From the NCBI GenBank assembly GCA_947165485.1, contig CAMVAP010000013.1:1-64000 (forward strand): a stretch of 64,000 bases of DNA. The letters run 5' to 3'. Under the pieces are notes generated by a model that saw only the letters and a program-made list of their open reading frames with translations, did not search any database and was not told the origin of the DNA. Position 1 is the stretch's first letter. Every line of letters starts with the position of its first letter. This DNA comes from an uncultured Prevotellaceae bacterium. Its GTDB lineage: Bacteria > Bacteroidota > Bacteroidia > Bacteroidales > Muribaculaceae. The position numbers and the translations under genes are program-made. Below are positions 1 through 64,000 of this stretch, in pieces.

Positions 1-1
1 A

Positions 2-112
2 ACACTCGTCACTAAATATGTAGAGACGATCATCAGAAGAACTTTCGGCACCAAAGATGCAATGAAACTCGCAAAACCCGTACCAAAGAATAACAATGTA
101 GCGAGGAATTGA
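2..112 (+). CDS. 3' end of an unidentified gene
   Basis: An open frame enters from the left edge and stops at TGA 110-112, giving 36 residues with a basic middle section (motif IIRRTFGTKDAM). There is too little to assign a family. It stops four bases before the ATG of the next reading frame, so the two could once have been one operon or one gene broken by a frameshift. Only the open frame is seen; whether it is a real gene end is uncertain. Confidence 0.3.
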   Translation, partial: TLVTKYVETIIRRTFGTKDAMKLAKPVPKNNNVARN

Positions 113-115
113 AAA

Positions 116-280
116 ATGAGTATTTTGACTGAAATACAGAAAACAGCAGCCAATGCCTTCAAACGCGACCTGCCCAATGCTGAGATACACTTCGTTCCCA
201 GCGGTCACTTTGCTCTTGAGAGTCACCACACGAAGATTGCTCAACTGATGCGCGAGTTTCTTGTGGGGGGCGTCCAGTAA
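116..280 (+). pseudogene. Truncated C-terminus of an alpha/beta hydrolase
   Basis: This is a 54-residue frame from ATG 116. From about residue 15 it resembles the last segment of alpha/beta-fold hydrolases: KRDLPNAEIHF followed by PSGHFALE, where the His of GHFALE matches the catalytic histidine region, then IAQLMREFL as the final helix. The nucleophile elbow and the rest of the fold are missing and the first 15 residues do not fit the family. I read it as a remnant of a hydrolase gene rather than a working enzyme. The family match is from memory of the motif, so confidence is moderate. Confidence 0.5.
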
Positions 281-587
281 ATTCCAATTTTTCTCGCTCA
301 TGACAAGGCGCAACGTCAAGCCACGGCTGGCGATGCGCCTTGATTTAATGCCCAATTTCCTGACGTGATTGACCTGGGATTACATTCGCTGTGGCCACAG
401 GGTTGTATTCGGCTGCTTCACGTTCCGCGATGATGACAGCATCAGGCGTCCCTTTGATTCACCGCCCATCGTCGTGAACTATTTCTATCATGAGGCGGTC
501 AAGAAATCGGCAGACATGTAAAAATGAATTTTATATTTTTTAACAAATTTAATTTATCTTAAATTTTTTATTGTTATTTATAAGGTG
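281..587. other. Gene-poor stretch with a decayed-looking frame
   Basis: No convincing gene lies here. A frame of about 50 codons without a start runs from roughly 369 to the TAA at 519-521 and has a protein-like composition, including RDDDSIRRPFDSPPIVVNYF. Upstream of it the same frame is closed by a stop. Together with the hydrolase fragment before it, this looks like decayed coding sequence. From about 525 the sequence becomes very AT-rich, as expected of the promoter region of the nrf operon. Confidence 0.35.
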
Positions 588-595
588 TATCTTTG
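588..595 (+). promoter_or_regulatory. -7 promoter element of the nrf operon
   Basis: TATCTTTG matches the Bacteroidetes -7 consensus TAnnTTTG and lies 25 nt before the nrfH ATG, within a very AT-rich stretch. A -33 TTG at the usual 20-nt distance is not obvious; the nearest TTG, at 571-573, is closer than usual. Confidence 0.5.
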
Positions 596-620
596 CGATG
601 TTAACCTCAATCCGTGATTG

Positions 621-1226
621 ATGAAGATCGCAAATCGACTGAAAACACTGAAGGATCGCTTCTCTTATAAGCAGAAAATCGGTCTTATCGTCTGTGCCGG
701 CATCCTGGTGGGCTTGGGCGGATTGTTCATGTATCTGCTCAGGGCGCACACCTATATCGCCGATGATCCGTCGGCATGCGTCAACTGCCACATCATGACG
801 CCCTACTATGCCACATGGAGCCATTCCTCTCATGGACGCGACGCGACTTGCAACGACTGCCATGTGCCGCACTCCAGCCTGGCCGCCAAATATGGCTTCA
901 AGGCGATGGACGGTCTCAAGCATACGGCTTATTTCGTGACCCACAGCGAGCGTCAGGCCATCATGGCCGAGGATGCCAGCGCCGAGGTCATCATGGACAA
1001 CTGCATCCGCTGCCACACCCAACTCAACCAGGAATTAGTCAAAACGGGCCGTATCGACTATATGATGGCCAAACGCGGTGAGGGTGTGGAGTGCTGGCAT
1101 TGTCACCGCAACGTGCCGCACGGTGGCATGAACTCGCTGATGTCAACCCCGGGAGCCGAGGGTGTGACTCCGCTGCCGCCCAGCCCTGTTCCCGAATGGC
1201 TGGGAGGTGCCCTCTCAAAGAAATGA
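621..1226 (+). CDS. nrfH: Cytochrome c nitrite reductase small subunit NrfH
   Basis: NrfH is the membrane-anchored tetraheme quinol dehydrogenase that passes electrons from menaquinol to the nitrite reductase NrfA. The 201-residue product has a basic N-terminus, one transmembrane helix at about residues 20-42, and four CXXCH heme sites: CVNCH (53-57), CNDCH (77-81), CIRCH and CWHCH. This is the typical NrfH/NapC layout. I chose ATG 621; a TTG lies one codon earlier. It is the first gene of an operon with nrfA 33 nt downstream and cytochrome maturation genes after that. The call is firm because the heme motif count and the partner gene agree. Confidence 0.95.
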   Translation: MKIANRLKTLKDRFSYKQKIGLIVCAGILVGLGGLFMYLLRAHTYIADDPSACVNCHIMTPYYATWSHSSHGRDATCNDCHVPHSSLAAKYGFKAMDGLKHTAYFVTHSERQAIMAEDASAEVIMDNCIRCHTQLNQELVKTGRIDYMMAKRGEGVECWHCHRNVPHGGMNSLMSTPGAEGVTPLPPSPVPEWLGGALSKK

Positions 1227-1259
1227 TTGATAATCGACTATAACAAAAACGACAATATT

Positions 1260-2806
<1,547 letters not shown>

Positions 2807-2807
<1 letters not shown>

Positions 2808-3754
2808 TGTGGATTAAACCGTGGACTCTTAAAGAAGGCTGCCTCATTGGCGCCGGATTAATCATCGCAGGACTGATGCTCGACCTGAGCGTCGGTCCTG
2901 TTGTGTGGGATGCCTTCTCGTGGCCAGTCAACGGCATCGTGCTCGTCGGCTTCCTGGTGATGATTGCCATCATGCACCTGTTGCGTCGCCAGGTCTATGC
3001 ATTCTCATTCCTGAGCACCTATGCAGCAGCGATACCGGCCATTGCCTTTGCAGTGATTCTGACACTGGTCATGGGCCTCACGCGGCAGACAGTGAACGGT
3101 ACATGGATAAACGACATGCTGTCATTCTGGCCCTTTGTGCTCATTTATGTCTATATTGCCGTTATCATTGGCCTTGCGGTGTTGAAACGCCTTGGTCACT
3201 TTCAGTGGAAGCGTGATATACCGTTCCTGTTCAACCATCTGGGACTGTTCCTGGCCTTGACATGTGCGACGCTGGGCAATGCCGATATGCAGCGCCTGAA
3301 GATGATTACCGCCGTCGGTGAACCCGAGTGGCGCGTCATGGACGAGAACCAGCAAGTCAAGGAATTGGACTTGGCTATTGAACTTCAACAGTTCATCATG
3401 GAGCAATACGACGACGGCAGCCCCAAACGCTTTGCCAGCGAAGTGAACATCATGACAAAATCGGGCAAGAACATCCACACCACCATCGACGTCAACAAGC
3501 CTGTCGAGGTCGAGGGGTGGAAGATCTATCAGTATGGCTACGACACTGCTGCCGGCCCTCAGAGCCAGATCAGCATCTTTGAACTCGTGCGCGACCCGTG
3601 GTTACCGCTCGTTTATATCGGCATAGGGCTGATGCTTGCAGGAGCGTTGTGTATGTTTGTGTTATCTCAAAATCAGCGCAAACCGAACGCAAACGGGCAA
3701 GCTCGATCTGCTGAGGTTTCGCCTGATTCATCTAAAAAACGCGTGGCGCCATGA
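2807..3754 (+). CDS. resB: ResB-like cytochrome c biogenesis protein
   Basis: This is a component of the system II cytochrome c maturation machinery, which together with CcsA delivers and attaches heme to exported apocytochromes. The 315-residue product has about four hydrophobic helices in the first 130 residues, then a soluble domain (about 155-255) of the ResB type with the segment VEVEGWKIYQYGYD, and a last helix at about 265-287. The start overlaps the nrfA stop by one base and the stop overlaps the ccsA start by four bases. It most likely matures NrfH and NrfA. It is shorter than stand-alone ResB proteins, as is usual in Bacteroidetes nrf clusters. Confidence 0.85.
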
Positions 3755-4539
3755 TTTGGGATTATTTCATCTACTTTGCCATTGTGGCCATCATGCTGTG
3801 GGCCGTAGGCGCGTTCCTGGCATGGAAAGAAAAAACGGCTGGCGTCTATGCTTCAACACTGACGGGCTTGGCCGTGTTTTTCACGTTTATCGTTATCATG
3901 TGGGTGACGCTCGAGCGCCCGCCGTTGCGCACGATGGGCGAGACACGCCTGTGGTACTCATTTTTCCTGCCGTTGGCCGGTATTCTTGTTTATAGCCGCT
4001 GGAAATACAAGTGGATCCTGTCGTTCTCTACGATGTTGGCAGCCGTGTTTATCTGTATCAACATCTTCAAGCCCGAGATTCATTCCAAAGCCTTGATGCC
4101 TGCCTTGCAGAGTCCCTGGTTCGCTCCGCACGTCATCGTCTATATGTTCGCCTATGCCTTGTTGGGTGCAGCGACACTCATGGCGCTTTACCAACTGTTT
4201 TTCAAAAAAGGGCGTCCGTTGGAGCGCAAGGAGATGGACATTACCGACAACCTGGTGAATGTCGGTCTTGCGTTCTTGACCTTTGGCATGCTTTTCGGCG
4301 CTCTGTGGGCTAAAGAAGCATGGGGCCACTATTGGTCATGGGATCCCAAGGAGACTTGGGCGGCCATTACCTGGCTTGCTTATTTGGGCTATATCCATTA
4401 TCGCATCTATCGTCCCAAGTCCATCAAGCCAGCCCTGTGGGTGCTGCTCATCGCTTTCATCCTGTTGCAGGTCTGCTGGTGGGGCATCAACTACCTGCCG
4501 TCAGCTCAAGGCTCCAGCGTACATACCTATACCTCCTGA
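3751..4539 (+). CDS. ccsA: CcsA/ResC-type heme lyase of cytochrome c maturation
   Basis: This is an integral membrane heme-handling protein that works with ResB to attach heme to CXXCH and CXXCK motifs of exported cytochromes. The 262-residue product is almost entirely hydrophobic with about eight helices. Near residue 190-205 it has the tryptophan-rich WWD-type signature WGHYWSWDPKETW, followed by a helix and histidine-bearing segments. The ATG overlaps the resB stop (ATGA), so the two are translationally coupled. Its position directly after nrfHA and resB indicates a dedicated nitrite reductase maturation role. Confidence 0.92.
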   Translation: MIWDYFIYFAIVAIMLWAVGAFLAWKEKTAGVYASTLTGLAVFFTFIVIMWVTLERPPLRTMGETRLWYSFFLPLAGILVYSRWKYKWILSFSTMLAAVFICINIFKPEIHSKALMPALQSPWFAPHVIVYMFAYALLGAATLMALYQLFFKKGRPLERKEMDITDNLVNVGLAFLTFGMLFGALWAKEAWGHYWSWDPKETWAAITWLAYLGYIHYRIYRPKSIKPALWVLLIAFILLQVCWWGINYLPSAQGSSVHTYTS

Positions 4540-4550
4540 CATAACCCATA

Positions 4551-4844
4551 ATGACCAGAATAGAACGAGAGAAGCAGACCGTCCGCAAGATGATTGAGCT
4601 TTATTGTAGCCATCGGCTGAAGGCGGACACGATACCTGAGGCATACCAGCATCTGGCTGACTTTGCGTGCCGCCGTCTCGACCATTGCCGCTATGGGGAG
4701 AGCAAGAGCGCCTGCAAGGATTGTCCCACCCACTGCTATCCCCCTACCGAACGTGAACAGATTCGTGAAGTCATGCGGTGGACTGGTCCCAGAATGATTC
4801 TATATTCACCAATCGCCGCCATTCGGCATTTATTCAACAAGTAA
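4551..4844 (+). CDS. YgbA-like nitrosative-stress protein
   Basis: The 97-residue protein carries the cysteine-rich core of the YgbA/'nitrous oxide-stimulated promoter' family: an N-terminal EKQTVRKMIELYC helix, then DHCRYGESKSACKDCPTHCY, and a C-terminal MILYSPIAAIRHL helix. Four of the cysteines are spaced to bind a metal or cluster. Members are known as NO-responsive genes of unclear biochemistry. It begins 11 nt after ccsA, so it probably belongs to the nrf operon, where nitrite reduction can release NO. The family assignment is from motif memory. Confidence 0.85.
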   Translation: MTRIEREKQTVRKMIELYCSHRLKADTIPEAYQHLADFACRRLDHCRYGESKSACKDCPTHCYPPTEREQIREVMRWTGPRMILYSPIAAIRHLFNK

Positions 4845-4851
4845 TGATAAG

Positions 4852-5337
4852 ATGAGAAGATCTGACAGAGAGAGGGATGCCGCTTTCGCCTTGGAGGTCT
4901 TGGACAAGGCCCCATTCGTGACGGTCAGCATGACCAGGGAAGACGGAACACCATACGGTTTACCATTGTCGTTGGCGCGTACCGATGACAAGACGTTCTA
5001 CTTTCACTGCGCCCTGGAGGGAGAGAAACTGGACTGCATCGCCCATAACCCGGTTGTGTTCCTCTCTGCGGTGACCCGTTGCTCGCCGACCTTCGACTCC
5101 AAAGTCGGGAACTTCACCTTGCAGTACAGGTCTGCTACTGCCGTCGGCGTGGCAGAACTTGTGACTGAACGTGAAGAGAAGATATCGGCCCTAAGAGTCA
5201 TTTGCCAGCGTTTCCTGCCGCATCACATGAATGCTTTTGATGATGCAATAGCTCGCAGCCTCGAACGGACAGCCGTTGTTCGTATCACATTGACCGAACC
5301 ACCCGTCGGTAAGTGCAAGCAACTGACGGAGCAGTGA
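4852..5337 (+). CDS. PNPOx/NimA-like flavin-binding protein
   Basis: The 161-residue protein resembles the pyridoxamine 5'-phosphate oxidase-like split-barrel flavoproteins, the group that includes NimA 5-nitroimidazole reductases. Visible parts are APFVTVSMTREDGTPYGLPL (strands 1-2), FYFHCALEGEKLDCI, and the later VCQRFLPHHMNAFDDAI-type helix region. Such proteins bind FMN and a small ligand. The ATG at 4852 is seven nt after the previous stop, so it is probably the last gene of the nrf operon. Its substrate cannot be read from the sequence; detoxification of nitro or nitroso compounds would fit the neighbourhood but is inference. Confidence 0.8.
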   Translation: MRRSDRERDAAFALEVLDKAPFVTVSMTREDGTPYGLPLSLARTDDKTFYFHCALEGEKLDCIAHNPVVFLSAVTRCSPTFDSKVGNFTLQYRSATAVGVAELVTEREEKISALRVICQRFLPHHMNAFDDAIARSLERTAVVRITLTEPPVGKCKQLTEQ

Positions 5338-5756
5338 GAACCCGCTCCCACCGCTCATCGATGGCCCTGCCGACAGTACCGCCGTGTCGGGATCACTCCG
5401 TTACCGAGAGTGCCTCTTCGGACTGTCTGTACGCATCGAGACCCCACACGCACGGCTCGTTTTGTCGCTGACGCATCAGGTCTCGCTGCGCTCGATTTGA
5501 TGCACGCTCCTCAATCAAGCCCAGCGTTCTCGCTACACTCGGAGGTATCGATGCTGCCAGTCCCATGGCACACTCGTCCACTACGTTCATCCTGGCACGT
5601 CGGCTAAGGCTCCAGGGGACAAGCCAACCACGTCTGCATGCTGCAAACATGGTTGTCTTGAAGGGCAAACGCGCGTCCATCGGTAAGGCCGACTTGGCCG
5701 AGCGCAACGCTTCGCGGTGCGCCCGCCAGGTCGACAGCGTCGCTTCGCACCGCACG
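5338..5756. repeat. Copy A of a dispersed GC-rich repeat family (degraded)
   Basis: No gene is supported here. Two stretches resemble the larger repeat at 8.9-9.7 kb: 5407-5460 (GAGAGTGCCT, then CGAGACCCCACAC) matches 8957-9010, and about 5530-5570 (GGTATCGATGCTGCCAGTCC) matches about 9370-9390. The intervening sequence is shorter, as if copy A had an internal deletion. The composition (many CGCTGCG and CGCTTCG words) differs from neighbouring genes. Reading frames inside it appear accidental. Confidence 0.5.
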
Positions 5757-5888
5757 ATGGACATGTCAGACCATTACGCCCGTGACACCGTGGGCATATA
5801 CAAGCCCCCCAATATCACCTGGTGGCCATGGGCCATCCTCGCTGCGCTCGCACTCGTGCTCAAGGGGAAATACCTTTTGAGGAAATAG
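5757..5888 (+). CDS. Possible small single-pass membrane protein (43 residues)
   Basis: ATG 5757 opens a 43-codon frame: a polar N-terminus (MDMSDHYARDTVGIYKPP), a tryptophan-rich entry (ITWWPWAIL), one hydrophobic helix, then a basic tail (KGKYLLRK). This is a plausible signature of a small membrane protein. The same frame stays open upstream to 5565 but that part lies in the repeat. A hairpin with a T-rich tail follows directly (5897-5937), which supports a transcript ending here. No family is recognised. Confidence 0.4.
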   Translation: MDMSDHYARDTVGIYKPPNITWWPWAILAALALVLKGKYLLRK

Positions 5889-5896
5889 TCGACTGA

Positions 5897-5937
5897 GCAA
5901 TGGGAACCGAGCGAAACGAGTTTCCCATTGCATTTTC
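5897..5937 (+). terminator. Intrinsic terminator
   Basis: GCAATGGGAA pairs with TTCCCATTGC around a loop of about 15 nt and is followed by ATTTTCTTC. It lies just after the small membrane ORF and before the convergent secreted-protein gene. Confidence 0.6.
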
Positions 5938-6038
5938 TTCATTATTAAACCGTACCCATAGGCAATAATCTACACTACCAATTCGTCCTTTTAATATCGA
6001 TAATAATATCAGATCTGATTTGGAATTCCTATAATAGC

Positions 6039-6590
6039 TTAGATATCATTATCCATTGATTTGCTGTGTTTTCGCCTATTTGCCTCGTCATAATAATCAA
6101 TGTGCAAACTATATGATTTGTAATATGTTAGGCCATTATCAGTAAAAAATAAATCAATATTGCCTTCAAAATACTCAGCTGATGTCTCCAAATCGATATC
6201 AAAACTAACAGAAGGATATCCTTTATACATTTCCTCTTTATGTCTTCCTAAATATTTTGAATCTATACTAACGTAAATTTCATCATATAGATTCTTCAAT
6301 CGCTCAAAATCTGAATCTTGAACGACAGCCTTACCTCTGTAAACAATTTTAGTCGAAGGATCATAATAGATATATATTGTTGCAGGCTTGCCATAGAAAT
6401 AACCTTCAAACATCCTACAACCAGCGTCGATTTTTTTATTATCTGGATGAATAGAAATGCCCTTATTCTGAAGTTTTGTAGTAAATGTACTAATTGTACC
6501 GTCCAATGGTATTCCCATAAACTTCATATGCTGAGCAGAAGGAAACAAGCAAAATATGCAAGTAATTAAAAACAATAATAATCTTTTCAT
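6039..6590 (-). CDS. Small secreted protein of unknown function
   Basis: The 183-residue product starts with a clear signal peptide (MKRLLLFLITCIFCLFPSAQ). The mature part begins HMKFMGIPLDGTI and is rich in Tyr, Asp and Lys, with alternating strand-like segments such as ATIYIYYDPS and SYSLHIDYYDE. The MGIPLDGTI opening is common in Bacteroidetes exported proteins, but I cannot name the family. Its ATG overlaps the stop of the MORN-repeat gene by four bases, so the two are co-translated. The base composition is AT-rich compared with the housekeeping genes around it. Confidence 0.75.
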   Translation of the reverse strand: MKRLLLFLITCIFCLFPSAQHMKFMGIPLDGTISTFTTKLQNKGISIHPDNKKIDAGCRMFEGYFYGKPATIYIYYDPSTKIVYRGKAVVQDSDFERLKNLYDEIYVSIDSKYLGRHKEEMYKGYPSVSFDIDLETSAEYFEGNIDLFFTDNGLTYYKSYSLHIDYYDEANRRKHSKSMDNDI

Positions 6591-8707
6591 TTTCTAATTG
6601 TTGTAATATAAAATTCCCAAGAATAAATGTAGCCGGCCTCAACATTGTCATATGTAACGTATGGTATTACACCTGGAGAAGAGGCCATAATCTTATATCT
6701 GCCAGGTTTGATATCTGTAATTGTTCTTGTCTGATGTGGAGAAAATGTATAAGATTTGTCTCCAATTGCAATAGTAGCAGTTTTGTTCGTATTATTCTCT
6801 ATGGCAATATCAGCTGTCGTTTTATAGTTTCTCGATTGGATTTGTAAATTACCCGAATCATCCACCTGTACTTTACTGAGATTTGTTAAGTAATTCTTAC
6901 TAACATATCCATAAATGTTTTTATCTATATATAGAACCTTTCTGAATGCATTTCCAGCGTCAGCTGTTGACAAAAAGACAAAACTACCTTTCGGAATTTT
7001 TGATACAATACTATAGTTAGTTCCTGGACCACTTCTCAAATTTAGCTCTATTTTAACTTGAGCTAGATAATAGTCCACATTTTCATAGGTGTATGAATAT
7101 GAGTTAGAATCATAATCAGTATTATTTTCATCCTCATTGTAATTCTCATCATAATCCTCATTATCTCCCTCATCATAGGAATAACCTCGAACTTTATTAT
7201 ATGAATTTTGAACATATCCATCAGAATTTGTGGATGAGGAATTATATGTATTCGAGGTTGTATTTCTATTAGAGCTTGAAGTGGATGAAGAATTATAGCC
7301 AGAAGGTTGATTTGATTCTTTTTTTACATACTCACCATTCTTCCATTGGCCTGTTATAGTACTTCCATTAGTATAGAAATATGTACCATCTCCATTTTGT
7401 TTTCCATTTAGCCAATAACCTTGATATTTAGAACCGTCACTCCAAAAATAGGTGCCATAACCAGTTCTTTGAGCTTTTATCCAATTGCCCTCATAACGAT
7501 CGCCTGATTTCCATTTATATGTACCATTACCATCTATGTAATCATCTTTGAAATTACCCTCATATTGATCGCCATTAGATAATACATATGTACCATATCC
7601 ATCTTTCTTATCATTCAAATAATAACCAGAGAAACTGGAGCCGTCGATGGCTTTAAATGATCCATAACCATTACGCTTGTCATTTTTCCAAGATCCAACA
7701 TAAGTACCATCAGTATATTTCATGGTACCTTGACCTTCCCTTTTATCGTCAACCCATTCACCAACATACGTAACTCCATTTGGCCATCTGTATTCACCTT
7801 GACCTGTTCTTTTATCATTACGGAAATCTCCCTTATAATAATGTCCTGAAGACCATGTTATTGAACCTTTCCCGGTTCGGTGATCTAAAATCCAGTCACC
7901 TTCATAAACGTCACCATTTTGCCACGTCATTTTCCCTTTACCATGCATTTGACCATTTTCAAAATCACCTTCGTACATATTATTGTCAACATACATTTTT
8001 CCTTTACCACTGGCTTCACCATTAACAAGATTACCTTCGTACCAATCATTAGTGTCTACGTTCATAATCTTAACGAATCCTGTTAATTCTCCATTTCTAA
8101 ATACTCCTTCTGAATAACCATGAATACTTCCGTCTTCATTAAGTATTACTTTTTTACCTTTCCCTGAATAATCAAAAGGCACAATATTGCCTTTTTCATC
8201 ATACATAATAGAGTCAGCATAAGATGCTTTTGTATAGCTATCTGATTCTATGCTATTGTGTAAAACCAGTTCAGATCCATCTATAGAGTATTTTCCTAAT
8301 TTTTGAATCGCAGACTGTCCCAATAGCAAAGAAGCATCTATATGAGAAGAAACGCACGCTCTGACATCTCTAAGGGTTACATGACCAATTCTAATCTCTT
8401 TCAAATTTACTATTGCATTTTCCGCAATTGATCCATCAGCCATAGAATAGGAGTCAGTTCCTAGAAAATCATCAGGACTAATATAACCGTTCTTTAACAT
8501 AAATGCAGCTTCTATTAGTGAGAGATGAACGTCAGAAGCTCCAGTATCAAAAACAAATCTTAATTTTAAGCCATTAACTTCACAGGGCACAGTGTAGACC
8601 CCTGACTCAAAGGTCATCTTTATGCGTTCTTCTGCACTAGATTGAACGTTTAGAAATACGAGCATCAAAAACAGAAGGGCTATTCTTTTTATTAGATTAA
8701 TATTCAT
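6587..8707 (-). CDS. Secreted retropepsin-like protease with MORN repeats and SH3 domain
   Basis: The 706-residue protein has a signal peptide (residues 1-25), then a clan AA aspartyl-protease-like domain with FVFDTGASDVHLS near residue 51 and the late LLLGQSAIQKLG element. At about 185-455 there are eleven or so MORN repeats (YEGDF...GKGKMTW type). A Ser/Asn/Asp-rich linker follows at about 460-540, then a bacterial SH3 domain (LNLRSGPGTNYSIVSKI, about 550-610) and a C-terminal beta-rich domain. The catalytic DTGAS motif is intact; retropepsin-type domains act as homodimers. It heads a two-gene operon with the small secreted protein. Substrate and location (periplasm or surface) are not visible. 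AT-rich composition suggests acquisition. Confidence 0.85.
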   Translation of the reverse strand: MNINLIKRIALLFLMLVFLNVQSSAEERIKMTFESGVYTVPCEVNGLKLRFVFDTGASDVHLSLIEAAFMLKNGYISPDDFLGTDSYSMADGSIAENAIVNLKEIRIGHVTLRDVRACVSSHIDASLLLGQSAIQKLGKYSIDGSELVLHNSIESDSYTKASYADSIMYDEKGNIVPFDYSGKGKKVILNEDGSIHGYSEGVFRNGELTGFVKIMNVDTNDWYEGNLVNGEASGKGKMYVDNNMYEGDFENGQMHGKGKMTWQNGDVYEGDWILDHRTGKGSITWSSGHYYKGDFRNDKRTGQGEYRWPNGVTYVGEWVDDKREGQGTMKYTDGTYVGSWKNDKRNGYGSFKAIDGSSFSGYYLNDKKDGYGTYVLSNGDQYEGNFKDDYIDGNGTYKWKSGDRYEGNWIKAQRTGYGTYFWSDGSKYQGYWLNGKQNGDGTYFYTNGSTITGQWKNGEYVKKESNQPSGYNSSSTSSSNRNTTSNTYNSSSTNSDGYVQNSYNKVRGYSYDEGDNEDYDENYNEDENNTDYDSNSYSYTYENVDYYLAQVKIELNLRSGPGTNYSIVSKIPKGSFVFLSTADAGNAFRKVLYIDKNIYGYVSKNYLTNLSKVQVDDSGNLQIQSRNYKTTADIAIENNTNKTATIAIGDKSYTFSPHQTRTITDIKPGRYKIMASSPGVIPYVTYDNVEAGYIYSWEFYITTIRK

Positions 8708-8755
8708 GTCCTTTTATATGTTTTTTGTTCATACTACGTACTTTAGTAGAATTCG

Positions 8756-8763
8756 CAAAAATA
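8756..8763 (-). promoter_or_regulatory. -7 promoter element of the MORN-protein operon
   Basis: On the minus strand TATTTTTG fits the TAnnTTTG consensus, 49-56 nt upstream of the ATG. No TTG sits at the ideal 20-nt spacing. Confidence 0.4.
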
Positions 8764-8869
8764 CAATATTTCTGCTGAAATAAAAAACAATACATAACAT
8801 TTGATAAAAAAACAATGTTTTATAGGCTTCAATCAATAATTTGGTTTATCTATAATCTATAATAATGTT

Positions 8870-9685
8870 TGATATTGCGCCCACCCGCGAACCCCGATTG
8901 CGATGGGCTGTTCCGCTCCGTCTGCTTCCGCTCCGAATGACTGACTTATCGGCTGGAGAGTGCCTGCTCAAGCTCACTGGCCGCGCCGAGACCCCACACA
9001 GCCGGCTACTGCGGTCATTGACTTCGTCTTCTTCCTCCTTGCAAGGCATAGTGCGAGCAGGCTTGCCCTCTGCTCTTGCTTCGTTCGTCAGTTCCCGTTC
9101 CGCACTACGTTTTCGCTGCGTCATCGACAGTGCACCACCTACGGTTCAAGGCGGTCTGCTGACGGCGGGTGCGGGTGCGCACCCGGCTCGCTGCACTGGT
9201 ATCGGGCTCGTCCTTCGTCCTCAACCCGATCCTGACGTTACGCAAGCCCGATGCTCAATCGGAGATTGCCCCGCAACGCCTGCATCCCGCCTGGCACTCA
9301 CGATGACTCCACTCATCTTGTGTCTCCACTTCATTCCCTCCGCGCCCCGCTGTTTTCGCTGCGCTCAGGGGTATCGGTGCTGTGAGCCTTGGACACACAC
9401 GCAGTGAAATAAGGGCAAAGCCAAGCTTGCTTGAGCTATGCCTTATGAGCAAGTGTCGGGCGCAGCCACCCTCCAGCCTCTGTCGCCATTTTGCGCGCCC
9501 TTGCGCTCCCTTGCCTGCGCTTCACCGCCCTTCGCCATCGCCAGAACACAACATCAAGCCTCAAAGCAAGTTCAAGGCACAATGTTGTCGCACAGATAAC
9601 AGCGGTATTGACGAGCATGGGCGCAACGGATACTGCGTGTCGGATGCGCTCACGCACGTCATCATCATCACCGCACAATGCCAAA
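8870..9685. repeat. Copy B of a dispersed GC-rich repeat family (long form)
   Basis: About 800 bp without a supported gene. Its left part (8957-9010) matches copy A near 5407. Its right part contains the 163-bp core (9523-9685) that recurs at 10917-11079. Open frames on both strands inside it have the odd composition of non-coding repeats (Arg/Ser/Pro/Cys-rich) and no domains. It ends abruptly where the AT-rich promoter of the two-gene module begins. Confidence 0.6.
9523..9685. repeat. 163-bp core repeat, left copy
   Basis: This segment starts CACCGCCC and ends CACAATGCCAAA. It matches 10917-11079 at most positions by eye, including an inverted pair CACAACAT/ATGTTGT and the long shared block containing GATACTGCGTGTCGGATGCG. 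Both copies are 163 bp and in the same orientation. Confidence 0.85.
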
Positions 9686-9720
9686 TGAATTAAACTTTTT
9701 TTCTAAAATACAATCTAAAA

Positions 9721-9752
9721 GTTGTACAACTGAAAAGTTGTGATTATCTTTG
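9721..9752 (+). promoter_or_regulatory. Promoter with overlapping palindromic operator
   Basis: GTTG at 9721-9724 and TATCTTTG at 9745-9752 are separated by 20 nt, a textbook Bacteroidetes promoter. The perfect palindrome GTTGTACAAC (9721-9730) covers the -33 element and a further half-site GTTGT lies at 9737-9741. This is the layout expected of an operator bound by the HTH protein encoded by the second gene. Confidence 0.7.
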
Positions 9753-9770
9753 CGGTCAAAAATTGAAGAT

Positions 9771-10322
9771 ATGATGACATTTGATGACATAACTGAAGAT
9801 GGAAGATTATGGGCGGTACGTTATGACGGAGACTCTGACAATGCCTTGTATAATCTCTTTGAGCAGTGGAACGATGTGACATGGTTGCGCTCATTCTTCA
9901 AAGCTAATATTGAAGACTTGTCTTCTTATTTCAAAATCACGGATGTGAATCAGGCTATCAAAGACACCATTGAAGATAGTGAACGATTGCAGTGCATCAT
10001 CATGGATATATCACCAGATGCTGACCTTGATGCGATATTCCGTCCTCTTGAAAATTATAGAAGTGGTGATGCTACACTTGGTAAAGAAAAGGCAAAGCTC
10101 AAGCAGCAAATGAGACACTCATCCTGGCTGCGCATATATGCCATTAAACTCGCAACAGGAGTCTACATCATTACTGGTGGTGCCATCAAATTGACTGCCA
10201 CGATGCAAGAGCGCGAGCACACCCAAGCAGAACTCGTCAAACTTGAGCAGGTACGAAATTTCTTACTGAGCGAAGGCATAATTGACAACGACGGATTTAT
10301 TGATTATCTCAACGCATTATAA
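9771..10322 (+). CDS. Putative toxin-like partner of an HTH protein
   Basis: The product is 183 residues from ATG 9771 (a second ATG is the next codon but one-to-one choice cannot be made). The first half is acidic and helical (NLFEQWNDVTWLRSFFKANI). The second half contains SWLRIYAIKLATGVYIITGG followed by AIKLT and MQEREHT, which resembles the strand core of RelE/ParE or Gp49-like toxins. It is followed 14 nt later by a small HTH gene, the HigBA order. I infer a toxin, but the N-terminal half is not that of a known RelE toxin and the family is not recognised. The start lies only about 10-15 nt from the expected transcription start. Confidence 0.6.
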   Translation: MMTFDDITEDGRLWAVRYDGDSDNALYNLFEQWNDVTWLRSFFKANIEDLSSYFKITDVNQAIKDTIEDSERLQCIIMDISPDADLDAIFRPLENYRSGDATLGKEKAKLKQQMRHSSWLRIYAIKLATGVYIITGGAIKLTATMQEREHTQAELVKLEQVRNFLLSEGIIDNDGFIDYLNAL

Positions 10323-10336
10323 AATAAAAATGAACT

Positions 10337-10645
10337 ATGAGCGAGATTGTGAACAATTTAAGAAAGCATCAGTCCACAACTCCTTCGAAGTGGAGAGAGA
10401 AGGCTGAATGGCGGCAGGAGAACAAGTCATGGCTGCGTCATTCGCAACATATCGCAATGATGATGCTTGACAAGATGGAGGAATTGGGGCTTACTCAGCG
10501 CGAAGTAGCAGAGCGCATGGGATGTAGCCAGCAATATGTCTCACGCATCCTGAAGGGGCACGAGAATCTCTCAATTGAGACTATGTGCAAGATTGAAGAA
10601 GCACTTGATCTGGCCATATTGCCGAAAGTGCTTGAAACGGCCTAG
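10337..10645 (+). CDS. XRE-family HTH antitoxin-like regulator
   Basis: The 102-residue protein has a basic, tryptophan-rich N-terminal segment (SKWREKAEWRQENKSW) and then a Cro/CI-type helix-turn-helix: LTQREVAERMGCSQQYVSRI followed by LKGHENLSIETMCKIEEAL (about residues 52-92). It is the second gene of the pair and probably binds the palindrome in the shared promoter. A terminator follows. The role as antitoxin is inferred from order, size and autoregulatory architecture. Confidence 0.8.
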   Translation: MSEIVNNLRKHQSTTPSKWREKAEWRQENKSWLRHSQHIAMMMLDKMEELGLTQREVAERMGCSQQYVSRILKGHENLSIETMCKIEEALDLAILPKVLETA

Positions 10646-10670
10646 AAATAATCAACACAAACGATCGTAT

Positions 10671-10707
10671 AGCCGAGGGTACAATGCCTTAATTCTCGGC
10701 TTTTTTC
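10671..10707 (+). terminator. Intrinsic terminator of the two-gene module
   Basis: AGCCGAG (10671-10677) pairs with CTCGGCT (10695-10701), followed by a run of T. It ends the transcript 26-60 nt after the HTH gene. Confidence 0.75.
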
Positions 10708-10916
10708 TTGTTATGTGTCACGCTTCAATCATATACGAGTCGTCCGCATCCAGTTAACATCGCTCTTTTCCTATCGCTTATCAATGGCAAATATCACTTG
10801 ATGTCGATCGTTGTTCCTCACCCGCAAGCCCCGCTGCCGCCGGACGGATGAGAGCTGAAGTCCGGCGTCCTGGCACACTCTTGCTCATGGCTACGCTGTC
10901 CTCCGCTCCCGCAAAT

Positions 10917-11079
10917 CACCGCCCATCGTCATCGCCAGAGCACAACATCCAGCCTGGGACAAATTCAAGGCACGATGTTGTCGCACGGATAAGCATCGGT
11001 ATTGACGAGCATAAGCGCAACCGATACTGCGTGTCGGATGCGCTCACGCACGTCAGCATCATCACCGCACAATGCCAAA
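10917..11079. repeat. 163-bp core repeat, right copy (copy C)
   Basis: Direct repeat of 9523-9685. The sequence before it (about 10820-10916) only loosely follows copy B, so copy C is a shorter form. The rest of 10760-11356 holds no gene; 11140-11340 is an AT-rich stretch upstream of the tRNA genes' 3' ends. Confidence 0.85.
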
Positions 11080-11356
11080 ATCGCCCTGCATATAGCGCCT
11101 TGGTGAAAGTGGTTTTCGGACTCGCTCCGCAGGGCAGTTGGGGGATCCCGAGAGAGAAAGAAGGGAAAATTTTTCCCTTTTCAATCCTTTAATGCTTGAT
11201 AATCAAGCATGTAACCCTTTTAATCCTTTACAAATCGTAAGTTTTTGTTAATCCTTTGATTAATAAGATATGAGAATAAGAGTGCAATAAGTGCGCAATT
11301 TTGACTACAAAAAAAGCAGAAGTCATTGATTTTCAACGACTTCCGCTCGAATTAGG

Positions 11357-11440
11357 TGTCCAAGATGAGAGTCGAACTCACACGCCCAATTGGGCACTAC
11401 CCCCTCAAAGTAGCGCGTCTACCAATTCCGCCACCTGGAC
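11357..11440 (-). tRNA. tRNA-Leu (GAG)
   Basis: Read on the minus strand it starts GTCCAGGTGGCGGAATTGGT and has the D-arm of class II tRNAs. The anticodon arm CTACT-TTGAGGG-GGTAG gives anticodon GAG. A long variable arm (GTGCCCAATTGGGC), the T-arm GAGTTCGACTCTC and an acceptor 3' strand ending CTTGGAC follow. No CCA is encoded. Length 84 fits tRNA-Leu. Confidence 0.92.
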
Positions 11441-11449
11441 AAAAAAGAG

Positions 11450-11522
<73 letters not shown>

Positions 11523-11574
11523 AATCAAAGTACTGTTTCCAGTACCGTACCATTGTAAAGTTCAAAGAACGTTG

Positions 11575-11647
<73 letters not shown>

Positions 11648-11756
11648 AGTGGTTTGCAATGTCGTTGAAAGGGTGCTTTCGTGAATTGCGGTGCAAAGAT
11701 ATATCGACTTTTTGAACTGGCAAAATTTTTTGCCATAAAAAATCGTTTTTTTTTAA

Positions 11757-12350
11757 TTATTTTTTCACGCCGAGTAGAGTGAAGAACTCATTTTGACGGT
11801 GAATGTCCTCAAACTCACCACTATACTCAAAAGTGATGGTTGTTGAGTCTTGTTTCTCGACGCCGCGCATCTTCATGCACATGTGCTGTGCCTCGGCATA
11901 GACGATGACGCCGCGGTTGGGGAGAACGCGGGTGAGCAGCTCGCAGATGTCGTGTGTCATGCGTTCCTGCACTTGCAGGCGGCGTGAGAAGGTGTCGACG
12001 ATGCGGGCGAGCTTGCTGAGGCCGACGATGCCGCCGGCGGGGATGTAACCGATGGATACTTTGCCAAAGAAGGGTAGGATGTGGTGCTCGCACAGTGAGT
12101 AGAACTCGATGTCCTTGACGATGACGATCTCGCTGCCCTCGTGCTCAAAGATGGCACTGTGGACGATGGCGTCGGCGTCCTCGGCATAGCCTCGGGTGTT
12201 CTCGATGAGCGCTTTGGCTGCGCGCATGGGGGTCTTGGCTAGCCCCTCGCGTTCGGGGTCTTCACCGATCAGTTGTATGATGGCACGATAGTGTTCGGCT
12301 ATTTTCTCGGCGAGTTTCAGGTCCTCGTCGCTAAATTTCATTTTAATCAT
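11757..12350 (-). CDS. folE: GTP cyclohydrolase I
   Basis: FolE converts GTP to 7,8-dihydroneopterin triphosphate, the first step of folate synthesis. The 197-residue product has the type I signatures: IEFYSLCEHHILPFFGKVSI with the zinc-binding Cys and His, SKLARIVDTFSRRLQVQERM, and near the end EAQHMCMKMRGV with the second zinc Cys. The length is normal. ATG 12350 (MIKMKF) overlaps the stop of the SPOR gene by eight bases; ATG 12341 is an alternative. It is the last gene of a leftward pair with the SPOR protein; tpiA lies just upstream. Confidence 0.96.
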   Translation of the reverse strand: MIKMKFSDEDLKLAEKIAEHYRAIIQLIGEDPEREGLAKTPMRAAKALIENTRGYAEDADAIVHSAIFEHEGSEIVIVKDIEFYSLCEHHILPFFGKVSIGYIPAGGIVGLSKLARIVDTFSRRLQVQERMTHDICELLTRVLPNRGVIVYAEAQHMCMKMRGVEKQDSTTITFEYSGEFEDIHRQNEFFTLLGVKK

Positions 12351-13005
12351 TACTCCAGATGTTAATGCGGTCACGCACGATGACCATTTCACGGGCAAAT
12401 TTGGGATACACGCTCTTGATGCGATGCAGTGCTGCTTGGGCTTCGCGCTGGGTCTTGAAGTCCCCTATGCGCAGTCGCCATGCGGGAGCCTTGTAGGAGA
12501 TATAGGAGCGGTACTGCGGGAACTTCATGGCGATATCGCGGGCGCGCCTTTGGGCACTGGCCTTGGCGGTCTTGGGGTTGTTGTCGGTATAGGCCTGGAT
12601 GCGGTAACCCACGCCGCGGTCTTCGATGATCTGCTGCGATGTGTGGGTGCGCTTGGGCTTCTTGGGTGTTATTTCTTCTTTCTTTTTCTTGTCTTCTTCT
12701 TTCTTTTCCTCTTCCTTCTTGGCGTTGGTGTTGTCGTCGTCAAGCTCGTTGAGTTTTTCTTCCTCGCCCTTAGGGTCGGTTTTCTTCTTGTCTTTGTCCT
12801 TGAGCTTCTTGTCCCTGGAAGAGGTGGATTGCTGCTTGCCCAGGTCGGCATTGTTGCGCTTGACCAGTTCCTTGGGGGCATCAACGGTGACCTGGCCTTT
12901 ACTGTTCAGTCGGTCGGTGATTTGGGGCCGCTGGGCGCTAGCTGCCATTGCGATGACGAGCATCATGCAGAGGCTCAGGGTGCGGATGTGTAAACGTTTC
13001 AGCAT
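12343..13005 (-). CDS. Secreted SPOR-domain protein
   Basis: The 220-residue product has a signal peptide (residues 1-24, ending AMAASA-Q). A highly charged Lys/Glu/Asp low-complexity middle (about 45-120) is probably disordered. The C-terminal SPOR domain (about 130-215) contains VGYRIQAYTDNNPKTAKASA and WRLRIGDFKTQREAQAALHR. SPOR domains bind denuded peptidoglycan glycans, often at division sites. It is coupled to folE by an eight-base overlap and lies downstream of tpiA, an arrangement I remember as conserved in Bacteroides. Confidence 0.9.
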   Translation of the reverse strand: MLKRLHIRTLSLCMMLVIAMAASAQRPQITDRLNSKGQVTVDAPKELVKRNNADLGKQQSTSSRDKKLKDKDKKKTDPKGEEEKLNELDDDNTNAKKEEEKKEEDKKKKEEITPKKPKRTHTSQQIIEDRGVGYRIQAYTDNNPKTAKASAQRRARDIAMKFPQYRSYISYKAPAWRLRIGDFKTQREAQAALHRIKSVYPKFAREMVIVRDRINIWSND

Positions 13006-13047
13006 TATATAATATATATAATAGATGTGTTATTATCAATTTTGCCG

Positions 13048-13055
13048 CAAAGATA
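13048..13055 (-). promoter_or_regulatory. -7 element ahead of the SPOR-folE pair
   Basis: TATCTTTG on the minus strand, 43-50 nt upstream of the SPOR ATG, with the usual following GCGG. It suggests the pair is transcribed separately from tpiA. Confidence 0.5.
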
Positions 13056-13138
13056 GTGCAATTTTCCGTATCAGATAGTATTTTTTAAGAATTAATGTTG
13101 GGATGCGTTGACAAAAGTCTATAAAATGGCGGCTCGTT

Positions 13139-13174
13139 AAAAAATGGTCGGCGAATTCAACTGATTCGCCGACC
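13139..13174 (-). terminator. Intrinsic terminator after tpiA
   Basis: On the minus strand GGTCGGCGAAT pairs with ATTCGCCGACC around a loop of seven nt and is followed by ATTTTTT. It ends the tpiA transcript. Confidence 0.8.
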
Positions 13175-13202
13175 TCTTGTCTTGCTTTGAGATTGATGGG
13201 GG

Positions 13203-13961
13203 TTAGAAAGCGGTGACGATGCCCATGAAGTCACCTGCCTTTAACGATGCTCCACCGATGAGTCCGCCGTCGATGTCGGGCTTGGCGAACAGTTCGGGTG
13301 CGTTGCTGGGCTTGCAGCTGCCGCCGTACAGGATGGTGGTGTCGTCGGCCACCTGTGCGCCATACTTGTCGGCCAGCAGGCCGCGGATCAGTGCGTGGAT
13401 TTCTTGTGCCTGGTCGCTTGTGGCGGTCTTGCCTGTTCCGATGGCCCAGATGGGCTCATAAGCGATGACGATGTTGGCCATCTGCTCGGCGGTCAGGTGG
13501 AATAGTGAGTCGCGGATCTCGCCGCCGATGACTTCCTTGAACGAGCCGTTCTCGCGCTCCTCCAGGCTCTCACCGCAGCAGAAGATCACCTTCAGGCCAT
13601 TGGCCAATGCCAGGTCAACCTTCTCCTTGAGCATCTCGGGGGTCTCGTTATAGTAGCCGCGGCGCTCGCTGTGGCCCAGGATGACGTAGTTGGCGCCCGT
13701 CGAGGCTACCATTGCCGCCGATACCTCGCCAGTGTAGGCACCGCTGGTGTGGTCGGCGCAGTTCTGTGCGGCCAGCCCCACCTTGTTGATGTCGATGACC
13801 TCGCGCACGGCGGTCAGATGGGTAAACGGCACGCCCACGATGACGTCACATTTCAGTCCCTCGGCAGCCGAAACGGCCTGGCACACTTCCTTGGCGAGCT
13901 GTACGCCCTCGGGCACGGTGGTATTCATTTTCCAGTTGCCCGCAACAATGTTCTTTCTCAT
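13203..13961 (-). CDS. tpiA: Triosephosphate isomerase
   Basis: TpiA interconverts dihydroxyacetone phosphate and glyceraldehyde 3-phosphate in glycolysis. The 252-residue product shows the N-terminal substrate lysine motif AGNWKMN, the catalytic histidine in ILGHSERR, and the catalytic glutamate in [16 protein letters not shown]. The C-terminal phosphate-binding GGLIGGASL is present. Length is normal. It has its own promoter and a strong terminator downstream. Confidence 0.98.
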
Positions 13962-14019
13962 TTCTTTCTTTTCTATTGATATAAGTTACACGATAATTGA
14001 GTTGAATGTTTCAATAGCG

Positions 14020-14027
14020 CAAAGTTA
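14020..14027 (-). promoter_or_regulatory. -7 promoter element of tpiA
   Basis: TAACTTTG on the minus strand followed by GCGC, about 60 nt upstream of the tpiA ATG. A TTG lies at 14050-14052, 22 nt further upstream. Confidence 0.55.
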
Positions 14028-14115
14028 CAACGTTTTCCCGAAACGCCCGCAAGAATGATGAGAAAATGCGGGAATACAGGAGGGGCGGTTGGGTCTAGTG
14101 ACGCGCCTGTTGCGT

Positions 14116-15132
14116 TTATAATTTCAGCAAGACTTTGCCTGGAGTCCGAGAAATCCATTCTGAGATATATGCGCACAATATCGTTACTCCTAGTGCTATG
14201 AGAAGAACAACATAGATAGGGAATGTGCGCTGATCGAAGGCCGCTATCATCTGGTCTCGGATGATCAGGACAAAAACTAAATGAAAAATATAAATGCCGC
14301 CAGAGTTGATGCCTACGGTCTTGATGAGTTGTGATGGCCAGAAATTGTCTTTCACATCCTTCAGCAGGCCGAAGAGGCCAATGCTCATGAACATGGCACC
14401 AAAGGTGGGGAACGAACCGTTGACACCATCGTACACGGCGCCATCGTGGTTGGTCATCGCAATTGTGGTGAAAATGTTTAGGGCAAGACCCAGCAAGAAT
14501 ATAAGGATGCACACGGGGGTGCTCAAATTGCGATTCTTGAGATATGCTCCAATCCTGGAATACACGATTCCATAGAGTGTGAACAAGCCGGTGTGTCCCC
14601 AGCGTGGTAATGTGTGGTCGGGATCAACAAAGAGAATGATGTCCCAGATGAAATTGTTTAAGAACGTCACCGAGAAAATGGCAATAACCAGCAGGTACCC
14701 GCACCACTTGGGCAATATCTGTATCAAGTAATTGAGGATATACACATAGGCTAATGATATCAGGAACCAATAGTAGTTGATGAAGCCAAACACGGATTGC
14801 GGTTGCCCGTTTCCTATTAAGTACCCGATGACGCCACATCTCAGCACTAGAGTCCAGAAAATGGCAATCAGGAATATCCTTGAGACCTTAACGACGACTT
14901 TGTTGAGCGTGATTTTGTTGTTGATGGTCAAGGCGCCATTCACCATGAAGAACAATGGCACGCCAGCAGCGCAAATCAGTTGAATGATTTTATTGAAATT
15001 AGGGACGTATAATTGTCCTGGTTCAAAAGAAAAATCAAGCATTAAGAAATGGTAGAATACCACCATAAACATTGCCAGGGCTTTCAATAAATCGTATCCA
15101 TAAACTCTTTTCTTGGTGCCAGTAGAATTCAT
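14116..15132 (-). CDS. Membrane acyltransferase (acyltransferase 3 family)
   Basis: The 338-residue integral membrane protein has about ten hydrophobic helices. Near the N-terminus is the family hallmark YDLLKALAMFMVVFYHF, where the final His is the conserved catalytic or acyl-handling residue. This family (OafA/WecH type) O-acetylates surface sugars or peptides. It stands alone, transcribed leftward, between tpiA and the thioesterase gene, so its substrate cannot be inferred from context. GC content is below that of its neighbours. Confidence 0.85.
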   Translation of the reverse strand: MNSTGTKKRVYGYDLLKALAMFMVVFYHFLMLDFSFEPGQLYVPNFNKIIQLICAAGVPLFFMVNGALTINNKITLNKVVVKVSRIFLIAIFWTLVLRCGVIGYLIGNGQPQSVFGFINYYWFLISLAYVYILNYLIQILPKWCGYLLVIAIFSVTFLNNFIWDIILFVDPDHTLPRWGHTGLFTLYGIVYSRIGAYLKNRNLSTPVCILIFLLGLALNIFTTIAMTNHDGAVYDGVNGSFPTFGAMFMSIGLFGLLKDVKDNFWPSQLIKTVGINSGGIYIFHLVFVLIIRDQMIAAFDQRTFPIYVVLLIALGVTILCAYISEWISRTPGKVLLKL

Positions 15133-15260
15133 TTTTTTTGTTTATTATAGTCAACAACTTGTGGTTAATGATTCAAAGCCACAAAGGTATAACAATTTGA
15201 TGAATCCTTCAAGGGGCAAGGGGCGCTATTGTGGAATAGAGACGATTTCTTGTTTGTCTG

Positions 15261-15968
15261 TCAGGGGTGGAGTAGCTCGATGATGGCGCTGGGGGTATCG
15301 TTGATGGCCAGTGATACAATGTAGCCGCCGTCGATGGGGTAGAGGGTGGGAGTGAGGCAGTCGCCCAGCCGGGCGGCGATGCGGTACTCCACCCGCATGT
15401 CCTTGACCTCAAAGCCCTCGGGCAGCAGTTCCATGGCGATGCGCACATAGTTGGCATTGTTCATGTGGTGGTTGTAGTCGATGTCGGCACGCATGACCTG
15501 GACGGGCTCCAGTTGTGTGCCCGCGGCCTTGGGCAGGATGATGCGGCGCCCGCGGTAGTTCATTTCCTGTTTGGGCTCCAGAGTGAGCGAGGAGATGGCC
15601 GCCTCGGTGAGCCTGGCCAGTTTTCCTGTTGCCAGGTCGATAAACGCCCCCATGCTCCACGTGCGGTAGCAGGGTTGGCCCTGTGCATCGCGGATGAAGG
15701 TGTTGCGGAAGCCGTACATCGGCATCACCTCATAGATCGACGTGGTCACCGTCAACTCTTCCTTGAAACGGGGCACACGCACAACCTCTACCTGGCGCGT
15801 GGCCAGCAGCTGGGTCATGTTGTTGTCGGTGAAGAACTGGCGGGCCGTCGGCTCGCTGTCAATCCACATCTCGGAGCAGTCCTGCATCATCTGCAGGGCC
15901 GAATAGAGCTTGAGTCGCCCCTCGCTGTCACAGGTGCTGGTGGTGACTTTGTAATTGAGTGTGTGCAT
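15261..15968 (-). CDS. Acyl-ACP thioesterase (FatA/FatB-like)
   Basis: The enzyme releases free fatty acids from acyl-ACP at the end of fatty acid synthesis. The 235-residue product contains two hot-dog folds. The first has LKLYSALQMMQDCSEMW and later ATRQVEVVRVPRF; the second has ADIDYNHHMNNANYVRI, the Asn/His catalytic signature, with MRVEYRIAARLGD after it. Length is typical for bacterial members. It is a single gene with its own promoter, divergent from the etf operon. Confidence 0.9.
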   Translation of the reverse strand: MHTLNYKVTTSTCDSEGRLKLYSALQMMQDCSEMWIDSEPTARQFFTDNNMTQLLATRQVEVVRVPRFKEELTVTTSIYEVMPMYGFRNTFIRDAQGQPCYRTWSMGAFIDLATGKLARLTEAAISSLTLEPKQEMNYRGRRIILPKAAGTQLEPVQVMRADIDYNHHMNNANYVRIAMELLPEGFEVKDMRVEYRIAARLGDCLTPTLYPIDGGYIVSLAINDTPSAIIELLHP

Positions 15969-16017
15969 CGGTGTCTTTATAGCTTGATATTGATGGTAGC
16001 ATATAGTAAAACTACCG

Positions 16018-16025
16018 CAAAGTTA
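16018..16025 (-). promoter_or_regulatory. -7 promoter element of the thioesterase gene
   Basis: TAACTTTG on the minus strand followed by GCGGT, 50-57 nt upstream of the ATG. Confidence 0.5.
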
Positions 16026-16077
16026 CAAAACATTTCTCCAATCACCGTTGAAAAACCACATTATTAATATACTTTAA

Positions 16078-16119
16078 GGGGGTGGGGTGGGGTTTATTGC
16101 GGGATTTTTTGTACCTTTG
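16078..16119 (+). promoter_or_regulatory. etf promoter with adjacent G-run cluster
   Basis: TACCTTTG at 16112-16119 is a Bacteroidetes -7 element about 85 nt upstream of etfB. Directly before it, G5-T-G4-T-G4 (16078-16092) and G3 (16101-16103) form a G-quadruplex-like series. The -33 region falls inside or next to these runs. Confidence 0.5.
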
Positions 16120-16202
16120 CGGCGTTTTTGTGTAATTGTGGCACAAGTGACTGTAAATAAAAGACATATCGACATAACAACCATAAATTTAAAGAAGAAA
16201 CT

Positions 16203-17075
16203 ATGGGTTTAAGAATCATTGTTCTGGCCAAGCAAGTGCCAGACACCCGCAATGTGGGTAAAGATGCGATGAAGGAAGACGGCACTATTAACCGTGCAGC
16301 TCTTCCCGCAATTTTCAACCCCGAAGATCTGAACGCCCTGGAGCAGGCTTTGCAGCTCAAGGACGCTCATCCTGGCTCAACCATCACGCTGCTGACCATG
16401 GGCTTGCCTCGCAGCGCCGAGATGGTGCGCGAGAGCCTGTATCGTGGAGGTGACGACGGTGTGGTATTGACCGACCGCCCCCTGGGAGGAGCCGATACCC
16501 TGGCCACCAGCTATTCGTTGGCCCAAGCCATCAGGCACATGGGCGAGTTTGATATCATCGTGGGTGGTCGTCAGGCTATCGACGGCGACACGGCCCAGGT
16601 GGGTCCGCAGATTGCCGAGAAGTTGGGCTTGCCCCAGGTGACCTACGCCGAGAACATCCAGGTCGCTGACGGTAAAGCCACTATCAAGCGCCGCATTGAG
16701 CGCGGTTTTGAAACCGTGGAGTGCCCGCTGCCCCTGGTGGTTACCGTCAACGGTAGCGCGGATGCTTGCCGTCCCCGCAATGCCCGCTTGGTGCAGAAGT
16801 ACAAATATGCCGTGACGCCCAGCGAGAAGGCTGCCCTGACGCCCGACCGTCAAGCGCTGGTTGATGCTCGTCCCTACCTTGCCATCAAGGAGTGGGGAGT
16901 CAAGGAAATCGAGGCTGATCCCGAGCAGATCGGTATGGCCGGTTCTCCCACCAAGGTGAAGACCATCGTCAATGTTGCCTTCCAGGCCAAGGAGGCTCGC
17001 CGCATCGATGCCGCAGCCGATGTTGAGCTCGAAGGTCTTGTGAAAGAATTGATTGCTGACCACATCATTGGATAA
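16203..17075 (+). CDS. etfB: Electron transfer flavoprotein, beta subunit
   Basis: EtfB pairs with EtfA to carry electrons from acyl-CoA dehydrogenases to the respiratory chain or a bifurcating partner. The 290-residue product starts IIVLAKQVPDTRNV and has the AMP/FAD-binding segment VGGRQAIDGDTAQVGPQIAE, characteristic of the beta subunit, plus PRNARLV and the C-terminal recognition loop region. It is slightly longer than many EtfB proteins. etfA follows 59 nt later and an acyl-CoA dehydrogenase after that, so the three act together. Confidence 0.96.
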   Translation: MGLRIIVLAKQVPDTRNVGKDAMKEDGTINRAALPAIFNPEDLNALEQALQLKDAHPGSTITLLTMGLPRSAEMVRESLYRGGDDGVVLTDRPLGGADTLATSYSLAQAIRHMGEFDIIVGGRQAIDGDTAQVGPQIAEKLGLPQVTYAENIQVADGKATIKRRIERGFETVECPLPLVVTVNGSADACRPRNARLVQKYKYAVTPSEKAALTPDRQALVDARPYLAIKEWGVKEIEADPEQIGMAGSPTKVKTIVNVAFQAKEARRIDAAADVELEGLVKELIADHIIG

Positions 17076-17134
17076 AACAGAACGACTTTAAGGACTTTAA
17101 GGACCTTAATGATAAAGAGAAAAAACTAAAGATA

Positions 17135-18163
17135 ATGGAAGACAAGAATAATCTGATAGTCTATTGCGAGTATGACGAGGGCCGCATTGCCGACGTCAGT
17201 CTCGAACTCTTGACCAAGGGCCGCACCTTAGCTACCCGCCTGGGTTGCCGTCTGGAGGCACTGGTGCTGGGCGACAAGCTTGACGGCATCGAGAAGGAGT
17301 TGTTCCCCTATGGCGTTGATGTGGTCTATAAGGTACAGGATGACCGCCTGTTCCCCTACACGTCGCTGCCTCACTCGAGTGTAGTAACCACGTTGTTCAA
17401 GGAAATTGAGCCTCAAGTGTGCCTCATGGGCGCTACCACCATTGGCCGTGATTTGGGACCTCGTGTGTCGTCGTGCCTGCACAGCGGTTTGACCGCCGAT
17501 TGCACGTCGCTCGAGATCGGTGATCACACCGATGCTGTTAAGGGTAAAGAGTATAAGGACCTGTTGTACCAGATCCGTCCCGCATTTGGTGGCAATATTG
17601 TCGCCACTATTGTCAATCCCGAGTGCCGTCCCCAGATGGCTACCGTGCGCGAGGGTGTGATGAAAAAAGAAATTTTTGACGTCAATTACAAGGGTGAAGT
17701 CATCAATCTGGATCCTGAGAAGTATATAGACCCTGCCAGCCTGGTGGTGAAGATCATTGACCGCGAGATCGAGCAGAGCAAAGTCAACATCAAGGGAGCC
17801 CATATCATTGTGGCTGGTGGCTACGGCATGGGTAGCAAGGAGAACTTCGACATGCTTTTCGAGTTGGCTGACGTACTCGGTGGCGAGGTCGGCGCATCAC
17901 GCGCTGCCGTCGATGCCGGTTTCACTGACCATGAGCGCCAGATTGGCCAGACTGGTGTGACCGTTCGTCCTAAGTTGTACATCGCCTGTGGTATCTCGGG
18001 CCAGATCCAGCACATCGCTGGCATGAACGAGAGCAGTATCATCATCAGCATCAACACTGACCCCGATGCTCCCATCAATGCGATTGCCGACTATGTGATT
18101 ACTGGCAGTGTAGAGGATGTGATTCCCAGGCTCATTAAGCACTACAAGAAGAATTCAAAGTAA
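17135..18163 (+). CDS. etfA: Electron transfer flavoprotein, alpha subunit
   Basis: EtfA holds the FAD of the ETF heterodimer. In the 342-residue product, the N-terminal domain is weakly conserved, and the C-terminal FAD domain is clear: VAGGYGMGSKENFDMLFELA, GASRAAVDAGF, QIGQTGVTVRPKLYIACGIS and GQIQHIAGM followed by INTDPDAPI. These are the classic ETF alpha signatures. The intergenic stretch before it (17078-17115) contains short tandem ACTTTAAGG-type repeats. Confidence 0.97.
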   Translation: MEDKNNLIVYCEYDEGRIADVSLELLTKGRTLATRLGCRLEALVLGDKLDGIEKELFPYGVDVVYKVQDDRLFPYTSLPHSSVVTTLFKEIEPQVCLMGATTIGRDLGPRVSSCLHSGLTADCTSLEIGDHTDAVKGKEYKDLLYQIRPAFGGNIVATIVNPECRPQMATVREGVMKKEIFDVNYKGEVINLDPEKYIDPASLVVKIIDREIEQSKVNIKGAHIIVAGGYGMGSKENFDMLFELADVLGGEVGASRAAVDAGFTDHERQIGQTGVTVRPKLYIACGISGQIQHIAGMNESSIIISINTDPDAPINAIADYVITGSVEDVIPRLIKHYKKNSK

Positions 18164-18222
18164 GAGGTTTTAGGTAATAGGTTTTAGGTAATAGGCTATA
18201 GGCTTTTAGACTTTTAGGCTGG
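18164..18222. repeat. Short tandem tract between etfA and acyl-CoA dehydrogenase
   Basis: GGTTTTAGGTAATA occurs twice in tandem, followed by diverged copies (GGCTATAGGCTTTTAGAC). One of several such tracts at gene boundaries in this window. Confidence 0.6.
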
Positions 18223-18274
18223 AATTGAATGCTGAATCCTGATTCCTTACTTCATACTCAAAAAAAGCAAAACA

Positions 18275-19981
18275 ATGGCTAATTTTTATACCGACAATAA
18301 AGCGCTCCAGTATCACCTGAATCACCCGCTGATGAAGGAGATCGTTGCCCTGCGCGAGCGCAACTACACCCAGTGTGAGAAATTTGACTACGCACCTCTC
18401 GACTTCGAAGATGCGATGGACTCCTATGAGCGCGTGCTGGAAATCATCGGCGAAATCTGTGGCGAAATCATAGCTCCCAATGCCAAGGATGTTGACCTTG
18501 AGGGTCCTCACCACGAGAATGGCCGCGTGCGTTATGCTAAGGGCACCGAGGTTAACCTCAAGGCCCTGAACCAAGCTGGCTTGATGGGCATCACCTTGCC
18601 CCGCCAGTATGGTGGCCTGAACATGTCGTCGATTCCCTATATCATGGCTGCCGACATGGTGAGCCGTGCCGATGCAGGCTTTGTAAACGTGTGGGGACTT
18701 CAAGATTGTGCCGAGACTATCAATGAATTTGCCAGCGAGGATCAGAAGGAGCGTTTCCTGCCCCGCACCTGCAAGGGTGAGACCCTGGCGATGGACTTGA
18801 CCGAGCCCGATGCCGGCAGTGATCTGCAGTCGGTGATGCTCAAGGCCACCCAGGACGAGGACGGCACGTGGCGCCTGAACGGCGTGAAGCGCTTCATCAC
18901 CAACGGTGACGGTGACATCTCGCTCGTGCTGGCACGCAGCGAGGAGGGCACCCGCGACGGCCGTGGCTTGTCGATGTTCATCTATGACAAACGTGACGGC
19001 GGCATGACCGTGCGCCGCATCGAGGACAAGATGGGTATCCACGGCAGTCCCACGTGCGAGCTCGTGTTCAAGAATGCCAAGGCTGAGCTGTGCGGTGACC
19101 GCAAGCTGGGATTGATCAAGTATGTGATGTCGCTGATGAACGGTGCCCGCCTGGGTATCGCAGCCCAGAGTGTCGGCGTGAGCGAGGCCGCCTATCAGGA
19201 GGCTATTGCATACGCCCGCAGCCGTGAGCAGTTCGGCCAGCCCATCATTAACTTCCCCGCCGTGAGCGAAATGGTGGCCAACATCAAGGCCAAGTTGGAT
19301 GCTTCACGCACGCTGCTGTATGAGTGCACCCGCTTTGTCGATATGTACAAGTCGCTGGAGGCCATCAGCCGTGAGCGCACCCTCGCCCCCGAGGAGCGCA
19401 AGACCATGAAGGCCTACAACCGTCTGGCCGATGCCTTCACGCCGCTGGCCAAGGGCATGACGAGCGAGTTCTGCAACCAGAATGCCTATGACTGCGTGCA
19501 GATTCACGGCGGTAGCGGCTTCATGCGCGACTACGCCTGTGAGCGCATCTACCGTGATGCCCGCATCACCAGCATCTATGAGGGCACGACCCAGTTGCAG
19601 GTGGTTGCCGCCATCCGCCACGTCACCACGGGCACCTATCTGAACCAAATCAAGGAGTACGCTGCCCGCGAGTACAATGAGGCTGTCGCCCCGATGAAGG
19701 CCAAACTCGAAGCCATGACCGCCCTCTATGAGGAGACCTTTGCCAAGGTACAGGCCGTGGAGGATCCCGACTACATCACCTTCCACGCCCGTCGCCTGGT
19801 CGAGATGCTCGGCCACATCATCATGGGCTATCTGCTCATGGGTGACGCCAGCCAGGAGCCCGACCTGTTTATGGATAGCGCCAAGGTCTATGTCAACATG
19901 GGCGAGGCCGAGGTAGCACGCCACGCGAAGTTTATCGCCGGCTTCAACCCCGCCGACCAAGCCGCCTACATGCGCCAGTAA
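18275..19981 (+). CDS. Acyl-CoA dehydrogenase
   Basis: This FAD enzyme oxidises an acyl-CoA to the enoyl-CoA and hands electrons to the adjacent ETF. The 568-residue product has the N-terminal helical domain, the middle-strand motif DLTEPDAGSDLQSVMLKA, a C-terminal helical domain with YARSREQFGQPI and IHGGSGFMRDYACERIYRDA, and ITSIYEGTTQLQ. The glutamate of IYEGT is the usual catalytic base position. An extra C-terminal region (about 450-568) makes it longer than classic short-chain enzymes, as in the large anaerobe-type family. Substrate chain length cannot be read. Confidence 0.93.
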   Translation: MANFYTDNKALQYHLNHPLMKEIVALRERNYTQCEKFDYAPLDFEDAMDSYERVLEIIGEICGEIIAPNAKDVDLEGPHHENGRVRYAKGTEVNLKALNQAGLMGITLPRQYGGLNMSSIPYIMAADMVSRADAGFVNVWGLQDCAETINEFASEDQKERFLPRTCKGETLAMDLTEPDAGSDLQSVMLKATQDEDGTWRLNGVKRFITNGDGDISLVLARSEEGTRDGRGLSMFIYDKRDGGMTVRRIEDKMGIHGSPTCELVFKNAKAELCGDRKLGLIKYVMSLMNGARLGIAAQSVGVSEAAYQEAIAYARSREQFGQPIINFPAVSEMVANIKAKLDASRTLLYECTRFVDMYKSLEAISRERTLAPEERKTMKAYNRLADAFTPLAKGMTSEFCNQNAYDCVQIHGGSGFMRDYACERIYRDARITSIYEGTTQLQVVAAIRHVTTGTYLNQIKEYAAREYNEAVAPMKAKLEAMTALYEETFAKVQAVEDPDYITFHARRLVEMLGHIIMGYLLMGDASQEPDLFMDSAKVYVNMGEAEVARHAKFIAGFNPADQAAYMRQ

Positions 19982-20038
19982 TTGTCAACTACGAATTCAC
20001 GTATTAAACTAATTGTTTTTACTTGAATTTTTTATATT

Positions 20039-20497
20039 GTGAAAAAGTACAGATATTCAATGATGGCCATGCTGTTGGCATTGTTTACCGTTGGCTTTAC
20101 CGCCTGTAGCAATGACGACGAGCCCAAGGGTGCTGACATCGTCGGGACTTGGCAATACAATCATCCTGATGATGAAGAAAATGATGATTATGATCTGTAT
20201 TATCAATTCACCAAAGACGGTATGTTTCATCTAGTGTGGAAATCTCATGACGAATCTTCTGGTTATGGCAAACGCAGCTTTTTTGTTTATCACGGAACAT
20301 ATACCGTATCGGGGAAGAAGTTGATAGTCACCTACGACTCGCTCGACCCCTTGACTGGTCTTGCCGAGACCTCTGAAGGCGAATATTCAGTCCAGGGCGA
20401 CAGACTGATGTTTCTCGGCGGAGAAGAACCTACATTCACCCGTGTGGAGGACAGTGTGATAGAGCCCTATCTGAATGCAGTTCCTCATCCTTGCTGA
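20039..20497 (+). CDS. Lipoprotein of unknown function (lipocalin-like)
   Basis: The 152-residue product begins at GTG 20039, giving MKKYRYSMMAMLLALFTVGF and then TACS, a lipoprotein signal with the lipobox cysteine near residue 23. The mature part has ADIVGTWQYNHP followed by strand-rich segments ending with GEYSVQGDRLMFLGG, which resembles lipocalin-like domains common in Bacteroidetes lipoproteins. Function is unknown. A strong terminator follows immediately. GTG was chosen because it supplies the basic n-region; ATG at codon 8 would be weaker. Confidence 0.75.
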   Translation: MKKYRYSMMAMLLALFTVGFTACSNDDEPKGADIVGTWQYNHPDDEENDDYDLYYQFTKDGMFHLVWKSHDESSGYGKRSFFVYHGTYTVSGKKLIVTYDSLDPLTGLAETSEGEYSVQGDRLMFLGGEEPTFTRVEDSVIEPYLNAVPHPC

Positions 20498-20503
20498 CAA
20501 TAT

Positions 20504-20546
20504 ACCGTGTCCCTGCCGAGGTCTATCGGCGGGGACACGGTTTTTT
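20504..20546 (+). terminator. Strong intrinsic terminator
   Basis: ACCGTGTCCC pairs with GGGACACGGT, extended by the inner CTGCCGA/TCGGCGG part, and is followed by six T. It ends the lipoprotein transcript just before the next promoter. Confidence 0.85.
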
Positions 20547-20558
20547 AGCGTGTGAAAA

Positions 20559-20589
20559 TTGGCAGGTTTAAGTAAAAGGACTACCTTTG
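20559..20589 (+). promoter_or_regulatory. Promoter of the cation transporter gene
   Basis: TTG at 20559-20561 and TACCTTTG at 20582-20589, spaced by 20 nt. The ATG follows nine nt after the -7 element, implying a near-leaderless or very short leader. Confidence 0.7.
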
Positions 20590-20597
20590 CGACAACT

Positions 20598-21482
20598 ATG
20601 AATCGTGAGAAGGAGATATATAAGGTGACGATAGTGGGCAGTGCTGGTAATGTGGCGCTGCTGACCTTCAAGTTCATTGCGGGTGTGATGGGTCACAGTT
20701 CGGCGATGATTGCCGATGCCGTGCACTCGCTCTCCGACTTCATCACCGACGTGATCGTGCTCGCCTTTGTCCACGTGAGTGCCAAGCCCCAGGACGTGAG
20801 CCATGACTACGGTCACGGCAAGTATGAGACGTTTGCCTCGTTCATCATCGGCCTGGCATTGCTGGCTGCTGCCACGGGTATTATCGTCTCGGGTGTGGCC
20901 AAGGTTATTGACTGGGCTGGTGGCGAGCAATTGGCGGCACCGGGATGGCTGGCGCTGGTGGCAGCTGTGGTGTCGATTATGGTCAAGGAGGTGTTGTATC
21001 AATACACTGTGAGGCGTGGTAAGCGCCTTGACTCGCAGGCCATGATTGCCAATGCGTGGCATCACCGCAGTGACGCGTTCTCATCGATAGGGGCGGCGCT
21101 GGGTATCGGTGGCGCCATCCTGCTGGGCAACCGCTGGACTGTGCTCGATCCGCTGGCTTCGGTCGTGGTGGGTGGAATCCTGGTCAAGGTGTCGATTGAC
21201 CTGTTGCGGTCGAGCATGGGCGAACTCACCGAGCACTCCCTCTCCAGTGACGTGGAAAAAGAAATCGAGAACATTATCCGCTCATTTCCCGACGTGAGCG
21301 AGCCTCACAACCTGCGCACACGGCGCATTGGAAACCGCATTGCCATCGAGGCACACGTGCGCATGGAGGGTAACACGTCACTCACCGCAGCCCATGACCG
21401 TGCCACAGCCATCGAGCAGGCCATCAGGCAACGCTTCGGGCAGCAGACCCATGTCACCATTCACATGGAGCCTACTCGGTAG
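20598..21482 (+). CDS. Cation diffusion facilitator (FieF/CzcD family) transporter
   Basis: This is an inner-membrane proton-coupled exporter of divalent metals such as zinc or iron. The 294-residue product has six hydrophobic helices. Helix 2 carries the metal site AMIADAVHSLSDFITD and helix 5 carries NAWHHRSDAFSS, the paired HxxxD/DxxxD-type ligands of this family. The C-terminal cytoplasmic domain (about 215-294) has the PHNLRTRRIGNRIAIEAHV and THVTIHME strands. ATG 20598 is chosen because it follows the promoter; an upstream TTG would overlap the promoter. Confidence 0.93.
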   Translation: MNREKEIYKVTIVGSAGNVALLTFKFIAGVMGHSSAMIADAVHSLSDFITDVIVLAFVHVSAKPQDVSHDYGHGKYETFASFIIGLALLAAATGIIVSGVAKVIDWAGGEQLAAPGWLALVAAVVSIMVKEVLYQYTVRRGKRLDSQAMIANAWHHRSDAFSSIGAALGIGGAILLGNRWTVLDPLASVVVGGILVKVSIDLLRSSMGELTEHSLSSDVEKEIENIIRSFPDVSEPHNLRTRRIGNRIAIEAHVRMEGNTSLTAAHDRATAIEQAIRQRFGQQTHVTIHMEPTR

Positions 21483-21515
21483 TTGGGTATTTAGTTTTCA
21501 GCTAGCGACTAACAA

Positions 21516-21932
21516 TCAATGATCGGCGACTTCCTCCAGCTTGGAGAGGAAGGCGATGCGTGCTCCTTGCAGCAAGGTGATGGCGCGGGGCACGATGTCA
21601 CTCAGCTCGGGAGTCGTATCGGCCAGGATCTCAAAGGCTACCCACACACTGGTTTCCTTGTTGCCCTTCTCGTCCTCCATGTCCATGGTGTAGAGCTTCA
21701 CCACCTTGATGTTGCTGTTCACGTCGTTCATGGCGCGCATGATGATGTCCTCGTTGTCCTCGGTGACGACAAAGATGGCCGGCATCATGAGCCTGAAGTA
21801 CTGTTCATCTTCCTCGTCCTTGAAGTACAGGAAATTGATGCCCTCTTTCTTGAAGGCGATGCCAAAGGGGGTCTCGTGGGGACGAAAACCTTCCTCGGCC
21901 AGATAATCAATCATCAGTTTATTTAAGTCCAT
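21516..21932 (-). CDS. Small cytosolic protein, YbjN/secretion-chaperone-like
   Basis: The 138-residue acidic protein has no signal or membrane segment. It starts with DLNKLMIDYLAEEGFRPHE, followed by alternating strands (INFLYFKDEEDEQYFRLMM) and a late helix (TLLQGARIAFLSKLEE). That order is typical of the YbjN or type III secretion chaperone-like fold, but I assign it only by look. It is the last gene of the leftward operon with the kinase-AAA fusion, separated from it by 136 nt containing a hairpin repeat. Confidence 0.7.
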   Translation of the reverse strand: MDLNKLMIDYLAEEGFRPHETPFGIAFKKEGINFLYFKDEEDEQYFRLMMPAIFVVTEDNEDIIMRAMNDVNSNIKVVKLYTMDMEDEKGNKETSVWVAFEILADTTPELSDIVPRAITLLQGARIAFLSKLEEVADH

Positions 21933-21968
21933 ATTGTTGGTTTTTAGTTGGTTGTTAATTGCTTTATT

Positions 21969-21988
21969 GCCGTGGCGGGAGCCACGGC
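21969..21988. repeat. Hairpin repeat GCCGTGGC, copy 1
   Basis: GCCGTGGC-GGGA-GCCACGGC, a perfect eight-base-pair hairpin, followed by CATAGATGACCCTGCTGGAACG. The same element recurs at 35116 and 52788. It lies 37 nt upstream of the start of the 138-residue gene. Confidence 0.8.
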
Positions 21989-22068
21989 ATAGATGACCCT
22001 GCTGGAACGCCTTGTGTTCTTGCTTCTCCCTTTCCTGCTATCTCTAACCTTTAACCATTAACCATTAA

Positions 22069-23901
22069 TCAACGGTACCCGATGCGGGGCAGGGAGTTGG
22101 AGCGTGAGATGCCTTCCATCTTGTTGCGCATGTCTTCATATTCCTTGAGCAGCTCCTTGCTGATCGAGGGCTTGATGCCCTCGATGGTCTTGAGAATCAG
22201 CTCCTGGGTGATATCCTCGTGGTTGAAGGCGGCGATGGTAGCGGCCTCGTTCACCACATAGGCGATGTCGCTGGCCACATAACCATCGGCTTTCTCGGCC
22301 AGGGCGTTGCTGTCGATTGGGCCGCATGGACGGTCCTTGAGGTACAGCTCAAACATCAGACGGCGGGCTGTCAAGTCGGGCATGGGAACATACACCTGCT
22401 TGTCGATGCGGCCCGTGCGCAGCACGGCGGGGTCCACCTTGTCGGGGCGGTTGCTGGTGGCGATGACAAAGATGCCTCGCCTGGAGCAGTTGTTGAGCTG
22501 TGACAGGAACTCGTTGACCTCGCCTGCCTGGTTGCTGCCCAGGTCGCCCGATCGGCTGGGGACAAAGGCGTCAAACTCGTCGAAGCACAACACCGACGGG
22601 GCATTCTCCTCTGCCTTCTTGAACAGGTCGGCGATTTTGCCCTGTGAGCCGTGGATGTAGATGGAACCCAGATCGCTGGCCTTGACCAGGATGAAGTTGA
22701 AGCCCGTCTCCTCGGCAAACTTCTCGGCAAAGAAGCTCTTGCCGCATCCCGGGGGGCCGTAGAGCAACATGCCGTTGGGCGGCGTGAGCTTGTACTTCTC
22801 GGCCAGTTCCTTGTCTTGCAGGATCATGATCACACGTTTGCGCAGCATGTCCTTGAGGTCATCCATGCCTGCGATGTCGGCAAAGCCGTTACCGCCGCCG
22901 CGCTTGATCTGCACATCGGCGCTGGTCTCGGTCGCGGCTTGGGTGCGGTCGCTGCTGGTGTAGCTGCCGGAGTCCTGTTCGTTCATGGTGGCCTCCTGTT
23001 CGCGCATGGCCAGGCGGTTGCGTATCTCCTGAGCCATGTCGCTGTCATCGTCAACCAGCAGGTCGTTGAGGATCTCATCCACGCTCTCATAGCGCTCGGT
23101 GTAGCTCAACGATAGGCCACAGGCCACGATGGCTTGCAGCTTCTCGTCCTGGATGTCATCGACATCGATCTCGCCCTGCTCGCTGCGTGCCTTCTGGACG
23201 AGGCGTATTTTCTCCTTGCGGGACATCTGTGGTGTGAATTCCACACCCCAGGGTGCCTTGCCCGTGAGCATGGTGTAGAACACGCCAGTAGCGGCAAAGA
23301 TGTCGTTACGCTCATCATATTTTCCCAGGAAGGACTGCCCACTGGCATACCGTGGATCCAGGTCGGCTGTGTCAAACGGCGCGTTGCCCATGAAGCAAGG
23401 CGACACGTGTCCCATGTCGATGAGTTCGGCAGTGCCGCGGGTCTTGCTGCTCAGCATCACATTGGTGGGATTGATGTCGTTGTGCAGCAACACGCCGGGA
23501 CGCTCATGCAGGTATTGCAGGCCTTGCAGCATCTCGATAAATATCTTGACGGCAACCTTGGGTTCGAGTTTCTTTTTCTTCTTGCGTTGCAGCATCTCGC
23601 TCAGCAGTTCGCCGCTGAAGTAGGTGGCTACCACATAGCGGCACTCGCCGGCATCGTCGTTGTAGATGCCGTCGGCGATGTAGCTCACGATATTCTTGTG
23701 TTGTAACTGGCGGCACACGGCGATCTCGGTGACTTCACCGTCGTTGATCAGTTTGTCGGGCGTGTTCTTGAGGCGGTAAATCTTCAGGAAGTAGGGATTG
23801 CCGCTCTCATCCTCCACCCGGTAACTCTCGGCATAGGGGTTTTCCTTGATGAGATAGACCACATGCCATTGGTCGATGGGTTGTCCTTCTTTGAGTATCA
23901 T
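22069..23901 (-). CDS. Protein kinase-like domain fused to AAA+ ATPase
   Basis: The 610-residue product has an N-terminal Hanks-type kinase fold (about 10-285): a candidate ATP lysine K40 in YFLKIY, the catalytic loop HNDINPTN at 140-147, and DMG at 162-164 in place of DFG. The Gly-rich loop is not evident and the usual Lys of HRDxKxxN is replaced by Asn, so it may be weakly active or a pseudokinase. A disordered Gln/Ser/Thr linker (about 290-335) leads to a classic AAA domain: Walker A GPPGCGKS (382-389), Walker B CFDEFDAF, sensor ATSNRP and arginine-finger region LRTGRID. It is in an operon with DUF1599 and DoxX-like genes. Partners are unknown. Confidence 0.9.
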   Translation of the reverse strand: MILKEGQPIDQWHVVYLIKENPYAESYRVEDESGNPYFLKIYRLKNTPDKLINDGEVTEIAVCRQLQHKNIVSYIADGIYNDDAGECRYVVATYFSGELLSEMLQRKKKKKLEPKVAVKIFIEMLQGLQYLHERPGVLLHNDINPTNVMLSSKTRGTAELIDMGHVSPCFMGNAPFDTADLDPRYASGQSFLGKYDERNDIFAATGVFYTMLTGKAPWGVEFTPQMSRKEKIRLVQKARSEQGEIDVDDIQDEKLQAIVACGLSLSYTERYESVDEILNDLLVDDDSDMAQEIRNRLAMREQEATMNEQDSGSYTSSDRTQAATETSADVQIKRGGGNGFADIAGMDDLKDMLRKRVIMILQDKELAEKYKLTPPNGMLLYGPPGCGKSFFAEKFAEETGFNFILVKASDLGSIYIHGSQGKIADLFKKAEENAPSVLCFDEFDAFVPSRSGDLGSNQAGEVNEFLSQLNNCSRRGIFVIATSNRPDKVDPAVLRTGRIDKQVYVPMPDLTARRLMFELYLKDRPCGPIDSNALAEKADGYVASDIAYVVNEAATIAAFNHEDITQELILKTIEGIKPSISKELLKEYEDMRNKMEGISRSNSLPRIGYR

Positions 23902-23918
23902 GATTGAGTGGTTAGTTG

Positions 23919-25265
23919 TTAATTTTCAGTTTTCGGTTGTTGGTTGCTGGCTGTTTTGTTTCCCTTCTTGTTGCGCTTGTAGTAGAAGTATCTCACCAGT
24001 AGGTGGGTGCGGTTGAGCATGAACAGGCCGAGCATGGCCGCCAGATAGACGAGCATCAAGTTGGTCAAGACGCTGTCGGCATCATGATTGTTGCCCATGT
24101 CGCTCAGTTCCACGGGTTGCTCCACGTCGTCAAGCGAGGAGAGGGTGCGCTTCCACTTGATGGTACCGTCTTCCAGATAGACGACGGCGGGATTGCCGCG
24201 GGCCACCATCTTGAGTTCGCTGTCATCCATGTGGTAGATGGCATAGCTGGCCATGGAGAGGTCTTTCCACTGGTCCACCTCGGTCGCTGTGGCGGGTGTG
24301 AGCCCTACGACATCGGCCTGTGCCACAAGGGCTGCATCGTTCAACTCATTCAGGGCATAGGAGCTGATGATGCCCACCTCACTCAGGTCGGGAAACAGCA
24401 ATAGCACGATGCGCCGGTTGTTGCTCAGCACATCGATGGTGACATCCTCGCCATCCTCGTCCATGATCGTCAGGCTGCGGTCGCTGCCGGGATTCTGGAC
24501 GATGACCTTGCCGTGGGGACGGTTGCTGCGGTAGCGGGTTACATATTCCCAGCCGTCCTCCTCGTCGGGCAGGCTGTCGATGGTGAACTCATGCTCCTCG
24601 CCGTCCTTGCTATAGATAAAAGTGAAGTCGTCCTCTCCTGCTGCGGGATCCTCGGCACTGGCCGCTATCAGCTGGGTGCCAACGGGGTAGGGTCGGTAGT
24701 CGATGAGAGGCTGGACAAAGTAGCCATAATAGGCTACAGTCATGATCAGCGCAAACGATAATGCCCCCACTACCCATTGCACGGCTGGGCCGTAAATGCT
24801 GCGCAGCGACGTGTTGAACAGCAACAGGTAGATCACGCCCAGCAGCAACAGCAGGTTCTTGCCGAATGTTGCCCAGTTGCTCAGGTGTATCGCATCGCCA
24901 AAACAACCACAGTCGGGCACCGCGTCGGTCACGGCCAGCCATAGGGTGAGCGGTGTCATCACCAGCATCATGAGCAAGGCTACCCATGGTGCGCTGCGAC
25001 GATAGGCCCCCACGGCAATCACCACACCCAGGATGAACTCGAGTGCGGCAAGCGATACGGCAATAAACAGAGCGGTTCCAGTCCAGCTACCCAGCCCCAG
25101 GGCGTTCAGGTAGTCGGTGATTTTGTAACAGGTGCCCCACGGGTCAACCCCCTTGGTAAATCCCGAGAAGATGAACACGCCGCCCACGGTCAGGCGCATG
25201 AGCAACGTCAACACCTGGCACCACTTTTCATACTTGACGGCTTGGATGAATGCCTTGATGGTCAT
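23919..25265 (-). CDS. DoxX-like membrane protein with C-terminal extension
   Basis: The 448-residue protein has a DoxX/MauE-type four-helix membrane domain in the first 170 residues, with LTVGGVFIFSGFTKGVDPWG and the cysteine motif PDCGCFGDAI. A soluble domain (about 185-400) contains IVLLLFPDLSEVG and looks thioredoxin-like without an evident CXXC, and a final helix precedes a basic tail. I remember this as the BT_3928-type protein of Bacteroides. It probably takes part in envelope redox or lipid quinone chemistry, which is inference. ATG 25265 is preferred to the TTG one codon earlier. It sits 17 nt before the kinase gene. Confidence 0.85.
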   Translation of the reverse strand: MTIKAFIQAVKYEKWCQVLTLLMRLTVGGVFIFSGFTKGVDPWGTCYKITDYLNALGLGSWTGTALFIAVSLAALEFILGVVIAVGAYRRSAPWVALLMMLVMTPLTLWLAVTDAVPDCGCFGDAIHLSNWATFGKNLLLLLGVIYLLLFNTSLRSIYGPAVQWVVGALSFALIMTVAYYGYFVQPLIDYRPYPVGTQLIAASAEDPAAGEDDFTFIYSKDGEEHEFTIDSLPDEEDGWEYVTRYRSNRPHGKVIVQNPGSDRSLTIMDEDGEDVTIDVLSNNRRIVLLLFPDLSEVGIISSYALNELNDAALVAQADVVGLTPATATEVDQWKDLSMASYAIYHMDDSELKMVARGNPAVVYLEDGTIKWKRTLSSLDDVEQPVELSDMGNNHDADSVLTNLMLVYLAAMLGLFMLNRTHLLVRYFYYKRNKKGNKTASNQQPKTEN

Positions 25266-25288
25266 CAATGTAGTGGAAATAATAGGGT

Positions 25289-25837
25289 TTATTCATCGCT
25301 GCCCTCGTTGTGCTTGATGAGGGCAAACACGCTGTAGTTGATCATGTCCTGATAGTTGGCGTCGATGCCTTCGCTCACCAGGGTGGCACCATCGTGGTTC
25401 TCAATCTCCTTGGTGCGCTGTATCTTGGTCAATATCAGGTCGGTATAGCTGGAAATGCGCATGTCGCGCCAAGCCTCGCCATAGTCGGTGTTCTTGGCAA
25501 TCATCAGTTCCTTGGTCTTGCCGATGAGCTCATCATAGAGCTGGAGAGCCTCCTGGGCCGTAATATCCACCACGTCGCTGTAACCGCGTTTCAACTGTAT
25601 CAGGCCGATGATGCCGTAGTTGATGATACCGATGAATTCGGGCCAGATGCCTTCACCCACCTTGGTCTCGCCGTTCAGCTCCAGCGTGCGGATGCGTTTG
25701 GCCTTGATGAAGATCTGGTCGGTTACAGAGCGGGGTCGCAGGATGCGCCACGACGGACCGTAGTCCTTCATCTTGTTGATAAACAGCTCGCGGCACGTGG
25801 CGATCACTTCGTCATATTGTTTGCTGGTATTCTGCAT
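25289..25837 (-). CDS. DUF1599 protein (nucleotide-modification-associated domain)
   Basis: The 182-residue protein is built of two similar halves. Residues about 20-60 (KMKDYGPSWRILRPRSVTDQ) and 115-150 (KNTDYGEAWRDMRISSYTDL) share the K..DYG.aWR...S.TD pattern followed by a KI/KAKRIRTLE-like helix. This is the duplicated DUF1599 / nucleotide-modification-associated domain 1. The biochemical role is unproven. It is the first gene of the leftward operon and is followed 23 nt later by the DoxX-like gene, an adjacency I remember from other Bacteroidetes. Confidence 0.88.
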   Translation of the reverse strand: MQNTSKQYDEVIATCRELFINKMKDYGPSWRILRPRSVTDQIFIKAKRIRTLELNGETKVGEGIWPEFIGIINYGIIGLIQLKRGYSDVVDITAQEALQLYDELIGKTKELMIAKNTDYGEAWRDMRISSYTDLILTKIQRTKEIENHDGATLVSEGIDANYQDMINYSVFALIKHNEGSDE

Positions 25838-25854
25838 AGTGTTGATAATTTACA

Positions 25855-25888
25855 TTTCGCAAGCATATAACTTGCTCACTGATTAGTG
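25855..25888. repeat. 34-bp leader hairpin repeat, copy 1
   Basis: TTTCGCAAG...TAACTTGCTCACTGATTAGTG, matching 50508-50541 at 28 of 34 positions. GCAAG and CTTGC can pair. It lies 18-51 nt upstream of the DUF1599 ATG. Confidence 0.65.
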
Positions 25889-26031
25889 ATTAGCGACTTG
25901 ACGCTTCAAAAACCGAAAAGACCTCCCACAATCGTTGTTTTCTCGATATTTCAGGCGTTCACTCATCTCTAATCCTCAAGTTTTTTAAAGTGGTCTTGCC
26001 GCTTTAGAAACTTGAAATAATAGCCATTAGG

Positions 26032-26039
26032 CAAAGGTA
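26032..26039 (-). promoter_or_regulatory. -7 element ahead of the DUF1599 operon
   Basis: TACCTTTG on the minus strand followed by GCC, about 195 nt upstream of the DUF1599 start. This predicts an unusually long leader of about 185 nt that contains the 34-bp hairpin repeat and a 27-codon frame (25883-25966). Confidence 0.45.
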
Positions 26040-26081
26040 ATGCTTTTTTTGCTTTTCTCGCCCAATAAATCTGGCCATTTT

Positions 26082-27104
26082 TTATCGACCTTTGGGTTTT
26101 TCGGGTAATATGGCCTTCATCAGCAGGCTATAAAGCCAGCCAACGGCGATGGAAAGCATTGTGTAGCAGGCCAGTGAAAGCAGTACCGAGTGTGGCCCCA
26201 TCTCGTAGAAGATCATCCTCAGCAGGGGATGGATCATGAAGATGCTGGACGAGATGCCGCCAATCCACGCCAGTGGCTTGAGCGTGACGATGCGGCTCAA
26301 TGTGACACAGCACATGATGCAGCAGATTTCGCTCAACGGCATCAGGCACTGATGGGTCATGCACAGCCATAGCAGCACTGCCGACAGGATGCACAGGACG
26401 ACACTTGTGCGTCTGGTCAGGTTCACTGGCGTGCGTGCCGCAATCATGCCTGCAACGAACGGGGTGATCCAGCCCAGGGCGTTGAGCCTGATCCACTCTT
26501 GCACATCGTTGCTCATCCCGTAGATGGCCAGATAGCGGATGGCGATGCCGGCGGCAAGCAGCAGCCATAACCAACTCTTGTCCAGCCGCTTGATGACCGG
26601 GAAGAAGAAGTAGAACTGGAGAATGGCCCCAAGGAACCAGTAGATGCCTGGCTCGATGACAAAGCTGTTGTCGCCGTAGCACAGGGGGTTGATGGTAAAC
26701 GTCACCTGAGCGATGATTGACGGAATGTTCCAGTTGTGGCCAAATGCGCCATAGAATAGGGCGATATAGACCGCAAACACGGGCAGCAGGAGTTTCCACA
26801 GCTTGGAAACGTGTCGCTTGATGTAGTTATAAAGGGGTAACTGCGCTGCTTCACCATATTTGCGCGTCAGCCCGTAACCACTCAGGAAGAAAAAGCAAGA
26901 CACGACAACCCATCCGGCAAACGATGCCACATACCACGGCATCTGCCCCGAGGACACATGCGACAGGAATATGTCGGTAACCTGCTGGGAATAGGCAAAC
27001 TCATTGCAGTTGATACCCATCAGGCGGTACACATAATTGTGAACCACTAGCAGGAGTATCGAAAAGCCTCTGATGTTCAGGTCTTGTTCCCTGGTGATGT
27101 CCAT
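26082..27104 (-). CDS. Membrane acyltransferase (acyltransferase 3 family)
   Basis: The 340-residue integral membrane protein has about ten helices. The N-terminus has LNIRGFSILLLVVHNYVYRL, with the helix-1 His followed by Asn-Tyr rather than the usual FYHF pattern, then SCFFFLSGYGLTRKYG, a signature of OafA-like acyltransferases. It would O-acylate a surface glycan or similar. It stands alone next to a MITE, with mdh further upstream on the same strand. Confidence 0.85.
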   Translation of the reverse strand: MDITREQDLNIRGFSILLLVVHNYVYRLMGINCNEFAYSQQVTDIFLSHVSSGQMPWYVASFAGWVVVSCFFFLSGYGLTRKYGEAAQLPLYNYIKRHVSKLWKLLLPVFAVYIALFYGAFGHNWNIPSIIAQVTFTINPLCYGDNSFVIEPGIYWFLGAILQFYFFFPVIKRLDKSWLWLLLAAGIAIRYLAIYGMSNDVQEWIRLNALGWITPFVAGMIAARTPVNLTRRTSVVLCILSAVLLWLCMTHQCLMPLSEICCIMCCVTLSRIVTLKPLAWIGGISSSIFMIHPLLRMIFYEMGPHSVLLSLACYTMLSIAVGWLYSLLMKAILPEKPKGR

Positions 27105-27129
27105 GAGTTGCCAGTGATTGGGAAAAAAC

Positions 27130-27268
27130 GATGAGGCTGTGTCATGAATTCATGTCTGGAACTTTGATTGGCTTAAAAGCCAAGAAGTTAAACAAAATTA
27201 TTATTGCTTAATTCTTCGAGCGAAGCTCGATCAAAGGTTCCTGTCGCCATTCATGACACGGCCTCATC
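27130..27268. mobile_element. MITE-like element, copy 1 (139 bp)
   Basis: The ends are inverted repeats: GATGAGGCTGTGTCATGAAT at 27130-27149 and its complement at 27249-27268 with one mismatch, extending imperfectly through GGAAC..TTTGAT. There is no coding capacity. The inside contains two small hairpins (TTGGCTTAAAAGCCAA; CGAGCGAAGCTCG). A related element lies at 43148-43255, and a lone terminus (AATTATGACACACCCTC) at 27284-27300. The rest of 27105-27384 holds nothing else recognisable. Confidence 0.75.
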
Positions 27269-27384
27269 AATAGCCAGTGAGATAATTATGACACACCCTC
27301 ATCGGGTACTTGTCAATAATAGGGGCCAGTTGGGTTGCTGTGTGAAGAAGATGATTCAGCAATCAGGCCCCTTTAAGAGGTGAA

Positions 27385-28374
27385 TCACAGGTTGGGATTG
27401 ATCTTGTTCCACTCGCTGATGGGAGGAACGATGTTCAGCTCAACCAACTCATCGCGCATGTGACACAGGTGCTCATAGCTGGCATCGAGCTTGGCGTTCT
27501 CCTCGGGAGTACCCTGGGGCACCTTGTAGGTAGCGCCGTTCTCGTCCAGAACGGTGTCCATGGCCATCATGATGTGGTTGTACTTGTCGTTGCTCACATA
27601 GGTGCCAACGGGGAAGCGGAACTTCTCACCGCCCATGACCGAACGGATCATCTCTATCGACATCTGAGCGGGGCTCTGGAAGGAGCTGCGACCGCGCAGT
27701 TCGATGATCTTGGCGCCACCCTTGGTGACGTCGGTCTTCATCTGCTCCCACTCCTCGGCGGGGAACTCGTCGGTGCCGATGATGTCGGTCAACTTGCGGC
27801 CAGCGATCTCGACGTGGCTGCCGAATACTGCCATCTGCTCACCGTGGCCACCGTAGGTAGCACAGCCGGTGATCTCGTTGCGCATCACGTTGAACTTCTT
27901 GGCCAGGGCGCTCTGCAAGCGGGTGGTGTCTAGAGCTGCCAGGGTGGTAACCTGGTTGGGCTTCAGGCCACTATACAGCAGGGTTACAAGACCCGTCAAG
28001 TCGGCGGGGTTGAAGATGATGATCACGTGCTTCACATCGGGGCAATAAGTCTTGATGTCCTTACCCAGACCCTCGGCAATCTCGCAGTTGCCCTTGAGCA
28101 GGTCTTCGCGGGTCATACCGGCCTTGCGGGGTGCGCCACCGCTTGAGATGATGTATTTGGCACCGGTGAATGCTTCCTTGGCATCGGTGGTGGCGGTGAT
28201 ATTCACGTCATTGAAACCGCTCTGGCGCATTTCCTCGGCCACGCCCTCGGGCGAGAATACGTCATACAAGCAGATGTTGGTGGTCAAGCCCATGGTGAGG
28301 GCGGTCTGTACCATGTTAGAACCGATCATGCCGGCAGCGCCGACAATGACTAATTTGTCGTTTGTTAATGCCAT
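27385..28374 (-). CDS. mdh: Malate dehydrogenase
   Basis: Mdh interconverts malate and oxaloacetate with NAD, serving the reductive succinate branch in Bacteroidales. The 329-residue product has the NAD loop VIVGAAGMIGSNM, the mobile-loop arginine motif GGAPRKAGMTREDLL, the NPADLTGLV segment, the LDTTRLQSALAKKFNV substrate arginine helix and the catalytic His in TYGGHGEQM. Length is normal. It is monocistronic with a textbook promoter. Confidence 0.96.
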   Translation of the reverse strand: MALTNDKLVIVGAAGMIGSNMVQTALTMGLTTNICLYDVFSPEGVAEEMRQSGFNDVNITATTDAKEAFTGAKYIISSGGAPRKAGMTREDLLKGNCEIAEGLGKDIKTYCPDVKHVIIIFNPADLTGLVTLLYSGLKPNQVTTLAALDTTRLQSALAKKFNVMRNEITGCATYGGHGEQMAVFGSHVEIAGRKLTDIIGTDEFPAEEWEQMKTDVTKGGAKIIELRGRSSFQSPAQMSIEMIRSVMGGEKFRFPVGTYVSNDKYNHIMMAMDTVLDENGATYKVPQGTPEENAKLDASYEHLCHMRDELVELNIVPPISEWNKINPNL

Positions 28375-28423
28375 GATGTTATGTCTTTAAATCTTTGTAA
28401 TAACTTATGAAATTTTACCAGTG

Positions 28424-28454
28424 CAAAGGTACAGCTTTTGAAGAATAGTAACAA
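28424..28454 (-). promoter_or_regulatory. Promoter of mdh
   Basis: On the minus strand TTG (28454-28452) and TACCTTTG (28431-28424) are separated by 20 nt, 50 nt upstream of the ATG. Confidence 0.65.
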
Positions 28455-28516
28455 GCAAAATGTAACTTATAAAGATTAAATATTGTGAAACCAGCCCCAT
28501 TCCCTGACAAAATGCC

Positions 28517-28524
28517 TAACTTTG
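28517..28524 (+). promoter_or_regulatory. -7 promoter element of recR
   Basis: TAACTTTG followed by GCCCC, 26 nt upstream of the recR ATG. No clear -33 element at the standard distance. Confidence 0.45.
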
Positions 28525-28550
28525 CCCCTGTTTATCAGAATTGAGGACAG

Positions 28551-29180
28551 ATGGAACAGGAATTTGCATCAAGGTTATTGGAAACGGCGGTCAGTGAGTT
28601 TGCCAAGTTGCCAGGCATCGGGCGTAAGACGGCCCTGCGGCTCGTGCTGCACTTGTTGAAGCAGGACGAGGGGGAGGCGGTCTCCTTTGGTGAGGCGATT
28701 ATCAAGCTGCGCCGTGAGATACGCTACTGCAAGGTGTGTCACAACATCAGCGAGACCGAGGTGTGCCCCATCTGCGGTAACCCGTCGCGTGACGCGAGCA
28801 CCATCTGCGTTGTCGAGAATGTCAAGGACGTGATGATTATCGAGAATACCCATCAGCACCACGGACTTTACCATGTGCTGGGCGGCCTCATCTCGCCCAT
28901 GGACGGCATTGGCCCCGGTGATATCGAGGTCGATAGCCTGGAGCAACGCGTGCGTGAGGGTGGAGTGAAGGAGGTTATCCTGGCCCTGAGCGCCACGATG
29001 GAGGGCGACACGACCAACTTCTACATCTTCCGCCGTCTGGCACCTTATCCCGACGTCAAGATCACCATCCTGGCCCGCGGTGTGAGCGTGGGCAACGAGA
29101 TCGAATATACCGACGAGCTGACCCTGGGCCGCTCCATCATGAACCGCACTCTCTTCAGCGACACCTTCCACAAGGAGTGA
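28551..29180 (+). CDS. recR: Recombination protein RecR
   Basis: RecR acts with RecF and RecO in loading RecA at single-strand gaps. The 209-residue product has the helix-hairpin-helix [17 protein letters not shown], the four-cysteine zinc finger [17 protein letters not shown], and the TOPRIM domain starting [15 protein letters not shown] with [10 protein letters not shown] after it. Length and domain order are standard. It is a single gene between divergent mdh and the toxin-antitoxin module. Confidence 0.97.
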
Positions 29181-29229
29181 GAATTAAAAATGAAAACAAC
29201 ACAACTCAAACAACTATTTTGGTGAAAAA

Positions 29230-29261
29230 TTTGCACAGAGTTAACTAATTGATTAACTTTG
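29230..29261 (+). promoter_or_regulatory. Promoter and operator of a HigBA-type module
   Basis: TTTG (29230-29233), 20 nt, TAACTTTG (29254-29261): full Bacteroidetes consensus. The near-palindrome GTTAACTAATTGATTAAC (29240-29257) fills the spacer and is a likely binding site for the HTH antitoxin. Confidence 0.75.
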
Positions 29262-29280
29262 CGGTGAAATTCCTTATTTT

Positions 29281-29625
29281 ATGGAAAAAATCAGAGTAAT
29301 AAAGTTGTTTAAATCCTATTTCAAGGATTTCTATATCATGCAAACCGATTCGGTGCGCACTAAAATCAATTATGTACTCCGATTAATTGAAACTCAACGG
29401 GTTATTCCCGCAAAGTTCTTTAGAATAATTGAGAACTCTGATGAGCTTTACGAAATCAGAGTTGAATCTGGCGGCAACATTTTTCGCATATTTTGTTGTT
29501 TTGACGGCGGGGCGCTGGTTGTTCTTTTCCATGGTTTCCAGAAGAAGTCACAGAAGACGCCCAAAAACCAAATCAAACGCGCCGAGGCTATTAAAAAAGA
29601 ATATTTTAAAGAAAAAAAAGGATAA
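29281..29625 (+). CDS. HigB/Gp49-type toxin
   Basis: The 114-residue basic protein has the RelE-superfamily layout: two N-terminal helices (RTKINYVLRLIETQRVIPAK), then strands ELYEIRVES, IFRIFCCFDGG and ALVVLFHGFQKKSQKTPK with the conserved KK..TP, and a C-terminal helix of Lys/Arg (AEAIKKEYFKEKKG). This matches phage-derived Gp49-like/HigB mRNA interferases. It precedes an HTH antitoxin gene by four nt. mRNA cleavage is the family role; activity here is inferred. Confidence 0.9.
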   Translation: MEKIRVIKLFKSYFKDFYIMQTDSVRTKINYVLRLIETQRVIPAKFFRIIENSDELYEIRVESGGNIFRIFCCFDGGALVVLFHGFQKKSQKTPKNQIKRAEAIKKEYFKEKKG

Positions 29626-29629
29626 AGTC

Positions 29630-29941
29630 ATGGAAGATAAGAAGAAAAAGGCGATCATGGAGAGTGAGACCTTTGAGGACCTGCTCAACGCTGAGTATGG
29701 AGAAAAGGGCTCTGAAGCTAGAGATGCATTTGAGTCTGGAGCCGAAGCATTTTGCTTAGCTGAATGCCTCAAAGAGCAGCGCAGGCTGGCTGGTTTGACC
29801 CAGGAGCAACTTGCTGAGAAAATCGGCACCAAGAAAAGCTATATCTCCAAGATAGAAAATGGTCGGGCAGACGTGCAGTTATCGACTCTCTTCCGCATCT
29901 TTGCGGGCCTAGGGAAACGTGTATCGGTCACCATCCTATAA
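29630..29941 (+). CDS. HigA-type XRE antitoxin
   Basis: The 103-residue protein has a charged N-terminal part and an XRE helix-turn-helix at about 50-102 (LKEQRRLAGLTQEQLAEKIG then TKKSYISKIENGRADV). It should neutralise the preceding toxin and repress the shared promoter. The start is ATG 29630, four nt after the toxin stop; a longer open frame upstream overlaps the toxin in another frame and is not the real start. Confidence 0.9.
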   Translation: MEDKKKKAIMESETFEDLLNAEYGEKGSEARDAFESGAEAFCLAECLKEQRRLAGLTQEQLAEKIGTKKSYISKIENGRADVQLSTLFRIFAGLGKRVSVTIL

Positions 29942-30058
29942 CAACCACAGAGGCAAGCGCTCAATGACAATCTATTGTTCTTCAACAAATTGCACAGGTT
30001 GTTTTCCTTATATAGTCTCGATAACAGTTGTTTGAGTTGTAAAGGTTGTTTTTAATCT

Positions 30059-30196
30059 ATGGCTGACAACGATTTTGCTTACCGACAGGAGGACGCCGAG
30101 AAACGCCGTCGCCGCCGCGAACAAGAACGGCAGCGACGCCTGCGCCACGCCCGCGAGGAATACATCAAGAAGAAAAACCAACATCAAGAAGACTAG
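30059..30196 (+). CDS. 45-residue Arg-rich small protein
   Basis: ATG 30059 gives a 45-residue protein beginning MADNDFAYRQEDAEKRRRRR, then alternating Arg/Gln/Glu and ending KKKNQHQED. It is predicted to be a single long charged helix. It stops two nt before the ATG of the following membrane protein, so the two are probably co-translated. No family is recognised. Nothing else is evident in 29942-30058. Confidence 0.6.
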   Translation: MADNDFAYRQEDAEKRRRRREQERQRRLRHAREEYIKKKNQHQED

Positions 30197-30198
30197 TA

Positions 30199-31056
30199 AT
30201 GAAGATCAAGGACATACTTGGCAGGGCCTACAATGCATTGGAATTTGTGGTGGTTATCGCCTCCATGATCTATATTGTGGCGATGCGTTTTGGCGATGTG
30301 ACTCATGACCGCATCGAGTATCTGGACCGATGGGAATATGCGATCATCGGGTTGGCATGGCTGTTTTTCATCGGTCTGCCCATCATCCTTATCTATCTCA
30401 TTTCGCTTGTCCGTGCCATCCCCTTGCGCAACACCCGGCAAAAGACCATGATGGCCTTGCATGTGCTGAACGTGGGCTTGTGGGGCATTTTCTACCTGGC
30501 TCTGCCCAAGTCGGAACCCTGCACTGCCGCACAGATGGAGGCACATTACTTGTCCCATCACGACGAGATTCACGACCTGATCGCTTACACCAAAAGTTGC
30601 CTCGACGACTCCACCACCATCGACTATCAGGCCGAGGGCGAAACGATTGACCGACTGATGGTGTGTTGCCCCCGTGGGTGCTGGCATGACATGATGAATA
30701 ACCAAAGCATGAAAGATTTAACACTGTCAAGTGTAGGGATTACACCCGCTCAGTTCGACACTATCAATGCCAAGATGAGGCAGGCAGGCGTGATCGGCTT
30801 CGAGATTAACCGCAACGGCAGGGAGCATCAGTCCTATGTCAAGTTCCGCCGTTATGGCACCACCCTCTATCAGTACGTCATTATCCACGACCCCAGCCAG
30901 TACATCGACACCCACGGTGCCCCGCTCGACGTCCAGTACGGCATTCCATATAACGACAGCATCCTGTTTCAGAGCGCCGGTAACCTCGTCTGTCACCGAT
31001 TCCCCGACCTCGACCAATACCTCAATAAGAGGCAAAAGGCTCCCGATGGCCAGTGA
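30199..31056 (+). CDS. Membrane protein of unknown function
   Basis: The 285-residue protein has three hydrophobic helices in the first 105 residues (LEFVVVIASMIYIVAMRF; YAIIGLAWLFFIGLPIILIY; HVLNVGLWGIFYLAL). A soluble domain of about 170 residues follows, with CCPRGCWHDMMNNQ and a strand-rich second half (SYVKFRRYGTTLYQYVIIHD). The cysteines at CCPRGC are noteworthy but no known motif fits. It follows the 45-residue gene by two nt. Function unknown. Confidence 0.75.
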   Translation: MKIKDILGRAYNALEFVVVIASMIYIVAMRFGDVTHDRIEYLDRWEYAIIGLAWLFFIGLPIILIYLISLVRAIPLRNTRQKTMMALHVLNVGLWGIFYLALPKSEPCTAAQMEAHYLSHHDEIHDLIAYTKSCLDDSTTIDYQAEGETIDRLMVCCPRGCWHDMMNNQSMKDLTLSSVGITPAQFDTINAKMRQAGVIGFEINRNGREHQSYVKFRRYGTTLYQYVIIHDPSQYIDTHGAPLDVQYGIPYNDSILFQSAGNLVCHRFPDLDQYLNKRQKAPDGQ

Positions 31057-31106
31057 AACCAGTCATTGTTACCATCAAAATCAGTTTTTTTCACAAGAAT
31101 CCTCGT

Positions 31107-31150
31107 TTTGTTTCTGAAATGCAGCATTTTTGCAGCGTTTCAGAAACAAA
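31107..31150. terminator. Long palindrome at a convergent gene junction
   Basis: TTTGTTTCTGAAA (31107-31119) and TTTCAGAAACAAA (31138-31150) form a perfect 13-bp stem with an 18-nt loop. It lies between the converging membrane-protein and miaA genes and could terminate both. Confidence 0.6.
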
Positions 31151-31173
31151 TCATTTGTTGTTACGGTTGACGA

Positions 31174-32118
31174 TTAGTTGTCTTTGTTGTCTGAAAAGTG
31201 GGTGTCGGCGAGGGTGAGGATGTGGGCGGTGAAGTCGTCGGGGGGGAGGGTGCTGGAGAGCCAGTGGATGGGGGTGCCGCGTTTTTCCATGCCGCGGAAC
31301 CAGGTCATCTGGCGCTTGGCAAACTGGTGGATGGCAATTTCGAGTTGGCGGAACATTTCTTCCTCGGTCAGCTGGCCGATGACGTATTGGGTGACGAATT
31401 TGTATTCCAGGCCGTAGTATATCAGGTCCTCGGGGGCGATGCCCTCGTCGTTGATGAGGCGACGCACCTCGTCGATCATGCCCTCGTCCAGTCGGGCCCG
31501 CAGGCGTTGGCTGATGCGCTCGCGGCGCGTGTCACGATCGACCTCGACGCCGATGACCAAGGCGTTCTCCATGGGGTGCGGCTCGGTGAGGGCCTTCAAC
31601 TCGGGATGCTGCTCATAGTAGCGGCAGATTTCGATGGCGCGCGTGGCACGCGCCACGGTGTCGATGTCGCTGTTGTTGCGCAGGGTCTTCATGGTCTTGA
31701 GTAGGGCGGTCAACTCCTCTAATGACTTGCCTGCCAGCTCGGCCCGCAACGCCTCGTTGCGCGGCACGGGCGGCAGTTTGATGCCCTTGACGACGGTCTC
31801 GACATACATCCCCGTGCCGCCGCACATGATCACGGGCTTGCCGCGCCCACGGATGTCGTCATAGGCGCGCTCAAAATCCTCCAGAAACTCGTAGAGGCTG
31901 TAGCGGTAGCCCGCTGGGCGGATGTCGATGAGGTGATAGGGCACGTCGCCATACTCGGCCAGGTCCTTGCCTGTGCCGATATCCATACCACGGTAGATCT
32001 GGCGCGAGTCGGCACTGATGATCTCGCCGCCGATGGCCTTGGCCAGATGCACGGCACGAGCCGTCTTGCCCGTCGCCGTCGGCCCCGTCACCACAAAAAA
32101 CACATCCTTATACTCCAT
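31174..32118 (-). CDS. miaA: tRNA dimethylallyltransferase
   Basis: MiaA prenylates A37 of tRNAs reading UNN codons. The 314-residue product has the P-loop TGPTATGKTARAVHLAK, the ISADSRQIYRGMDIGTGK motif, the GGTGMYVETVVKGI region and the C-terminal RQMTWFRGMEKR, all standard MiaA features. ATG 32118 (MEYKDVFF) is chosen because the upstream in-frame extension enters the palindromic repeat and looks non-coding. Confidence 0.96.
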   Translation of the reverse strand: MEYKDVFFVVTGPTATGKTARAVHLAKAIGGEIISADSRQIYRGMDIGTGKDLAEYGDVPYHLIDIRPAGYRYSLYEFLEDFERAYDDIRGRGKPVIMCGGTGMYVETVVKGIKLPPVPRNEALRAELAGKSLEELTALLKTMKTLRNNSDIDTVARATRAIEICRYYEQHPELKALTEPHPMENALVIGVEVDRDTRRERISQRLRARLDEGMIDEVRRLINDEGIAPEDLIYYGLEYKFVTQYVIGQLTEEEMFRQLEIAIHQFAKRQMTWFRGMEKRGTPIHWLSSTLPPDDFTAHILTLADTHFSDNKDN

Positions 32119-32167
32119 ACCTTTTACTATATACGAGTTATACAAACAGTTTTTCATCATTTGTGCA

Positions 32168-32282
32168 GATTTGTTTGCGATTTGTTTTGATTTTTGCCCG
32201 CTTGCGGGCATCATTGCTACAGAACGTGTCCTCGCTGCGCTCGGAAAAATCTAAACAAATCAAATACAAATCTAAACAAATC
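32168..32282. repeat. Palindromic repeat, left flank of the GxxExxY cassette
   Basis: About 115 bp that is itself an imperfect inverted repeat: GATTTGTTTGCGATTTGTTT at one end and AATCTAAACAAATC at the other, with an internal hairpin GCCCGCTTGCGGGC. It is closely similar, in the same orientation, to 32752-32869. Confidence 0.8.
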
Positions 32283-32311
32283 CATTTATTCAATCCATTT
32301 CACTAATCGCA

Positions 32312-32734
32312 TTATTTTTGGTAATACTTAACTTTATCTATTGTGCCATTCTCTTGCCGGATATACCACTCAGAGTATAGGCCATCTGGTGCAAAATTGA
32401 TTAACATCCCATACTTGAGATGAGTGATGTTCATATAGTTCCACAGTTGACGCCGTTCGCTATTCCCATGATACTTGGCTGACTTTAGTTCAATTATAAT
32501 GTCCTTATTGACGACCAAGTCCATTCTATAGTTTTGGTCTAATTTCACGTCCTTCCAGTAAATGGGCAGATATACTTGCCTTTCAACCAAATAACCTTTT
32601 TGGGGCAATAGGTAAGCTAATGCGGCCTCGTAGGCAGATTCAAGTAATCCACCATGAAACTGACTATGGATTTCCATAGCCACACCAGTAATTTCATGGA
32701 AAAACGGATAGCGACCATCAATGTCTATAATCAT
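32312..32734 (-). CDS. GxxExxY-family protein (PD-(D/E)XK nuclease-like)
   Basis: The 140-residue protein has the namesake GLLESAY motif near residue 30 and the nuclease-like core YRMDLVVNKDIIIELKSAK, with the D...ExK arrangement of the PD-(D/E)XK superfamily, then a WNYMNITHLKYGMLINF segment. Catalytic residues appear intact. The family's role is not established as far as I know. The gene is AT-rich, lies alone between two similar palindromic repeats, and separates the GC-rich miaA and peptidase genes, which suggests an inserted cassette. Confidence 0.9.
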   Translation of the reverse strand: MIIDIDGRYPFFHEITGVAMEIHSQFHGGLLESAYEAALAYLLPQKGYLVERQVYLPIYWKDVKLDQNYRMDLVVNKDIIIELKSAKYHGNSERRQLWNYMNITHLKYGMLINFAPDGLYSEWYIRQENGTIDKVKYYQK

Positions 32735-32751
32735 ATTATCACAAATTATTT

Positions 32752-32869
32752 GATTTGTATGTAATTTGTTTTGATTTTAGCCCGCTTGCGGGCGCAAATG
32801 TCGCAGGAACATGTATCCTGGCTGTTCTCGGAAAAATCCAAACAAATCTATCACAAATACGAACAAATC
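32752..32869. repeat. Palindromic repeat, right flank of the GxxExxY cassette
   Basis: Second copy of the element at 32168-32282: shared TTGTTTTGATTTT, GCCCGCTTGCGGGC, CTCGGAAAAATC and AACAAATC blocks in the same order. It lies directly upstream of the GxxExxY start codon, so it may also carry the gene's promoter. Confidence 0.8.
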
Positions 32870-32908
32870 TTTTAAATCAATCTGCTGTCTTTTATCTATT
32901 ATCATAGT

Positions 32909-35077
32909 TTACTTGAGGTAGTGGTCGTAGAACTCGAGGGCGCGCTTGTAAACGACGTAGCGGGCCGAGCAGTCGCGGATGCTGTGGTTCATGTTGGGGA
33001 AGACCATCATGTCACAGGTGCGGTTCATATCGACGAGCTTGGACACATACTGCATTGAGTTGACGATGTGCACGTTGTCGTCGGCACTGCCAAACATGAT
33101 GAGCACGCGGCCATTCAAGTTCTCGGCACGGTTGATCGGGAAGTTGCTGTAACCCTCGGGGTTCTCCTGGGGGGTGCGCATGTAGCGCTCGGTGTAGATG
33201 CTGTCATAGAAGCGCCAAGTGGTCACTGGGGCGATGCTCACGCCGCAGGCATAGTTGCTGCCCGGCTCGCTCATTGCCATCAACGTCTGGAAACCGCCGT
33301 AGCTCCATCCCATGATACCAATGTGGTCGGCATCGACCCACGGCTGGCTGGCCATGTAGTGGGCGGCGGCAACAGCGTCCTCGGTCTCATATTTGCCCAG
33401 GTTGAGATAAGTCATCGACTCAAACGCCTTGCCACGGAAGCCCGTGCCGCGACTATCGACCTCGCACACGATATAGCCCTGAGTGGCAAAATACTGCTCC
33501 CAGCCCATGCGCCACTTGTTGAGCACCTCCTGTGAGCCGGGGCCATTGTAATGCTCCATGATGACCGGGTATTTCTTAGTCGGGTCAAAATCGACGGGCT
33601 TGATCATGTAGCCGTTGAGGGTGTAACCGTCGTGCTCCATGGTGAAAAATTCCTTCTTGGGCACATCCACGGCGGTGTAGCGGCGGGCATATTCCTCGTT
33701 GAGCTGCAGGTCACGCACACGCTTTCCCTTGCGGTCATAGATGCGGTACTGGTCGGGGGTGCTGGCATCGCTGTAACGGCCCACGTAGTAGGAGAAATCA
33801 CCATTGAAAATGGCCGATGCGGTGCCCTGGCCGTCGGCTGTCGATGGAGCGAGGCGGGTGACCTTGCCGTTGGCATCGACACACTCGACCACGCGGTTCA
33901 ATGGACCGCATGAGGCCTGGTAGTAGAAGCGCCGGGTGGCCTTGTCGTAGCCGTAGAACTGCGAGATGATTTTATTGTTGTCGCTGGTCAACTGGCGCAT
34001 GAGGTTGCCCTGTAGGTCATACTGGTAGAGCTGCATGTAGCCCGAGCGCTCGCTGGGAATGACAAAGAAGTCCTTCTCATACTGCACCTGCTGGCTGGTC
34101 TCGGCATCCACCCAGGTGTCCGACGTCTCGTGATAGACCTCGTGGGCTTGGTTGGTGCGGGGATTGACGGCATAGATGCGCAGGTCGTTCTGGTGACGGT
34201 TCAAGCGCTGCACCATCAGCCTGTTGGGGTCGGGGCTGAAGGTGATGTGGCACACGTAATCCTCCTCGTCGAGGGGCACGTTGAGTTTCTTGAACGTGCC
34301 ATCCACCACGTCATAGCAGTGGACGCTCACCACCGAGTTTTTCTCACCAGCCACGGGGTACTTGAAGTCGTAGCGCCCGGGGTAGAGGGCATACTCGTCA
34401 CGCGGGTTGCAGGTGCCCTGGTAGATGATCATCGAGGCCATCTTGACCTGGCTCTCGTCCCAGCGAAGGAAGGCCAGCGAGCGGCTGTCGCTCGACCAGT
34501 TGAGGGTGTTGAGCATCCCCAGTTCCTCTTGATAGACCCAGTCGGGCACGCCATAGATGATGTTGTTCTTCTTGCCGTCGCGGGTAACCTGCACGGTCGT
34601 GCCGTCCAGGAGGTTGCGCACAAACACGTTGTTGTCCTTGACGTAGGCCACGCGCTTGCCGTCGGGCGAGAGGGTGGCGATTTCCTCGCCGCCTCCGTCG
34701 CTCAGTGCCTTCATCGTCTTGTTCTTGAGGTCATACACGTAGTAGTCGGCGCTGAAGCTGTAGCGATAAATCTCCTGTGTATTGTTCCACAGCAGCACGT
34801 AAGCACCGTCGGCAGTCACCTCAAAGTCGTCCCACCCCGTGACCGTCTCGCCACTGGTGTCCAGCAGTACGCTCTCGTCGCCCTTGGCATAGCTGATGCG
34901 CTTGATGCTGTTACCGTTGTCACTCAGGCGGTAGAAATACCGCCCGTCATTCTTGGCGGGTTGCATGGCCCCAATGCCCCGTGGCGAATTGCCGCGCAAC
35001 ACACTCTCCTCAAGCGTCAACGCACTGGCGCCCATCGCCAGTACCAACATAGTTAATGTCAATAATATCTTCTTCAT
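32909..35077 (-). CDS. Dipeptidyl peptidase IV-type S9 peptidase
   Basis: This is an exported serine exopeptidase that removes dipeptides, typically after proline. The 722-residue product has a signal peptide (MKKILLTLTMLVLAMGASA). An eight-bladed beta-propeller (about 40-460) contains DWVYQEELGMLNTLNWSSD, with the double Glu that anchors the substrate amino group. The hydrolase domain has the nucleophile motif GWSYGGF, the Asp region SADDNVH and the His in FPNMNHSI. ATG 35077 is chosen because it gives the signal peptide. A hairpin repeat lies 39 nt upstream. Confidence 0.94.
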   Translation of the reverse strand: MKKILLTLTMLVLAMGASALTLEESVLRGNSPRGIGAMQPAKNDGRYFYRLSDNGNSIKRISYAKGDESVLLDTSGETVTGWDDFEVTADGAYVLLWNNTQEIYRYSFSADYYVYDLKNKTMKALSDGGGEEIATLSPDGKRVAYVKDNNVFVRNLLDGTTVQVTRDGKKNNIIYGVPDWVYQEELGMLNTLNWSSDSRSLAFLRWDESQVKMASMIIYQGTCNPRDEYALYPGRYDFKYPVAGEKNSVVSVHCYDVVDGTFKKLNVPLDEEDYVCHITFSPDPNRLMVQRLNRHQNDLRIYAVNPRTNQAHEVYHETSDTWVDAETSQQVQYEKDFFVIPSERSGYMQLYQYDLQGNLMRQLTSDNNKIISQFYGYDKATRRFYYQASCGPLNRVVECVDANGKVTRLAPSTADGQGTASAIFNGDFSYYVGRYSDASTPDQYRIYDRKGKRVRDLQLNEEYARRYTAVDVPKKEFFTMEHDGYTLNGYMIKPVDFDPTKKYPVIMEHYNGPGSQEVLNKWRMGWEQYFATQGYIVCEVDSRGTGFRGKAFESMTYLNLGKYETEDAVAAAHYMASQPWVDADHIGIMGWSYGGFQTLMAMSEPGSNYACGVSIAPVTTWRFYDSIYTERYMRTPQENPEGYSNFPINRAENLNGRVLIMFGSADDNVHIVNSMQYVSKLVDMNRTCDMMVFPNMNHSIRDCSARYVVYKRALEFYDHYLK

Positions 35078-35115
35078 GATTATGTTTTTATTTTTTATCG
35101 CCTGGTTTTTTAATG

Positions 35116-35135
35116 GCCGTGGCGGGAGCCACGGC
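35116..35135. repeat. Hairpin repeat GCCGTGGC, copy 2
   Basis: Same 20-bp hairpin as at 21969, followed by CATGGTCATACCCTGACCGA and ACGTC. It sits 39 nt upstream of the S9 peptidase start; a tract of tandem CTAACAA repeats follows at 35158-35195. Confidence 0.8.
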
Positions 35136-35192
35136 ATGGTCATACCCTGACCGAACGTCAACTAACAACTAACAACTAACAACTAACAACTG

Positions 35193-35648
35193 TCAACCAT
35201 TAACCAGTTCCAGTATCTGGTTGGCGCTGTCCTTGGTTTTCACTTTGTCGATGATGTGGGTGATGATGCCTTGCTCGTCGATGATGAAGGTGGTGCGCAC
35301 GGTGCCCATGTAGGTGCGACCCGCCATCTTCTTCTCGCGCCACACTCCGAACGCCTGGTTCAGCCGCGTGTCCTCATCGGCAATGAGGGGGAAGGGGAGG
35401 CTGTACTTGTCGGCAAACTTCTGGTGGCTGGCGGCACTATCCTTGCTCACGCCCAGCAGGGCAAAGCCTGCCCGCTTCAACGCGCCGTAGCCCTCCGAGA
35501 GGCTGCAAGCCTCGGACGTGCAGCCTGGGGTGTTATCCTTGGGATAAAAATAGATGATGAGTTTCTTGCCCGCAAAGTCACTGGCCTTCACTTCGTTGCC
35601 ATTCTGGTCGAGCCCTAAGAATTCGGGAATCTTATCTCCAATGTTCAT
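35193..35648 (-). CDS. bcp: Thioredoxin-dependent peroxiredoxin Bcp
   Basis: Bcp reduces hydrogen peroxide and organic peroxides with a single peroxidatic cysteine, using thioredoxin. The 151-residue product has IIYFYPKDNTPGCTSEACSL with the peroxidatic Cys in PGCT and the resolving Cys five residues on. FALLGVSKDSAASHQKF and the LIADEDTRLNQAFGVW core follow. Length is normal. It is transcribed divergently from bamD. Confidence 0.95.
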   Translation of the reverse strand: MNIGDKIPEFLGLDQNGNEVKASDFAGKKLIIYFYPKDNTPGCTSEACSLSEGYGALKRAGFALLGVSKDSAASHQKFADKYSLPFPLIADEDTRLNQAFGVWREKKMAGRTYMGTVRTTFIIDEQGIITHIIDKVKTKDSANQILELVNG

Positions 35649-35780
35649 GTCTAAACTAGTATTAAAGTTGATTTATCCCACAAATTTACAACAAATCATT
35701 GAAACAGGGGCTATAGCGGCGCTTTTTTCCAAGTGCTCCGTTAAATTTTGCGAAATAATTCCGTGATTTGGGTTAAAGGG

Positions 35781-35811
35781 TTGTACATCTTAGAAAAAAA
35801 GAGTAATTTTG
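35781..35811 (+). promoter_or_regulatory. Promoter of the bamD-rpoZ operon
   Basis: TTG (35781-35783), 20 nt, TAATTTTG (35804-35811) followed by GCGGG. It supports ATG 35841 rather than 35820 as the bamD start, because 35820 would leave almost no leader. Confidence 0.65.
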
Positions 35812-35840
35812 CGGGCTAAATGCGCAAAAACGACTGTTCA

Positions 35841-36647
35841 ATGATCAAGAGATTGACGATAATATTGGCTCTGGCCTGTGTGATGGCTGGCTGTGGCGAG
35901 TATAACAAGGTGATGAAGAGCAACGACCTTGAGTATAAGTATGCCTATGCCAAGAAGGCGTTTGAGAACAAGCGCTATGCCCAGGCCTATACCATCCTCA
36001 CCGAACTGGTGCCTATCTTCCGTGGTACCCCCCATGCCGAGGAGTCGCTCTATCTGTTGGGTTTGAGTTACTATGAGAACAGGGATTACATCAGCGCCGG
36101 CTCCTACTTCAAGCAGTATTACCAGCGCTATCCCCGTGGACAGTATGCCGAGCTGGCCCGCTTCTATGCCGGGTATGGCTTCTACCTCGACTCGCCCGAT
36201 GCCCAGCTGGACCAGAGCGAGACCATCCGTGCGATGGAGGAGTTGCAGGCGTTTCTCGACTATTACCCCAAGAGTGACAAGGCTTCGATTGCCCAGAGTG
36301 CGGTCTTTGAACTGCAAGACAAGTTGGTCCTCAAGGAGTTGCAGAATGCTACCCTCTATTACAACTTGGGCAACTACATGGGTAATAACTACGAGAGCGC
36401 TGTCATCACCGCCCAGAATGCCATCAAGTCCTATCCTTATAGCAAGTACAAGGAAGACCTTGAGATGCTCGTTCTCAGGGCACGTTACAAGGAGGCCACC
36501 GAGAGCGTTGTGGAGAAGAAGATGGACCGATTCCGCACTGTGATCGATGAGTATTACTCGTTTATCAACGACTACCCCGACAGCAAGAACCGCAAGGAGG
36601 CTGACAACATCTTCAAGATTGCCAGCAAGTATGTAAACAACAACTAA
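35841..36647 (+). CDS. bamD: Outer membrane assembly lipoprotein BamD
   Basis: BamD is the essential lipoprotein partner of BamA in outer-membrane protein insertion. From ATG 35841 the 268-residue product has the lipoprotein signal LTIILALACVMAGCGEYNKV. TPR-like helices follow: KYAYAKKAFENKRYAQAYTI, ESLYLLGLSYYENRDYISAG, YYQRYPRGQYAELARFYAGY and a C-terminal YSFINDYPDSKNRKEADNIF. This matches BamD/YfiO. rpoZ follows 40 nt later. Confidence 0.93.
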   Translation: MIKRLTIILALACVMAGCGEYNKVMKSNDLEYKYAYAKKAFENKRYAQAYTILTELVPIFRGTPHAEESLYLLGLSYYENRDYISAGSYFKQYYQRYPRGQYAELARFYAGYGFYLDSPDAQLDQSETIRAMEELQAFLDYYPKSDKASIAQSAVFELQDKLVLKELQNATLYYNLGNYMGNNYESAVITAQNAIKSYPYSKYKEDLEMLVLRARYKEATESVVEKKMDRFRTVIDEYYSFINDYPDSKNRKEADNIFKIASKYVNNN

Positions 36648-36687
36648 GTGAACAATAACAACATTATAATATATATAATAGCAGAAC

Positions 36688-37020
36688 ATGGATTACAAGA
36701 AGACTAACGCGCCACTCACCACCACGGTGCATGACATCATCGAAATGGCAGAGCCCACGGGCAACATCTATGAGACCGTTTGCATCATCAGCAAGCGTGC
36801 CAACCAGATCGCTGCCGAGATGAAGTCCGACCTGGAAAAGAAGCTTCAGGAGTTTGCTACCCTGAACGACAACCTTGAGGAAATCAACGAGAACCGCGAG
36901 CAGATTGAAATCTCCAAGTACTACGAGAAGCTCCCCAAGCCCACACTGATTGCCACCCAGGAATACCTGGAAGACAAGTTGGCTTACCGCAACTTGGCCA
37001 AGGAGAAGGAAGACTTCTAG
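36688..37020 (+). CDS. rpoZ: RNA polymerase omega subunit (Bacteroidetes type)
   Basis: The 110-residue protein has the omega-like segment GNIYETVCIISKRANQIAAE, and the C-terminal KPTLIATQEYLEDKLAYRNL typical of the Bacteroidetes RpoZ family. Omega helps assemble and stabilise RNA polymerase. The gene follows bamD, a pairing common in this phylum, and is closed by a strong hairpin. Confidence 0.92.
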   Translation: MDYKKTNAPLTTTVHDIIEMAEPTGNIYETVCIISKRANQIAAEMKSDLEKKLQEFATLNDNLEEINENREQIEISKYYEKLPKPTLIATQEYLEDKLAYRNLAKEKEDF

Positions 37021-37029
37021 AGAATAAGG

Positions 37030-37060
37030 TTAACGGCGCCCTGCAAGGCGCCGTTAATTG
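37030..37060. terminator. Bidirectional terminator
   Basis: TTAACGGCGCC and GGCGCCGTTAA form an 11-bp stem with a six-nt loop between convergent rpoZ and comF. Confidence 0.8.
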
Positions 37061-37103
37061 TTACCATCTTCTGGTACAGATCTATTGGATGGCATGGAAA
37101 ACA

Positions 37104-37814
37104 TTACTCCAGCCTTGCGGCGGCTAGGGTGAATAGCGAAACCTTCACCCCTGGAATGGTCTTGAGTAGCGTGGAACACACGGTGAGTGTGGAGCCCGTG
37201 GTCACCACATCATCCACCAGCAGGATGTGTTTGTCAGTCAAGCGACTGGCGTTTTTTTCATTCAGGGCATAGTTGCCCTGGATGTTGAGCCAGCGTTCCA
37301 TGGCGCCCTTGTGGGTCTGGGTGGAGTGGGGGCGTGTGGCCTTCAGGGTCTCGATATATGGAATGCCCAGTGCGTCGGCAATGCCGCGAGCCAGATACTC
37401 GCTCTGGTTGTAGCCGCGATGGGCTAGTTTGCTGCGGTGAAGCGGCACTGCGGTCACCACATCGATGCCGTCAAAGAAGTTGCTCCCTGCCATGTCACCC
37501 ACGGCTCGCGCGGTGAGCCACTGGCCCATCTTGGGGGTGCCATGATACTTGATGTCATGCAGGATCGAGGCATAGGGGGAACCTTTCTCATAGAAGAAAT
37601 AGGCCGTGGCCCGCTCGATGGGGACCTTGCCGGCAAAGTGCTGTTCCATGGTGTTGAAGTTGACGTCCTCATAGTGTGTGCGTGGCAATGAGGCTAGGCA
37701 CCGGCGGCACAGCCACTTCTCGTCGCTGTCAAGCGGTTTCCCGCACACGGGACACAGGCGCGGCATCACCACATCGGCGGCCCCGCTCAGCCATTGTTTA
37801 ATCGTCTTCCACAT
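37104..37814 (-). CDS. comF: ComF-family phosphoribosyltransferase-like protein
   Basis: ComF proteins are linked to DNA uptake and processing. The 236-residue product (ATG 37814, MWKTIKQW) has an N-terminal zinc-finger-like CPVCGKPLDSDEKWLCRRC. It also carries the phosphoribosyltransferase-type motif HILLVDDVVTTGSTLTVC and the AHRGYNQSEYLARGIADALG segment typical of ComF. The start overlaps the end of recX by 17 nt. The three genes patatin, recX and comF form an overlapping leftward chain. Confidence 0.88.
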   Translation of the reverse strand: MWKTIKQWLSGAADVVMPRLCPVCGKPLDSDEKWLCRRCLASLPRTHYEDVNFNTMEQHFAGKVPIERATAYFFYEKGSPYASILHDIKYHGTPKMGQWLTARAVGDMAGSNFFDGIDVVTAVPLHRSKLAHRGYNQSEYLARGIADALGIPYIETLKATRPHSTQTHKGAMERWLNIQGNYALNEKNASRLTDKHILLVDDVVTTGSTLTVCSTLLKTIPGVKVSLFTLAAARLE

Positions 37815-38292
37815 CGAGCCTGGTAACTGTTTTGACGCATTCACTGGCAATCGCTGCCTCAAAGCCCCTGGAGGCGGCAAACCGCATCATCGCTGCCCAT
37901 GCTGCCCGTGGCTCGCGGCCTTGCACGGTGCGCCACTTGGCAAGCAGCAGTTGGGTGAGCTTGCTGCGGTAGGCTGTATCATCGATAGCCGTGAGTGCCT
38001 CATCGATGACCTGGGCAGGAATGCCCTTGAGCCGCAGCTGGTGGGCAATCTTGATTTTGCCCCAGCCGTTGAAGGCAAACCGGTCGCGGACAAAGGCGCG
38101 TGCATAGCGCTCCTCGTTGATAAATCCTTGTGAGTACAATTGTGCCATGACCCGTGCGGCCTCTTGTGCTGTGAGTCCCCACTTGGTGAGCTTGTCGTGG
38201 ATGTCACCCGGTGACTGCTCGCTGCGGGCACACAGGGCAGCGGCGCGGTTCAGGGCTTGTTGCTCGGTGAGCGGTTGTTTGGGACTATTCAT
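37798..38292 (-). CDS. recX: Regulatory protein RecX
   Basis: RecX modulates RecA filament activity. The 164-residue product (ATG 38292, MNSPKQPL) contains three-helix repeats: ALNRAAALCARSEQSPGDIH, INEERYARAFVRDRFAFNGW followed by GKIKIAHQLRLKGI, and the last repeat ending MRFAASRGFE. These are typical of RecX. The start overlaps the patatin gene's stop by eight bases. An upstream extension within the patatin gene is rejected. Confidence 0.9.
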   Translation of the reverse strand: MNSPKQPLTEQQALNRAAALCARSEQSPGDIHDKLTKWGLTAQEAARVMAQLYSQGFINEERYARAFVRDRFAFNGWGKIKIAHQLRLKGIPAQVIDEALTAIDDTAYRSKLTQLLLAKWRTVQGREPRAAWAAMMRFAASRGFEAAIASECVKTVTRLDVEDD

Positions 38293-39172
38293 GGGGAGTG
38301 GGCTCCTCGTTGTTGCCCTGGGCCAAGAATCGCTTGAGCTCGTCGAGGCGTTGCAGGGCTTCTTCACGCCCCTGTTGATACACGCGGTTCATCTCCTTGG
38401 GGTCATGGGTCGTGCGGCTCACGTCCAGGGGTGTCGCGGGGCGGAAAACAAAGGCGTTGCCCTTGCGCTCCTGCTCACGCACCTGTTGCAGCTGCTTGTT
38501 GTAGTGGGTGGGGCGTTTCTTGAGCGCCTCGATCACCTTGGGCCACTTGCGCAGCAGCAGTTTCATGAGCCACATGCCGGTCTCGGCAGTCTTGCGGAAC
38601 CCTTCCTCGCGGGTGAGGATGACCACATTGCGCTCATAGCCCTTACTCATCATGAACTCCAGTGGAATGCTGTCGGCCAAGCCGCCATCGAGCAGCAGGT
38701 GACCGCCCACCTCGACGGGCTGTGCGACCACGGGCATCGATGCCGATGCGCGTATCCACTCAAAGAAGTCGTCATTCACATGATCCAGCCGCTGGTAAAC
38801 TGCCTGCCCTGTCTTGACATCAAAGCACACCGCATAGCACTCCATGGGCGAGTCCTCAAACACGTTGTAGTCAAACACGTCATAGTGCTTGGGTACAAGA
38901 TGATAGGCAAACCACGCATTGTAGTAATTGCCCGTCTTGATCAATGAGTGCAGGCTGCTGTAGCGCTTGTCATGGGCAAAGCGCACATTGTAGCGCAATG
39001 CCCGGCCTGCCTGGCGTGACTTGTAGTTGCACCCGAAGGCGATGCCTGCCGACACGCCCACCATGCCGTCCAGATAGATGTGATTCTCCATGAGCACGTC
39101 GAGGATGCCGCAGGTGTACATGCCGCGCATTCCGCCCCCTTCGAGCACCATTCCGGTCTTTATTGTAGCCAT
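38285..39172 (-). CDS. Patatin-like phospholipase
   Basis: The 295-residue protein has the patatin catalytic dyad and oxyanion parts: GMVLEGGGMRGMYTCGIL (oxyanion loop GGGMRG), DGMVGVSAGIAFG (Ser in GVSAG) and LLLDGGLADSIPL (Asp in DGG). No signal peptide is visible, so it is probably cytosolic or peripheral. The type with GGGMRG(M/V)Y is a common bacterial acyl-hydrolase of unknown substrate. It is the first gene of the chain with recX and comF. Confidence 0.92.
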   Translation of the reverse strand: MATIKTGMVLEGGGMRGMYTCGILDVLMENHIYLDGMVGVSAGIAFGCNYKSRQAGRALRYNVRFAHDKRYSSLHSLIKTGNYYNAWFAYHLVPKHYDVFDYNVFEDSPMECYAVCFDVKTGQAVYQRLDHVNDDFFEWIRASASMPVVAQPVEVGGHLLLDGGLADSIPLEFMMSKGYERNVVILTREEGFRKTAETGMWLMKLLLRKWPKVIEALKKRPTHYNKQLQQVREQERKGNAFVFRPATPLDVSRTTHDPKEMNRVYQQGREEALQRLDELKRFLAQGNNEEPTPHE

Positions 39173-39370
39173 GATTTTATATCTTGTTGTTTTATCACTG
39201 CAAAATTAATCATTTATTCCTGAAGCAGCAAATCCGACCTTGTTTCCTCGTTGGTTTTGACGAGAGATAGCTGTTTTAACATCATTTGTGTAAATTTGTT
39301 GCCACAATCTATCGTCTAACCGAGAGAAAATTGCTAATTTCGCACAACTTTTCAACCTTTAATATCAACA

Positions 39371-40024
39371 ATGAAGAAATTAGACACCCTGTTAGCTGAA
39401 AAATTGATGCAAATCAATGCCATCAAGTTACAACCTGATAGTCCGTTCTCGTGGGCAACAGGCTGGCAGTCACCCATTTATACCGACCTGCGCATGACGC
39501 TTTCCTATCCCGAGGTGCGCAACCTCATCAAGGTGGAGATGGCGAGGCTCATCATGGAGAACTATGGAGGGGCCGAGGTTGTTGCCGGTATCGCAACGGG
39601 AGCTATCGCCCATGGCGCGCTGGTGGCCGACTCGCTGGCCCTGCCGATGGTGTATGTGCGTTCCACGCCCAAGGATCACGGTCTGGAGAACCTGATTGAG
39701 GGTGACATCCAGCCGGGGCAAAAGGTGGTGCTCATCGAGGATCAGCTGTCAACGGGTAACAATTGCCTCAAGTGCCTCAACACCGTGCGCGAGGCAGGAG
39801 GCATCGTACTGGGTGTCGTGGTCATCTTTGACTATCAGTTCTCGCGGGCAGCCAAGGGGCTGAAGCGGGCCAAACTGCCCATCATCACGTTGACCGACTT
39901 TGAAACTATGCTAGATGTGGCGATCGACAGTGGCCGTATCACTCCTGCCGATGCTGAGAACCTGCGGCTATGGCACCAAGACCCCGAGGGCTGGGCTCCA
40001 GCAGGTTTCAATGCCGTAGATTGA
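39371..40024 (+). CDS. pyrE: Orotate phosphoribosyltransferase
   Basis: PyrE makes OMP from orotate and PRPP in pyrimidine synthesis. The 217-residue product has FSWATGWQSPIYTDLRMTLS at the N-terminus, AGIATGAIAHGALVAD and the PRPP-binding VVLIEDQLSTGNNCLKCL. The PRPP loop reads EDQLSTGNN where many enzymes have ED(L/V)xSTGGS, a modest deviation. The downstream SRPBCC-like gene follows in 34 nt, suggesting co-transcription. Confidence 0.93.
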   Translation: MKKLDTLLAEKLMQINAIKLQPDSPFSWATGWQSPIYTDLRMTLSYPEVRNLIKVEMARLIMENYGGAEVVAGIATGAIAHGALVADSLALPMVYVRSTPKDHGLENLIEGDIQPGQKVVLIEDQLSTGNNCLKCLNTVREAGGIVLGVVVIFDYQFSRAAKGLKRAKLPIITLTDFETMLDVAIDSGRITPADAENLRLWHQDPEGWAPAGFNAVD

Positions 40025-40058
40025 CCAACTAAAAACTAACAACTGACAACTGAATAAT

Positions 40059-40502
40059 ATGGAATCATTTATAGGCGCTCCCCATGCCATCGCTTGCGAT
40101 GCCGTGACCATTTATAGCAAACTCACCAATCCCTCGCTCATCCAGCAACTGATCGAGGCCAACGCTGATAAGATCCAGGGCGAGGCACGGCAACACCTTG
40201 ATGCCGTGAAGTTTACCCAGGATTCTATTGCCATCCAGTCGCCCATGGGCGAGGTCACCCTGGCGCTTAACCGTGAGACCAGCGAGGAGGGCCGCCGCGT
40301 GGTCTATACCGCCTCCCAGTCCCCTGTGCCCATCAATATGGTCATCAACCTGGAGCCCCAGGCCGACAATACCACCATGAGCACTGCCGAGTTGCAGCTC
40401 AACCTCCCGTTTTTCCTGCGCAAGATGGTGGAGGGGCAATTGCAGGAAGGTGCCAACCGCTTTGGTGAACTGCTGGCCCACATCCCATTTGACAAGCTGT
40501 AA
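40059..40502 (+). CDS. SRPBCC-like small protein
   Basis: The 147-residue protein has no signal. It begins with FIGAPHAIACDAVTIYSKLT, reminiscent of the opening strand and helices of START/SRPBCC folds, continues with strands (VTLALNRETS, RRVVYTASQS, TTMSTAELQLNLP) and closes with a long helix (EGQLQEGANRFGELLAHIPF). The ligand is unknown. It lies between pyrE and the glycoside hydrolase gene, 19 nt before the latter's ATG. Confidence 0.7.
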   Translation: MESFIGAPHAIACDAVTIYSKLTNPSLIQQLIEANADKIQGEARQHLDAVKFTQDSIAIQSPMGEVTLALNRETSEEGRRVVYTASQSPVPINMVINLEPQADNTTMSTAELQLNLPFFLRKMVEGQLQEGANRFGELLAHIPFDKL

Positions 40503-40521
40503 AACCAAAATTCAATAAATC

Positions 40522-43077
40522 ATGATAAGAAGATTGACCATAATGCTCGCAGCCATGTTGCTCTCGGGCATGATGACGTGTGCCTGGGCCTATGGTATGC
40601 CCAAGCGTGAATTTCGCTCGGCGTGGATTGCCACCGTGTGGTGCCTCGACTGGCCCTCGCAAGGGGCTGGTGCCGCTAAGCAAAAAGCCCAGATGGACCG
40701 CCTGCTCGACTCGTTGCAAGTGAACAATTTCAATGCGGTGAATTTTCAAGTACGCTCGATGTGCGATGCGATGTACAAGTCCAGCCTTGAGCCTTGGTCC
40801 AGTTACTTGACGGGAACACGAGGTGCCGACCCGGGTTTTGACCCGCTGCAATATGTCGTTGAGGGCTGCCACAAGCGCGGCATGGAGTGCCACGCCTGGG
40901 TGAATCCCTACCGCTGGAGCACTGGAACCAACTGGAATACCCCTCAGGATCAGGAACTCAAGAAGGATGGCTGGCTGCTCACCCATGGCAGCTACACCAT
41001 CCTGGATCCTGGCCAGCAGCGCACGATCGACCGCATCGTGGCCGTGTGCAAGGAGATCATCACCAATTATGACGTGGATGGCATCCTCTATGATGACTAC
41101 TTTTATCCCGAGGGCACACCCACCGATGCCACGGCACAAGATTATGGCGAGTGGCAGGCTTCGGGCACCGATCTGTCGTTTGGTGACTGGCGCCGCGACA
41201 ATGTCAACCGCATGGTGCGTGCCGTCTATGACATGATTCAGGAGACCCGTCCCGATGTCCGTTACGGCATCTCGCCCGCTGGAGTGGCAGCCAGCAGTTC
41301 GGCTGTCGCCAGCAAGTATGGTGTGGAGCCTTGTCCCGCAGGCAGCGACTGGCAGTATAATGGCATCTTCAGCGACCCGCTGGCATGGCTCTCGTCCCAG
41401 AGTATTGACTATATCTCGCCACAGGTCTATTGGAAAATCGGAGCCACAGCCGACTATAGCAAGATCACGCCCTGGTGGGGCAGGGTGGCGGCTAAGTTTG
41501 GCCGTCAGGTCTTTATCTCCTCATCGATTTCGTCGATAACCAATAGTTCTACCGAGGTGCAGTACAAGGAGTATGCCGACGAGGTGGAACTCAACCGCAC
41601 CAGCTCCCAGGACGGTGCCCCGGGTGCCATCTTCTACTCGTGCAAGTACCTGTATGCCCTCAACAGCAATTCGCTAGGGCATTACCTCAAGAACACCGTT
41701 TTCACCCGGCCCGCCCTGCCACCTGCCATGCCCTGGGAGGAGGGCTATAACCCGGGCCAGGTGCAACGCCTGGAGCGCCTTGGCAACCGCATCCAGTGGG
41801 AGGGCTATGACAACGTGCGCTACACGGTCTATGCTTTTCCCATCACGATGAATGTGACCACCTTTAATGGCCAGATCGACTATCTGCTGGGCATGACCTA
41901 TGAGCCGGCCTATGATATCCCCGCACAGTATCAGCAGGGCTACCAGTTTGCCGTGTGTGTGCTCGACCGCGTGGGCAACGAGTGGGAGCCGGCCTTCCTG
42001 AGCGTGGAACTGGATCAACTGGATGATCCTATCCTCATCAGTCCCGATGCTGGAACCACCGTCGATGCGCCCTTCAAGTTCACTTGGCATCAAGTCGAGG
42101 GGGCGACCAGCTATGTTGTGGAATTGGCCGCGGGTGCCGACTTTGGCAACGTGCTGGAGAGCGTTACCGTCACCGATACCGTTGCCAGCGTGCTCCTGTT
42201 CAACCGCGTCGCCCATGGTCAGGTGCAGTACTGGCGAGTACAGTCCTGTGCCGACAGTTGCTACAGCGGCGTGAGCCAGGTGCGTGCTTTCACACCCATG
42301 CTGCTCACCATCACCGCCCCAGCCGATGGCAGCGAGGATCTGCAAGTGCCAGTCACCGCCCAGTGGTACACCTGTGGCAGCGACGAGGCGGCAACGCTTG
42401 AGGTGGCCAGCGACGATAATTTCAAGGCGCTTGTGTTCACAGGACAGTCTTCAACGGGTCAGCTGGAAGTGCCCGAGGAACTGCTGGAGCCAGGCAATAC
42501 CTATTTCATGCGCGTCACCCTCACCGTCGATGGCGAGACGATGACCAGCAATGTGGTGCGCTTCTCGGTGGCTCATGCGGCGGCACGATTTGTGGTGCCC
42601 GTCGATGGAGGTGTGCTCTACAAGGGCGAGCACGTGACGCTCAAACCCCAGACGTGGGCAACGTCCTATGTCATCGAGATTTCCAACAGTGCCACCACGT
42701 GGGGGCGCAGCCGCTTTATTGAGACATTGAAAAACGGCCAGAGCCAGACCACCTTGCCCGCCCAGGAAATCAAGGTTAACGGCAAACTCATGCAGGACGG
42801 TACCACCTACTATGCCCGCTGCAAGACCAGCTACCTGGACTTTGACGGCAACACCCACACCACGGCCTACGGCCCCATCATCTCATTTGTCTATAAGGAA
42901 TCTCCCACGATGACAGGCGACGTCAACGCCGACGGCGAGGTCAACATTGCCGACGTTAACGCCCTCATCGACCTCATCCTCACCGGCACCACAGCTGCCG
43001 CAGGCGACGTCAACACCGACGGCGAAATCAACATCGCCGACATCAACGCCCTCATCAACCTCATCCTCACCACCTAA
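40522..43077 (+). CDS. Secreted GHL10-type glycoside hydrolase with dockerin-like repeats
   Basis: The 851-residue product has a signal peptide (residues 1-23). A GHL10/DUF187-type TIM barrel (about 25-345) contains EFRSAWIATVWCLDWPSQG, NFNAVNFQVRSMCDAMYKS, ITNYDVDGILYDDYFYP and RYGISPAGV. Fibronectin-like beta domains follow (about 430-780). The C-terminus has two dockerin type I-like calcium loops: GDVNADGEVNIADVNALIDL and GDVNTDGEINIADINALINL. It probably cleaves peptidoglycan-like or other glycans; the substrate is inferred weakly. The promoter is probably shared with pyrE. Confidence 0.88.
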   Translation: MIRRLTIMLAAMLLSGMMTCAWAYGMPKREFRSAWIATVWCLDWPSQGAGAAKQKAQMDRLLDSLQVNNFNAVNFQVRSMCDAMYKSSLEPWSSYLTGTRGADPGFDPLQYVVEGCHKRGMECHAWVNPYRWSTGTNWNTPQDQELKKDGWLLTHGSYTILDPGQQRTIDRIVAVCKEIITNYDVDGILYDDYFYPEGTPTDATAQDYGEWQASGTDLSFGDWRRDNVNRMVRAVYDMIQETRPDVRYGISPAGVAASSSAVASKYGVEPCPAGSDWQYNGIFSDPLAWLSSQSIDYISPQVYWKIGATADYSKITPWWGRVAAKFGRQVFISSSISSITNSSTEVQYKEYADEVELNRTSSQDGAPGAIFYSCKYLYALNSNSLGHYLKNTVFTRPALPPAMPWEEGYNPGQVQRLERLGNRIQWEGYDNVRYTVYAFPITMNVTTFNGQIDYLLGMTYEPAYDIPAQYQQGYQFAVCVLDRVGNEWEPAFLSVELDQLDDPILISPDAGTTVDAPFKFTWHQVEGATSYVVELAAGADFGNVLESVTVTDTVASVLLFNRVAHGQVQYWRVQSCADSCYSGVSQVRAFTPMLLTITAPADGSEDLQVPVTAQWYTCGSDEAATLEVASDDNFKALVFTGQSSTGQLEVPEELLEPGNTYFMRVTLTVDGETMTSNVVRFSVAHAAARFVVPVDGGVLYKGEHVTLKPQTWATSYVIEISNSATTWGRSRFIETLKNGQSQTTLPAQEIKVNGKLMQDGTTYYARCKTSYLDFDGNTHTTAYGPIISFVYKESPTMTGDVNADGEVNIADVNALIDLILTGTTAAAGDVNTDGEINIADINALINLILTT

Positions 43078-43147
43078 CGTTGTTGTTTATCTAAGATCCT
43101 GAAAGTGGAGAATATCAACGTCAAAACAAGGTGAATGGATATAAATG

Positions 43148-43255
43148 CTGTGTCATAATTCTCGCTTAAAACTTAGCTCGGCCTAATGGAGGCAGCTAAA
43201 GGGGCTTGATCGACACTCGATCAAATAAATGTTCCAGCGACCAATTATGACACAG
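43148..43255. mobile_element. MITE-like element, copy 2 (108 bp)
   Basis: Perfect 13-bp terminal inverted repeats CTGTGTCATAATT (43148-43160) and AATTATGACACAG (43243-43255), extended imperfectly by CGCT. Its right half (CTCGATCAAA...GTTCCAGCGACC) parallels that of the copy at 27130-27268. Non-coding, between convergent genes. Confidence 0.75.
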
Positions 43256-43272
43256 TACCCAGAGGGCGTTGA

Positions 43273-44280
43273 TTATTGAGCTTGTTGATTATATACTTTA
43301 GACATGATATCCCTTGCTACAGAGGGCAAGTAATGAGAATTTTCATAATAGTTGTGATAATCTGATGTGTACTCATTAACTCCTGAGAAATCGAAGACAT
43401 TGTTTTTCCCAAATACCTCCTTGAGATAAGCCAAATCTTGTGGATTCAACTTTTTTTGGTCATAAAGTGGGCTTATAATAATTTTATAGTTAGTGTGGTG
43501 CTTTACTAAGATATCACGCATTTCTTCAAGCAGCAATCTTTTTTCATCATTATCAAGTAATACCCTATATGTTTGCGGTCGGTGTTTCCCATGAAAAATA
43601 GCAATGACAGAATCCGTAAAATAAACACCTTTAGCTATTAAACTGTCTTCTATATGTCTTGGTTCCTCATTTGTTATTGGGTTATAATATGGATAATTCG
43701 CTCCGTTTTCAATAAAGCCCTTCATAGATGCATCGTACTCTCCACGTAGCTTAAGACGCATCCAGGTTGACAAAAACAAGGGATTCAACCATTGTGATAA
43801 TTGTTCTGTGTGGAACTGAAACCAGTTGCTATTATTGGTAAGAGCAGGCGGTAAAGTATAGATAGCACCATCACGATGAATTTTATTTAAGACTTCATGA
43901 TCTATTATGATAAGCGCATTATTGATTTTCTCTTGGGATTTGTCAATCAATCTTAGTTTGAACACAATACCTTGGATAGAGCCACCAAACTCAGAGAAAT
44001 GGTAGCAACTACTTTCCTTGGGAATATATTGTTTCCAGTCATCAATCATATAATATAGACTACGGGAATTGCCAAAGATAAAAGAATCGTAGTGGTATGT
44101 ATCCTTTTTATTCAAATAGTTCATAGTGGATACAAACCCCCTGTTAACACTTCCGCCAGTCTCTGAAAAATAATTATCGTAATGCTTTAATACCTTAAAA
44201 GGGTCAAAAATAAAATACAGGCAAATAATCACAAAGAAAGGCAGTAAAAATACTCCACAATATTTGATGAAACGAGTCAT
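43273..44280 (-). CDS. SGNH-like partner of a membrane-bound O-acyltransferase
   Basis: The 335-residue protein has one N-terminal membrane helix (GVFLLPFFVIICLYFIF) and an exported domain. SFIFGNSRSLYYMIDDW recalls the GDS-type Ser block of SGNH/AlgX-J proteins, NALIIIDHEVL the middle block, and YYENSHYLPSVARDIM the terminal His block. I infer that it cooperates with the MBOAT encoded 14 nt upstream to acylate a surface polymer. Base composition is much more AT-rich than flanking genes. Confidence 0.7.
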   Translation of the reverse strand: MTRFIKYCGVFLLPFFVIICLYFIFDPFKVLKHYDNYFSETGGSVNRGFVSTMNYLNKKDTYHYDSFIFGNSRSLYYMIDDWKQYIPKESSCYHFSEFGGSIQGIVFKLRLIDKSQEKINNALIIIDHEVLNKIHRDGAIYTLPPALTNNSNWFQFHTEQLSQWLNPLFLSTWMRLKLRGEYDASMKGFIENGANYPYYNPITNEEPRHIEDSLIAKGVYFTDSVIAIFHGKHRPQTYRVLLDNDEKRLLLEEMRDILVKHHTNYKIIISPLYDQKKLNPQDLAYLKEVFGKNNVFDFSGVNEYTSDYHNYYENSHYLPSVARDIMSKVYNQQAQ

Positions 44281-44294
44281 GGCTTTTAGTTATT

Positions 44295-45740
44295 TCAGAA
44301 TTGGAAATAAATGAAAGTTTGTTTCATGCCAGCAAATGCCCCAATGAGGATTATGATGGCATAATAAATGGTCCATCGGACAACTCTGTGGTTGAATGGC
44401 TTAATCGACAGGTCCTGCAACCCATGTTGCTTGTTTCGCTGAACCCATTCCACTAGAAAGACCAGAATTGTTATGATTATAAAAGATTTTCCAATAACGA
44501 TAGGTACCCCAACGAAATCGTTATTAACCATAGCTGAAAAATATTCAATCGCCTGTGTCATGGATTCGGCTCTGAAAATAATCCATCCGATTACAGCAAG
44601 GAAAAAAGTAATCGACATCTGAAGAAATTCTTTGATGTTTGGTAAATAACGCCCATAAGCTACAACATGGGTATATTTTGTAGTAAGACCAAAAATGTTA
44701 TAGACTACAAGTATCATTGCATGGAACAAGCCCCAACATATAAAAGTCCAATTTGCTCCATGCCAAAGACCACTAATTGCCCATACAATTATGATATTGC
44801 GGATTATTTTCCATTTGGAGCATCGACTACCACCAAGGGGGAAATAAACGTAATCACGGAACCATGTCATTAATGATATGTGCCAGCGGCGCCAGAACTC
44901 AGGGATGCTCCTTGAGAAATAAGGATAATTGAAGTTCCGCATTAGATTGAATCCAAATAATCTTGAGCAGCCGATCGCAATATCGCTATATCCAGAGAAA
45001 TCACAATATATTTGAATAGTAAATAAGACACCTAATAAAAGCAATGTCATTCCTGGCAGGTTCTGATATTGATCCCAGTGCTCATTCACGACTAATGCGC
45101 AATTATCAGCAACGACTATTTTCTTCAGAAATCCCCAAAGCATCTGGCGTAATCCATCTACAGCGAGGGCATAATCGAAATGACGATTTTTCTGGAATTG
45201 TGGTAGCAAGTTTGTGGCTCTTTCAATAGGACCTGCAACGAGCTGCGGGAAAAAACTGATATAGGCTGCAAATTCAACAAGATCATGAGTGGCTTTAATG
45301 CTACGTCTGTACACATCAATGCTATAGCTAAGTGCCTGGAAAGTGTAAAAACTAATGCCTACAGGCAAAATCACGTCTATTGTTACCCAGTCTAAGTGAT
45401 ACCCAAAGGTTGCCGCTAGCAGGGTGTCCAAATTATCAACAAAAAAGTTGTAATACTTGAAGAGACAGAGTATGCCTAAATTTAAGATAATATTACTAGC
45501 GCTTATCAACTGTTGTTTTCTGCGATTTGAAGAGAAATGCTCTATGAGCAATCCACTGCTATAACTGCAAATAGTTGTGAATGCGATAAGTAACAGGAAA
45601 CGCCAGTCCCACCATCCGTAAAATAGATAACTTGCAATTACAACCAAAAGATTCTGCCATTGACGTCCTCTAAAGACAAACCAATAGAGCAAAAAGACTA
45701 CTGGAAGGAATATTAGAAATTCAAATGAATTAAATAGCAT
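44295..45740 (-). CDS. MBOAT-family O-acyltransferase (AlgI/DltB-like)
   Basis: The 481-residue polytopic membrane protein starts MLFNSFEFLIFLPVVFLLYW, the standard AlgI-like opening. It has FWRRWHISLMTWFRDYVYFP with LGGSR after it, and the catalytic histidine in ISGLWHGANWTFICWG. AlgI/PatA-type members transfer acyl groups across the membrane to exported polysaccharides. It is in a two-gene operon with the SGNH-like protein and is AT-rich, which suggests horizontal acquisition. Confidence 0.93.
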   Translation of the reverse strand: MLFNSFEFLIFLPVVFLLYWFVFRGRQWQNLLVVIASYLFYGWWDWRFLLLIAFTTICSYSSGLLIEHFSSNRRKQQLISASNIILNLGILCLFKYYNFFVDNLDTLLAATFGYHLDWVTIDVILPVGISFYTFQALSYSIDVYRRSIKATHDLVEFAAYISFFPQLVAGPIERATNLLPQFQKNRHFDYALAVDGLRQMLWGFLKKIVVADNCALVVNEHWDQYQNLPGMTLLLLGVLFTIQIYCDFSGYSDIAIGCSRLFGFNLMRNFNYPYFSRSIPEFWRRWHISLMTWFRDYVYFPLGGSRCSKWKIIRNIIIVWAISGLWHGANWTFICWGLFHAMILVVYNIFGLTTKYTHVVAYGRYLPNIKEFLQMSITFFLAVIGWIIFRAESMTQAIEYFSAMVNNDFVGVPIVIGKSFIIITILVFLVEWVQRNKQHGLQDLSIKPFNHRVVRWTIYYAIIILIGAFAGMKQTFIYFQF

Positions 45741-46183
45741 TATAAATATTATTAATTACACCCGTTGAAGGGGTCGAAAAAAATATAAGGTTGCATAGGC
45801 CGGTGATTTTTAGCGATTTAGTGACTGTGAAACCATTAAATTCTAATCACCGTATGCTCAACATGTACGCAAATTTCGTAAGAATTTTTGAAGTACGCAA
45901 GTAATACCTTCAAGATTTGGTGAATAAATAAGAACTGTGCTAGGTGTGGAGCCATTCTCGGGTTAACTAACATTGAGGTAGTAGCCCTTCTCGTGGACAA
46001 ATTTGCTTAGGGGCTCGGGCTTGAGAAACTGACGAGGAGTTCTCTATAGAACCAATTACAAGCAGTGGAATCACTCCCGACACAGATGATGCGTAATTAG
46101 TGTTAGTTCAGCAGGGCTTTGGGCCAACATCTATAATCTTTACCTGAAAAGAAAAGTTCATTGTTTGAAAAAAAGGCGGATTG
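45741..46183. other. Gene-free stretch with a decayed C-terminal remnant
   Basis: About 440 bp without a gene. On the minus strand around 45973-46048 a short frame reads TPRQFLKPEPLSKFVHEKGY and ends in a stop, and upstream of it the frame is broken by stops. This looks like the decayed end of a former protein, identity unknown. The part next to 45740 is AT-rich and probably holds the promoter of the MBOAT operon. Confidence 0.35.
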
Positions 46184-47689
46184 TTATTGAGGTTTGAGAG
46201 GGTGGGGTCTGTTGAGCAGGAGGATGAGGAGGGAGGCGGTGAGGCCGTAATAGACGGCGTCGCCGGGGAGGGAGGTGAATTGGGCCAGGAGCATGGCGGC
46301 GACACCTACTGGCATTGACAGTAAAACTCGGTTGGGCTGGAAGCGGCCTGGGCACCACAGGGCGAAGCATAGCGGGAAGAGGATGGCCACGGCGCGTAGG
46401 CCCAGCGACAGGAAGCCCAGGTCGTTGATGAAGGTGCCGCTAAAGGTGATCGCTGTCGCAAATGCCGCTATCAGGATGCCCACGATGGACAGGCGCGTCT
46501 GGGCCAGCTGGGATAGGGGAGAGCTCTTGATGCCCATGCGGCGCTTGAAGTTGCCATACACGTCTCGCACCAGGATGGTCGAGGCTCCCAGCGACAAGCC
46601 GCTGCCGCACCCCAGGATGTTGATGAGCATGGTTCCCAACATCAGGCCTCCCAGCCATGCCGGCAGGTGCCCCAGGATGAAGGCGGGGAATGCCTGTGCC
46701 GAATTCTCGATCACGCCAATGCCGGCGGGTAACACTTCGCCAGCGCTCTCCAGTGCCTTGAACTCCTCGACCGTGACATAGTGTCCCCGCATGTAGATGC
46801 CCACGAGGGTGCATGCGGCACCGATGATGGGCATGAACAGCGAGCACAGCACGGCACCCTTGCGGGCCTTGGGAGTGCTGGCCGCCGACCAGATGCACTG
46901 GGCGTAACTCTGGGTGCATATCACGCCCAGCACGAGCGACAGGCAACCGCCCAGGTCCTTGAAGATGCCGCGGGCAAACGGGCTCCCATAGCGATGGTGG
47001 ATGCTCTCGACGTTGGTCAAACCATTGAACTGGGACACGGTGGGTGACTGGTAGATGCTCTCCACCGCATTGCGCAAGCCAGAGAAGCCTCCCGCCACGT
47101 GCCACACGACAATGCCTGCCACAATCGAACACAGGTAGAGCAATATCAACTTGACGATGCCGGCAACGCCAGCGCTGCGGATGCCGCCAAAGAGTACCAT
47201 CAGCATGATAAGCACCGCCCCTGCCAGGGCTGCCCACACCGTGGAAATCCCAAACAGGCTGCCAATCATCGCCGAGGACGACAGCACCTGTGACATGATG
47301 CTGATAAAGATGCCTATCAGGAACAATATCGACCCGACGGTTTCGGCCTTGTGGCCATACTCACGGCTCACCACCTCCAGCAGAGTGGAGCACCCGCTGC
47401 GACGCAGTGGCCCCGCATAGCACAGTCCCAGTATCAACGATCCCAGTCCGGCCCCGATGGTGAACCACCATGCCGAGATGCCGTAACAGAATGCCAGTTG
47501 TGCCGTGCCGATGGTACTCTGGCCTCCAGCCAGCGTGCCGAGCAGTGCGCCGCACACCATCCAGCTGCCACTATTGCCACCCGTGGTGAAACTGCGTGCG
47601 TCCTTGACCTTGCGTCCCGATAGCCAGCTGACCATCACCAGCAGCGCCACGGTCAGCATGACCCCTATGAGATGTATTGTAGATACCAT
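46184..47689 (-). CDS. Sodium:solute symporter family transporter
   Basis: The 501-residue membrane protein has about 13 helices in the SSS (LeuT-fold) arrangement. ARSFTTGGNSGSWMVCGALL and AGGQSTIGTAQLAFCYGISA form the unwound helix-1 region, and LLEVVSREYGHKAETVGSIL follows. These are typical of Na+-coupled symporters for sugars, amino acids or vitamins; the substrate cannot be assigned. ATG 47689 is chosen over an upstream in-frame codon. Confidence 0.9.
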   Translation of the reverse strand: MVSTIHLIGVMLTVALLVMVSWLSGRKVKDARSFTTGGNSGSWMVCGALLGTLAGGQSTIGTAQLAFCYGISAWWFTIGAGLGSLILGLCYAGPLRRSGCSTLLEVVSREYGHKAETVGSILFLIGIFISIMSQVLSSSAMIGSLFGISTVWAALAGAVLIMLMVLFGGIRSAGVAGIVKLILLYLCSIVAGIVVWHVAGGFSGLRNAVESIYQSPTVSQFNGLTNVESIHHRYGSPFARGIFKDLGGCLSLVLGVICTQSYAQCIWSAASTPKARKGAVLCSLFMPIIGAACTLVGIYMRGHYVTVEEFKALESAGEVLPAGIGVIENSAQAFPAFILGHLPAWLGGLMLGTMLINILGCGSGLSLGASTILVRDVYGNFKRRMGIKSSPLSQLAQTRLSIVGILIAAFATAITFSGTFINDLGFLSLGLRAVAILFPLCFALWCPGRFQPNRVLLSMPVGVAAMLLAQFTSLPGDAVYYGLTASLLILLLNRPHPLKPQ

Positions 47690-47769
47690 GAGAATTGTCG
47701 ATTGAGCCTGCAAAGGTACTGCAAAAAATGCTACTACCGATAATTGTAATCAAGAATGTGCCCGATGGG

Positions 47770-47801
47770 TTTGACTTTTTGAAGGATAATCAGTAATTTT
47801 G
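47770..47801 (+). promoter_or_regulatory. Promoter of the prsW-like gene
   Basis: TTTG (47770-47773), 20 nt, TAATTTTG (47794-47801). It places transcription start near 47808 and supports ATG 47844. Confidence 0.7.
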
Positions 47802-47843
47802 TGCCATGACACAGTCACAAGAACCCCATTGAATATTTTGACC

Positions 47844-48611
47844 ATGCTATTACTCATTATTGTTACCGCATTGCTGCCCGTGCTCATTTTGGGTTGGTGG
47901 ATTTACAGGAAGGACTCGTTGCGGCCCGAACCGCTCAGGATGCTCTACAAGGCGTTCCTCTATGGGGTGGGCTCGACATTTGTTACCTTACTCTTTACTA
48001 GCCCGTTTGTCGCAATGGGGCTTATCTCGACCGATATACACACCTTTGGCGGGGCGGTATCGACAGCGTTGTTTGCCGCTGCCATACCCGAGGAGCTAGC
48101 CAAATTCCTGATGCTGTGGCTCTTCCTGCGCAACAACAAGTATTATGACGAGTACCTGGATGGCATCGTCTATGCGGCCTGCGTGGGACTGGGCTTTGCA
48201 GGCGCCGAGAACATCCTCTACCTGTTTCAGAGCGAGGATTGGGTAGCGACTGGCGTCATCCGCGGCCTTACGGCGGTGCCAGCCCACTTCTCGATGGGTT
48301 GCGCGATGGGCTATTTCTATAGCAAGTACCACTTTGGCGACCGCAGCCGCTTGACTGCGGCCTGCATCGTGGGTGTTCCCATGCTCCTCCACTGGACGTG
48401 GGATGCGCTGGCCTTCAGCGAGGGCGTTTTCCCTGCACTCTCGGTCGTCATCAGCGGCCTGTTGGTGGCACTCATCATTTACCTCTACAAGAGCACCATG
48501 CGTCGCATCGCCTCCCTCAAGAATCAGGACCTTGCCCGCATGACCCCGCCGCCCATCCCCGGCGATAGACCATCCTCAACACCTCCGCCCCTGTCAGGCA
48601 ACGACGTGTGA
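47844..48611 (+). CDS. PrsW-family intramembrane protease
   Basis: PrsW proteases cleave membrane substrates such as anti-sigma factors. The 255-residue product has seven or eight helices and the conserved motifs AIPEELAKFLMLWLF (EExxK), FAGAENILYL (the second Glu block), PAHFSMGCAMGYF (His) and LLHWTWDAL (His). All proposed metal or catalytic residues are present. The soluble C-terminal tail is Pro-rich. It is a single gene closed by a terminator; no sigma/anti-sigma pair lies nearby. Confidence 0.9.
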   Translation: MLLLIIVTALLPVLILGWWIYRKDSLRPEPLRMLYKAFLYGVGSTFVTLLFTSPFVAMGLISTDIHTFGGAVSTALFAAAIPEELAKFLMLWLFLRNNKYYDEYLDGIVYAACVGLGFAGAENILYLFQSEDWVATGVIRGLTAVPAHFSMGCAMGYFYSKYHFGDRSRLTAACIVGVPMLLHWTWDALAFSEGVFPALSVVISGLLVALIIYLYKSTMRRIASLKNQDLARMTPPPIPGDRPSSTPPPLSGNDV

Positions 48612-48637
48612 TTGAATAGGATCGTTATAGATGAAAT

Positions 48638-48682
48638 TAAGAAATGGTAGGGTCTGGAGTTGACTCTACCATTTCTCTTAGG
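48638..48682. terminator. Bidirectional terminator
   Basis: AAGAAATGGTAG pairs with CTACCATTTCT (T-rich side CTTA) at the convergent junction of the PrsW-like and NhaD genes; A-rich and T-rich tails lie on the two sides. Confidence 0.7.
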
Positions 48683-48706
48683 CATGGCAAGTTGCAAGAA
48701 TCTTTG

Positions 48707-50023
48707 TTAGAGCAGGGATTGGAGCCAGTAGCCCAATATGCCTGCCAGGTAGCCAGCCAGGGCGATGGGCGTGATGCGCTTGAGGTACCAGCCGAAGGAG
48801 ATGTCCTCCAGCCCCATGACGACCACACCGGCAGCCGATCCGATGATCAGAATCGATCCGCCAGTGCCGGCACAATAGGCCAGCAGTTGCCAGAATGTGC
48901 CATCCACCGCCATGTCGCCAGCCGCAGCCAGCGGGTACATACCCATGCAGCCGGCCACCAGCGGCACGTTGTCCACAATGCTTGACACGATGCCGATGAA
49001 GCCCGTCACCAGATAGTGATTGCCGCCCGACACACTGTCTAGCCACTCGCCCAGTGCGGTGAGAACGCCTATCTGCTTGAGGCAGTTGACAGCCATGAGG
49101 ATGCCCAGGAAGAAGAGTATCGTCGCCATGTCGATGTGTGACAGCAGGCGTGCCACTCGATTGGATGCCTTCTCCTCAACCTTGAGGTGGGCATAGAACA
49201 GCTCGGTCGTGATCCACAGCATGGCCAGCACAAACAAGATGCCCATGAACGGAGGCAAATCGGTGAGATAGCGGAAGATGGGGACGAAAATCAGTCCGCC
49301 CACGCCCAGCACAAACACAGTCTTACGCTCCCATGCCTTCAATTCCTGCTCGCTGGTGACGATGCTGCTACCGCCCGCTTGCTGTAGCGTGCCCTTGAGG
49401 CCAAACTGCAACAGGAAGGCAGGAATCAGCATCGACAACAGCGACGGAACAAGCAACCATGCGATAGACCTGGCCGCCGTGATCATACCGCCATTCCACA
49501 GCATGATCGTGGTCACGTCACCGATGGGCGAGAAGGCTCCACCCGAGTTGGCGGCGATGACAATGATCGCGTCATAGATGAGGCGGTCGCGGCGCAACGG
49601 CACGAGTTTGCGCAGCACCATGATCAGCACGATGCTGGTCGTGAGGTTGTCAAGAATGGCGCTCAAGAAGAACGTCATCAACGCGATGCGCCACAACAGC
49701 GTGCGCTTGGAGGTCGTGCCCAGCAGGTCGCGCACAAAGTTGAAACCGCCATTCTGATCCACCACCTCGACGATGGTCATGGCTCCCATGAGGAAAAACA
49801 GTGTCGTGGCTGTTTCGCCCAGGCACCCCTCGATAGCGTCCAGCGCTGCCCCGACGGCATCATGTGTCCCGGGAAAATAAACGCCTGGAGCCATCATGAA
49901 CAGCGTCCAGCAAGCCACAAACATGAACAGGGCTATCGCGGCCTTGTTCACCTTGATAACACTCTCAAGTGCAATGCAAGCATATCCCGTCAAGAAGACG
50001 GCGACTATCGCAATGGTCAACAT
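48707..50023 (-). CDS. nhaD: NhaD-family sodium:proton antiporter
   Basis: The 438-residue membrane protein has about 12 helices. Features of the NhaD group of the ion-transporter superfamily are LDNLTTSIVLIMVLRKLVPL in the first half, IVIAANSGGAFSPIGDVTTI with the unwound SGG..SPIGD element, and the matching IVSSIVDNVPLVAGCMGMY in the second half. It exports Na+ in exchange for H+. Length fits. It is monocistronic. Confidence 0.93.
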   Translation of the reverse strand: MLTIAIVAVFLTGYACIALESVIKVNKAAIALFMFVACWTLFMMAPGVYFPGTHDAVGAALDAIEGCLGETATTLFFLMGAMTIVEVVDQNGGFNFVRDLLGTTSKRTLLWRIALMTFFLSAILDNLTTSIVLIMVLRKLVPLRRDRLIYDAIIVIAANSGGAFSPIGDVTTIMLWNGGMITAARSIAWLLVPSLLSMLIPAFLLQFGLKGTLQQAGGSSIVTSEQELKAWERKTVFVLGVGGLIFVPIFRYLTDLPPFMGILFVLAMLWITTELFYAHLKVEEKASNRVARLLSHIDMATILFFLGILMAVNCLKQIGVLTALGEWLDSVSGGNHYLVTGFIGIVSSIVDNVPLVAGCMGMYPLAAAGDMAVDGTFWQLLAYCAGTGGSILIIGSAAGVVVMGLEDISFGWYLKRITPIALAGYLAGILGYWLQSLL

Positions 50024-50071
50024 TTTTTGTTAGAATTATTATTTGGTGTGTGTAAAGTTGATAAATGATCT

Positions 50072-50467
50072 TTATTCAAGAATTGAAGCGACAAGCTGGG
50101 CCTGGTCACCCTCATAGAAAGCCAACTTGCTGATGGGGTGGTAGCTGTAGTCGCTGAATTGCAGTAGCTGCAAGGCCACAAAGCGCTTGTCGGTCGAGAT
50201 GCAGGCGTCGAGCTCGATATTGCCGATTTCCAACTGCTGGACGCGGCAGGCCTTGACGGCGGCTGTGAGCTCCTTGCCCTCGCTCTCGATGACCCGTTGC
50301 AGGTGGGAAACAGCTTCGGGGTTGAAGTTGTATCGTTTCACGTTGACGGTTGCTCCAGTGGTGATATACACGAGCTTCTTGCTCAAGCCCAGCATGGAAG
50401 AAGTGACGCGCAGGTCATTGCGTGATAACAGTTCGGCAGACATTGCCAGTTTATTGAAATTTGCCAT
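50072..50467 (-). CDS. Small cytosolic protein of unknown function
   Basis: The 131-residue protein (ATG 50467, MANFNKLAMSAELLSRND) has no signal. It contains SSMLGLSKKLVYITTGATVN, an amphipathic helix NPEAVSHLQRVIESEGKELT, and the strand ACISTDKRFVALQLLQFSDY. No family recognised. Its leader carries the second copy of the 34-bp hairpin repeat. Confidence 0.65.
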   Translation of the reverse strand: MANFNKLAMSAELLSRNDLRVTSSMLGLSKKLVYITTGATVNVKRYNFNPEAVSHLQRVIESEGKELTAAVKACRVQQLEIGNIELDACISTDKRFVALQLLQFSDYSYHPISKLAFYEGDQAQLVASILE

Positions 50468-50507
50468 AATTTTCTTTAATGATAATTGATTGTTGTGTTT
50501 GTTTAAG

Positions 50508-50541
50508 TTTCGCAAGTCGCTAACTTGCTCATTGATAAGTG
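50508..50541. repeat. 34-bp leader hairpin repeat, copy 2
   Basis: TTTCGCAAGTCGCTAACTTG and then CTCATTGATAAGTG; GCAAG and CTTGC pair. It lies 41-74 nt upstream of the 131-residue gene, as copy 1 lies ahead of the DUF1599 gene. Confidence 0.65.
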
Positions 50542-50662
50542 TGTGTGCCTTACCTTGTGAATGATGTGTGAACACACCACAACGCAAGCGGCACAGCCAT
50601 CCATCGATGGCAGGAAAAGTGAAGTTGAGTAAATGGTGTAGATGGTCATTTCACCATGGTGG

Positions 50663-51109
50663 CTAACACAACAATCGGCAAAGTTCTAGGACATAAAAGT
50701 GAACTGCTCGCGTGGGCCGCAGCGGAGCACTCATGCGCTCAATGACAAGGCGCCCAGTGGCGGCAATGGGGGTATAGATGTTGTCGCTCAGGCGGTTGAC
50801 GGTGCGCCTGAGCGTGTTGGGCCGCATTGTGGAGACCCGATACTTGGCCGGAGTGACCAGTCGTGGTGACTGGTTGGGGGTCAATGAGGGTATCTGTACT
50901 GGCGCATTGTACAGGAAACCATACTGGTCGGTAACGGGCTCGGGCATCCCCTGCGCCTTGAGTTGGCCATGGGCCTCACTGGGCAATGCGGCATCAACGG
51001 GCTGCATCGCTGGCGTGATGAGCCACAGCAGTGCCGCAATACCGGCCAACAGTGATATTCTGGTCCAGGACTTCACAGGGGATGATATTCTATTGATGAT
51101 GTGAAACAA
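50663..51109 (-). CDS. Small exported protein of unknown function
   Basis: The 148-residue frame begins with TTG immediately after the stop of the S41 protease gene. It has a hydrophobic N-terminal segment (ISLLAGIAALLWLITPAM) like a signal or anchor, then a Pro-rich region (MPEPVTDQYGFLYNAPVQIP) and a basic C-terminal part. Translational coupling to the protease gene would explain the TTG start. No family is recognised, so it remains tentative. Confidence 0.45.
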   Translation of the reverse strand: MFHIINRISSPVKSWTRISLLAGIAALLWLITPAMQPVDAALPSEAHGQLKAQGMPEPVTDQYGFLYNAPVQIPSLTPNQSPRLVTPAKYRVSTMRPNTLRRTVNRLSDNIYTPIAATGRLVIERMSAPLRPTRAVHFYVLELCRLLC

Positions 51110-52756
51110 TTACTTGGGGTCGTGGTGCTTGACCAGGCGTTCATACTCGGGGTTACCCTCACGCAACAGGCGGTCAAAACGGTCACGGTCGTTGAGCACA
51201 GCCAGGGCGGCCTGCAAGTCGCGGTTGCGGTGGTTGATGACGATGCTGTAAGCGCTCTGGTCGCCATACACGTCGCGTGCAATCAGCCCCTTGATGATGT
51301 CCTTGAGCAACTGCTCGCTGGTGCGGTATTTCTCCTCGTCATACTTCACACTGTCCTGCTCGCCCCGTGCGATAAACTCGCGCATCATGTCGTCGCTCAC
51401 CATGAAGCCGTTGTCAAAGTCCTTGACGGTCTTGTACTGGCGCGCGATGGCCTTGCGGTTCTTGTCCACATAGCCGATCACATACTGGTTGATGATGCCC
51501 TTGGCGGTGAGGTCGCGGTAATAGGTGGAATACTCGCTGGTGTCAACGGGCACATACACGTCGGGCATCACGCCACCGCCGCCATAGATGGTGCGGCCAT
51601 TGAGCCGTGTGGTGTAGCGCAACGAGTCGTTAAACTGGATGCTGTCCAGGCTGTAGTATTCACCCTCGTTGGCACGGTCGAGCAGCTCGTGCTCATAGGC
51701 CTTTTTGTCACCACGGCTGTAGGGTTTCTGGATGCAGCGTCCGCTGGGCGTGTAGTAACGGGCAACGGTCAAGCGCATCATGGATCCATCTTCAAACTTG
51801 AACGGCCTCTGCACCAATCCCTTACCAAAGGTGCGTCGCCCCACGATCACGGCACGGTCCCAGTCCTGCATGGCGCCGGCAAAAATCTCGGCTGCCGATG
51901 CCGAATACTGGTTGACCATTACCACCATGTGCAGGTCCTTGTAGTTGCCCCAGCCGTTGGCATTGGCCTCGTTGCGGGGGGAGTTGTCACCCTCGGTATA
52001 GACCATGAGCTGGCCGCGGTCCAGGAACTCGTTGCACATGTCGATAGCGGCATTCAGGTAGCCGCCGCCGTTGTCGTTCAGGTCAATGATGAGCTGGGTC
52101 ATGCCCTGCTTGGTGAGTTCATGCAGGGCCTCCATCATCTCGTCGTGGGTCTTGGCACCAAAACGTGAGATGCGCAGGTAGCCCGTGCGCTCGTCCAGCA
52201 TATATTTAGCATCGATACTGTGCAGGGGGATATTGTCGCGGGTAATGCGGAAGGTGATCAGCTCCTTCACGCCAGGGCGCTTCACCTTGATGGTGACTTG
52301 GGTGCCCTTCTTGCCGCGCAGGCGCTTCTGGATGTCGCTGTTCTTCATCTTCACTCCGGCAATGGTCGTGTCGTTGACATAGATGATGCGGTCGCCGGCC
52401 AGCACACCCACACGCTCGCTGGGGCCACCAGGCACGGTCTGGATGACATACAAGGTATCGCTGCTCATGTTGAACTGGATGCCCACACCGCTGAACTCGC
52501 CCTGCAAGGGTTCTTCTAGCTCCTTGGTCTCCTTGGCATCGGTATAGGAGGAATGCGGATCCAGGCTCTCGAGCATACCCTTGATGGCGTCCTCGATGAG
52601 TTTGTCCTCGTTGACCGAGTCCACATACAGGCTCGTGATGGCATACTCGGCATTCAACAGCTTCTGCATCGACTTGGGCATTGACATGGTGCGCTGGGCA
52701 TTGATGCTCAGTGACAATAACAGTCCAATTCCCACAACAAATAATATCTTCTTCAT
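51110..52756 (-). CDS. S41 carboxy-terminal processing protease (CtpA-like)
   Basis: This is an exported serine/lysine protease. The 548-residue product has a signal peptide (MKKILFVVGIGLLLSLSINA). A PDZ domain lies at about 85-180 (GVGIQFNMSSDTLYVIQTVP; VLAGDRIIYVNDTTIAGVKM). The S41 core has LIIDLNDNGGGYLNAAIDM, the nucleophile region NQYSASAAEIFAGAMQDWD and the lysine in RRTFGKGLVQ. A C-terminal helical region follows. ATG 52756 gives the signal. A GCCGTGGC hairpin lies 32 nt upstream. Confidence 0.94.
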   Translation of the reverse strand: MKKILFVVGIGLLLSLSINAQRTMSMPKSMQKLLNAEYAITSLYVDSVNEDKLIEDAIKGMLESLDPHSSYTDAKETKELEEPLQGEFSGVGIQFNMSSDTLYVIQTVPGGPSERVGVLAGDRIIYVNDTTIAGVKMKNSDIQKRLRGKKGTQVTIKVKRPGVKELITFRITRDNIPLHSIDAKYMLDERTGYLRISRFGAKTHDEMMEALHELTKQGMTQLIIDLNDNGGGYLNAAIDMCNEFLDRGQLMVYTEGDNSPRNEANANGWGNYKDLHMVVMVNQYSASAAEIFAGAMQDWDRAVIVGRRTFGKGLVQRPFKFEDGSMMRLTVARYYTPSGRCIQKPYSRGDKKAYEHELLDRANEGEYYSLDSIQFNDSLRYTTRLNGRTIYGGGGVMPDVYVPVDTSEYSTYYRDLTAKGIINQYVIGYVDKNRKAIARQYKTVKDFDNGFMVSDDMMREFIARGEQDSVKYDEEKYRTSEQLLKDIIKGLIARDVYGDQSAYSIVINHRNRDLQAALAVLNDRDRFDRLLREGNPEYERLVKHHDPK

Positions 52757-52787
52757 CTTGGTTTCGTTTTTTGTTTTAGTCTTAATG

Positions 52788-52807
52788 GCCGTGGCGGGAG
52801 CCACGAC
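52788..52807. repeat. Hairpin repeat GCCGTGGC, copy 3
   Basis: GCCGTGGC-GGGA-GCCACGAC with one change from the other copies, followed by ATAGGAAACACTGACGGAAC and GTC. It is 32 nt upstream of the S41 protease start. Confidence 0.75.
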
Positions 52808-52844
52808 ATAGGAAACACTGACGGAACGTCGCGGCGTAAACCTT

Positions 52845-53345
52845 CTAACTCCTAACTTCTAACTTCGCCCCCTGGGGTAGATACTTGCTCACGTCCTGTC
52901 CATAGCGTGCCAGCTCGCGCACGATGCTGCTGCTGATGTGGCTATACTCGGGTAGGGTGTAGAGCAGGATGGTCTCGATACCCGTCAGGTCGCGGTTGAC
53001 CTCGGCCAGATGTTTCTCGTTCTCAAAGTCCTGGATGAGGCGCACACCGCGCACGATGAACCCTGCACCCACCTCACGGGCAACGTCAACAGTCAGGCCG
53101 CTATAGGTGATGACCTCGACCTGGGGATCGTCCTTAAAGACCTGCTCGATCCACGCCTTGCGCTGCTCCTTGGTCATGAAGGCGTGCTTGTCGGCATTCA
53201 CGCCGATGGCGATGACAAACTTGTCAAACAACGGCAACGCGCGTCTCACGATGGACTCGTGGCCACGAGTAAAGGGGTCAAACGACCCGGGGAACAGCGC
53301 CACGCGCTTTCCCTCATTATCAATGCACTGTGATGTCTTCATCAT
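52845..53345 (-). CDS. coaD: Phosphopantetheine adenylyltransferase
   Basis: CoaD makes dephospho-CoA from 4'-phosphopantetheine and ATP. The 166-residue product has [20 protein letters not shown] with the nucleotidyltransferase GSFDPxTxGH motif, [20 protein letters not shown], and the [20 protein letters not shown] signature at the end. The ATG at 53345 overlaps the parE-like gene by 26 nt, so the two are translationally linked. Confidence 0.96.
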
Positions 53346-55308
53346 CCTCGTTCACTAGGTTGTCAATAATGAAATTCTGGCGCTCCATCGTGTTCTTGCC
53401 CATGAAGAAGGCAAGCATCTGCTTGACAGAGTCCTCCTTGCGCAGTTGCACGCGGTCCAGGCGCATCTCGGGACCGATAAAGTCCTTGAACTCATCGGGT
53501 GAGATTTCACCCAGACCCTTGAATCGGGTGATCTCGGCAGCGTCGCCCAGCTTGTTGAGGGCCGTCAGGCGCTCCTCATCGCTGTAGCAGTAGTAGGTCT
53601 CAACCTTCTGGGGCTTGGCCTCACGCTTGGTGGAGCGGTTCTTGCGCTTGGCCTCTTTCTTGTTGAGCACGCGGAAGAGGGGTGTCTGCAAGATGTACAG
53701 GTGGCCCGTCTTGATCAGCTCGGGGCAGAATTGCAGGAAGTAGGTCAACAGCAGCAGGCGGATGTGCATTCCGTCAACATCGGCATCGGTGGCGATGATG
53801 ACCTTGTTGTAGCGCAGCCCGTCGATGCCGTCCTCGATGTTGAGCGCGGCTTGCAGCAGGGCAAACTCCACGTTGGTGATCACCTTCTTGGGGTCAAGGC
53901 CGTAGGTGTTCAGCGGCTTGCCGCGCAGCGAGAACACGGCTTGGGTTTCCACGTCGCGTATCTTGGTGATCGAGCCGCTAGCGCTCAATCCCTCGGTGAT
54001 GAAGATCGAGCTCTCGTCGCGGCGGTCATTATCCTTGGGAGCGCGTGTGTCGTTGAAGTGGACACGGCAGTCGCGCAGCTTGTCGTTGTGCAATGCCGCC
54101 TTCTTGACGTTCTCGCGCACTTGCTTGCTCACGCCAGCGATGGCCTTGCGCTCGCGCTCATTGTCCTGGATCTTCTTCAACAGCACCTCGGCAGTCTCGG
54201 GGGCCTTGTGCAGGTAGTTGTCCAGCTCCTTCTTGATAAAGTCGTTGATATACTTGTAGATCGTGGGGCCGTCCTTCCACATGATGCTGCTGCCCAGCTT
54301 GATCTTGGTCTGGGACTCAAACACGGGTTCCTCGACCTTGATGCTGATGGCAGCGACGATGCCGTTGCGTATGTCACTGTACTCAAAGTTCTTGCCGTAG
54401 AACTCCTTGATGGTCCTGGACAAGGCCTCACGGAAGGCGCTCTGGTGCGTTCCTCCCTGGGTCGTGTGCTGCCCGTTGACAAACGAGTAGAACTCCTCGC
54501 CCAGTTGGGCGGCATGGGTGATGACCACCTCGATGTCATCGCCGGTGAAGTGCATGAGTGGGTACAGCGGGTCGTTGGTCATCTTGTCCTTGACCAGATC
54601 GCTCAGGCCGTTGCGTGAGTGGTATTTCTTGCCGTTGAGCATGAGTGTGAGGCCCGTGTTCAAGTAGGAGTAGTTCTTGATCATCGCCTCGATGGTCTCC
54701 TCGCGGAACTCGTAGTTCTTGAAAATGGAGGCATCGGGCTTGAACCTTACCAGCGTGCCGTTCTCCTCGCCCTGGGCAGCGGCGACAATGCCACTCTCCT
54801 CCTTGACGAGTCCCTCGTGGTACAGCACCGACGAGCACTGGCCGTCGCGCACGCTGCGGATGTAGAACTCGGTGGACAAGGCGTTGACCGCCTTGATGCC
54901 TACACCGTTCAGTCCCACCGAGCGCTTGTAGGTCTGCGTGTCATACTTGGCACCGGTGTTCATCTTGCTCGACGCGTCCTTCACTTGATCCAGGGGGATG
55001 CCGCGGCCATAGTCGCGAATGGTCACCATGCCGTCAACCACATCGATGTCGATGGTGGGCTTGGCATAGCCCGTGTTGAACTCGTCGATGCTATTGTCGA
55101 TGACCTCCTTGATCAGGACATAGATGCCGTCATCGTCCTGGGAGCCGTCGCCCAGCTTGCCGATGTACATGCCTGGACGCTGGCGGATGTGCTCACGCGG
55201 TGAGAGCGTCACCAGCTTCTCATAGCCGCCAAAGTCGCTCCCTTGCTGTTGCTGCTGACCCGTGCTCTGCTCGGGCTCATCGATATGATTCAGTTTGTCT
55301 TGTGACAT
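53320..55308 (-). CDS. parE: DNA topoisomerase IV subunit B (GyrB/ParE family)
   Basis: This is the ATPase subunit of a type IIA topoisomerase. The 662-residue product has the GHKL ATPase parts ([57 protein letters not shown]), a transducer domain with the QTKIKLGS element, and a TOPRIM domain ([28 protein letters not shown]), ending with [13 protein letters not shown]. The EGLSASG sequence, where GyrB has EGDSA, supports the ParE-like subgroup of Bacteroidetes. ATG 55308 (MSQDKLNH) gives a disordered Gln-rich tail before the ATPase. Confidence 0.93.
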
Positions 55309-55709
55309 GCTTTTTTCTAAAATCTGCGTTTTAACCTGCAAAATTACTAAAAATCCCCCAAACTTCATGCCGCAATCTTTCATCTATAAGGATTATTAAC
55401 GATTTAACCCCCGCTGCTAACGATTGACCGAATCATCTGCCGAAAAACCTCACACTAAGTCGCTAAGCACTTGATATGAAATGATTTCTTATCATTGACT
55501 TGTTGACGATGATTGAGGGTATTAAGAATAGCAGCTTTGTGAATACAAGAATCGATTATCGGCTTTTTGATTGATAATGAGTTGCTTAGCGTTATGTCGC
55601 CCTGGCGTGAGGCTCTTCTCGTTGAATAGTTACCGATTGCTGGATACAAGATTTTGCGGTTTGTGCCGTTTATTAAGGTATAAAGGATTCATTAATGCAG
55701 TAGGCAATC
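55309..55709. other. Gene-free stretch upstream of parE and a lipoprotein gene
   Basis: This 400-bp region separates divergent genes and contains no convincing coding sequence. A 64-codon minus-strand frame at 55455-55649 lacks any recognisable feature. It must contain the promoters of parE (leftward) and the lipoprotein (rightward), but no clean consensus was found. Confidence 0.5.
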
Positions 55710-56168
55710 ATGAGAAAGATTAGCGCAGTGTCAGTAGCTCTTGTCCTGGCGAGCATCGTCCTGATGCTGGTGTCGTGTGACCCGGTGTCATCGGTGGATT
55801 ACAAGATTTATAACAAAACGAGCGACACGGTGACGGTCGTCATGCATCAGGAAATCCTCTCGTCGGCCTATGGTGGCTATGCCATCGAACAAGGGGACAG
55901 CGTGACCCACTACAGCGAGGCCGACAGCATCAGTGTCGCCGTGCTGGCCCCCGACCACGTGTTGATAGTTCATGACGAGTGGGACGGTCTGTATCGTGAG
56001 GAGCAGATGGTGCCTTACTGGAAATACATCCGGGCAATCATGGTGGGCGATCATGAGTTGCCCGCCAGCTCCTGGGACAACGAGCCTGCATGGCACCTCA
56101 ACACCGATGGCGGCAAGCGCTTTGAGGGCGAGTCCCGCCACTATATCCTCACGCTGCGTGACAAGTAA
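55710..56168 (+). CDS. Lipoprotein of unknown function
   Basis: The 152-residue product has a lipoprotein signal (ISAVSVALVLASIVLMLVSC) with the cysteine near residue 23, then a small beta-rich domain (VDYKIYNKTSDTVTVVMHQE, YWKYIRAIMVGDHELPASSW) ending with a strand (SRHYILTLRDK). It resembles short Bacteroidetes lipoproteins with no assigned role. It stands alone and converges with the LigT-like gene. Confidence 0.75.
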   Translation: MRKISAVSVALVLASIVLMLVSCDPVSSVDYKIYNKTSDTVTVVMHQEILSSAYGGYAIEQGDSVTHYSEADSISVAVLAPDHVLIVHDEWDGLYREEQMVPYWKYIRAIMVGDHELPASSWDNEPAWHLNTDGGKRFEGESRHYILTLRDK

Positions 56169-56172
56169 TCAA

Positions 56173-56706
56173 TTAGAGTGATTTTTTTAATTTCCACAGC
56201 CCCAGGGTCTTGCCGCGAAAGATGCGGAACTCGACACTGTTCAGGCTGAGGGTGGTGGCTGGTACATCGACCTCACCGATGATGCCTTTCAGCTTGCTCA
56301 CATTCATGCGGTGGTCATCAACGCGCCCCAGGGTCACGTGCAACTTGAAGGGGCTCTGGATGACACATCCCCTGGCCTTGAAATGGCCGCGGATGTCCTC
56401 CACGAGTGACAGAAATTCGGGTGGAGTGTCGCTGGTTGTGAGGTAGATGACCTGACGGCGCCCGCCTCCCGTGGCAAAGGCATCCAGCGTGTCAAATGTC
56501 ATCGTGGGCGCACTGGCCTGTTGCAGGCGGCGGTTCAGGCCCGTCAACAAGTCAACACCATGAGGCGTCTCGTCGAGAAAGGCCATCGTGATGTGGTAGT
56601 AGCCACGCTGCCACCTGATGTTGACCCCGTCAAGCAATTCCCTCAATTCTTCAAACCAGGGCTCATCCCAACTGATGGGCACCTTAATTTCAATATAACT
56701 CTGCAT
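56173..56706 (-). CDS. 2'-5' RNA ligase/cyclic phosphodiesterase family (LigT-like)
   Basis: The 177-residue protein carries the two HxTx motifs of the 2H phosphoesterase superfamily: GYYHITMAFLDETP in the first half and PFKLHVTLGRVDD in the second, each in the strand context expected for this fold. Members cleave 2',3'-cyclic phosphates in RNA or nucleotides. The biological substrate is not evident. It lies downstream of the bile acid symporter-like gene on the same strand, 31 nt apart. Confidence 0.88.
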   Translation of the reverse strand: MQSYIEIKVPISWDEPWFEELRELLDGVNIRWQRGYYHITMAFLDETPHGVDLLTGLNRRLQQASAPTMTFDTLDAFATGGGRRQVIYLTTSDTPPEFLSLVEDIRGHFKARGCVIQSPFKLHVTLGRVDDHRMNVSKLKGIIGEVDVPATTLSLNSVEFRIFRGKTLGLWKLKKSL

Positions 56707-56737
56707 AAAATTATCGATGATTAGAGGGGGGGGTGGG

Positions 56738-57583
56738 CTAGCGGTTCTTGATGAGGGCGACGTAGGTGATGAGGATGACGTTCATCATCAGGGCGTAGAT
56801 GATGGCGGGGATGGCGATGACGTCGTTGTTGAACACCAGCGGGCTGCTGGCGATGGCGATGGCCTGGGCCGCATTCTGCATGCCCACCTCGATGACGATG
56901 GTGCGACGCTCCTGGCCAGTGAGCCGCATGGCGCGGGACAGCAGGGCTCCGCTGCCCATGGCGAGCAGGATGAGAATGCTGACCGACAACCCCAGCTGCC
57001 CAAACTTGTCGATGATGGCATCACGGTTCTGGATAAAGAACACGCTGGCCAGGAAGATGAGGGCGGGGAAGGCGATGCGCGACAGCACGTTGTGCATCTT
57101 GCTGGCGGCTGCGGCCCATCTCTTCCTCACGGCGATACCCACCACGATGGGCAGGAACATGAGCACGAGATTCTGCATCACCAGTTTGCCCACGGGCAGA
57201 TGCACCTGCACGGCGCTACCTGTGGCAGCGGTGACCCATTGCATGATGAGCGGCACGGTGACCAGCGTGATGATGCTGCTGCACGCCGTGAGCGACACCG
57301 ACAGGGCCACGTCGCCCCTGGCCAGCATCGAGAACACGTTAGACGAACTGCCGCCCGGGCAGCACGCGATGAGCACAAAGCCGATGAGGAAAATGGGATC
57401 CAGCCCCAGCCCCTTGCCGATGAGCCATGCCAGCAGCGGCAATACAATGATCTGCCCGATCAGGCCAGCCAGGACGGGTTTGGGGCGGGTTTTAAACAGT
57501 TTAAAATCCTCAATTTTCAAGTTCAGGCCCAGTTCAAACATTAACAGTGTCAAGATGGGCAGCACAATCCAAATGGTGTTCAT
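56738..57583 (-). CDS. Bile acid:sodium symporter family protein
   Basis: The 281-residue membrane protein (ATG 57583) has about nine or ten helices. The family marks are FVLIACCPGGSSSNVFSMLA (helix 4 crossover motif) and IVIEVGMQNAAQAIAIASSP (helix 9 EVGMQN motif), both Na+-site regions in ASBT-like proteins. Bacterial members move small organic anions; bile acid as substrate is only the family name. It is upstream of, and probably co-transcribed with, the LigT-like gene. Confidence 0.9.
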   Translation of the reverse strand: MNTIWIVLPILTLLMFELGLNLKIEDFKLFKTRPKPVLAGLIGQIIVLPLLAWLIGKGLGLDPIFLIGFVLIACCPGGSSSNVFSMLARGDVALSVSLTACSSIITLVTVPLIMQWVTAATGSAVQVHLPVGKLVMQNLVLMFLPIVVGIAVRKRWAAAASKMHNVLSRIAFPALIFLASVFFIQNRDAIIDKFGQLGLSVSILILLAMGSGALLSRAMRLTGQERRTIVIEVGMQNAAQAIAIASSPLVFNNDVIAIPAIIYALMMNVILITYVALIKNR

Positions 57584-57673
57584 CGTCAATACGGTTCTAT
57601 AAATCGCTGCAAAGGTACTAAAAACCAAGTAAACAAGCAAGGTGCCCACCCGTTGTTACACAGTTGAGCACCC

Positions 57674-57727
57674 TTAAAAATTCCTAAAGCCTTGACCCTA
57701 AAGCCTTGACCCTAAAGCCTAAAGCCT
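57674..57727. repeat. Short tandem tract before the HIT gene end
   Basis: CCTAAAGCCTTGAC is repeated in tandem about three times, then CCTAAAGCCTAAAGCC. It lies between the bile acid symporter-like gene start and the HIT gene's stop. Confidence 0.7.
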
Positions 57728-57729
57728 CA

Positions 57730-58122
57730 TCATAGCTTGGCTGCGATGGCAGCTGCGATGGCCTGCATCTCCTCGGCAGGAAGGGTCATCTTTGGACCGC
57801 CAAAGGCCATGTCCTTCTCGCTCTGCATGGGAACGAGGTGGATGTGGCAATGGGGCACTTCAAGACCCAGCACGCCGATGCCGATGCGCTTGCAGGGAAC
57901 TGCCTGCTCCAGCGCCATAGCCACCTTGCGGGCAAATGCCCACAGGCCGGCATACTCCTCCTCGTCGAGGTCAAACATGTAGTTCACCTCGTGCTTGGGG
58001 ATGACCAGGGTGTGACCCTTGGCCATGGGATTGATGTCGAGGAATGCGTAGTAGCGGTCGTCCTCGGCCACCTTGTAGCTGGGAATCTCACCAGCGACGA
58101 TCTTGCTGAAAATTGTTGCCAT
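57730..58122 (-). CDS. HIT-family nucleotide hydrolase
   Basis: The 130-residue protein has the histidine triad motif VPHCHIHLVPM and the upstream family signature YYAFLDINPMAKGHTLVIPK. Members hydrolyse nucleoside phosphoramidates or dinucleotides. It follows greA by 12 nt on the same strand, forming a small operon. Confidence 0.95.
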   Translation of the reverse strand: MATIFSKIVAGEIPSYKVAEDDRYYAFLDINPMAKGHTLVIPKHEVNYMFDLDEEEYAGLWAFARKVAMALEQAVPCKRIGIGVLGLEVPHCHIHLVPMQSEKDMAFGGPKMTLPAEEMQAIAAAIAAKL

Positions 58123-58134
58123 AATTGCTTGAAA

Positions 58135-58605
58135 TTAAACTTCGATTTTCAGGATTTCAAACTTCATCAGGCCGGCGGGAGCCTGCACTTCCACCTTCTC
58201 ACCCACCTTGTGGCCCAGCAGACCCTTGGCGATGGGAGTCGAAATGGAGATCTTGCCTTCCCGCAGGTTGGCCTCGGTCTCGGTGACGATGGTGTAGGTC
58301 ATCGTGGCCTTGTTCTTGAGGTTGCGGATGGTCACCTTGGTGAGCAGTTGCACCTCGTCGGTCGAGATTTTGCTCTCGTCGATGATGCGGGCCGATGCGA
58401 TCAGGGTCTTCAACTCGCTAATCTTGGCTTCGAGCATTCCCTGACGCTCCTTGGCGGCATCATATTCTGCGTTCTCCGAAAGGTCGCCCTTGTCGCGTGC
58501 CTCGACGATGGCGCGAACAACCTCGGGACGTTCTACGTTTTCAAGATGTGCCAGTTCAGCCATCTTCTTGTCGTAGCCTTCCTGTGTCATGTAAGTAATA
58601 GCCAT
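58135..58605 (-). CDS. greA: Transcription elongation factor GreA
   Basis: GreA stimulates RNA cleavage in backtracked RNA polymerase. The 156-residue product has the N-terminal coiled-coil with RPEVVRAIVEARDKGDLSEN and AEYDAAKERQGMLEAKISEL, with the acidic tip D..E, and the C-terminal FKBP-like domain (ISISTPIAKGLLGHKVGEKV). This is standard GreA. Confidence 0.97.
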   Translation of the reverse strand: MAITYMTQEGYDKKMAELAHLENVERPEVVRAIVEARDKGDLSENAEYDAAKERQGMLEAKISELKTLIASARIIDESKISTDEVQLLTKVTIRNLKNKATMTYTIVTETEANLREGKISISTPIAKGLLGHKVGEKVEVQAPAGLMKFEILKIEV

Positions 58606-58802
58606 GCTAAATACTGTGTTTTTAAATTTTTAAGATTCAAAAAATTAGAAGAATCTCATCAATCGTTTGTGAGATCCCTCGCGGTTAATATTGTTTTAAC
58701 GTTGCAAAGGTACAATGAAATTTTGATTCATAGCAACTAATTGTTAATAAAATCCACCCCATTTATTAAAATTTAACCGTAATTTAACCGAACACGGTAA
58801 GG

Positions 58803-60239
58803 CTATCTGCGCCACAACGCAATCACTTGTCGCACTGCCACAACGATGCTCACGGCGGCAATGACAGCGGCAACGACGGTGTGACCCGTCTCCATCGCTG
58901 CCATCACGGCACTGGCCACGGCAAGGGTCCACAGCAGGTTGTAGAAACTGGACCAGGTCACGCTCAGCTTGTAGGTCCTGAAATAGACGACAGCGATGAT
59001 GAGCGTGTACAGTAGGTAGGACACCAGGAAGGCGATACCCAGCCCCGTGAGGCCCCACCAGCGGTAGAACACGATGTTCAACGCGAGGTTGATGACGGCG
59101 CTGGCCACCTCGGTCCACAGGTAGGTCTTGCCATCGCCACGGGCCAGAATGGTGAATGCCAGACACCATGACAGAGTGCGCAACACCGTGCCTATCATGC
59201 CCCACGACACAAAGGTGAGGATGACGTTGAACTCGGGCGTGTACAGGATCCACACGACCAGTTCCCGCAGCAGGATGAACAGCGCCACCACTGGAGCCAT
59301 GATGGCGATGGCAACATTGATCTCCTGGGAGACAAAGGCGCGCAGGCGCAGGCGGCTGTCGGCTACCCGTGACAGTCGGGGATAGTATTCCATGCCCAAG
59401 GCGGTGAGAATCAGCCCCGTGTACTTGTTGATGAGTGTGTAGCCAGCTTGATAGAATCCCACCTGGTCGGTGCCGGCATGGACGTTGAGCCAAGCGTTGA
59501 AGGCATAGCTGGCCAGGATGGTCGCGAAGTTGCCCAGCGTCATGTAGATGCCCAGTTTGACAAACCCCTTGCCCATGTCAATGGTCTCGCGCCGTGTCAC
59601 GGCCACGGGCGGGTATTCACGGTTGCGGAACACCCAGGCAAACACGGCCAGTGCCAGCGCATAGGCGATGATCGACGGCAGGATGCTGTGTTCCCGCAGC
59701 CAGTAGAACAAGGGTACCGACACGGCCAGTCCCACGATGGTGCCCCACAGGGTCACACTCGCCAGCCGCTTGAGTCGTGCGGTGCCTTGCAGCACGGCAT
59801 ACTCACCATTGGTCAACGCTTGCAGCAGCACGGCAATGCTCAAGGCCACGAAGCCCCAGATGTGCTCCGTGTCGCCAAAGGTCACCTGGCTCAGCAGCGG
59901 AGCCGCCGCCAGCGTGAGCAGCGCCCCGGCCAGTCCCAGCCACAGCGACCACTTGCGCACCACCGTCACCATGCGTGCCACCAGGCTGGGATCACGCTTC
60001 TCCAGCGCCTGGGAAATGTCGCGCACGCTGCTCGAACGGATGCCCAGATTGGTGCCCGTGGCAATCATCTCCAGGGCGTTGTTGAACAGGCCAAACAGTC
60101 CGATGCCCACAGGACCGATCCACATGGCTACCAGCTTGGTGCGGATGATGGAGCACAGGATGCCCATCACCTGGACCCCGCCAAACAGCCCCATCGCCTT
60201 CATTGCCATGCGGGATATGTTGCTCTGGCCTCTAGACAT
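58803..60239 (-). CDS. Wzx-type oligosaccharide flippase
   Basis: The 478-residue polytopic membrane protein (ATG 60239, MSRGQSNIS) has about twelve helices of the MATE/PST fold. AMWIGPVGIGLFGLFNNALE and the later GYTLINKYTGLILTALGMEY are typical of O-antigen or lipopolysaccharide-type translocases. It flips lipid-linked sugar repeats to the outer side. It follows the GNAT-type gene by 13 nt, which suggests a shared role in surface polymer assembly. Confidence 0.88.
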   Translation of the reverse strand: MSRGQSNISRMAMKAMGLFGGVQVMGILCSIIRTKLVAMWIGPVGIGLFGLFNNALEMIATGTNLGIRSSSVRDISQALEKRDPSLVARMVTVVRKWSLWLGLAGALLTLAAAPLLSQVTFGDTEHIWGFVALSIAVLLQALTNGEYAVLQGTARLKRLASVTLWGTIVGLAVSVPLFYWLREHSILPSIIAYALALAVFAWVFRNREYPPVAVTRRETIDMGKGFVKLGIYMTLGNFATILASYAFNAWLNVHAGTDQVGFYQAGYTLINKYTGLILTALGMEYYPRLSRVADSRLRLRAFVSQEINVAIAIMAPVVALFILLRELVVWILYTPEFNVILTFVSWGMIGTVLRTLSWCLAFTILARGDGKTYLWTEVASAVINLALNIVFYRWWGLTGLGIAFLVSYLLYTLIIAVVYFRTYKLSVTWSSFYNLLWTLAVASAVMAAMETGHTVVAAVIAAVSIVVAVRQVIALWRR

Positions 60240-60252
60240 TATATAATAAATA

Positions 60253-61194
60253 TTATAGGCTAATTTCAAATGTGTTATACACGATGCCGCGACCGCCCAG
60301 ACGTGACTTTTGCTGCACGAGTCCCTCGTTGAGGTAACGCCCGTGATCCTCGTTGCTGATGCCGAAGTCCAGATAGCGGAATCCCTGCCGGGTGCTCTCC
60401 CCGATGAGGTGCTGGAACAGCAGGGTCAATGCCTTGCTCTCCTTGCCGCGGGGCGAGGCTCCGATGTACTGGCAGTGGGCCACGGGGGCCGACAGGTACA
60501 TCACCACGCCTGCCAGCAACTCGCCGTCGAGGGTGGCGGTGTAAAGCCTGATGTTGTCCTGGAATCGGCCTTGCAGCAACAGCATCTCCTCCAGCGTGTG
60601 GACGGGTCGGGTGTCGTATCGCTCGTCGAGCAACGACGAGAGCAATTGCCAGTAGCCTTGCCAGTCATCACTGGGACCCACTTGGATGCCAGCCTTGCGC
60701 GCAGCATTGGCACCGCTCTTGTTGCCGCGATCCAGGGGCAGGGGACAGGTCAGGTCGATGGTGGTCGAGATATTGGTCTCGATGAGTGACGCATGGTGCC
60801 TGAACAGGGCATACAGATCCTCCTCACACGGGTAACGGTGGTAGATGTGCGGCACGGGCTTATACACCAGCCGCTTGATGCCGTGGCAACCCATCCACTC
60901 GACAGCGGCATCCATCACCTCGACCATGACAGTGGCATCAAAGTGCTTGTAGGGAACCAGCCAGCCGCCGTAGGTGAGGCCGCGGTGGGACCACAGGGTG
61001 TCACCCTCGATGCAAGCCGGCAGTAGGGCCGTGGGCTTGCCGTTATGCGTCGCGATGAGCGAGCAGTCCTCAAACCGGTCGCTGTGATAGTCCATGTAGC
61101 CCCGCTGGTGCAGGAAGGTGCCGTTGCGGCTCTGGCGGGCCAGTTCGTCCCATTGAGCCTGCATCGATGCCTGATATTTTATGATTTCTGTCAT
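60253..61194 (-). CDS. GNAT/FemAB-like N-acyltransferase
   Basis: The 313-residue protein (ATG 61194) has a divided GNAT-like architecture. The N-terminal half contains WDELARQSRNGTFLHQRGYM and LTYGGWLVPYK. The C-terminal half has YTATLDGELLAGVVMYLSAP, GKESKALTLLFQHLIGESTR and a RYLDFGISNED element seen in FemAB-like polysaccharide acyltransferases. The substrate is unknown; the flippase gene downstream suggests sugar or peptide acylation. Confidence 0.8.
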   Translation of the reverse strand: MTEIIKYQASMQAQWDELARQSRNGTFLHQRGYMDYHSDRFEDCSLIATHNGKPTALLPACIEGDTLWSHRGLTYGGWLVPYKHFDATVMVEVMDAAVEWMGCHGIKRLVYKPVPHIYHRYPCEEDLYALFRHHASLIETNISTTIDLTCPLPLDRGNKSGANAARKAGIQVGPSDDWQGYWQLLSSLLDERYDTRPVHTLEEMLLLQGRFQDNIRLYTATLDGELLAGVVMYLSAPVAHCQYIGASPRGKESKALTLLFQHLIGESTRQGFRYLDFGISNEDHGRYLNEGLVQQKSRLGGRGIVYNTFEISL

Positions 61195-61213
61195 AGTCGT
61201 TGCATATAAAACG

Positions 61214-61242
61214 CAAATATACGCCAAAAAATATTACCTTTG
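61214..61242. promoter_or_regulatory. Divergent promoters
   Basis: Minus-strand TATATTTG (61214-61221) precedes the GNAT gene and plus-strand TACCTTTG (61235-61242) precedes the symporter gene. The two -7 elements are only 13 nt apart, so the -33 regions cross and the genes may compete for RNA polymerase. Confidence 0.55.
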
Positions 61243-61264
61243 CCCAAAAAAAATCGCAAATCCA

Positions 61265-62425
61265 ATGAAACTGTCCAAAATAGGTCTCTTGCCCCGCATC
61301 ATCATCGCCATCATCCTGGGCGTGCTGTGCGGCTTGTTTTTCCCCGAGTGGGCTGTGAGGTGTTTTGTCACCTTTAACAGCGTGTTCAGTCATTTCCTGT
61401 CGTTCCTCATCCCGCTCATTATTGTGGGACTGGTCACCCCGGCGATTGCCGACATCGGCAAGGGGGCGGGCAAGTTGCTGTTGATCACAGCGGTCATCGC
61501 CTATGGCGACACGGTGTTCTCGGGATTCCTGAGCTACTTTGTCAGCACGGGCATCTTCCCGTCGCTCATCGACCGCAGCCAGGCGGCTCAGGCCGTTGCC
61601 ACTGTCGAGGAGCTGAAACCGTTCTTCACCATCGAGATACCGCCGCTGCTCGATGTGATGAGTGCATTGATTGCGGCCTTTGTCATGGGGCTGGGTATCT
61701 CATTCTATGAGTCCGCCACGTTGAAGAAAGGCTTTGACGAGTTCCGCGATATTATTGCCAAGACCATCGAGGTGGCCCTCATCCCGGTGCTGCCGCTCTA
61801 CATCTTCTCGATTTTCCTGAATATGTCCTATTCGGGCCAGGCATTGCGCATCATCAGCGTGTTTGTCGCCATCATCGGCGTCATCTTTGTGATGCACATC
61901 TTCCTGCTCGTGCTGCAATATTGCATAGCGGGCTTCCTCTCGGGTCGCAATCCCTTCAAGGCGCTCTACACCATGTTGCCCGCCTATTTTACTGCCCTGG
62001 GCACCTCGTCGTCGGCAGCGACGATTCCCGTCACGCTCAATCAGGTCAAGAAAAACGGTGTGAGCGACGGCATTGCGGGCTTTGTTGTGCCCTTGTGCGC
62101 CACCATCCACTTGTCGGGCAGCGCGATGAAGATCACCGCCTGTGCCGTGGCCCTGCTCATCATGCAAGGGGGCGTGATTGACATTGCCCAGTTCTCGGGC
62201 TTCATCCTCATGCTGGGCGTGATGATGGTCGCAGCGCCTGGCGTCCCTGGCGGTGCCATCATGGCCGCCCTGGGCGTGTTGCAGTCGATACTGGGATTCA
62301 CTGCCGAGCAGCAGGCCGTGATGATAGCGCTCTATATCACGATGGACAGCTTTGGCACCGCTTGCAATGTGACCGGCGACGGCGCTATTGCCCTCGTGGT
62401 GGATCGGATATACGGCAAGCAGTAG
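61265..62425 (+). CDS. Dicarboxylate/amino acid:cation symporter
   Basis: The 386-residue membrane protein has about eight helices and two re-entrant loops of the DAACS (GltP/DctA) family. YFTALGTSSSAATIPVTLNQ is hairpin 1 with the serine-rich motif, PLCATIHLSGSAMKITACAV corresponds to the helix-7 region, and MVAAPGVPGGAIMAALGVLQ to hairpin 2. GTACNVTGDGAIALVVDRI ends the transport core. It imports glutamate, aspartate or C4-dicarboxylates with Na+ or H+. ATG 61265 follows the promoter by 22 nt. Confidence 0.93.
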   Translation: MKLSKIGLLPRIIIAIILGVLCGLFFPEWAVRCFVTFNSVFSHFLSFLIPLIIVGLVTPAIADIGKGAGKLLLITAVIAYGDTVFSGFLSYFVSTGIFPSLIDRSQAAQAVATVEELKPFFTIEIPPLLDVMSALIAAFVMGLGISFYESATLKKGFDEFRDIIAKTIEVALIPVLPLYIFSIFLNMSYSGQALRIISVFVAIIGVIFVMHIFLLVLQYCIAGFLSGRNPFKALYTMLPAYFTALGTSSSAATIPVTLNQVKKNGVSDGIAGFVVPLCATIHLSGSAMKITACAVALLIMQGGVIDIAQFSGFILMLGVMMVAAPGVPGGAIMAALGVLQSILGFTAEQQAVMIALYITMDSFGTACNVTGDGAIALVVDRIYGKQ

Positions 62426-62567
62426 CCTGAATACTGATCTGCACAATCCATTGAATATGAGCTTATAAAATCCATACCTGCGCTATAGCGCGGGTTACTG
62501 GTCATACCCTCACCGAGGATGGCAAGGTGCCAAAAATGAATTTTTTGAAAAAAAAAAGATGAATTAT

Positions 62568-62597
62568 TTTGTAATTGAAAAAATGATATTATCTTTG
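62568..62597 (+). promoter_or_regulatory. Orphan promoter
   Basis: TTTG (62568-62571) and TATCTTTG (62590-62597, followed by GCGG) lie 18 nt apart. No protein gene follows on the plus strand before a hairpin with a T run, so it probably drives a small RNA. Confidence 0.6.
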
Positions 62598-62603
62598 CGG
62601 TGC

Positions 62604-62688
62604 ATAAAGGGAAAAATCATTTTGATTTATCAAAGAGTTTCGGATTAACTATACTGTTGGATAATAGAATGGTTAATCCATTTTTTTT
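62604..62688 (+). ncRNA. Candidate small RNA
   Basis: The predicted transcript of about 85 nt begins just after the orphan -7 element and ends in a hairpin GGATTAAC...GTTAATCC (62642-62649 with 62672-62679) followed by A and eight T. It lies between the symporter gene and a convergent secreted-protein gene. A GTG-started 42-codon frame from 62600 spans it but passes through the terminator, so coding is unlikely. Confidence 0.45.
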
Positions 62689-62735
62689 GTGCCTACCCCC
62701 TCCAACACCCCCGCGTGCTGGACAATGATATAGAA

Positions 62736-62770
62736 CGAAGCGCAGACGATTACCGCCTGCGCTTCGCTTT
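62736..62770. terminator. Terminator hairpin near the dockerin-protein gene end
   Basis: CGAAGCGCAG (62736-62745) and CTGCGCTTCG (62757-62766), a perfect 10-bp stem with an 11-nt loop, about 30 nt after the stop of the leftward gene. Confidence 0.7.
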
Positions 62771-62800
62771 GATGGGATGGGCTTGAAGCCTCCCTTTTTT

Positions 62801-64000
62801 CTAGTTGTTGAGGATGAGGTCGATCAGGGCATTGATGTCGGCAATGTTGATCTCGCTGTCACCGTTCACGTCGGCACGGTCGTTGGTGCCGCTGGTCAGG
62901 ATGAGGTCGATCAGGGCATTGATGTCGGCAATATTCACCTCGCTGTCACCGTTCACGTCGCCCTTCATTCCAGGCTCCTCTCCGGCCAGGGTTACTGTGC
63001 CGCACACGCCGTAGGCCTCAACACCCTCGATGGCAAATGTCACTCGGGTGGGCATGGTACCGTCCTCGTTGGGCTTGGCAGCCAGGCACTTGATACCACT
63101 GTGATGCAAGGGGTTGGTCACGTCGAGAGCCACGCTGTTGCGGATCGACTCGGCATCGCTGGCGGGAGCGATGTAGCTCCAGTAGATGTAATTACCGTCG
63201 CTGTTGATCTGGGCTACGTTGGCAATCTCACCGCTGTCCTCGGCACCCTCCACCTTGATGGGTGAGTCGTCGATGAGTTCACAGTCGGCAATGCGCAGGC
63301 CCTCGTTGCCGGCCACATCGGCACCGGTCTCCATGTCCTCGATCTTGCTCAAGGCGATGCGGTAGATACCAGGCACGCAGCCATAGGGGTCGGTCTGAAC
63401 CTGCATGTACAGGTAGCCGTTCTCCTCGTCCAGGTAGAAGGTCTTGATGATGGCATCCCTGAACAGGGCGTTGTAGTGCTTGGTGTGACCCTGGCCGCCA
63501 TCGGGATAAATGTCGCTCTTCTTGAAGCGCAGCAGGCACACGCCGTTGAACTTCTTGCTCATCCAGAAGATGCCGTGCTTGTCCTGAGTGAAGCCACCGG
63601 TGATCGAGCCCCAACTGATCTCGTCATTGTAGTAGGGCAGCCACTGGTTCTGCAACAGGAAGGGCTGTGAGCCATACAGACCCGTGGTGTCGGCGTTCAG
63701 CTCGTGGATACCCACGTTGCGGTCGCTGATGTAGATCTTGTTCTCGTTCTCGTCGATGAACATGGTGAACGGGTCCTCGCTGGGAGCATACCCCACGTTG
63801 TTGAGCACGGTCACGCGGTAGAAGATGCCGTTGGTGTTGTTGACATAGAACAGCTCGCCGTCACCCAGGGGCTGGGCGGGATCCTGATAGGTAAAGCGCT
63901 GGCCGGCAACGGCGACATACACGCGGTTCTTGTAGTTGTGCAGCGTGAAGGCGTGCTGGCCGGCGTTGAAGTTGGTGTTCACGATGTTGCCCTTCTCGTC
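62801..64000 (-). CDS. Secreted beta-propeller-like protein with dockerin-like repeats (partial)
   Basis: The frame runs into the right edge, so the N-terminus is missing; at least 399 residues are visible. The main part has repeated strand motifs (FTMFIDENENKIYISDRNVG; GFTQDKHGIFWMSKKFNGV; FYLDEENGYLYMQVQTDPYG) that look like propeller blades. The C-terminus has two dockerin-type calcium loops: GDVNGDSEVNIADINALIDL and ADVNGDSEINIADINALIDL. These closely resemble those of the GHL10 protein at 40522-43077. The protein is probably extracellular; its substrate is unknown. Confidence 0.8.
   Translation of the reverse strand, partial: DEKGNIVNTNFNAGQHAFTLHNYKNRVYVAVAGQRFTYQDPAQPLGDGELFYVNNTNGIFYRVTVLNNVGYAPSEDPFTMFIDENENKIYISDRNVGIHELNADTTGLYGSQPFLLQNQWLPYYNDEISWGSITGGFTQDKHGIFWMSKKFNGVCLLRFKKSDIYPDGGQGHTKHYNALFRDAIIKTFYLDEENGYLYMQVQTDPYGCVPGIYRIALSKIEDMETGADVAGNEGLRIADCELIDDSPIKVEGAEDSGEIANVAQINSDGNYIYWSYIAPASDAESIRNSVALDVTNPLHHSGIKCLAAKPNEDGTMPTRVTFAIEGVEAYGVCGTVTLAGEEPGMKGDVNGDSEVNIADINALIDLILTSGTNDRADVNGDSEINIADINALIDLILNN

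Follow-up and report, generated by a model that had tools for sequence, protein, structure and literature searches.

Among described systems, those closest to the locus analysed here are the REP/RAYT systems (REPtrons, REPINs, and BIMEs), which we used for comparison as presented in excerpts of three papers (PMC2817692, PMC8266576, and PMC3733652). According to these excerpts, a Y1 HUH transposase gene lies between inverted palindromes that co-vary with the protein and are kept by complementary changes, while the cognate gene and the copy number go together and gene-less end pairs are dispersed between genes or gathered in tandem clusters. Apart from the enzyme and the copy number, these features are shared by the units described below, which carry a gene of the GxxExxY family; the copy number tends to be higher with the gene here too, in a comparison uncorrected for kinship and with exceptions such as genome G023. 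Unlike in the excerpted descriptions of REP/RAYT systems, the enzyme is of the PD-(D/E)XK type, most ends consist of AT-rich units of ca. 9 bp arranged in arrays, with many end types per genome, and, as judged by eye, a GTAG tag at the hairpin foot seems as a rule to be missing. The GxxExxY unit works like a REP/RAYT system and shares two, possibly three, of its hallmarks. It nevertheless falls outside this group on account of its enzyme: the unit studied here contains no Y1 HUH transposase gene, and the ORF between its ends encodes a PD-(D/E)XK protein. There is a fair chance that GxxExxY units form a class of their own.

Intervening sequences (IVS) of 23S rRNA with their S23/four-helix protein (PF05635) resemble the GxxExxY units in having one small ORF between terminal inverted repeats and a scattered occurrence, as far as excerpts of PMC4990558 describe them. 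They differ from the GxxExxY units, which are intergenic, encode a different protein, and have gene-less and multi-site copies. An assignment to this group was rejected for the unit studied here, which lies between miaA and an S9 peptidase gene and has no S23/four-helix match (the sole Pfam match of its protein at a threshold of 0.001 is PF13366). IS200/IS605 elements and MITEs likewise have hairpin or inverted-repeat ends and gene-less derivatives, but GxxExxY units carry no Y1, TnpB, or DDE gene (here, the single ORF is of the PD-(D/E)XK type, and a DDE transposase gene is absent), and no duplication was seen by eye. The protein itself is reminiscent of Cas4/RecB-type nucleases in combining a PD-(D/E)XK core with downstream Q and Y residues, and 23 of 98 GxxExxY members weakly match one Cas4 model (best 4e-5). 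Unlike these nucleases, the protein studied here has no PADLOC match at 0.01, and a reading as defence system was dropped for this reason.

The GxxExxY gene and its two palindromes

The window analysed here is a stretch of 64,000 nucleotides from an uncultured Prevotellaceae bacterium (contig CAMVAP010000013.1), in which positions 32312–32734 of the minus strand encode a GxxExxY protein of 140 amino acids. It scores 113.6 bits against TIGR04256 (cut-off 35) and 105.6 bits against PF13366 (cut-off 22). In an alignment of 98 relatives with the window protein as first row, residues G29, E32, Y35, D72, E82, and K84 are invariant, while Q96 and Y100 are nearly so. We take the D/E/K set together with Q96 and Y100 to be a PD-(D/E)XK core with the QxxxY motif of RecB/Cas4-like nucleases. 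As judged by these residues, the protein is catalytically intact, and it is under purifying selection with a dN/dS of 0.035 between the window gene and its orthologue in genome G095 and of 0.02–0.18 in 12 of 15 GxxExxY pairs, with dS saturated in the remaining three. A search of solved structures gave a best E-value of only 0.17. Of 296 genomes sampled from the phylum, 152 carry GxxExxY genes, as do 88 of 140 genera. A phage origin was dropped after the protein of locus L010 gave no match in a phage collection and only four GxxExxY loci were found on viral contigs, as was a plasmid origin (5 of 72,556 plasmid records with the window protein as query).

Two palindromes flank the gene, one of 115 nucleotides downstream (32168–32282) and a more worn one of 118 nucleotides upstream (32752–32869). 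Both are imperfect and follow the plan array – hairpin – spacer – hairpin – array, so that the gene sits in the linker between two palindromes, its start 17 bp from one and its stop 29 bp from the other. The inner arm next to the stop (32245–32282, minus strand) consists of degenerate GATTTGTTTA-type units of ca. 10–11 bp and is followed by an outward hairpin, CCGAGC-GCA-GCGAGG (32230–32244, minus strand), with a GNA loop and two G·A mismatches in the stem. The inner arm next to the start occupies positions 32752–32779 of the plus strand. A GCCCGCTTGCGGGC hairpin is found in each palindrome, downstream at 32196–32209 and upstream at 32780–32793. As wholes, the palindromes have the same orientation and are direct repeats of each other, while their inner arms and hairpins are mirror images, with the array first and then the hairpin on each side of the gene.

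To quantify such flanks, we compared the 160 bp before a gene with the reverse complement of the 160 bp after it against dinucleotide shuffles and scored inverted arrays at z > 3. The flanks of the window gene reached z 11.8–14.7 in inverted and ca. 37 in direct comparison. It was alone in exceeding an inverted z of 5 among the 56 window ORFs tested, and at z > 3 the controls yielded 4/56 window ORFs and 2/29 miaA genes (L089 dropped for a stop). The single-stranded DNA fold of the downstream palindrome has a z of −5.2 and −4.3 on its two strands, that of the upstream palindrome −2.8 and −3.2. BLAST with one element found just these two places in the assembled genome (3.03 Mb in 100 contigs, 92% complete), the second being 78% alike over 128 bases. 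No Rfam model came near its gathering score; the best, a miRNA model with 22.6 bits against a gathering score of 180, was read as a chance match to a long stem. Fourteen of the 101 genomes of the genus contain the window-type core, and beside the GxxExxY gene of G058 there are several palindromes in succession. These results bear out what a sequence-only reading of the locus had claimed, namely a gene between two similar palindromes (elements of 115 and 118 nucleotides that BLAST located nowhere else in the assembly), a PD-(D/E)XK-type core (both family models above cut-off, conserved residues in place), and an AT-rich gene among GC-rich neighbors (39% GC compared to 61% for miaA, 57% for the S9 peptidase gene, and 52% for the whole window).

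Two side observations may be added. Positions 29281–29941 of the window contain two small adjoining ORFs that, from their translations only, resemble a RelE/HigB-type toxin and an HTH antitoxin. Elsewhere, locus L009 (G000, contig C48) holds a GxxExxY fragment with an open frame of 55 amino acids and hairpin-array sequence on both sides, i.e., a decaying copy.

Inverted arrays, hairpins, and the proteins they accompany

Inverted arrays were found at 33 of 35 GxxExxY loci of the genus (median z 11.3; L013 dropped for a short flank) and at 28 of 28 loci of the window subfamily (L116 and L123 dropped for a stop), with the window locus counted in both sets. A cross-phyla set, the best 80 of at least 559 confirmed stretches in a collection of named genomes, had arrays at 54 of 75 loci (L131, L163, and L177 dropped for a stop, L180 and L197 as short) or 52 of 74 in a rerun without L129, a duplicate of L038 that was also removed from the identity pairs discussed below. 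Neighboring ORFs of the same genes had arrays in 12 of 122 cases, and at z > 5 the contrast was 44/74 versus 7/122 (p = 8e-17). A later set from the phylum had arrays at 22 of 28 loci (L381 dropped for a stop). Arms at z > 3 were absent from 22/74 cross-phyla and 6/28 phylum-set loci. The array-bearing genes come from Bacteroidota, Planctomycetota, Kiritimatiellota, Chloroflexota, Acidobacteriota, and Proteobacteria, and some of their hosts are isolates, e.g., Stieleria tagensis and Mariprofundus sp. EBB-1. Where the period of an arm is clear, it is mostly 9 bp (21 of 27, with units such as CACGAATTA or CACAGAGAA), and 65 more arms have no clear period by the same measure. A Prevotella nigrescens gene with 68% identity is flanked by window-like repeats that score z 21 in direct but only 3.0 in inverted comparison, and in Bacteroides finegoldii the gene is situated between radA and a gene for an FAD protein, with an inverted repeat of CACAGAG type that measures 30 bp (z 11.2).

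The sequence of the arrays changes with the protein. Among pairs of loci with z ≥ 3 (112 of 135) whose outer flanks (250–1300 bp away) lack blastn similarity, the mean array score rises with protein identity from 10.8 (30–45%) to 16.3 (60–70%), 23.3 (70–80%), and 38.1 (80–90%). The Mantel rho between protein and array is 0.28 for the 112 loci (no permutation exceeded 0.07) and reaches 0.30 when just the 52 loci from other organisms are considered. Within one genome, the arrays of different GxxExxY genes score 12.6 on average (n = 27), slightly above a background of 11.5 (n = 1072; p = 0.03), and pairs with at least 60% identity in different genomes score 19.6 (n = 362). The arrays thus follow the GxxExxY protein and not the host genome. 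The word GGCATCCGC lies in L016-type GxxExxY ends and in some gene-less or four-helix palindromes (L016–L038, L084, L088) and is found as a possible common signal at just 10/61 GxxExxY and 2/25 four-helix loci.

The four-helix genes of the 23S intervening-sequence family (PF05635; L039–L068) are an observation of their own. Inverted degenerate arrays flank them at 26 of 28 testable loci of the genus (L064 and L067 dropped as short), outside any rRNA context as far as this context was examined. Their arrays share a unit family of their own (19.4 among themselves), and GxxExxY and four-helix arrays of one genome are no closer (11.0) than those of different genomes (11.5).

These comparisons make it very improbable that there is no unit at all and that the palindromes are ordinary terminators or host repeats beside small foreign genes. 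Strong palindromes are indeed common throughout the genus, at 27–37 per 100 kb, but paired inverted flanks are rare at other genes, the unit sequence follows the protein family, and gene and ends have moved together (see below). Palindrome density as such proved too unspecific as a proxy for elements: G004, which is without the genes, has 27.5 per 100 kb and thus does not differ from G083 (29.0), G085 (30.5), or G026 (37.0).

The hairpins were studied most closely in a sister subfamily with 63–66% identity to the window protein. On the strand that points outward from the gene, its ends at 18 loci consist of ATTTC, stem, loop, and stem, and 31 of these 36 ends have GNA or GNNA loops. At 16 of the 18 loci, an element has different stems at its two ends, yet they pair, though the figure of 100% stem pairing leans on picking the best stem by ATTTC in 18 of 29 loci. 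When stems were chosen without ATTTC at the 29 loci, GNA made up 27 of 34 three-base loops and TNC two, while 23 four-base loops were mixed. In the window type, the outward hairpin CCGAGC-GNA-GCGAGG has C, C, A, and T as N in four orthologues by eye, whereas the best hairpins found by our script at four window-type loci are not of the GNA kind. Also by eye, GTAG is seen at the tip of L016-type ends (AATTCGTAGTT), while the sister-subfamily hairpins follow ATTTC. GNA and GNNA loops on G-C stems form extraordinarily stable mini-hairpins in DNA according to an excerpt of PMC4686876. Hairpin polarity relative to the gene is the same on both sides, which suggests that the ends are recognized as single-stranded DNA.

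Both properties of the hairpins speak against an RNA-level explanation, which we regard as improbable. By analogy to the 23S IVS, the arms would pair in a transcript from which RNase III excises the element, making the insertion harmless, and the protein would serve spread or RNA handling. The elements do sit between co-directional genes such as those for the peptidase and miaA, and the IVS-type four-helix genes of the genus likewise have inverted arrays (26/28). PD-(D/E)XK nucleases, the family of the GxxExxY protein, as a rule cut DNA, and with equal hairpin polarity on both sides of the gene one transcript would carry opposite senses. The overall plan of terminal inverted repeats around one small ORF is as in the IVS, as far as described in excerpts of PMC4990558, while the exceptional stability of GNA/GNNA loops is, in the excerpt of PMC4686876, a property reported for DNA.

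Occupied, empty, and gene-less sites

We retrieved the 30 best-matching miaA genes of the genus together with their flanks, one from the source genome and 29 from relatives, and in all 30 cases miaA adjoins the same S9 peptidase gene. The gap between them, at positions 32134–32908 of the window, measures only 31 bp in G089 and G081. Four genomes (G000, G095, G058, G072) carry a window-type cassette there in a gap of 790–1082 bp, and in three others (G013, G053, G083) it is filled by a GxxExxY cassette from a different subfamily, whose ends also differ (499–520 bp). The remaining 21 gaps hold 51–242 bp without a gene, and palindromic sequence (z > 3) is present in 19 of these, built from unrelated units (AAGACAAG in 11, TAGTCCCTAG in three, others once or twice); G015 has a worn window-type palindrome (z 1.4). 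The gap is therefore a hot spot that turns over fast, occupied across these 30 genomes by many array types that bear no relation to each other. G072 and G083 have in common the final 49 bp ahead of miaA, which in G083 form the right end of the other cassette, so that the window-type cassette of G072 seems to have replaced a cassette of this other kind.

A gap filled by different cassettes and with empty alleles might also be the work of a free-standing homing endonuclease, which cuts the cassette-less allele so that repair copies the cassette in, with the palindromes as by-products or repair tracts. PD-(D/E)XK homing enzymes exist. We nevertheless consider this explanation distinctly improbable because the ends match the protein, a single protein subfamily is found at unrelated sites, and gene-less ends are dispersed in tens of copies.

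The unrelated sites are clearest for the sister subfamily, in which three loci with 82–84% similarity (L107, L108, L109) lie at mutually unrelated sites and the similarity starts and stops at the hairpins. L016-type elements (84–89% between sites) occupy two unrelated neighborhoods, one before a gene whose product starts with MNRKDFEIMAPVGSW and the other comprising two adjoining gaps of one cluster, one gene apart. In this second neighborhood, L027 has its GxxExxY gene in one gap and L031, L035, and L038 have theirs in the next, while in the gap that has the gene in L027, L031 and L035 still show similar end sequence. Loci L024 and L035 match from AAACTACG to CGTAGTTT and not beyond. No target-site duplication was seen by eye among the L016-type and mini-element loci displayed.

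Many ends are found without a gene. L016-type ends reach up to 90 per genome (G100; nine in the source genome) and sister-subfamily ends up to 81 (G061; 20 in the source genome), while reversed patterns as a control gave one and five matches, respectively, across all 101 genomes. Among the places listed for seven genomes, 22 facing end pairs are spaced at 50–56, 79–84, or 536–558 bp, and three other close pairs do not face each other. The gene-less mini-elements measure 50–84 bp; the 20 presumed mini-element loci, none of which had been chosen for a gene, are end-to-end palindromes where displayed. End copy number is higher in genomes with the cognate gene (medians 38.5 versus 16.5, p = 3e-4, and 17 versus 4, p = 1.5e-3, both without kinship correction). 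The number of L016-type ends does not correlate with how many GxxExxY genes a genome has in total (rho 0.19, p = 0.25), and in G023, whose assembly is 75% complete, a variant end, AACTACAAATTTAACGAATTAGACGAATT, is present in 38 copies while no GxxExxY gene was detected.

An extra outer repeat with the look of a transposon end, GGGTGTGTCATAATT, was seen at 10 of the 16 gene-less sister-subfamily mini-loci, which lie beside or inside it, and at none of 32 gene-bearing loci. The window itself has a gene-less mini-element at 27131–27267 that resembles a worn relative, with an outer inverted repeat, two hairpins, and AT-rich arms (ssDNA fold z −8.6). Mini-elements with this outer repeat were noted at 27131–27267 and 27284–27298 of the window and at L347–L360, among which a nearly identical one is present at two places in G047 (L354, L355).

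These outer repeats lend weight to a rival scenario that we judge to be rather unlikely, in which a RAYT (Y1) or DDE transposase moves the ends in trans as REP- or MITE-like sequences and GxxExxY is a passenger or accessory nuclease. Potential movers are widespread: of the 101 genomes of the genus, 92 have Y1_Tnp/RAYT genes. Of 20 such genes examined (L297–L316), which also served as positive control of our array test, 19 have inverted GC-rich REP-like hairpin arms, some with GAA loops. By eye, however, these RAYT arms look different, GC-rich and without AT-rich units, and the arrays follow the identity of the GxxExxY protein. End numbers are not significantly related to the abundance of Y1 genes (rho 0.15 and 0.10), 18 and 20 L016-type ends are present in two genomes of the clade that lack a Y1 match, and the outer repeat is missing from all gene-bearing loci.

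The sequence-only reading had proposed that gene and palindromes form one unit and had suggested a search for paired palindromes and empty sites in relatives. Inverted flanking arrays were indeed found at 33/35 loci of the genus and 28/28 of the window subfamily, and empty sites as the 31-bp gaps of two genomes. The single unit is supported by the sister-subfamily gene and ends at three unrelated sites and by occupied and empty sites, though the window locus is now to be read as one case of a cross-phyla class with many array sequences. The interpretation is thereby supported in part, with the amendments that gene-less palindromes are common in relatives and that a RAYT-type transposase could act in trans, so that a role of the protein in moving the unit or acting on its hairpins is putative.

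A putative minimal mobile element

With moderate confidence, we explain these observations by a minimal selfish mobile element similar to REP/RAYT systems (REPINs), with a PD-(D/E)XK nuclease matched to its own ends. The ends would be inverted arrays of degenerate units of ca. 9 bp, joined to GC-rich mini-hairpins in the window subfamily, the matched nuclease would be the product of the sole gene, and gene-less end copies would be non-autonomous derivatives. When the DNA is single-stranded, e.g., during replication, arms and hairpins could fold, and the nuclease would recognize its own end and cut there. Host replication or repair might then join a freed or copied unit into the DNA at a different intergenic location. 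The role of the GxxExxY protein as mobility enzyme, single-stranded DNA as its substrate, and this mode of joining are what we infer.

A broader reading, which we put forward tentatively and hold with less than even confidence, is that GxxExxY units are a class of transposable elements across phyla whose sole enzyme, a Cas4-like PD-(D/E)XK nuclease, reads a “code” in its own ends. This code would be either an inward series of the degenerate unit of ca. 9 bp or a DNA mini-hairpin with a GNA/GNNA loop, and code and enzyme would drift together, so that several independent systems coexist in one genome. Such elements might then have left behind, as debris, many of the intergenic repeats of CACAGAG or CGAATTAC type in gut and environmental genomes, and the four-helix “IVS” genes would form a second, parallel class with its own code. 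In the literature searched, the name GxxExxY is very rare, with passages that, in the excerpts found, say nothing on function; the accessions PF13366 and TIGR04256 are likewise very rare there, and the name PDDEXK_3 and six array words are absent. For this family without known function, the matched end that accompanies each protein offers a testable substrate, and many intergenic repeats may find their explanation in a mobile element.
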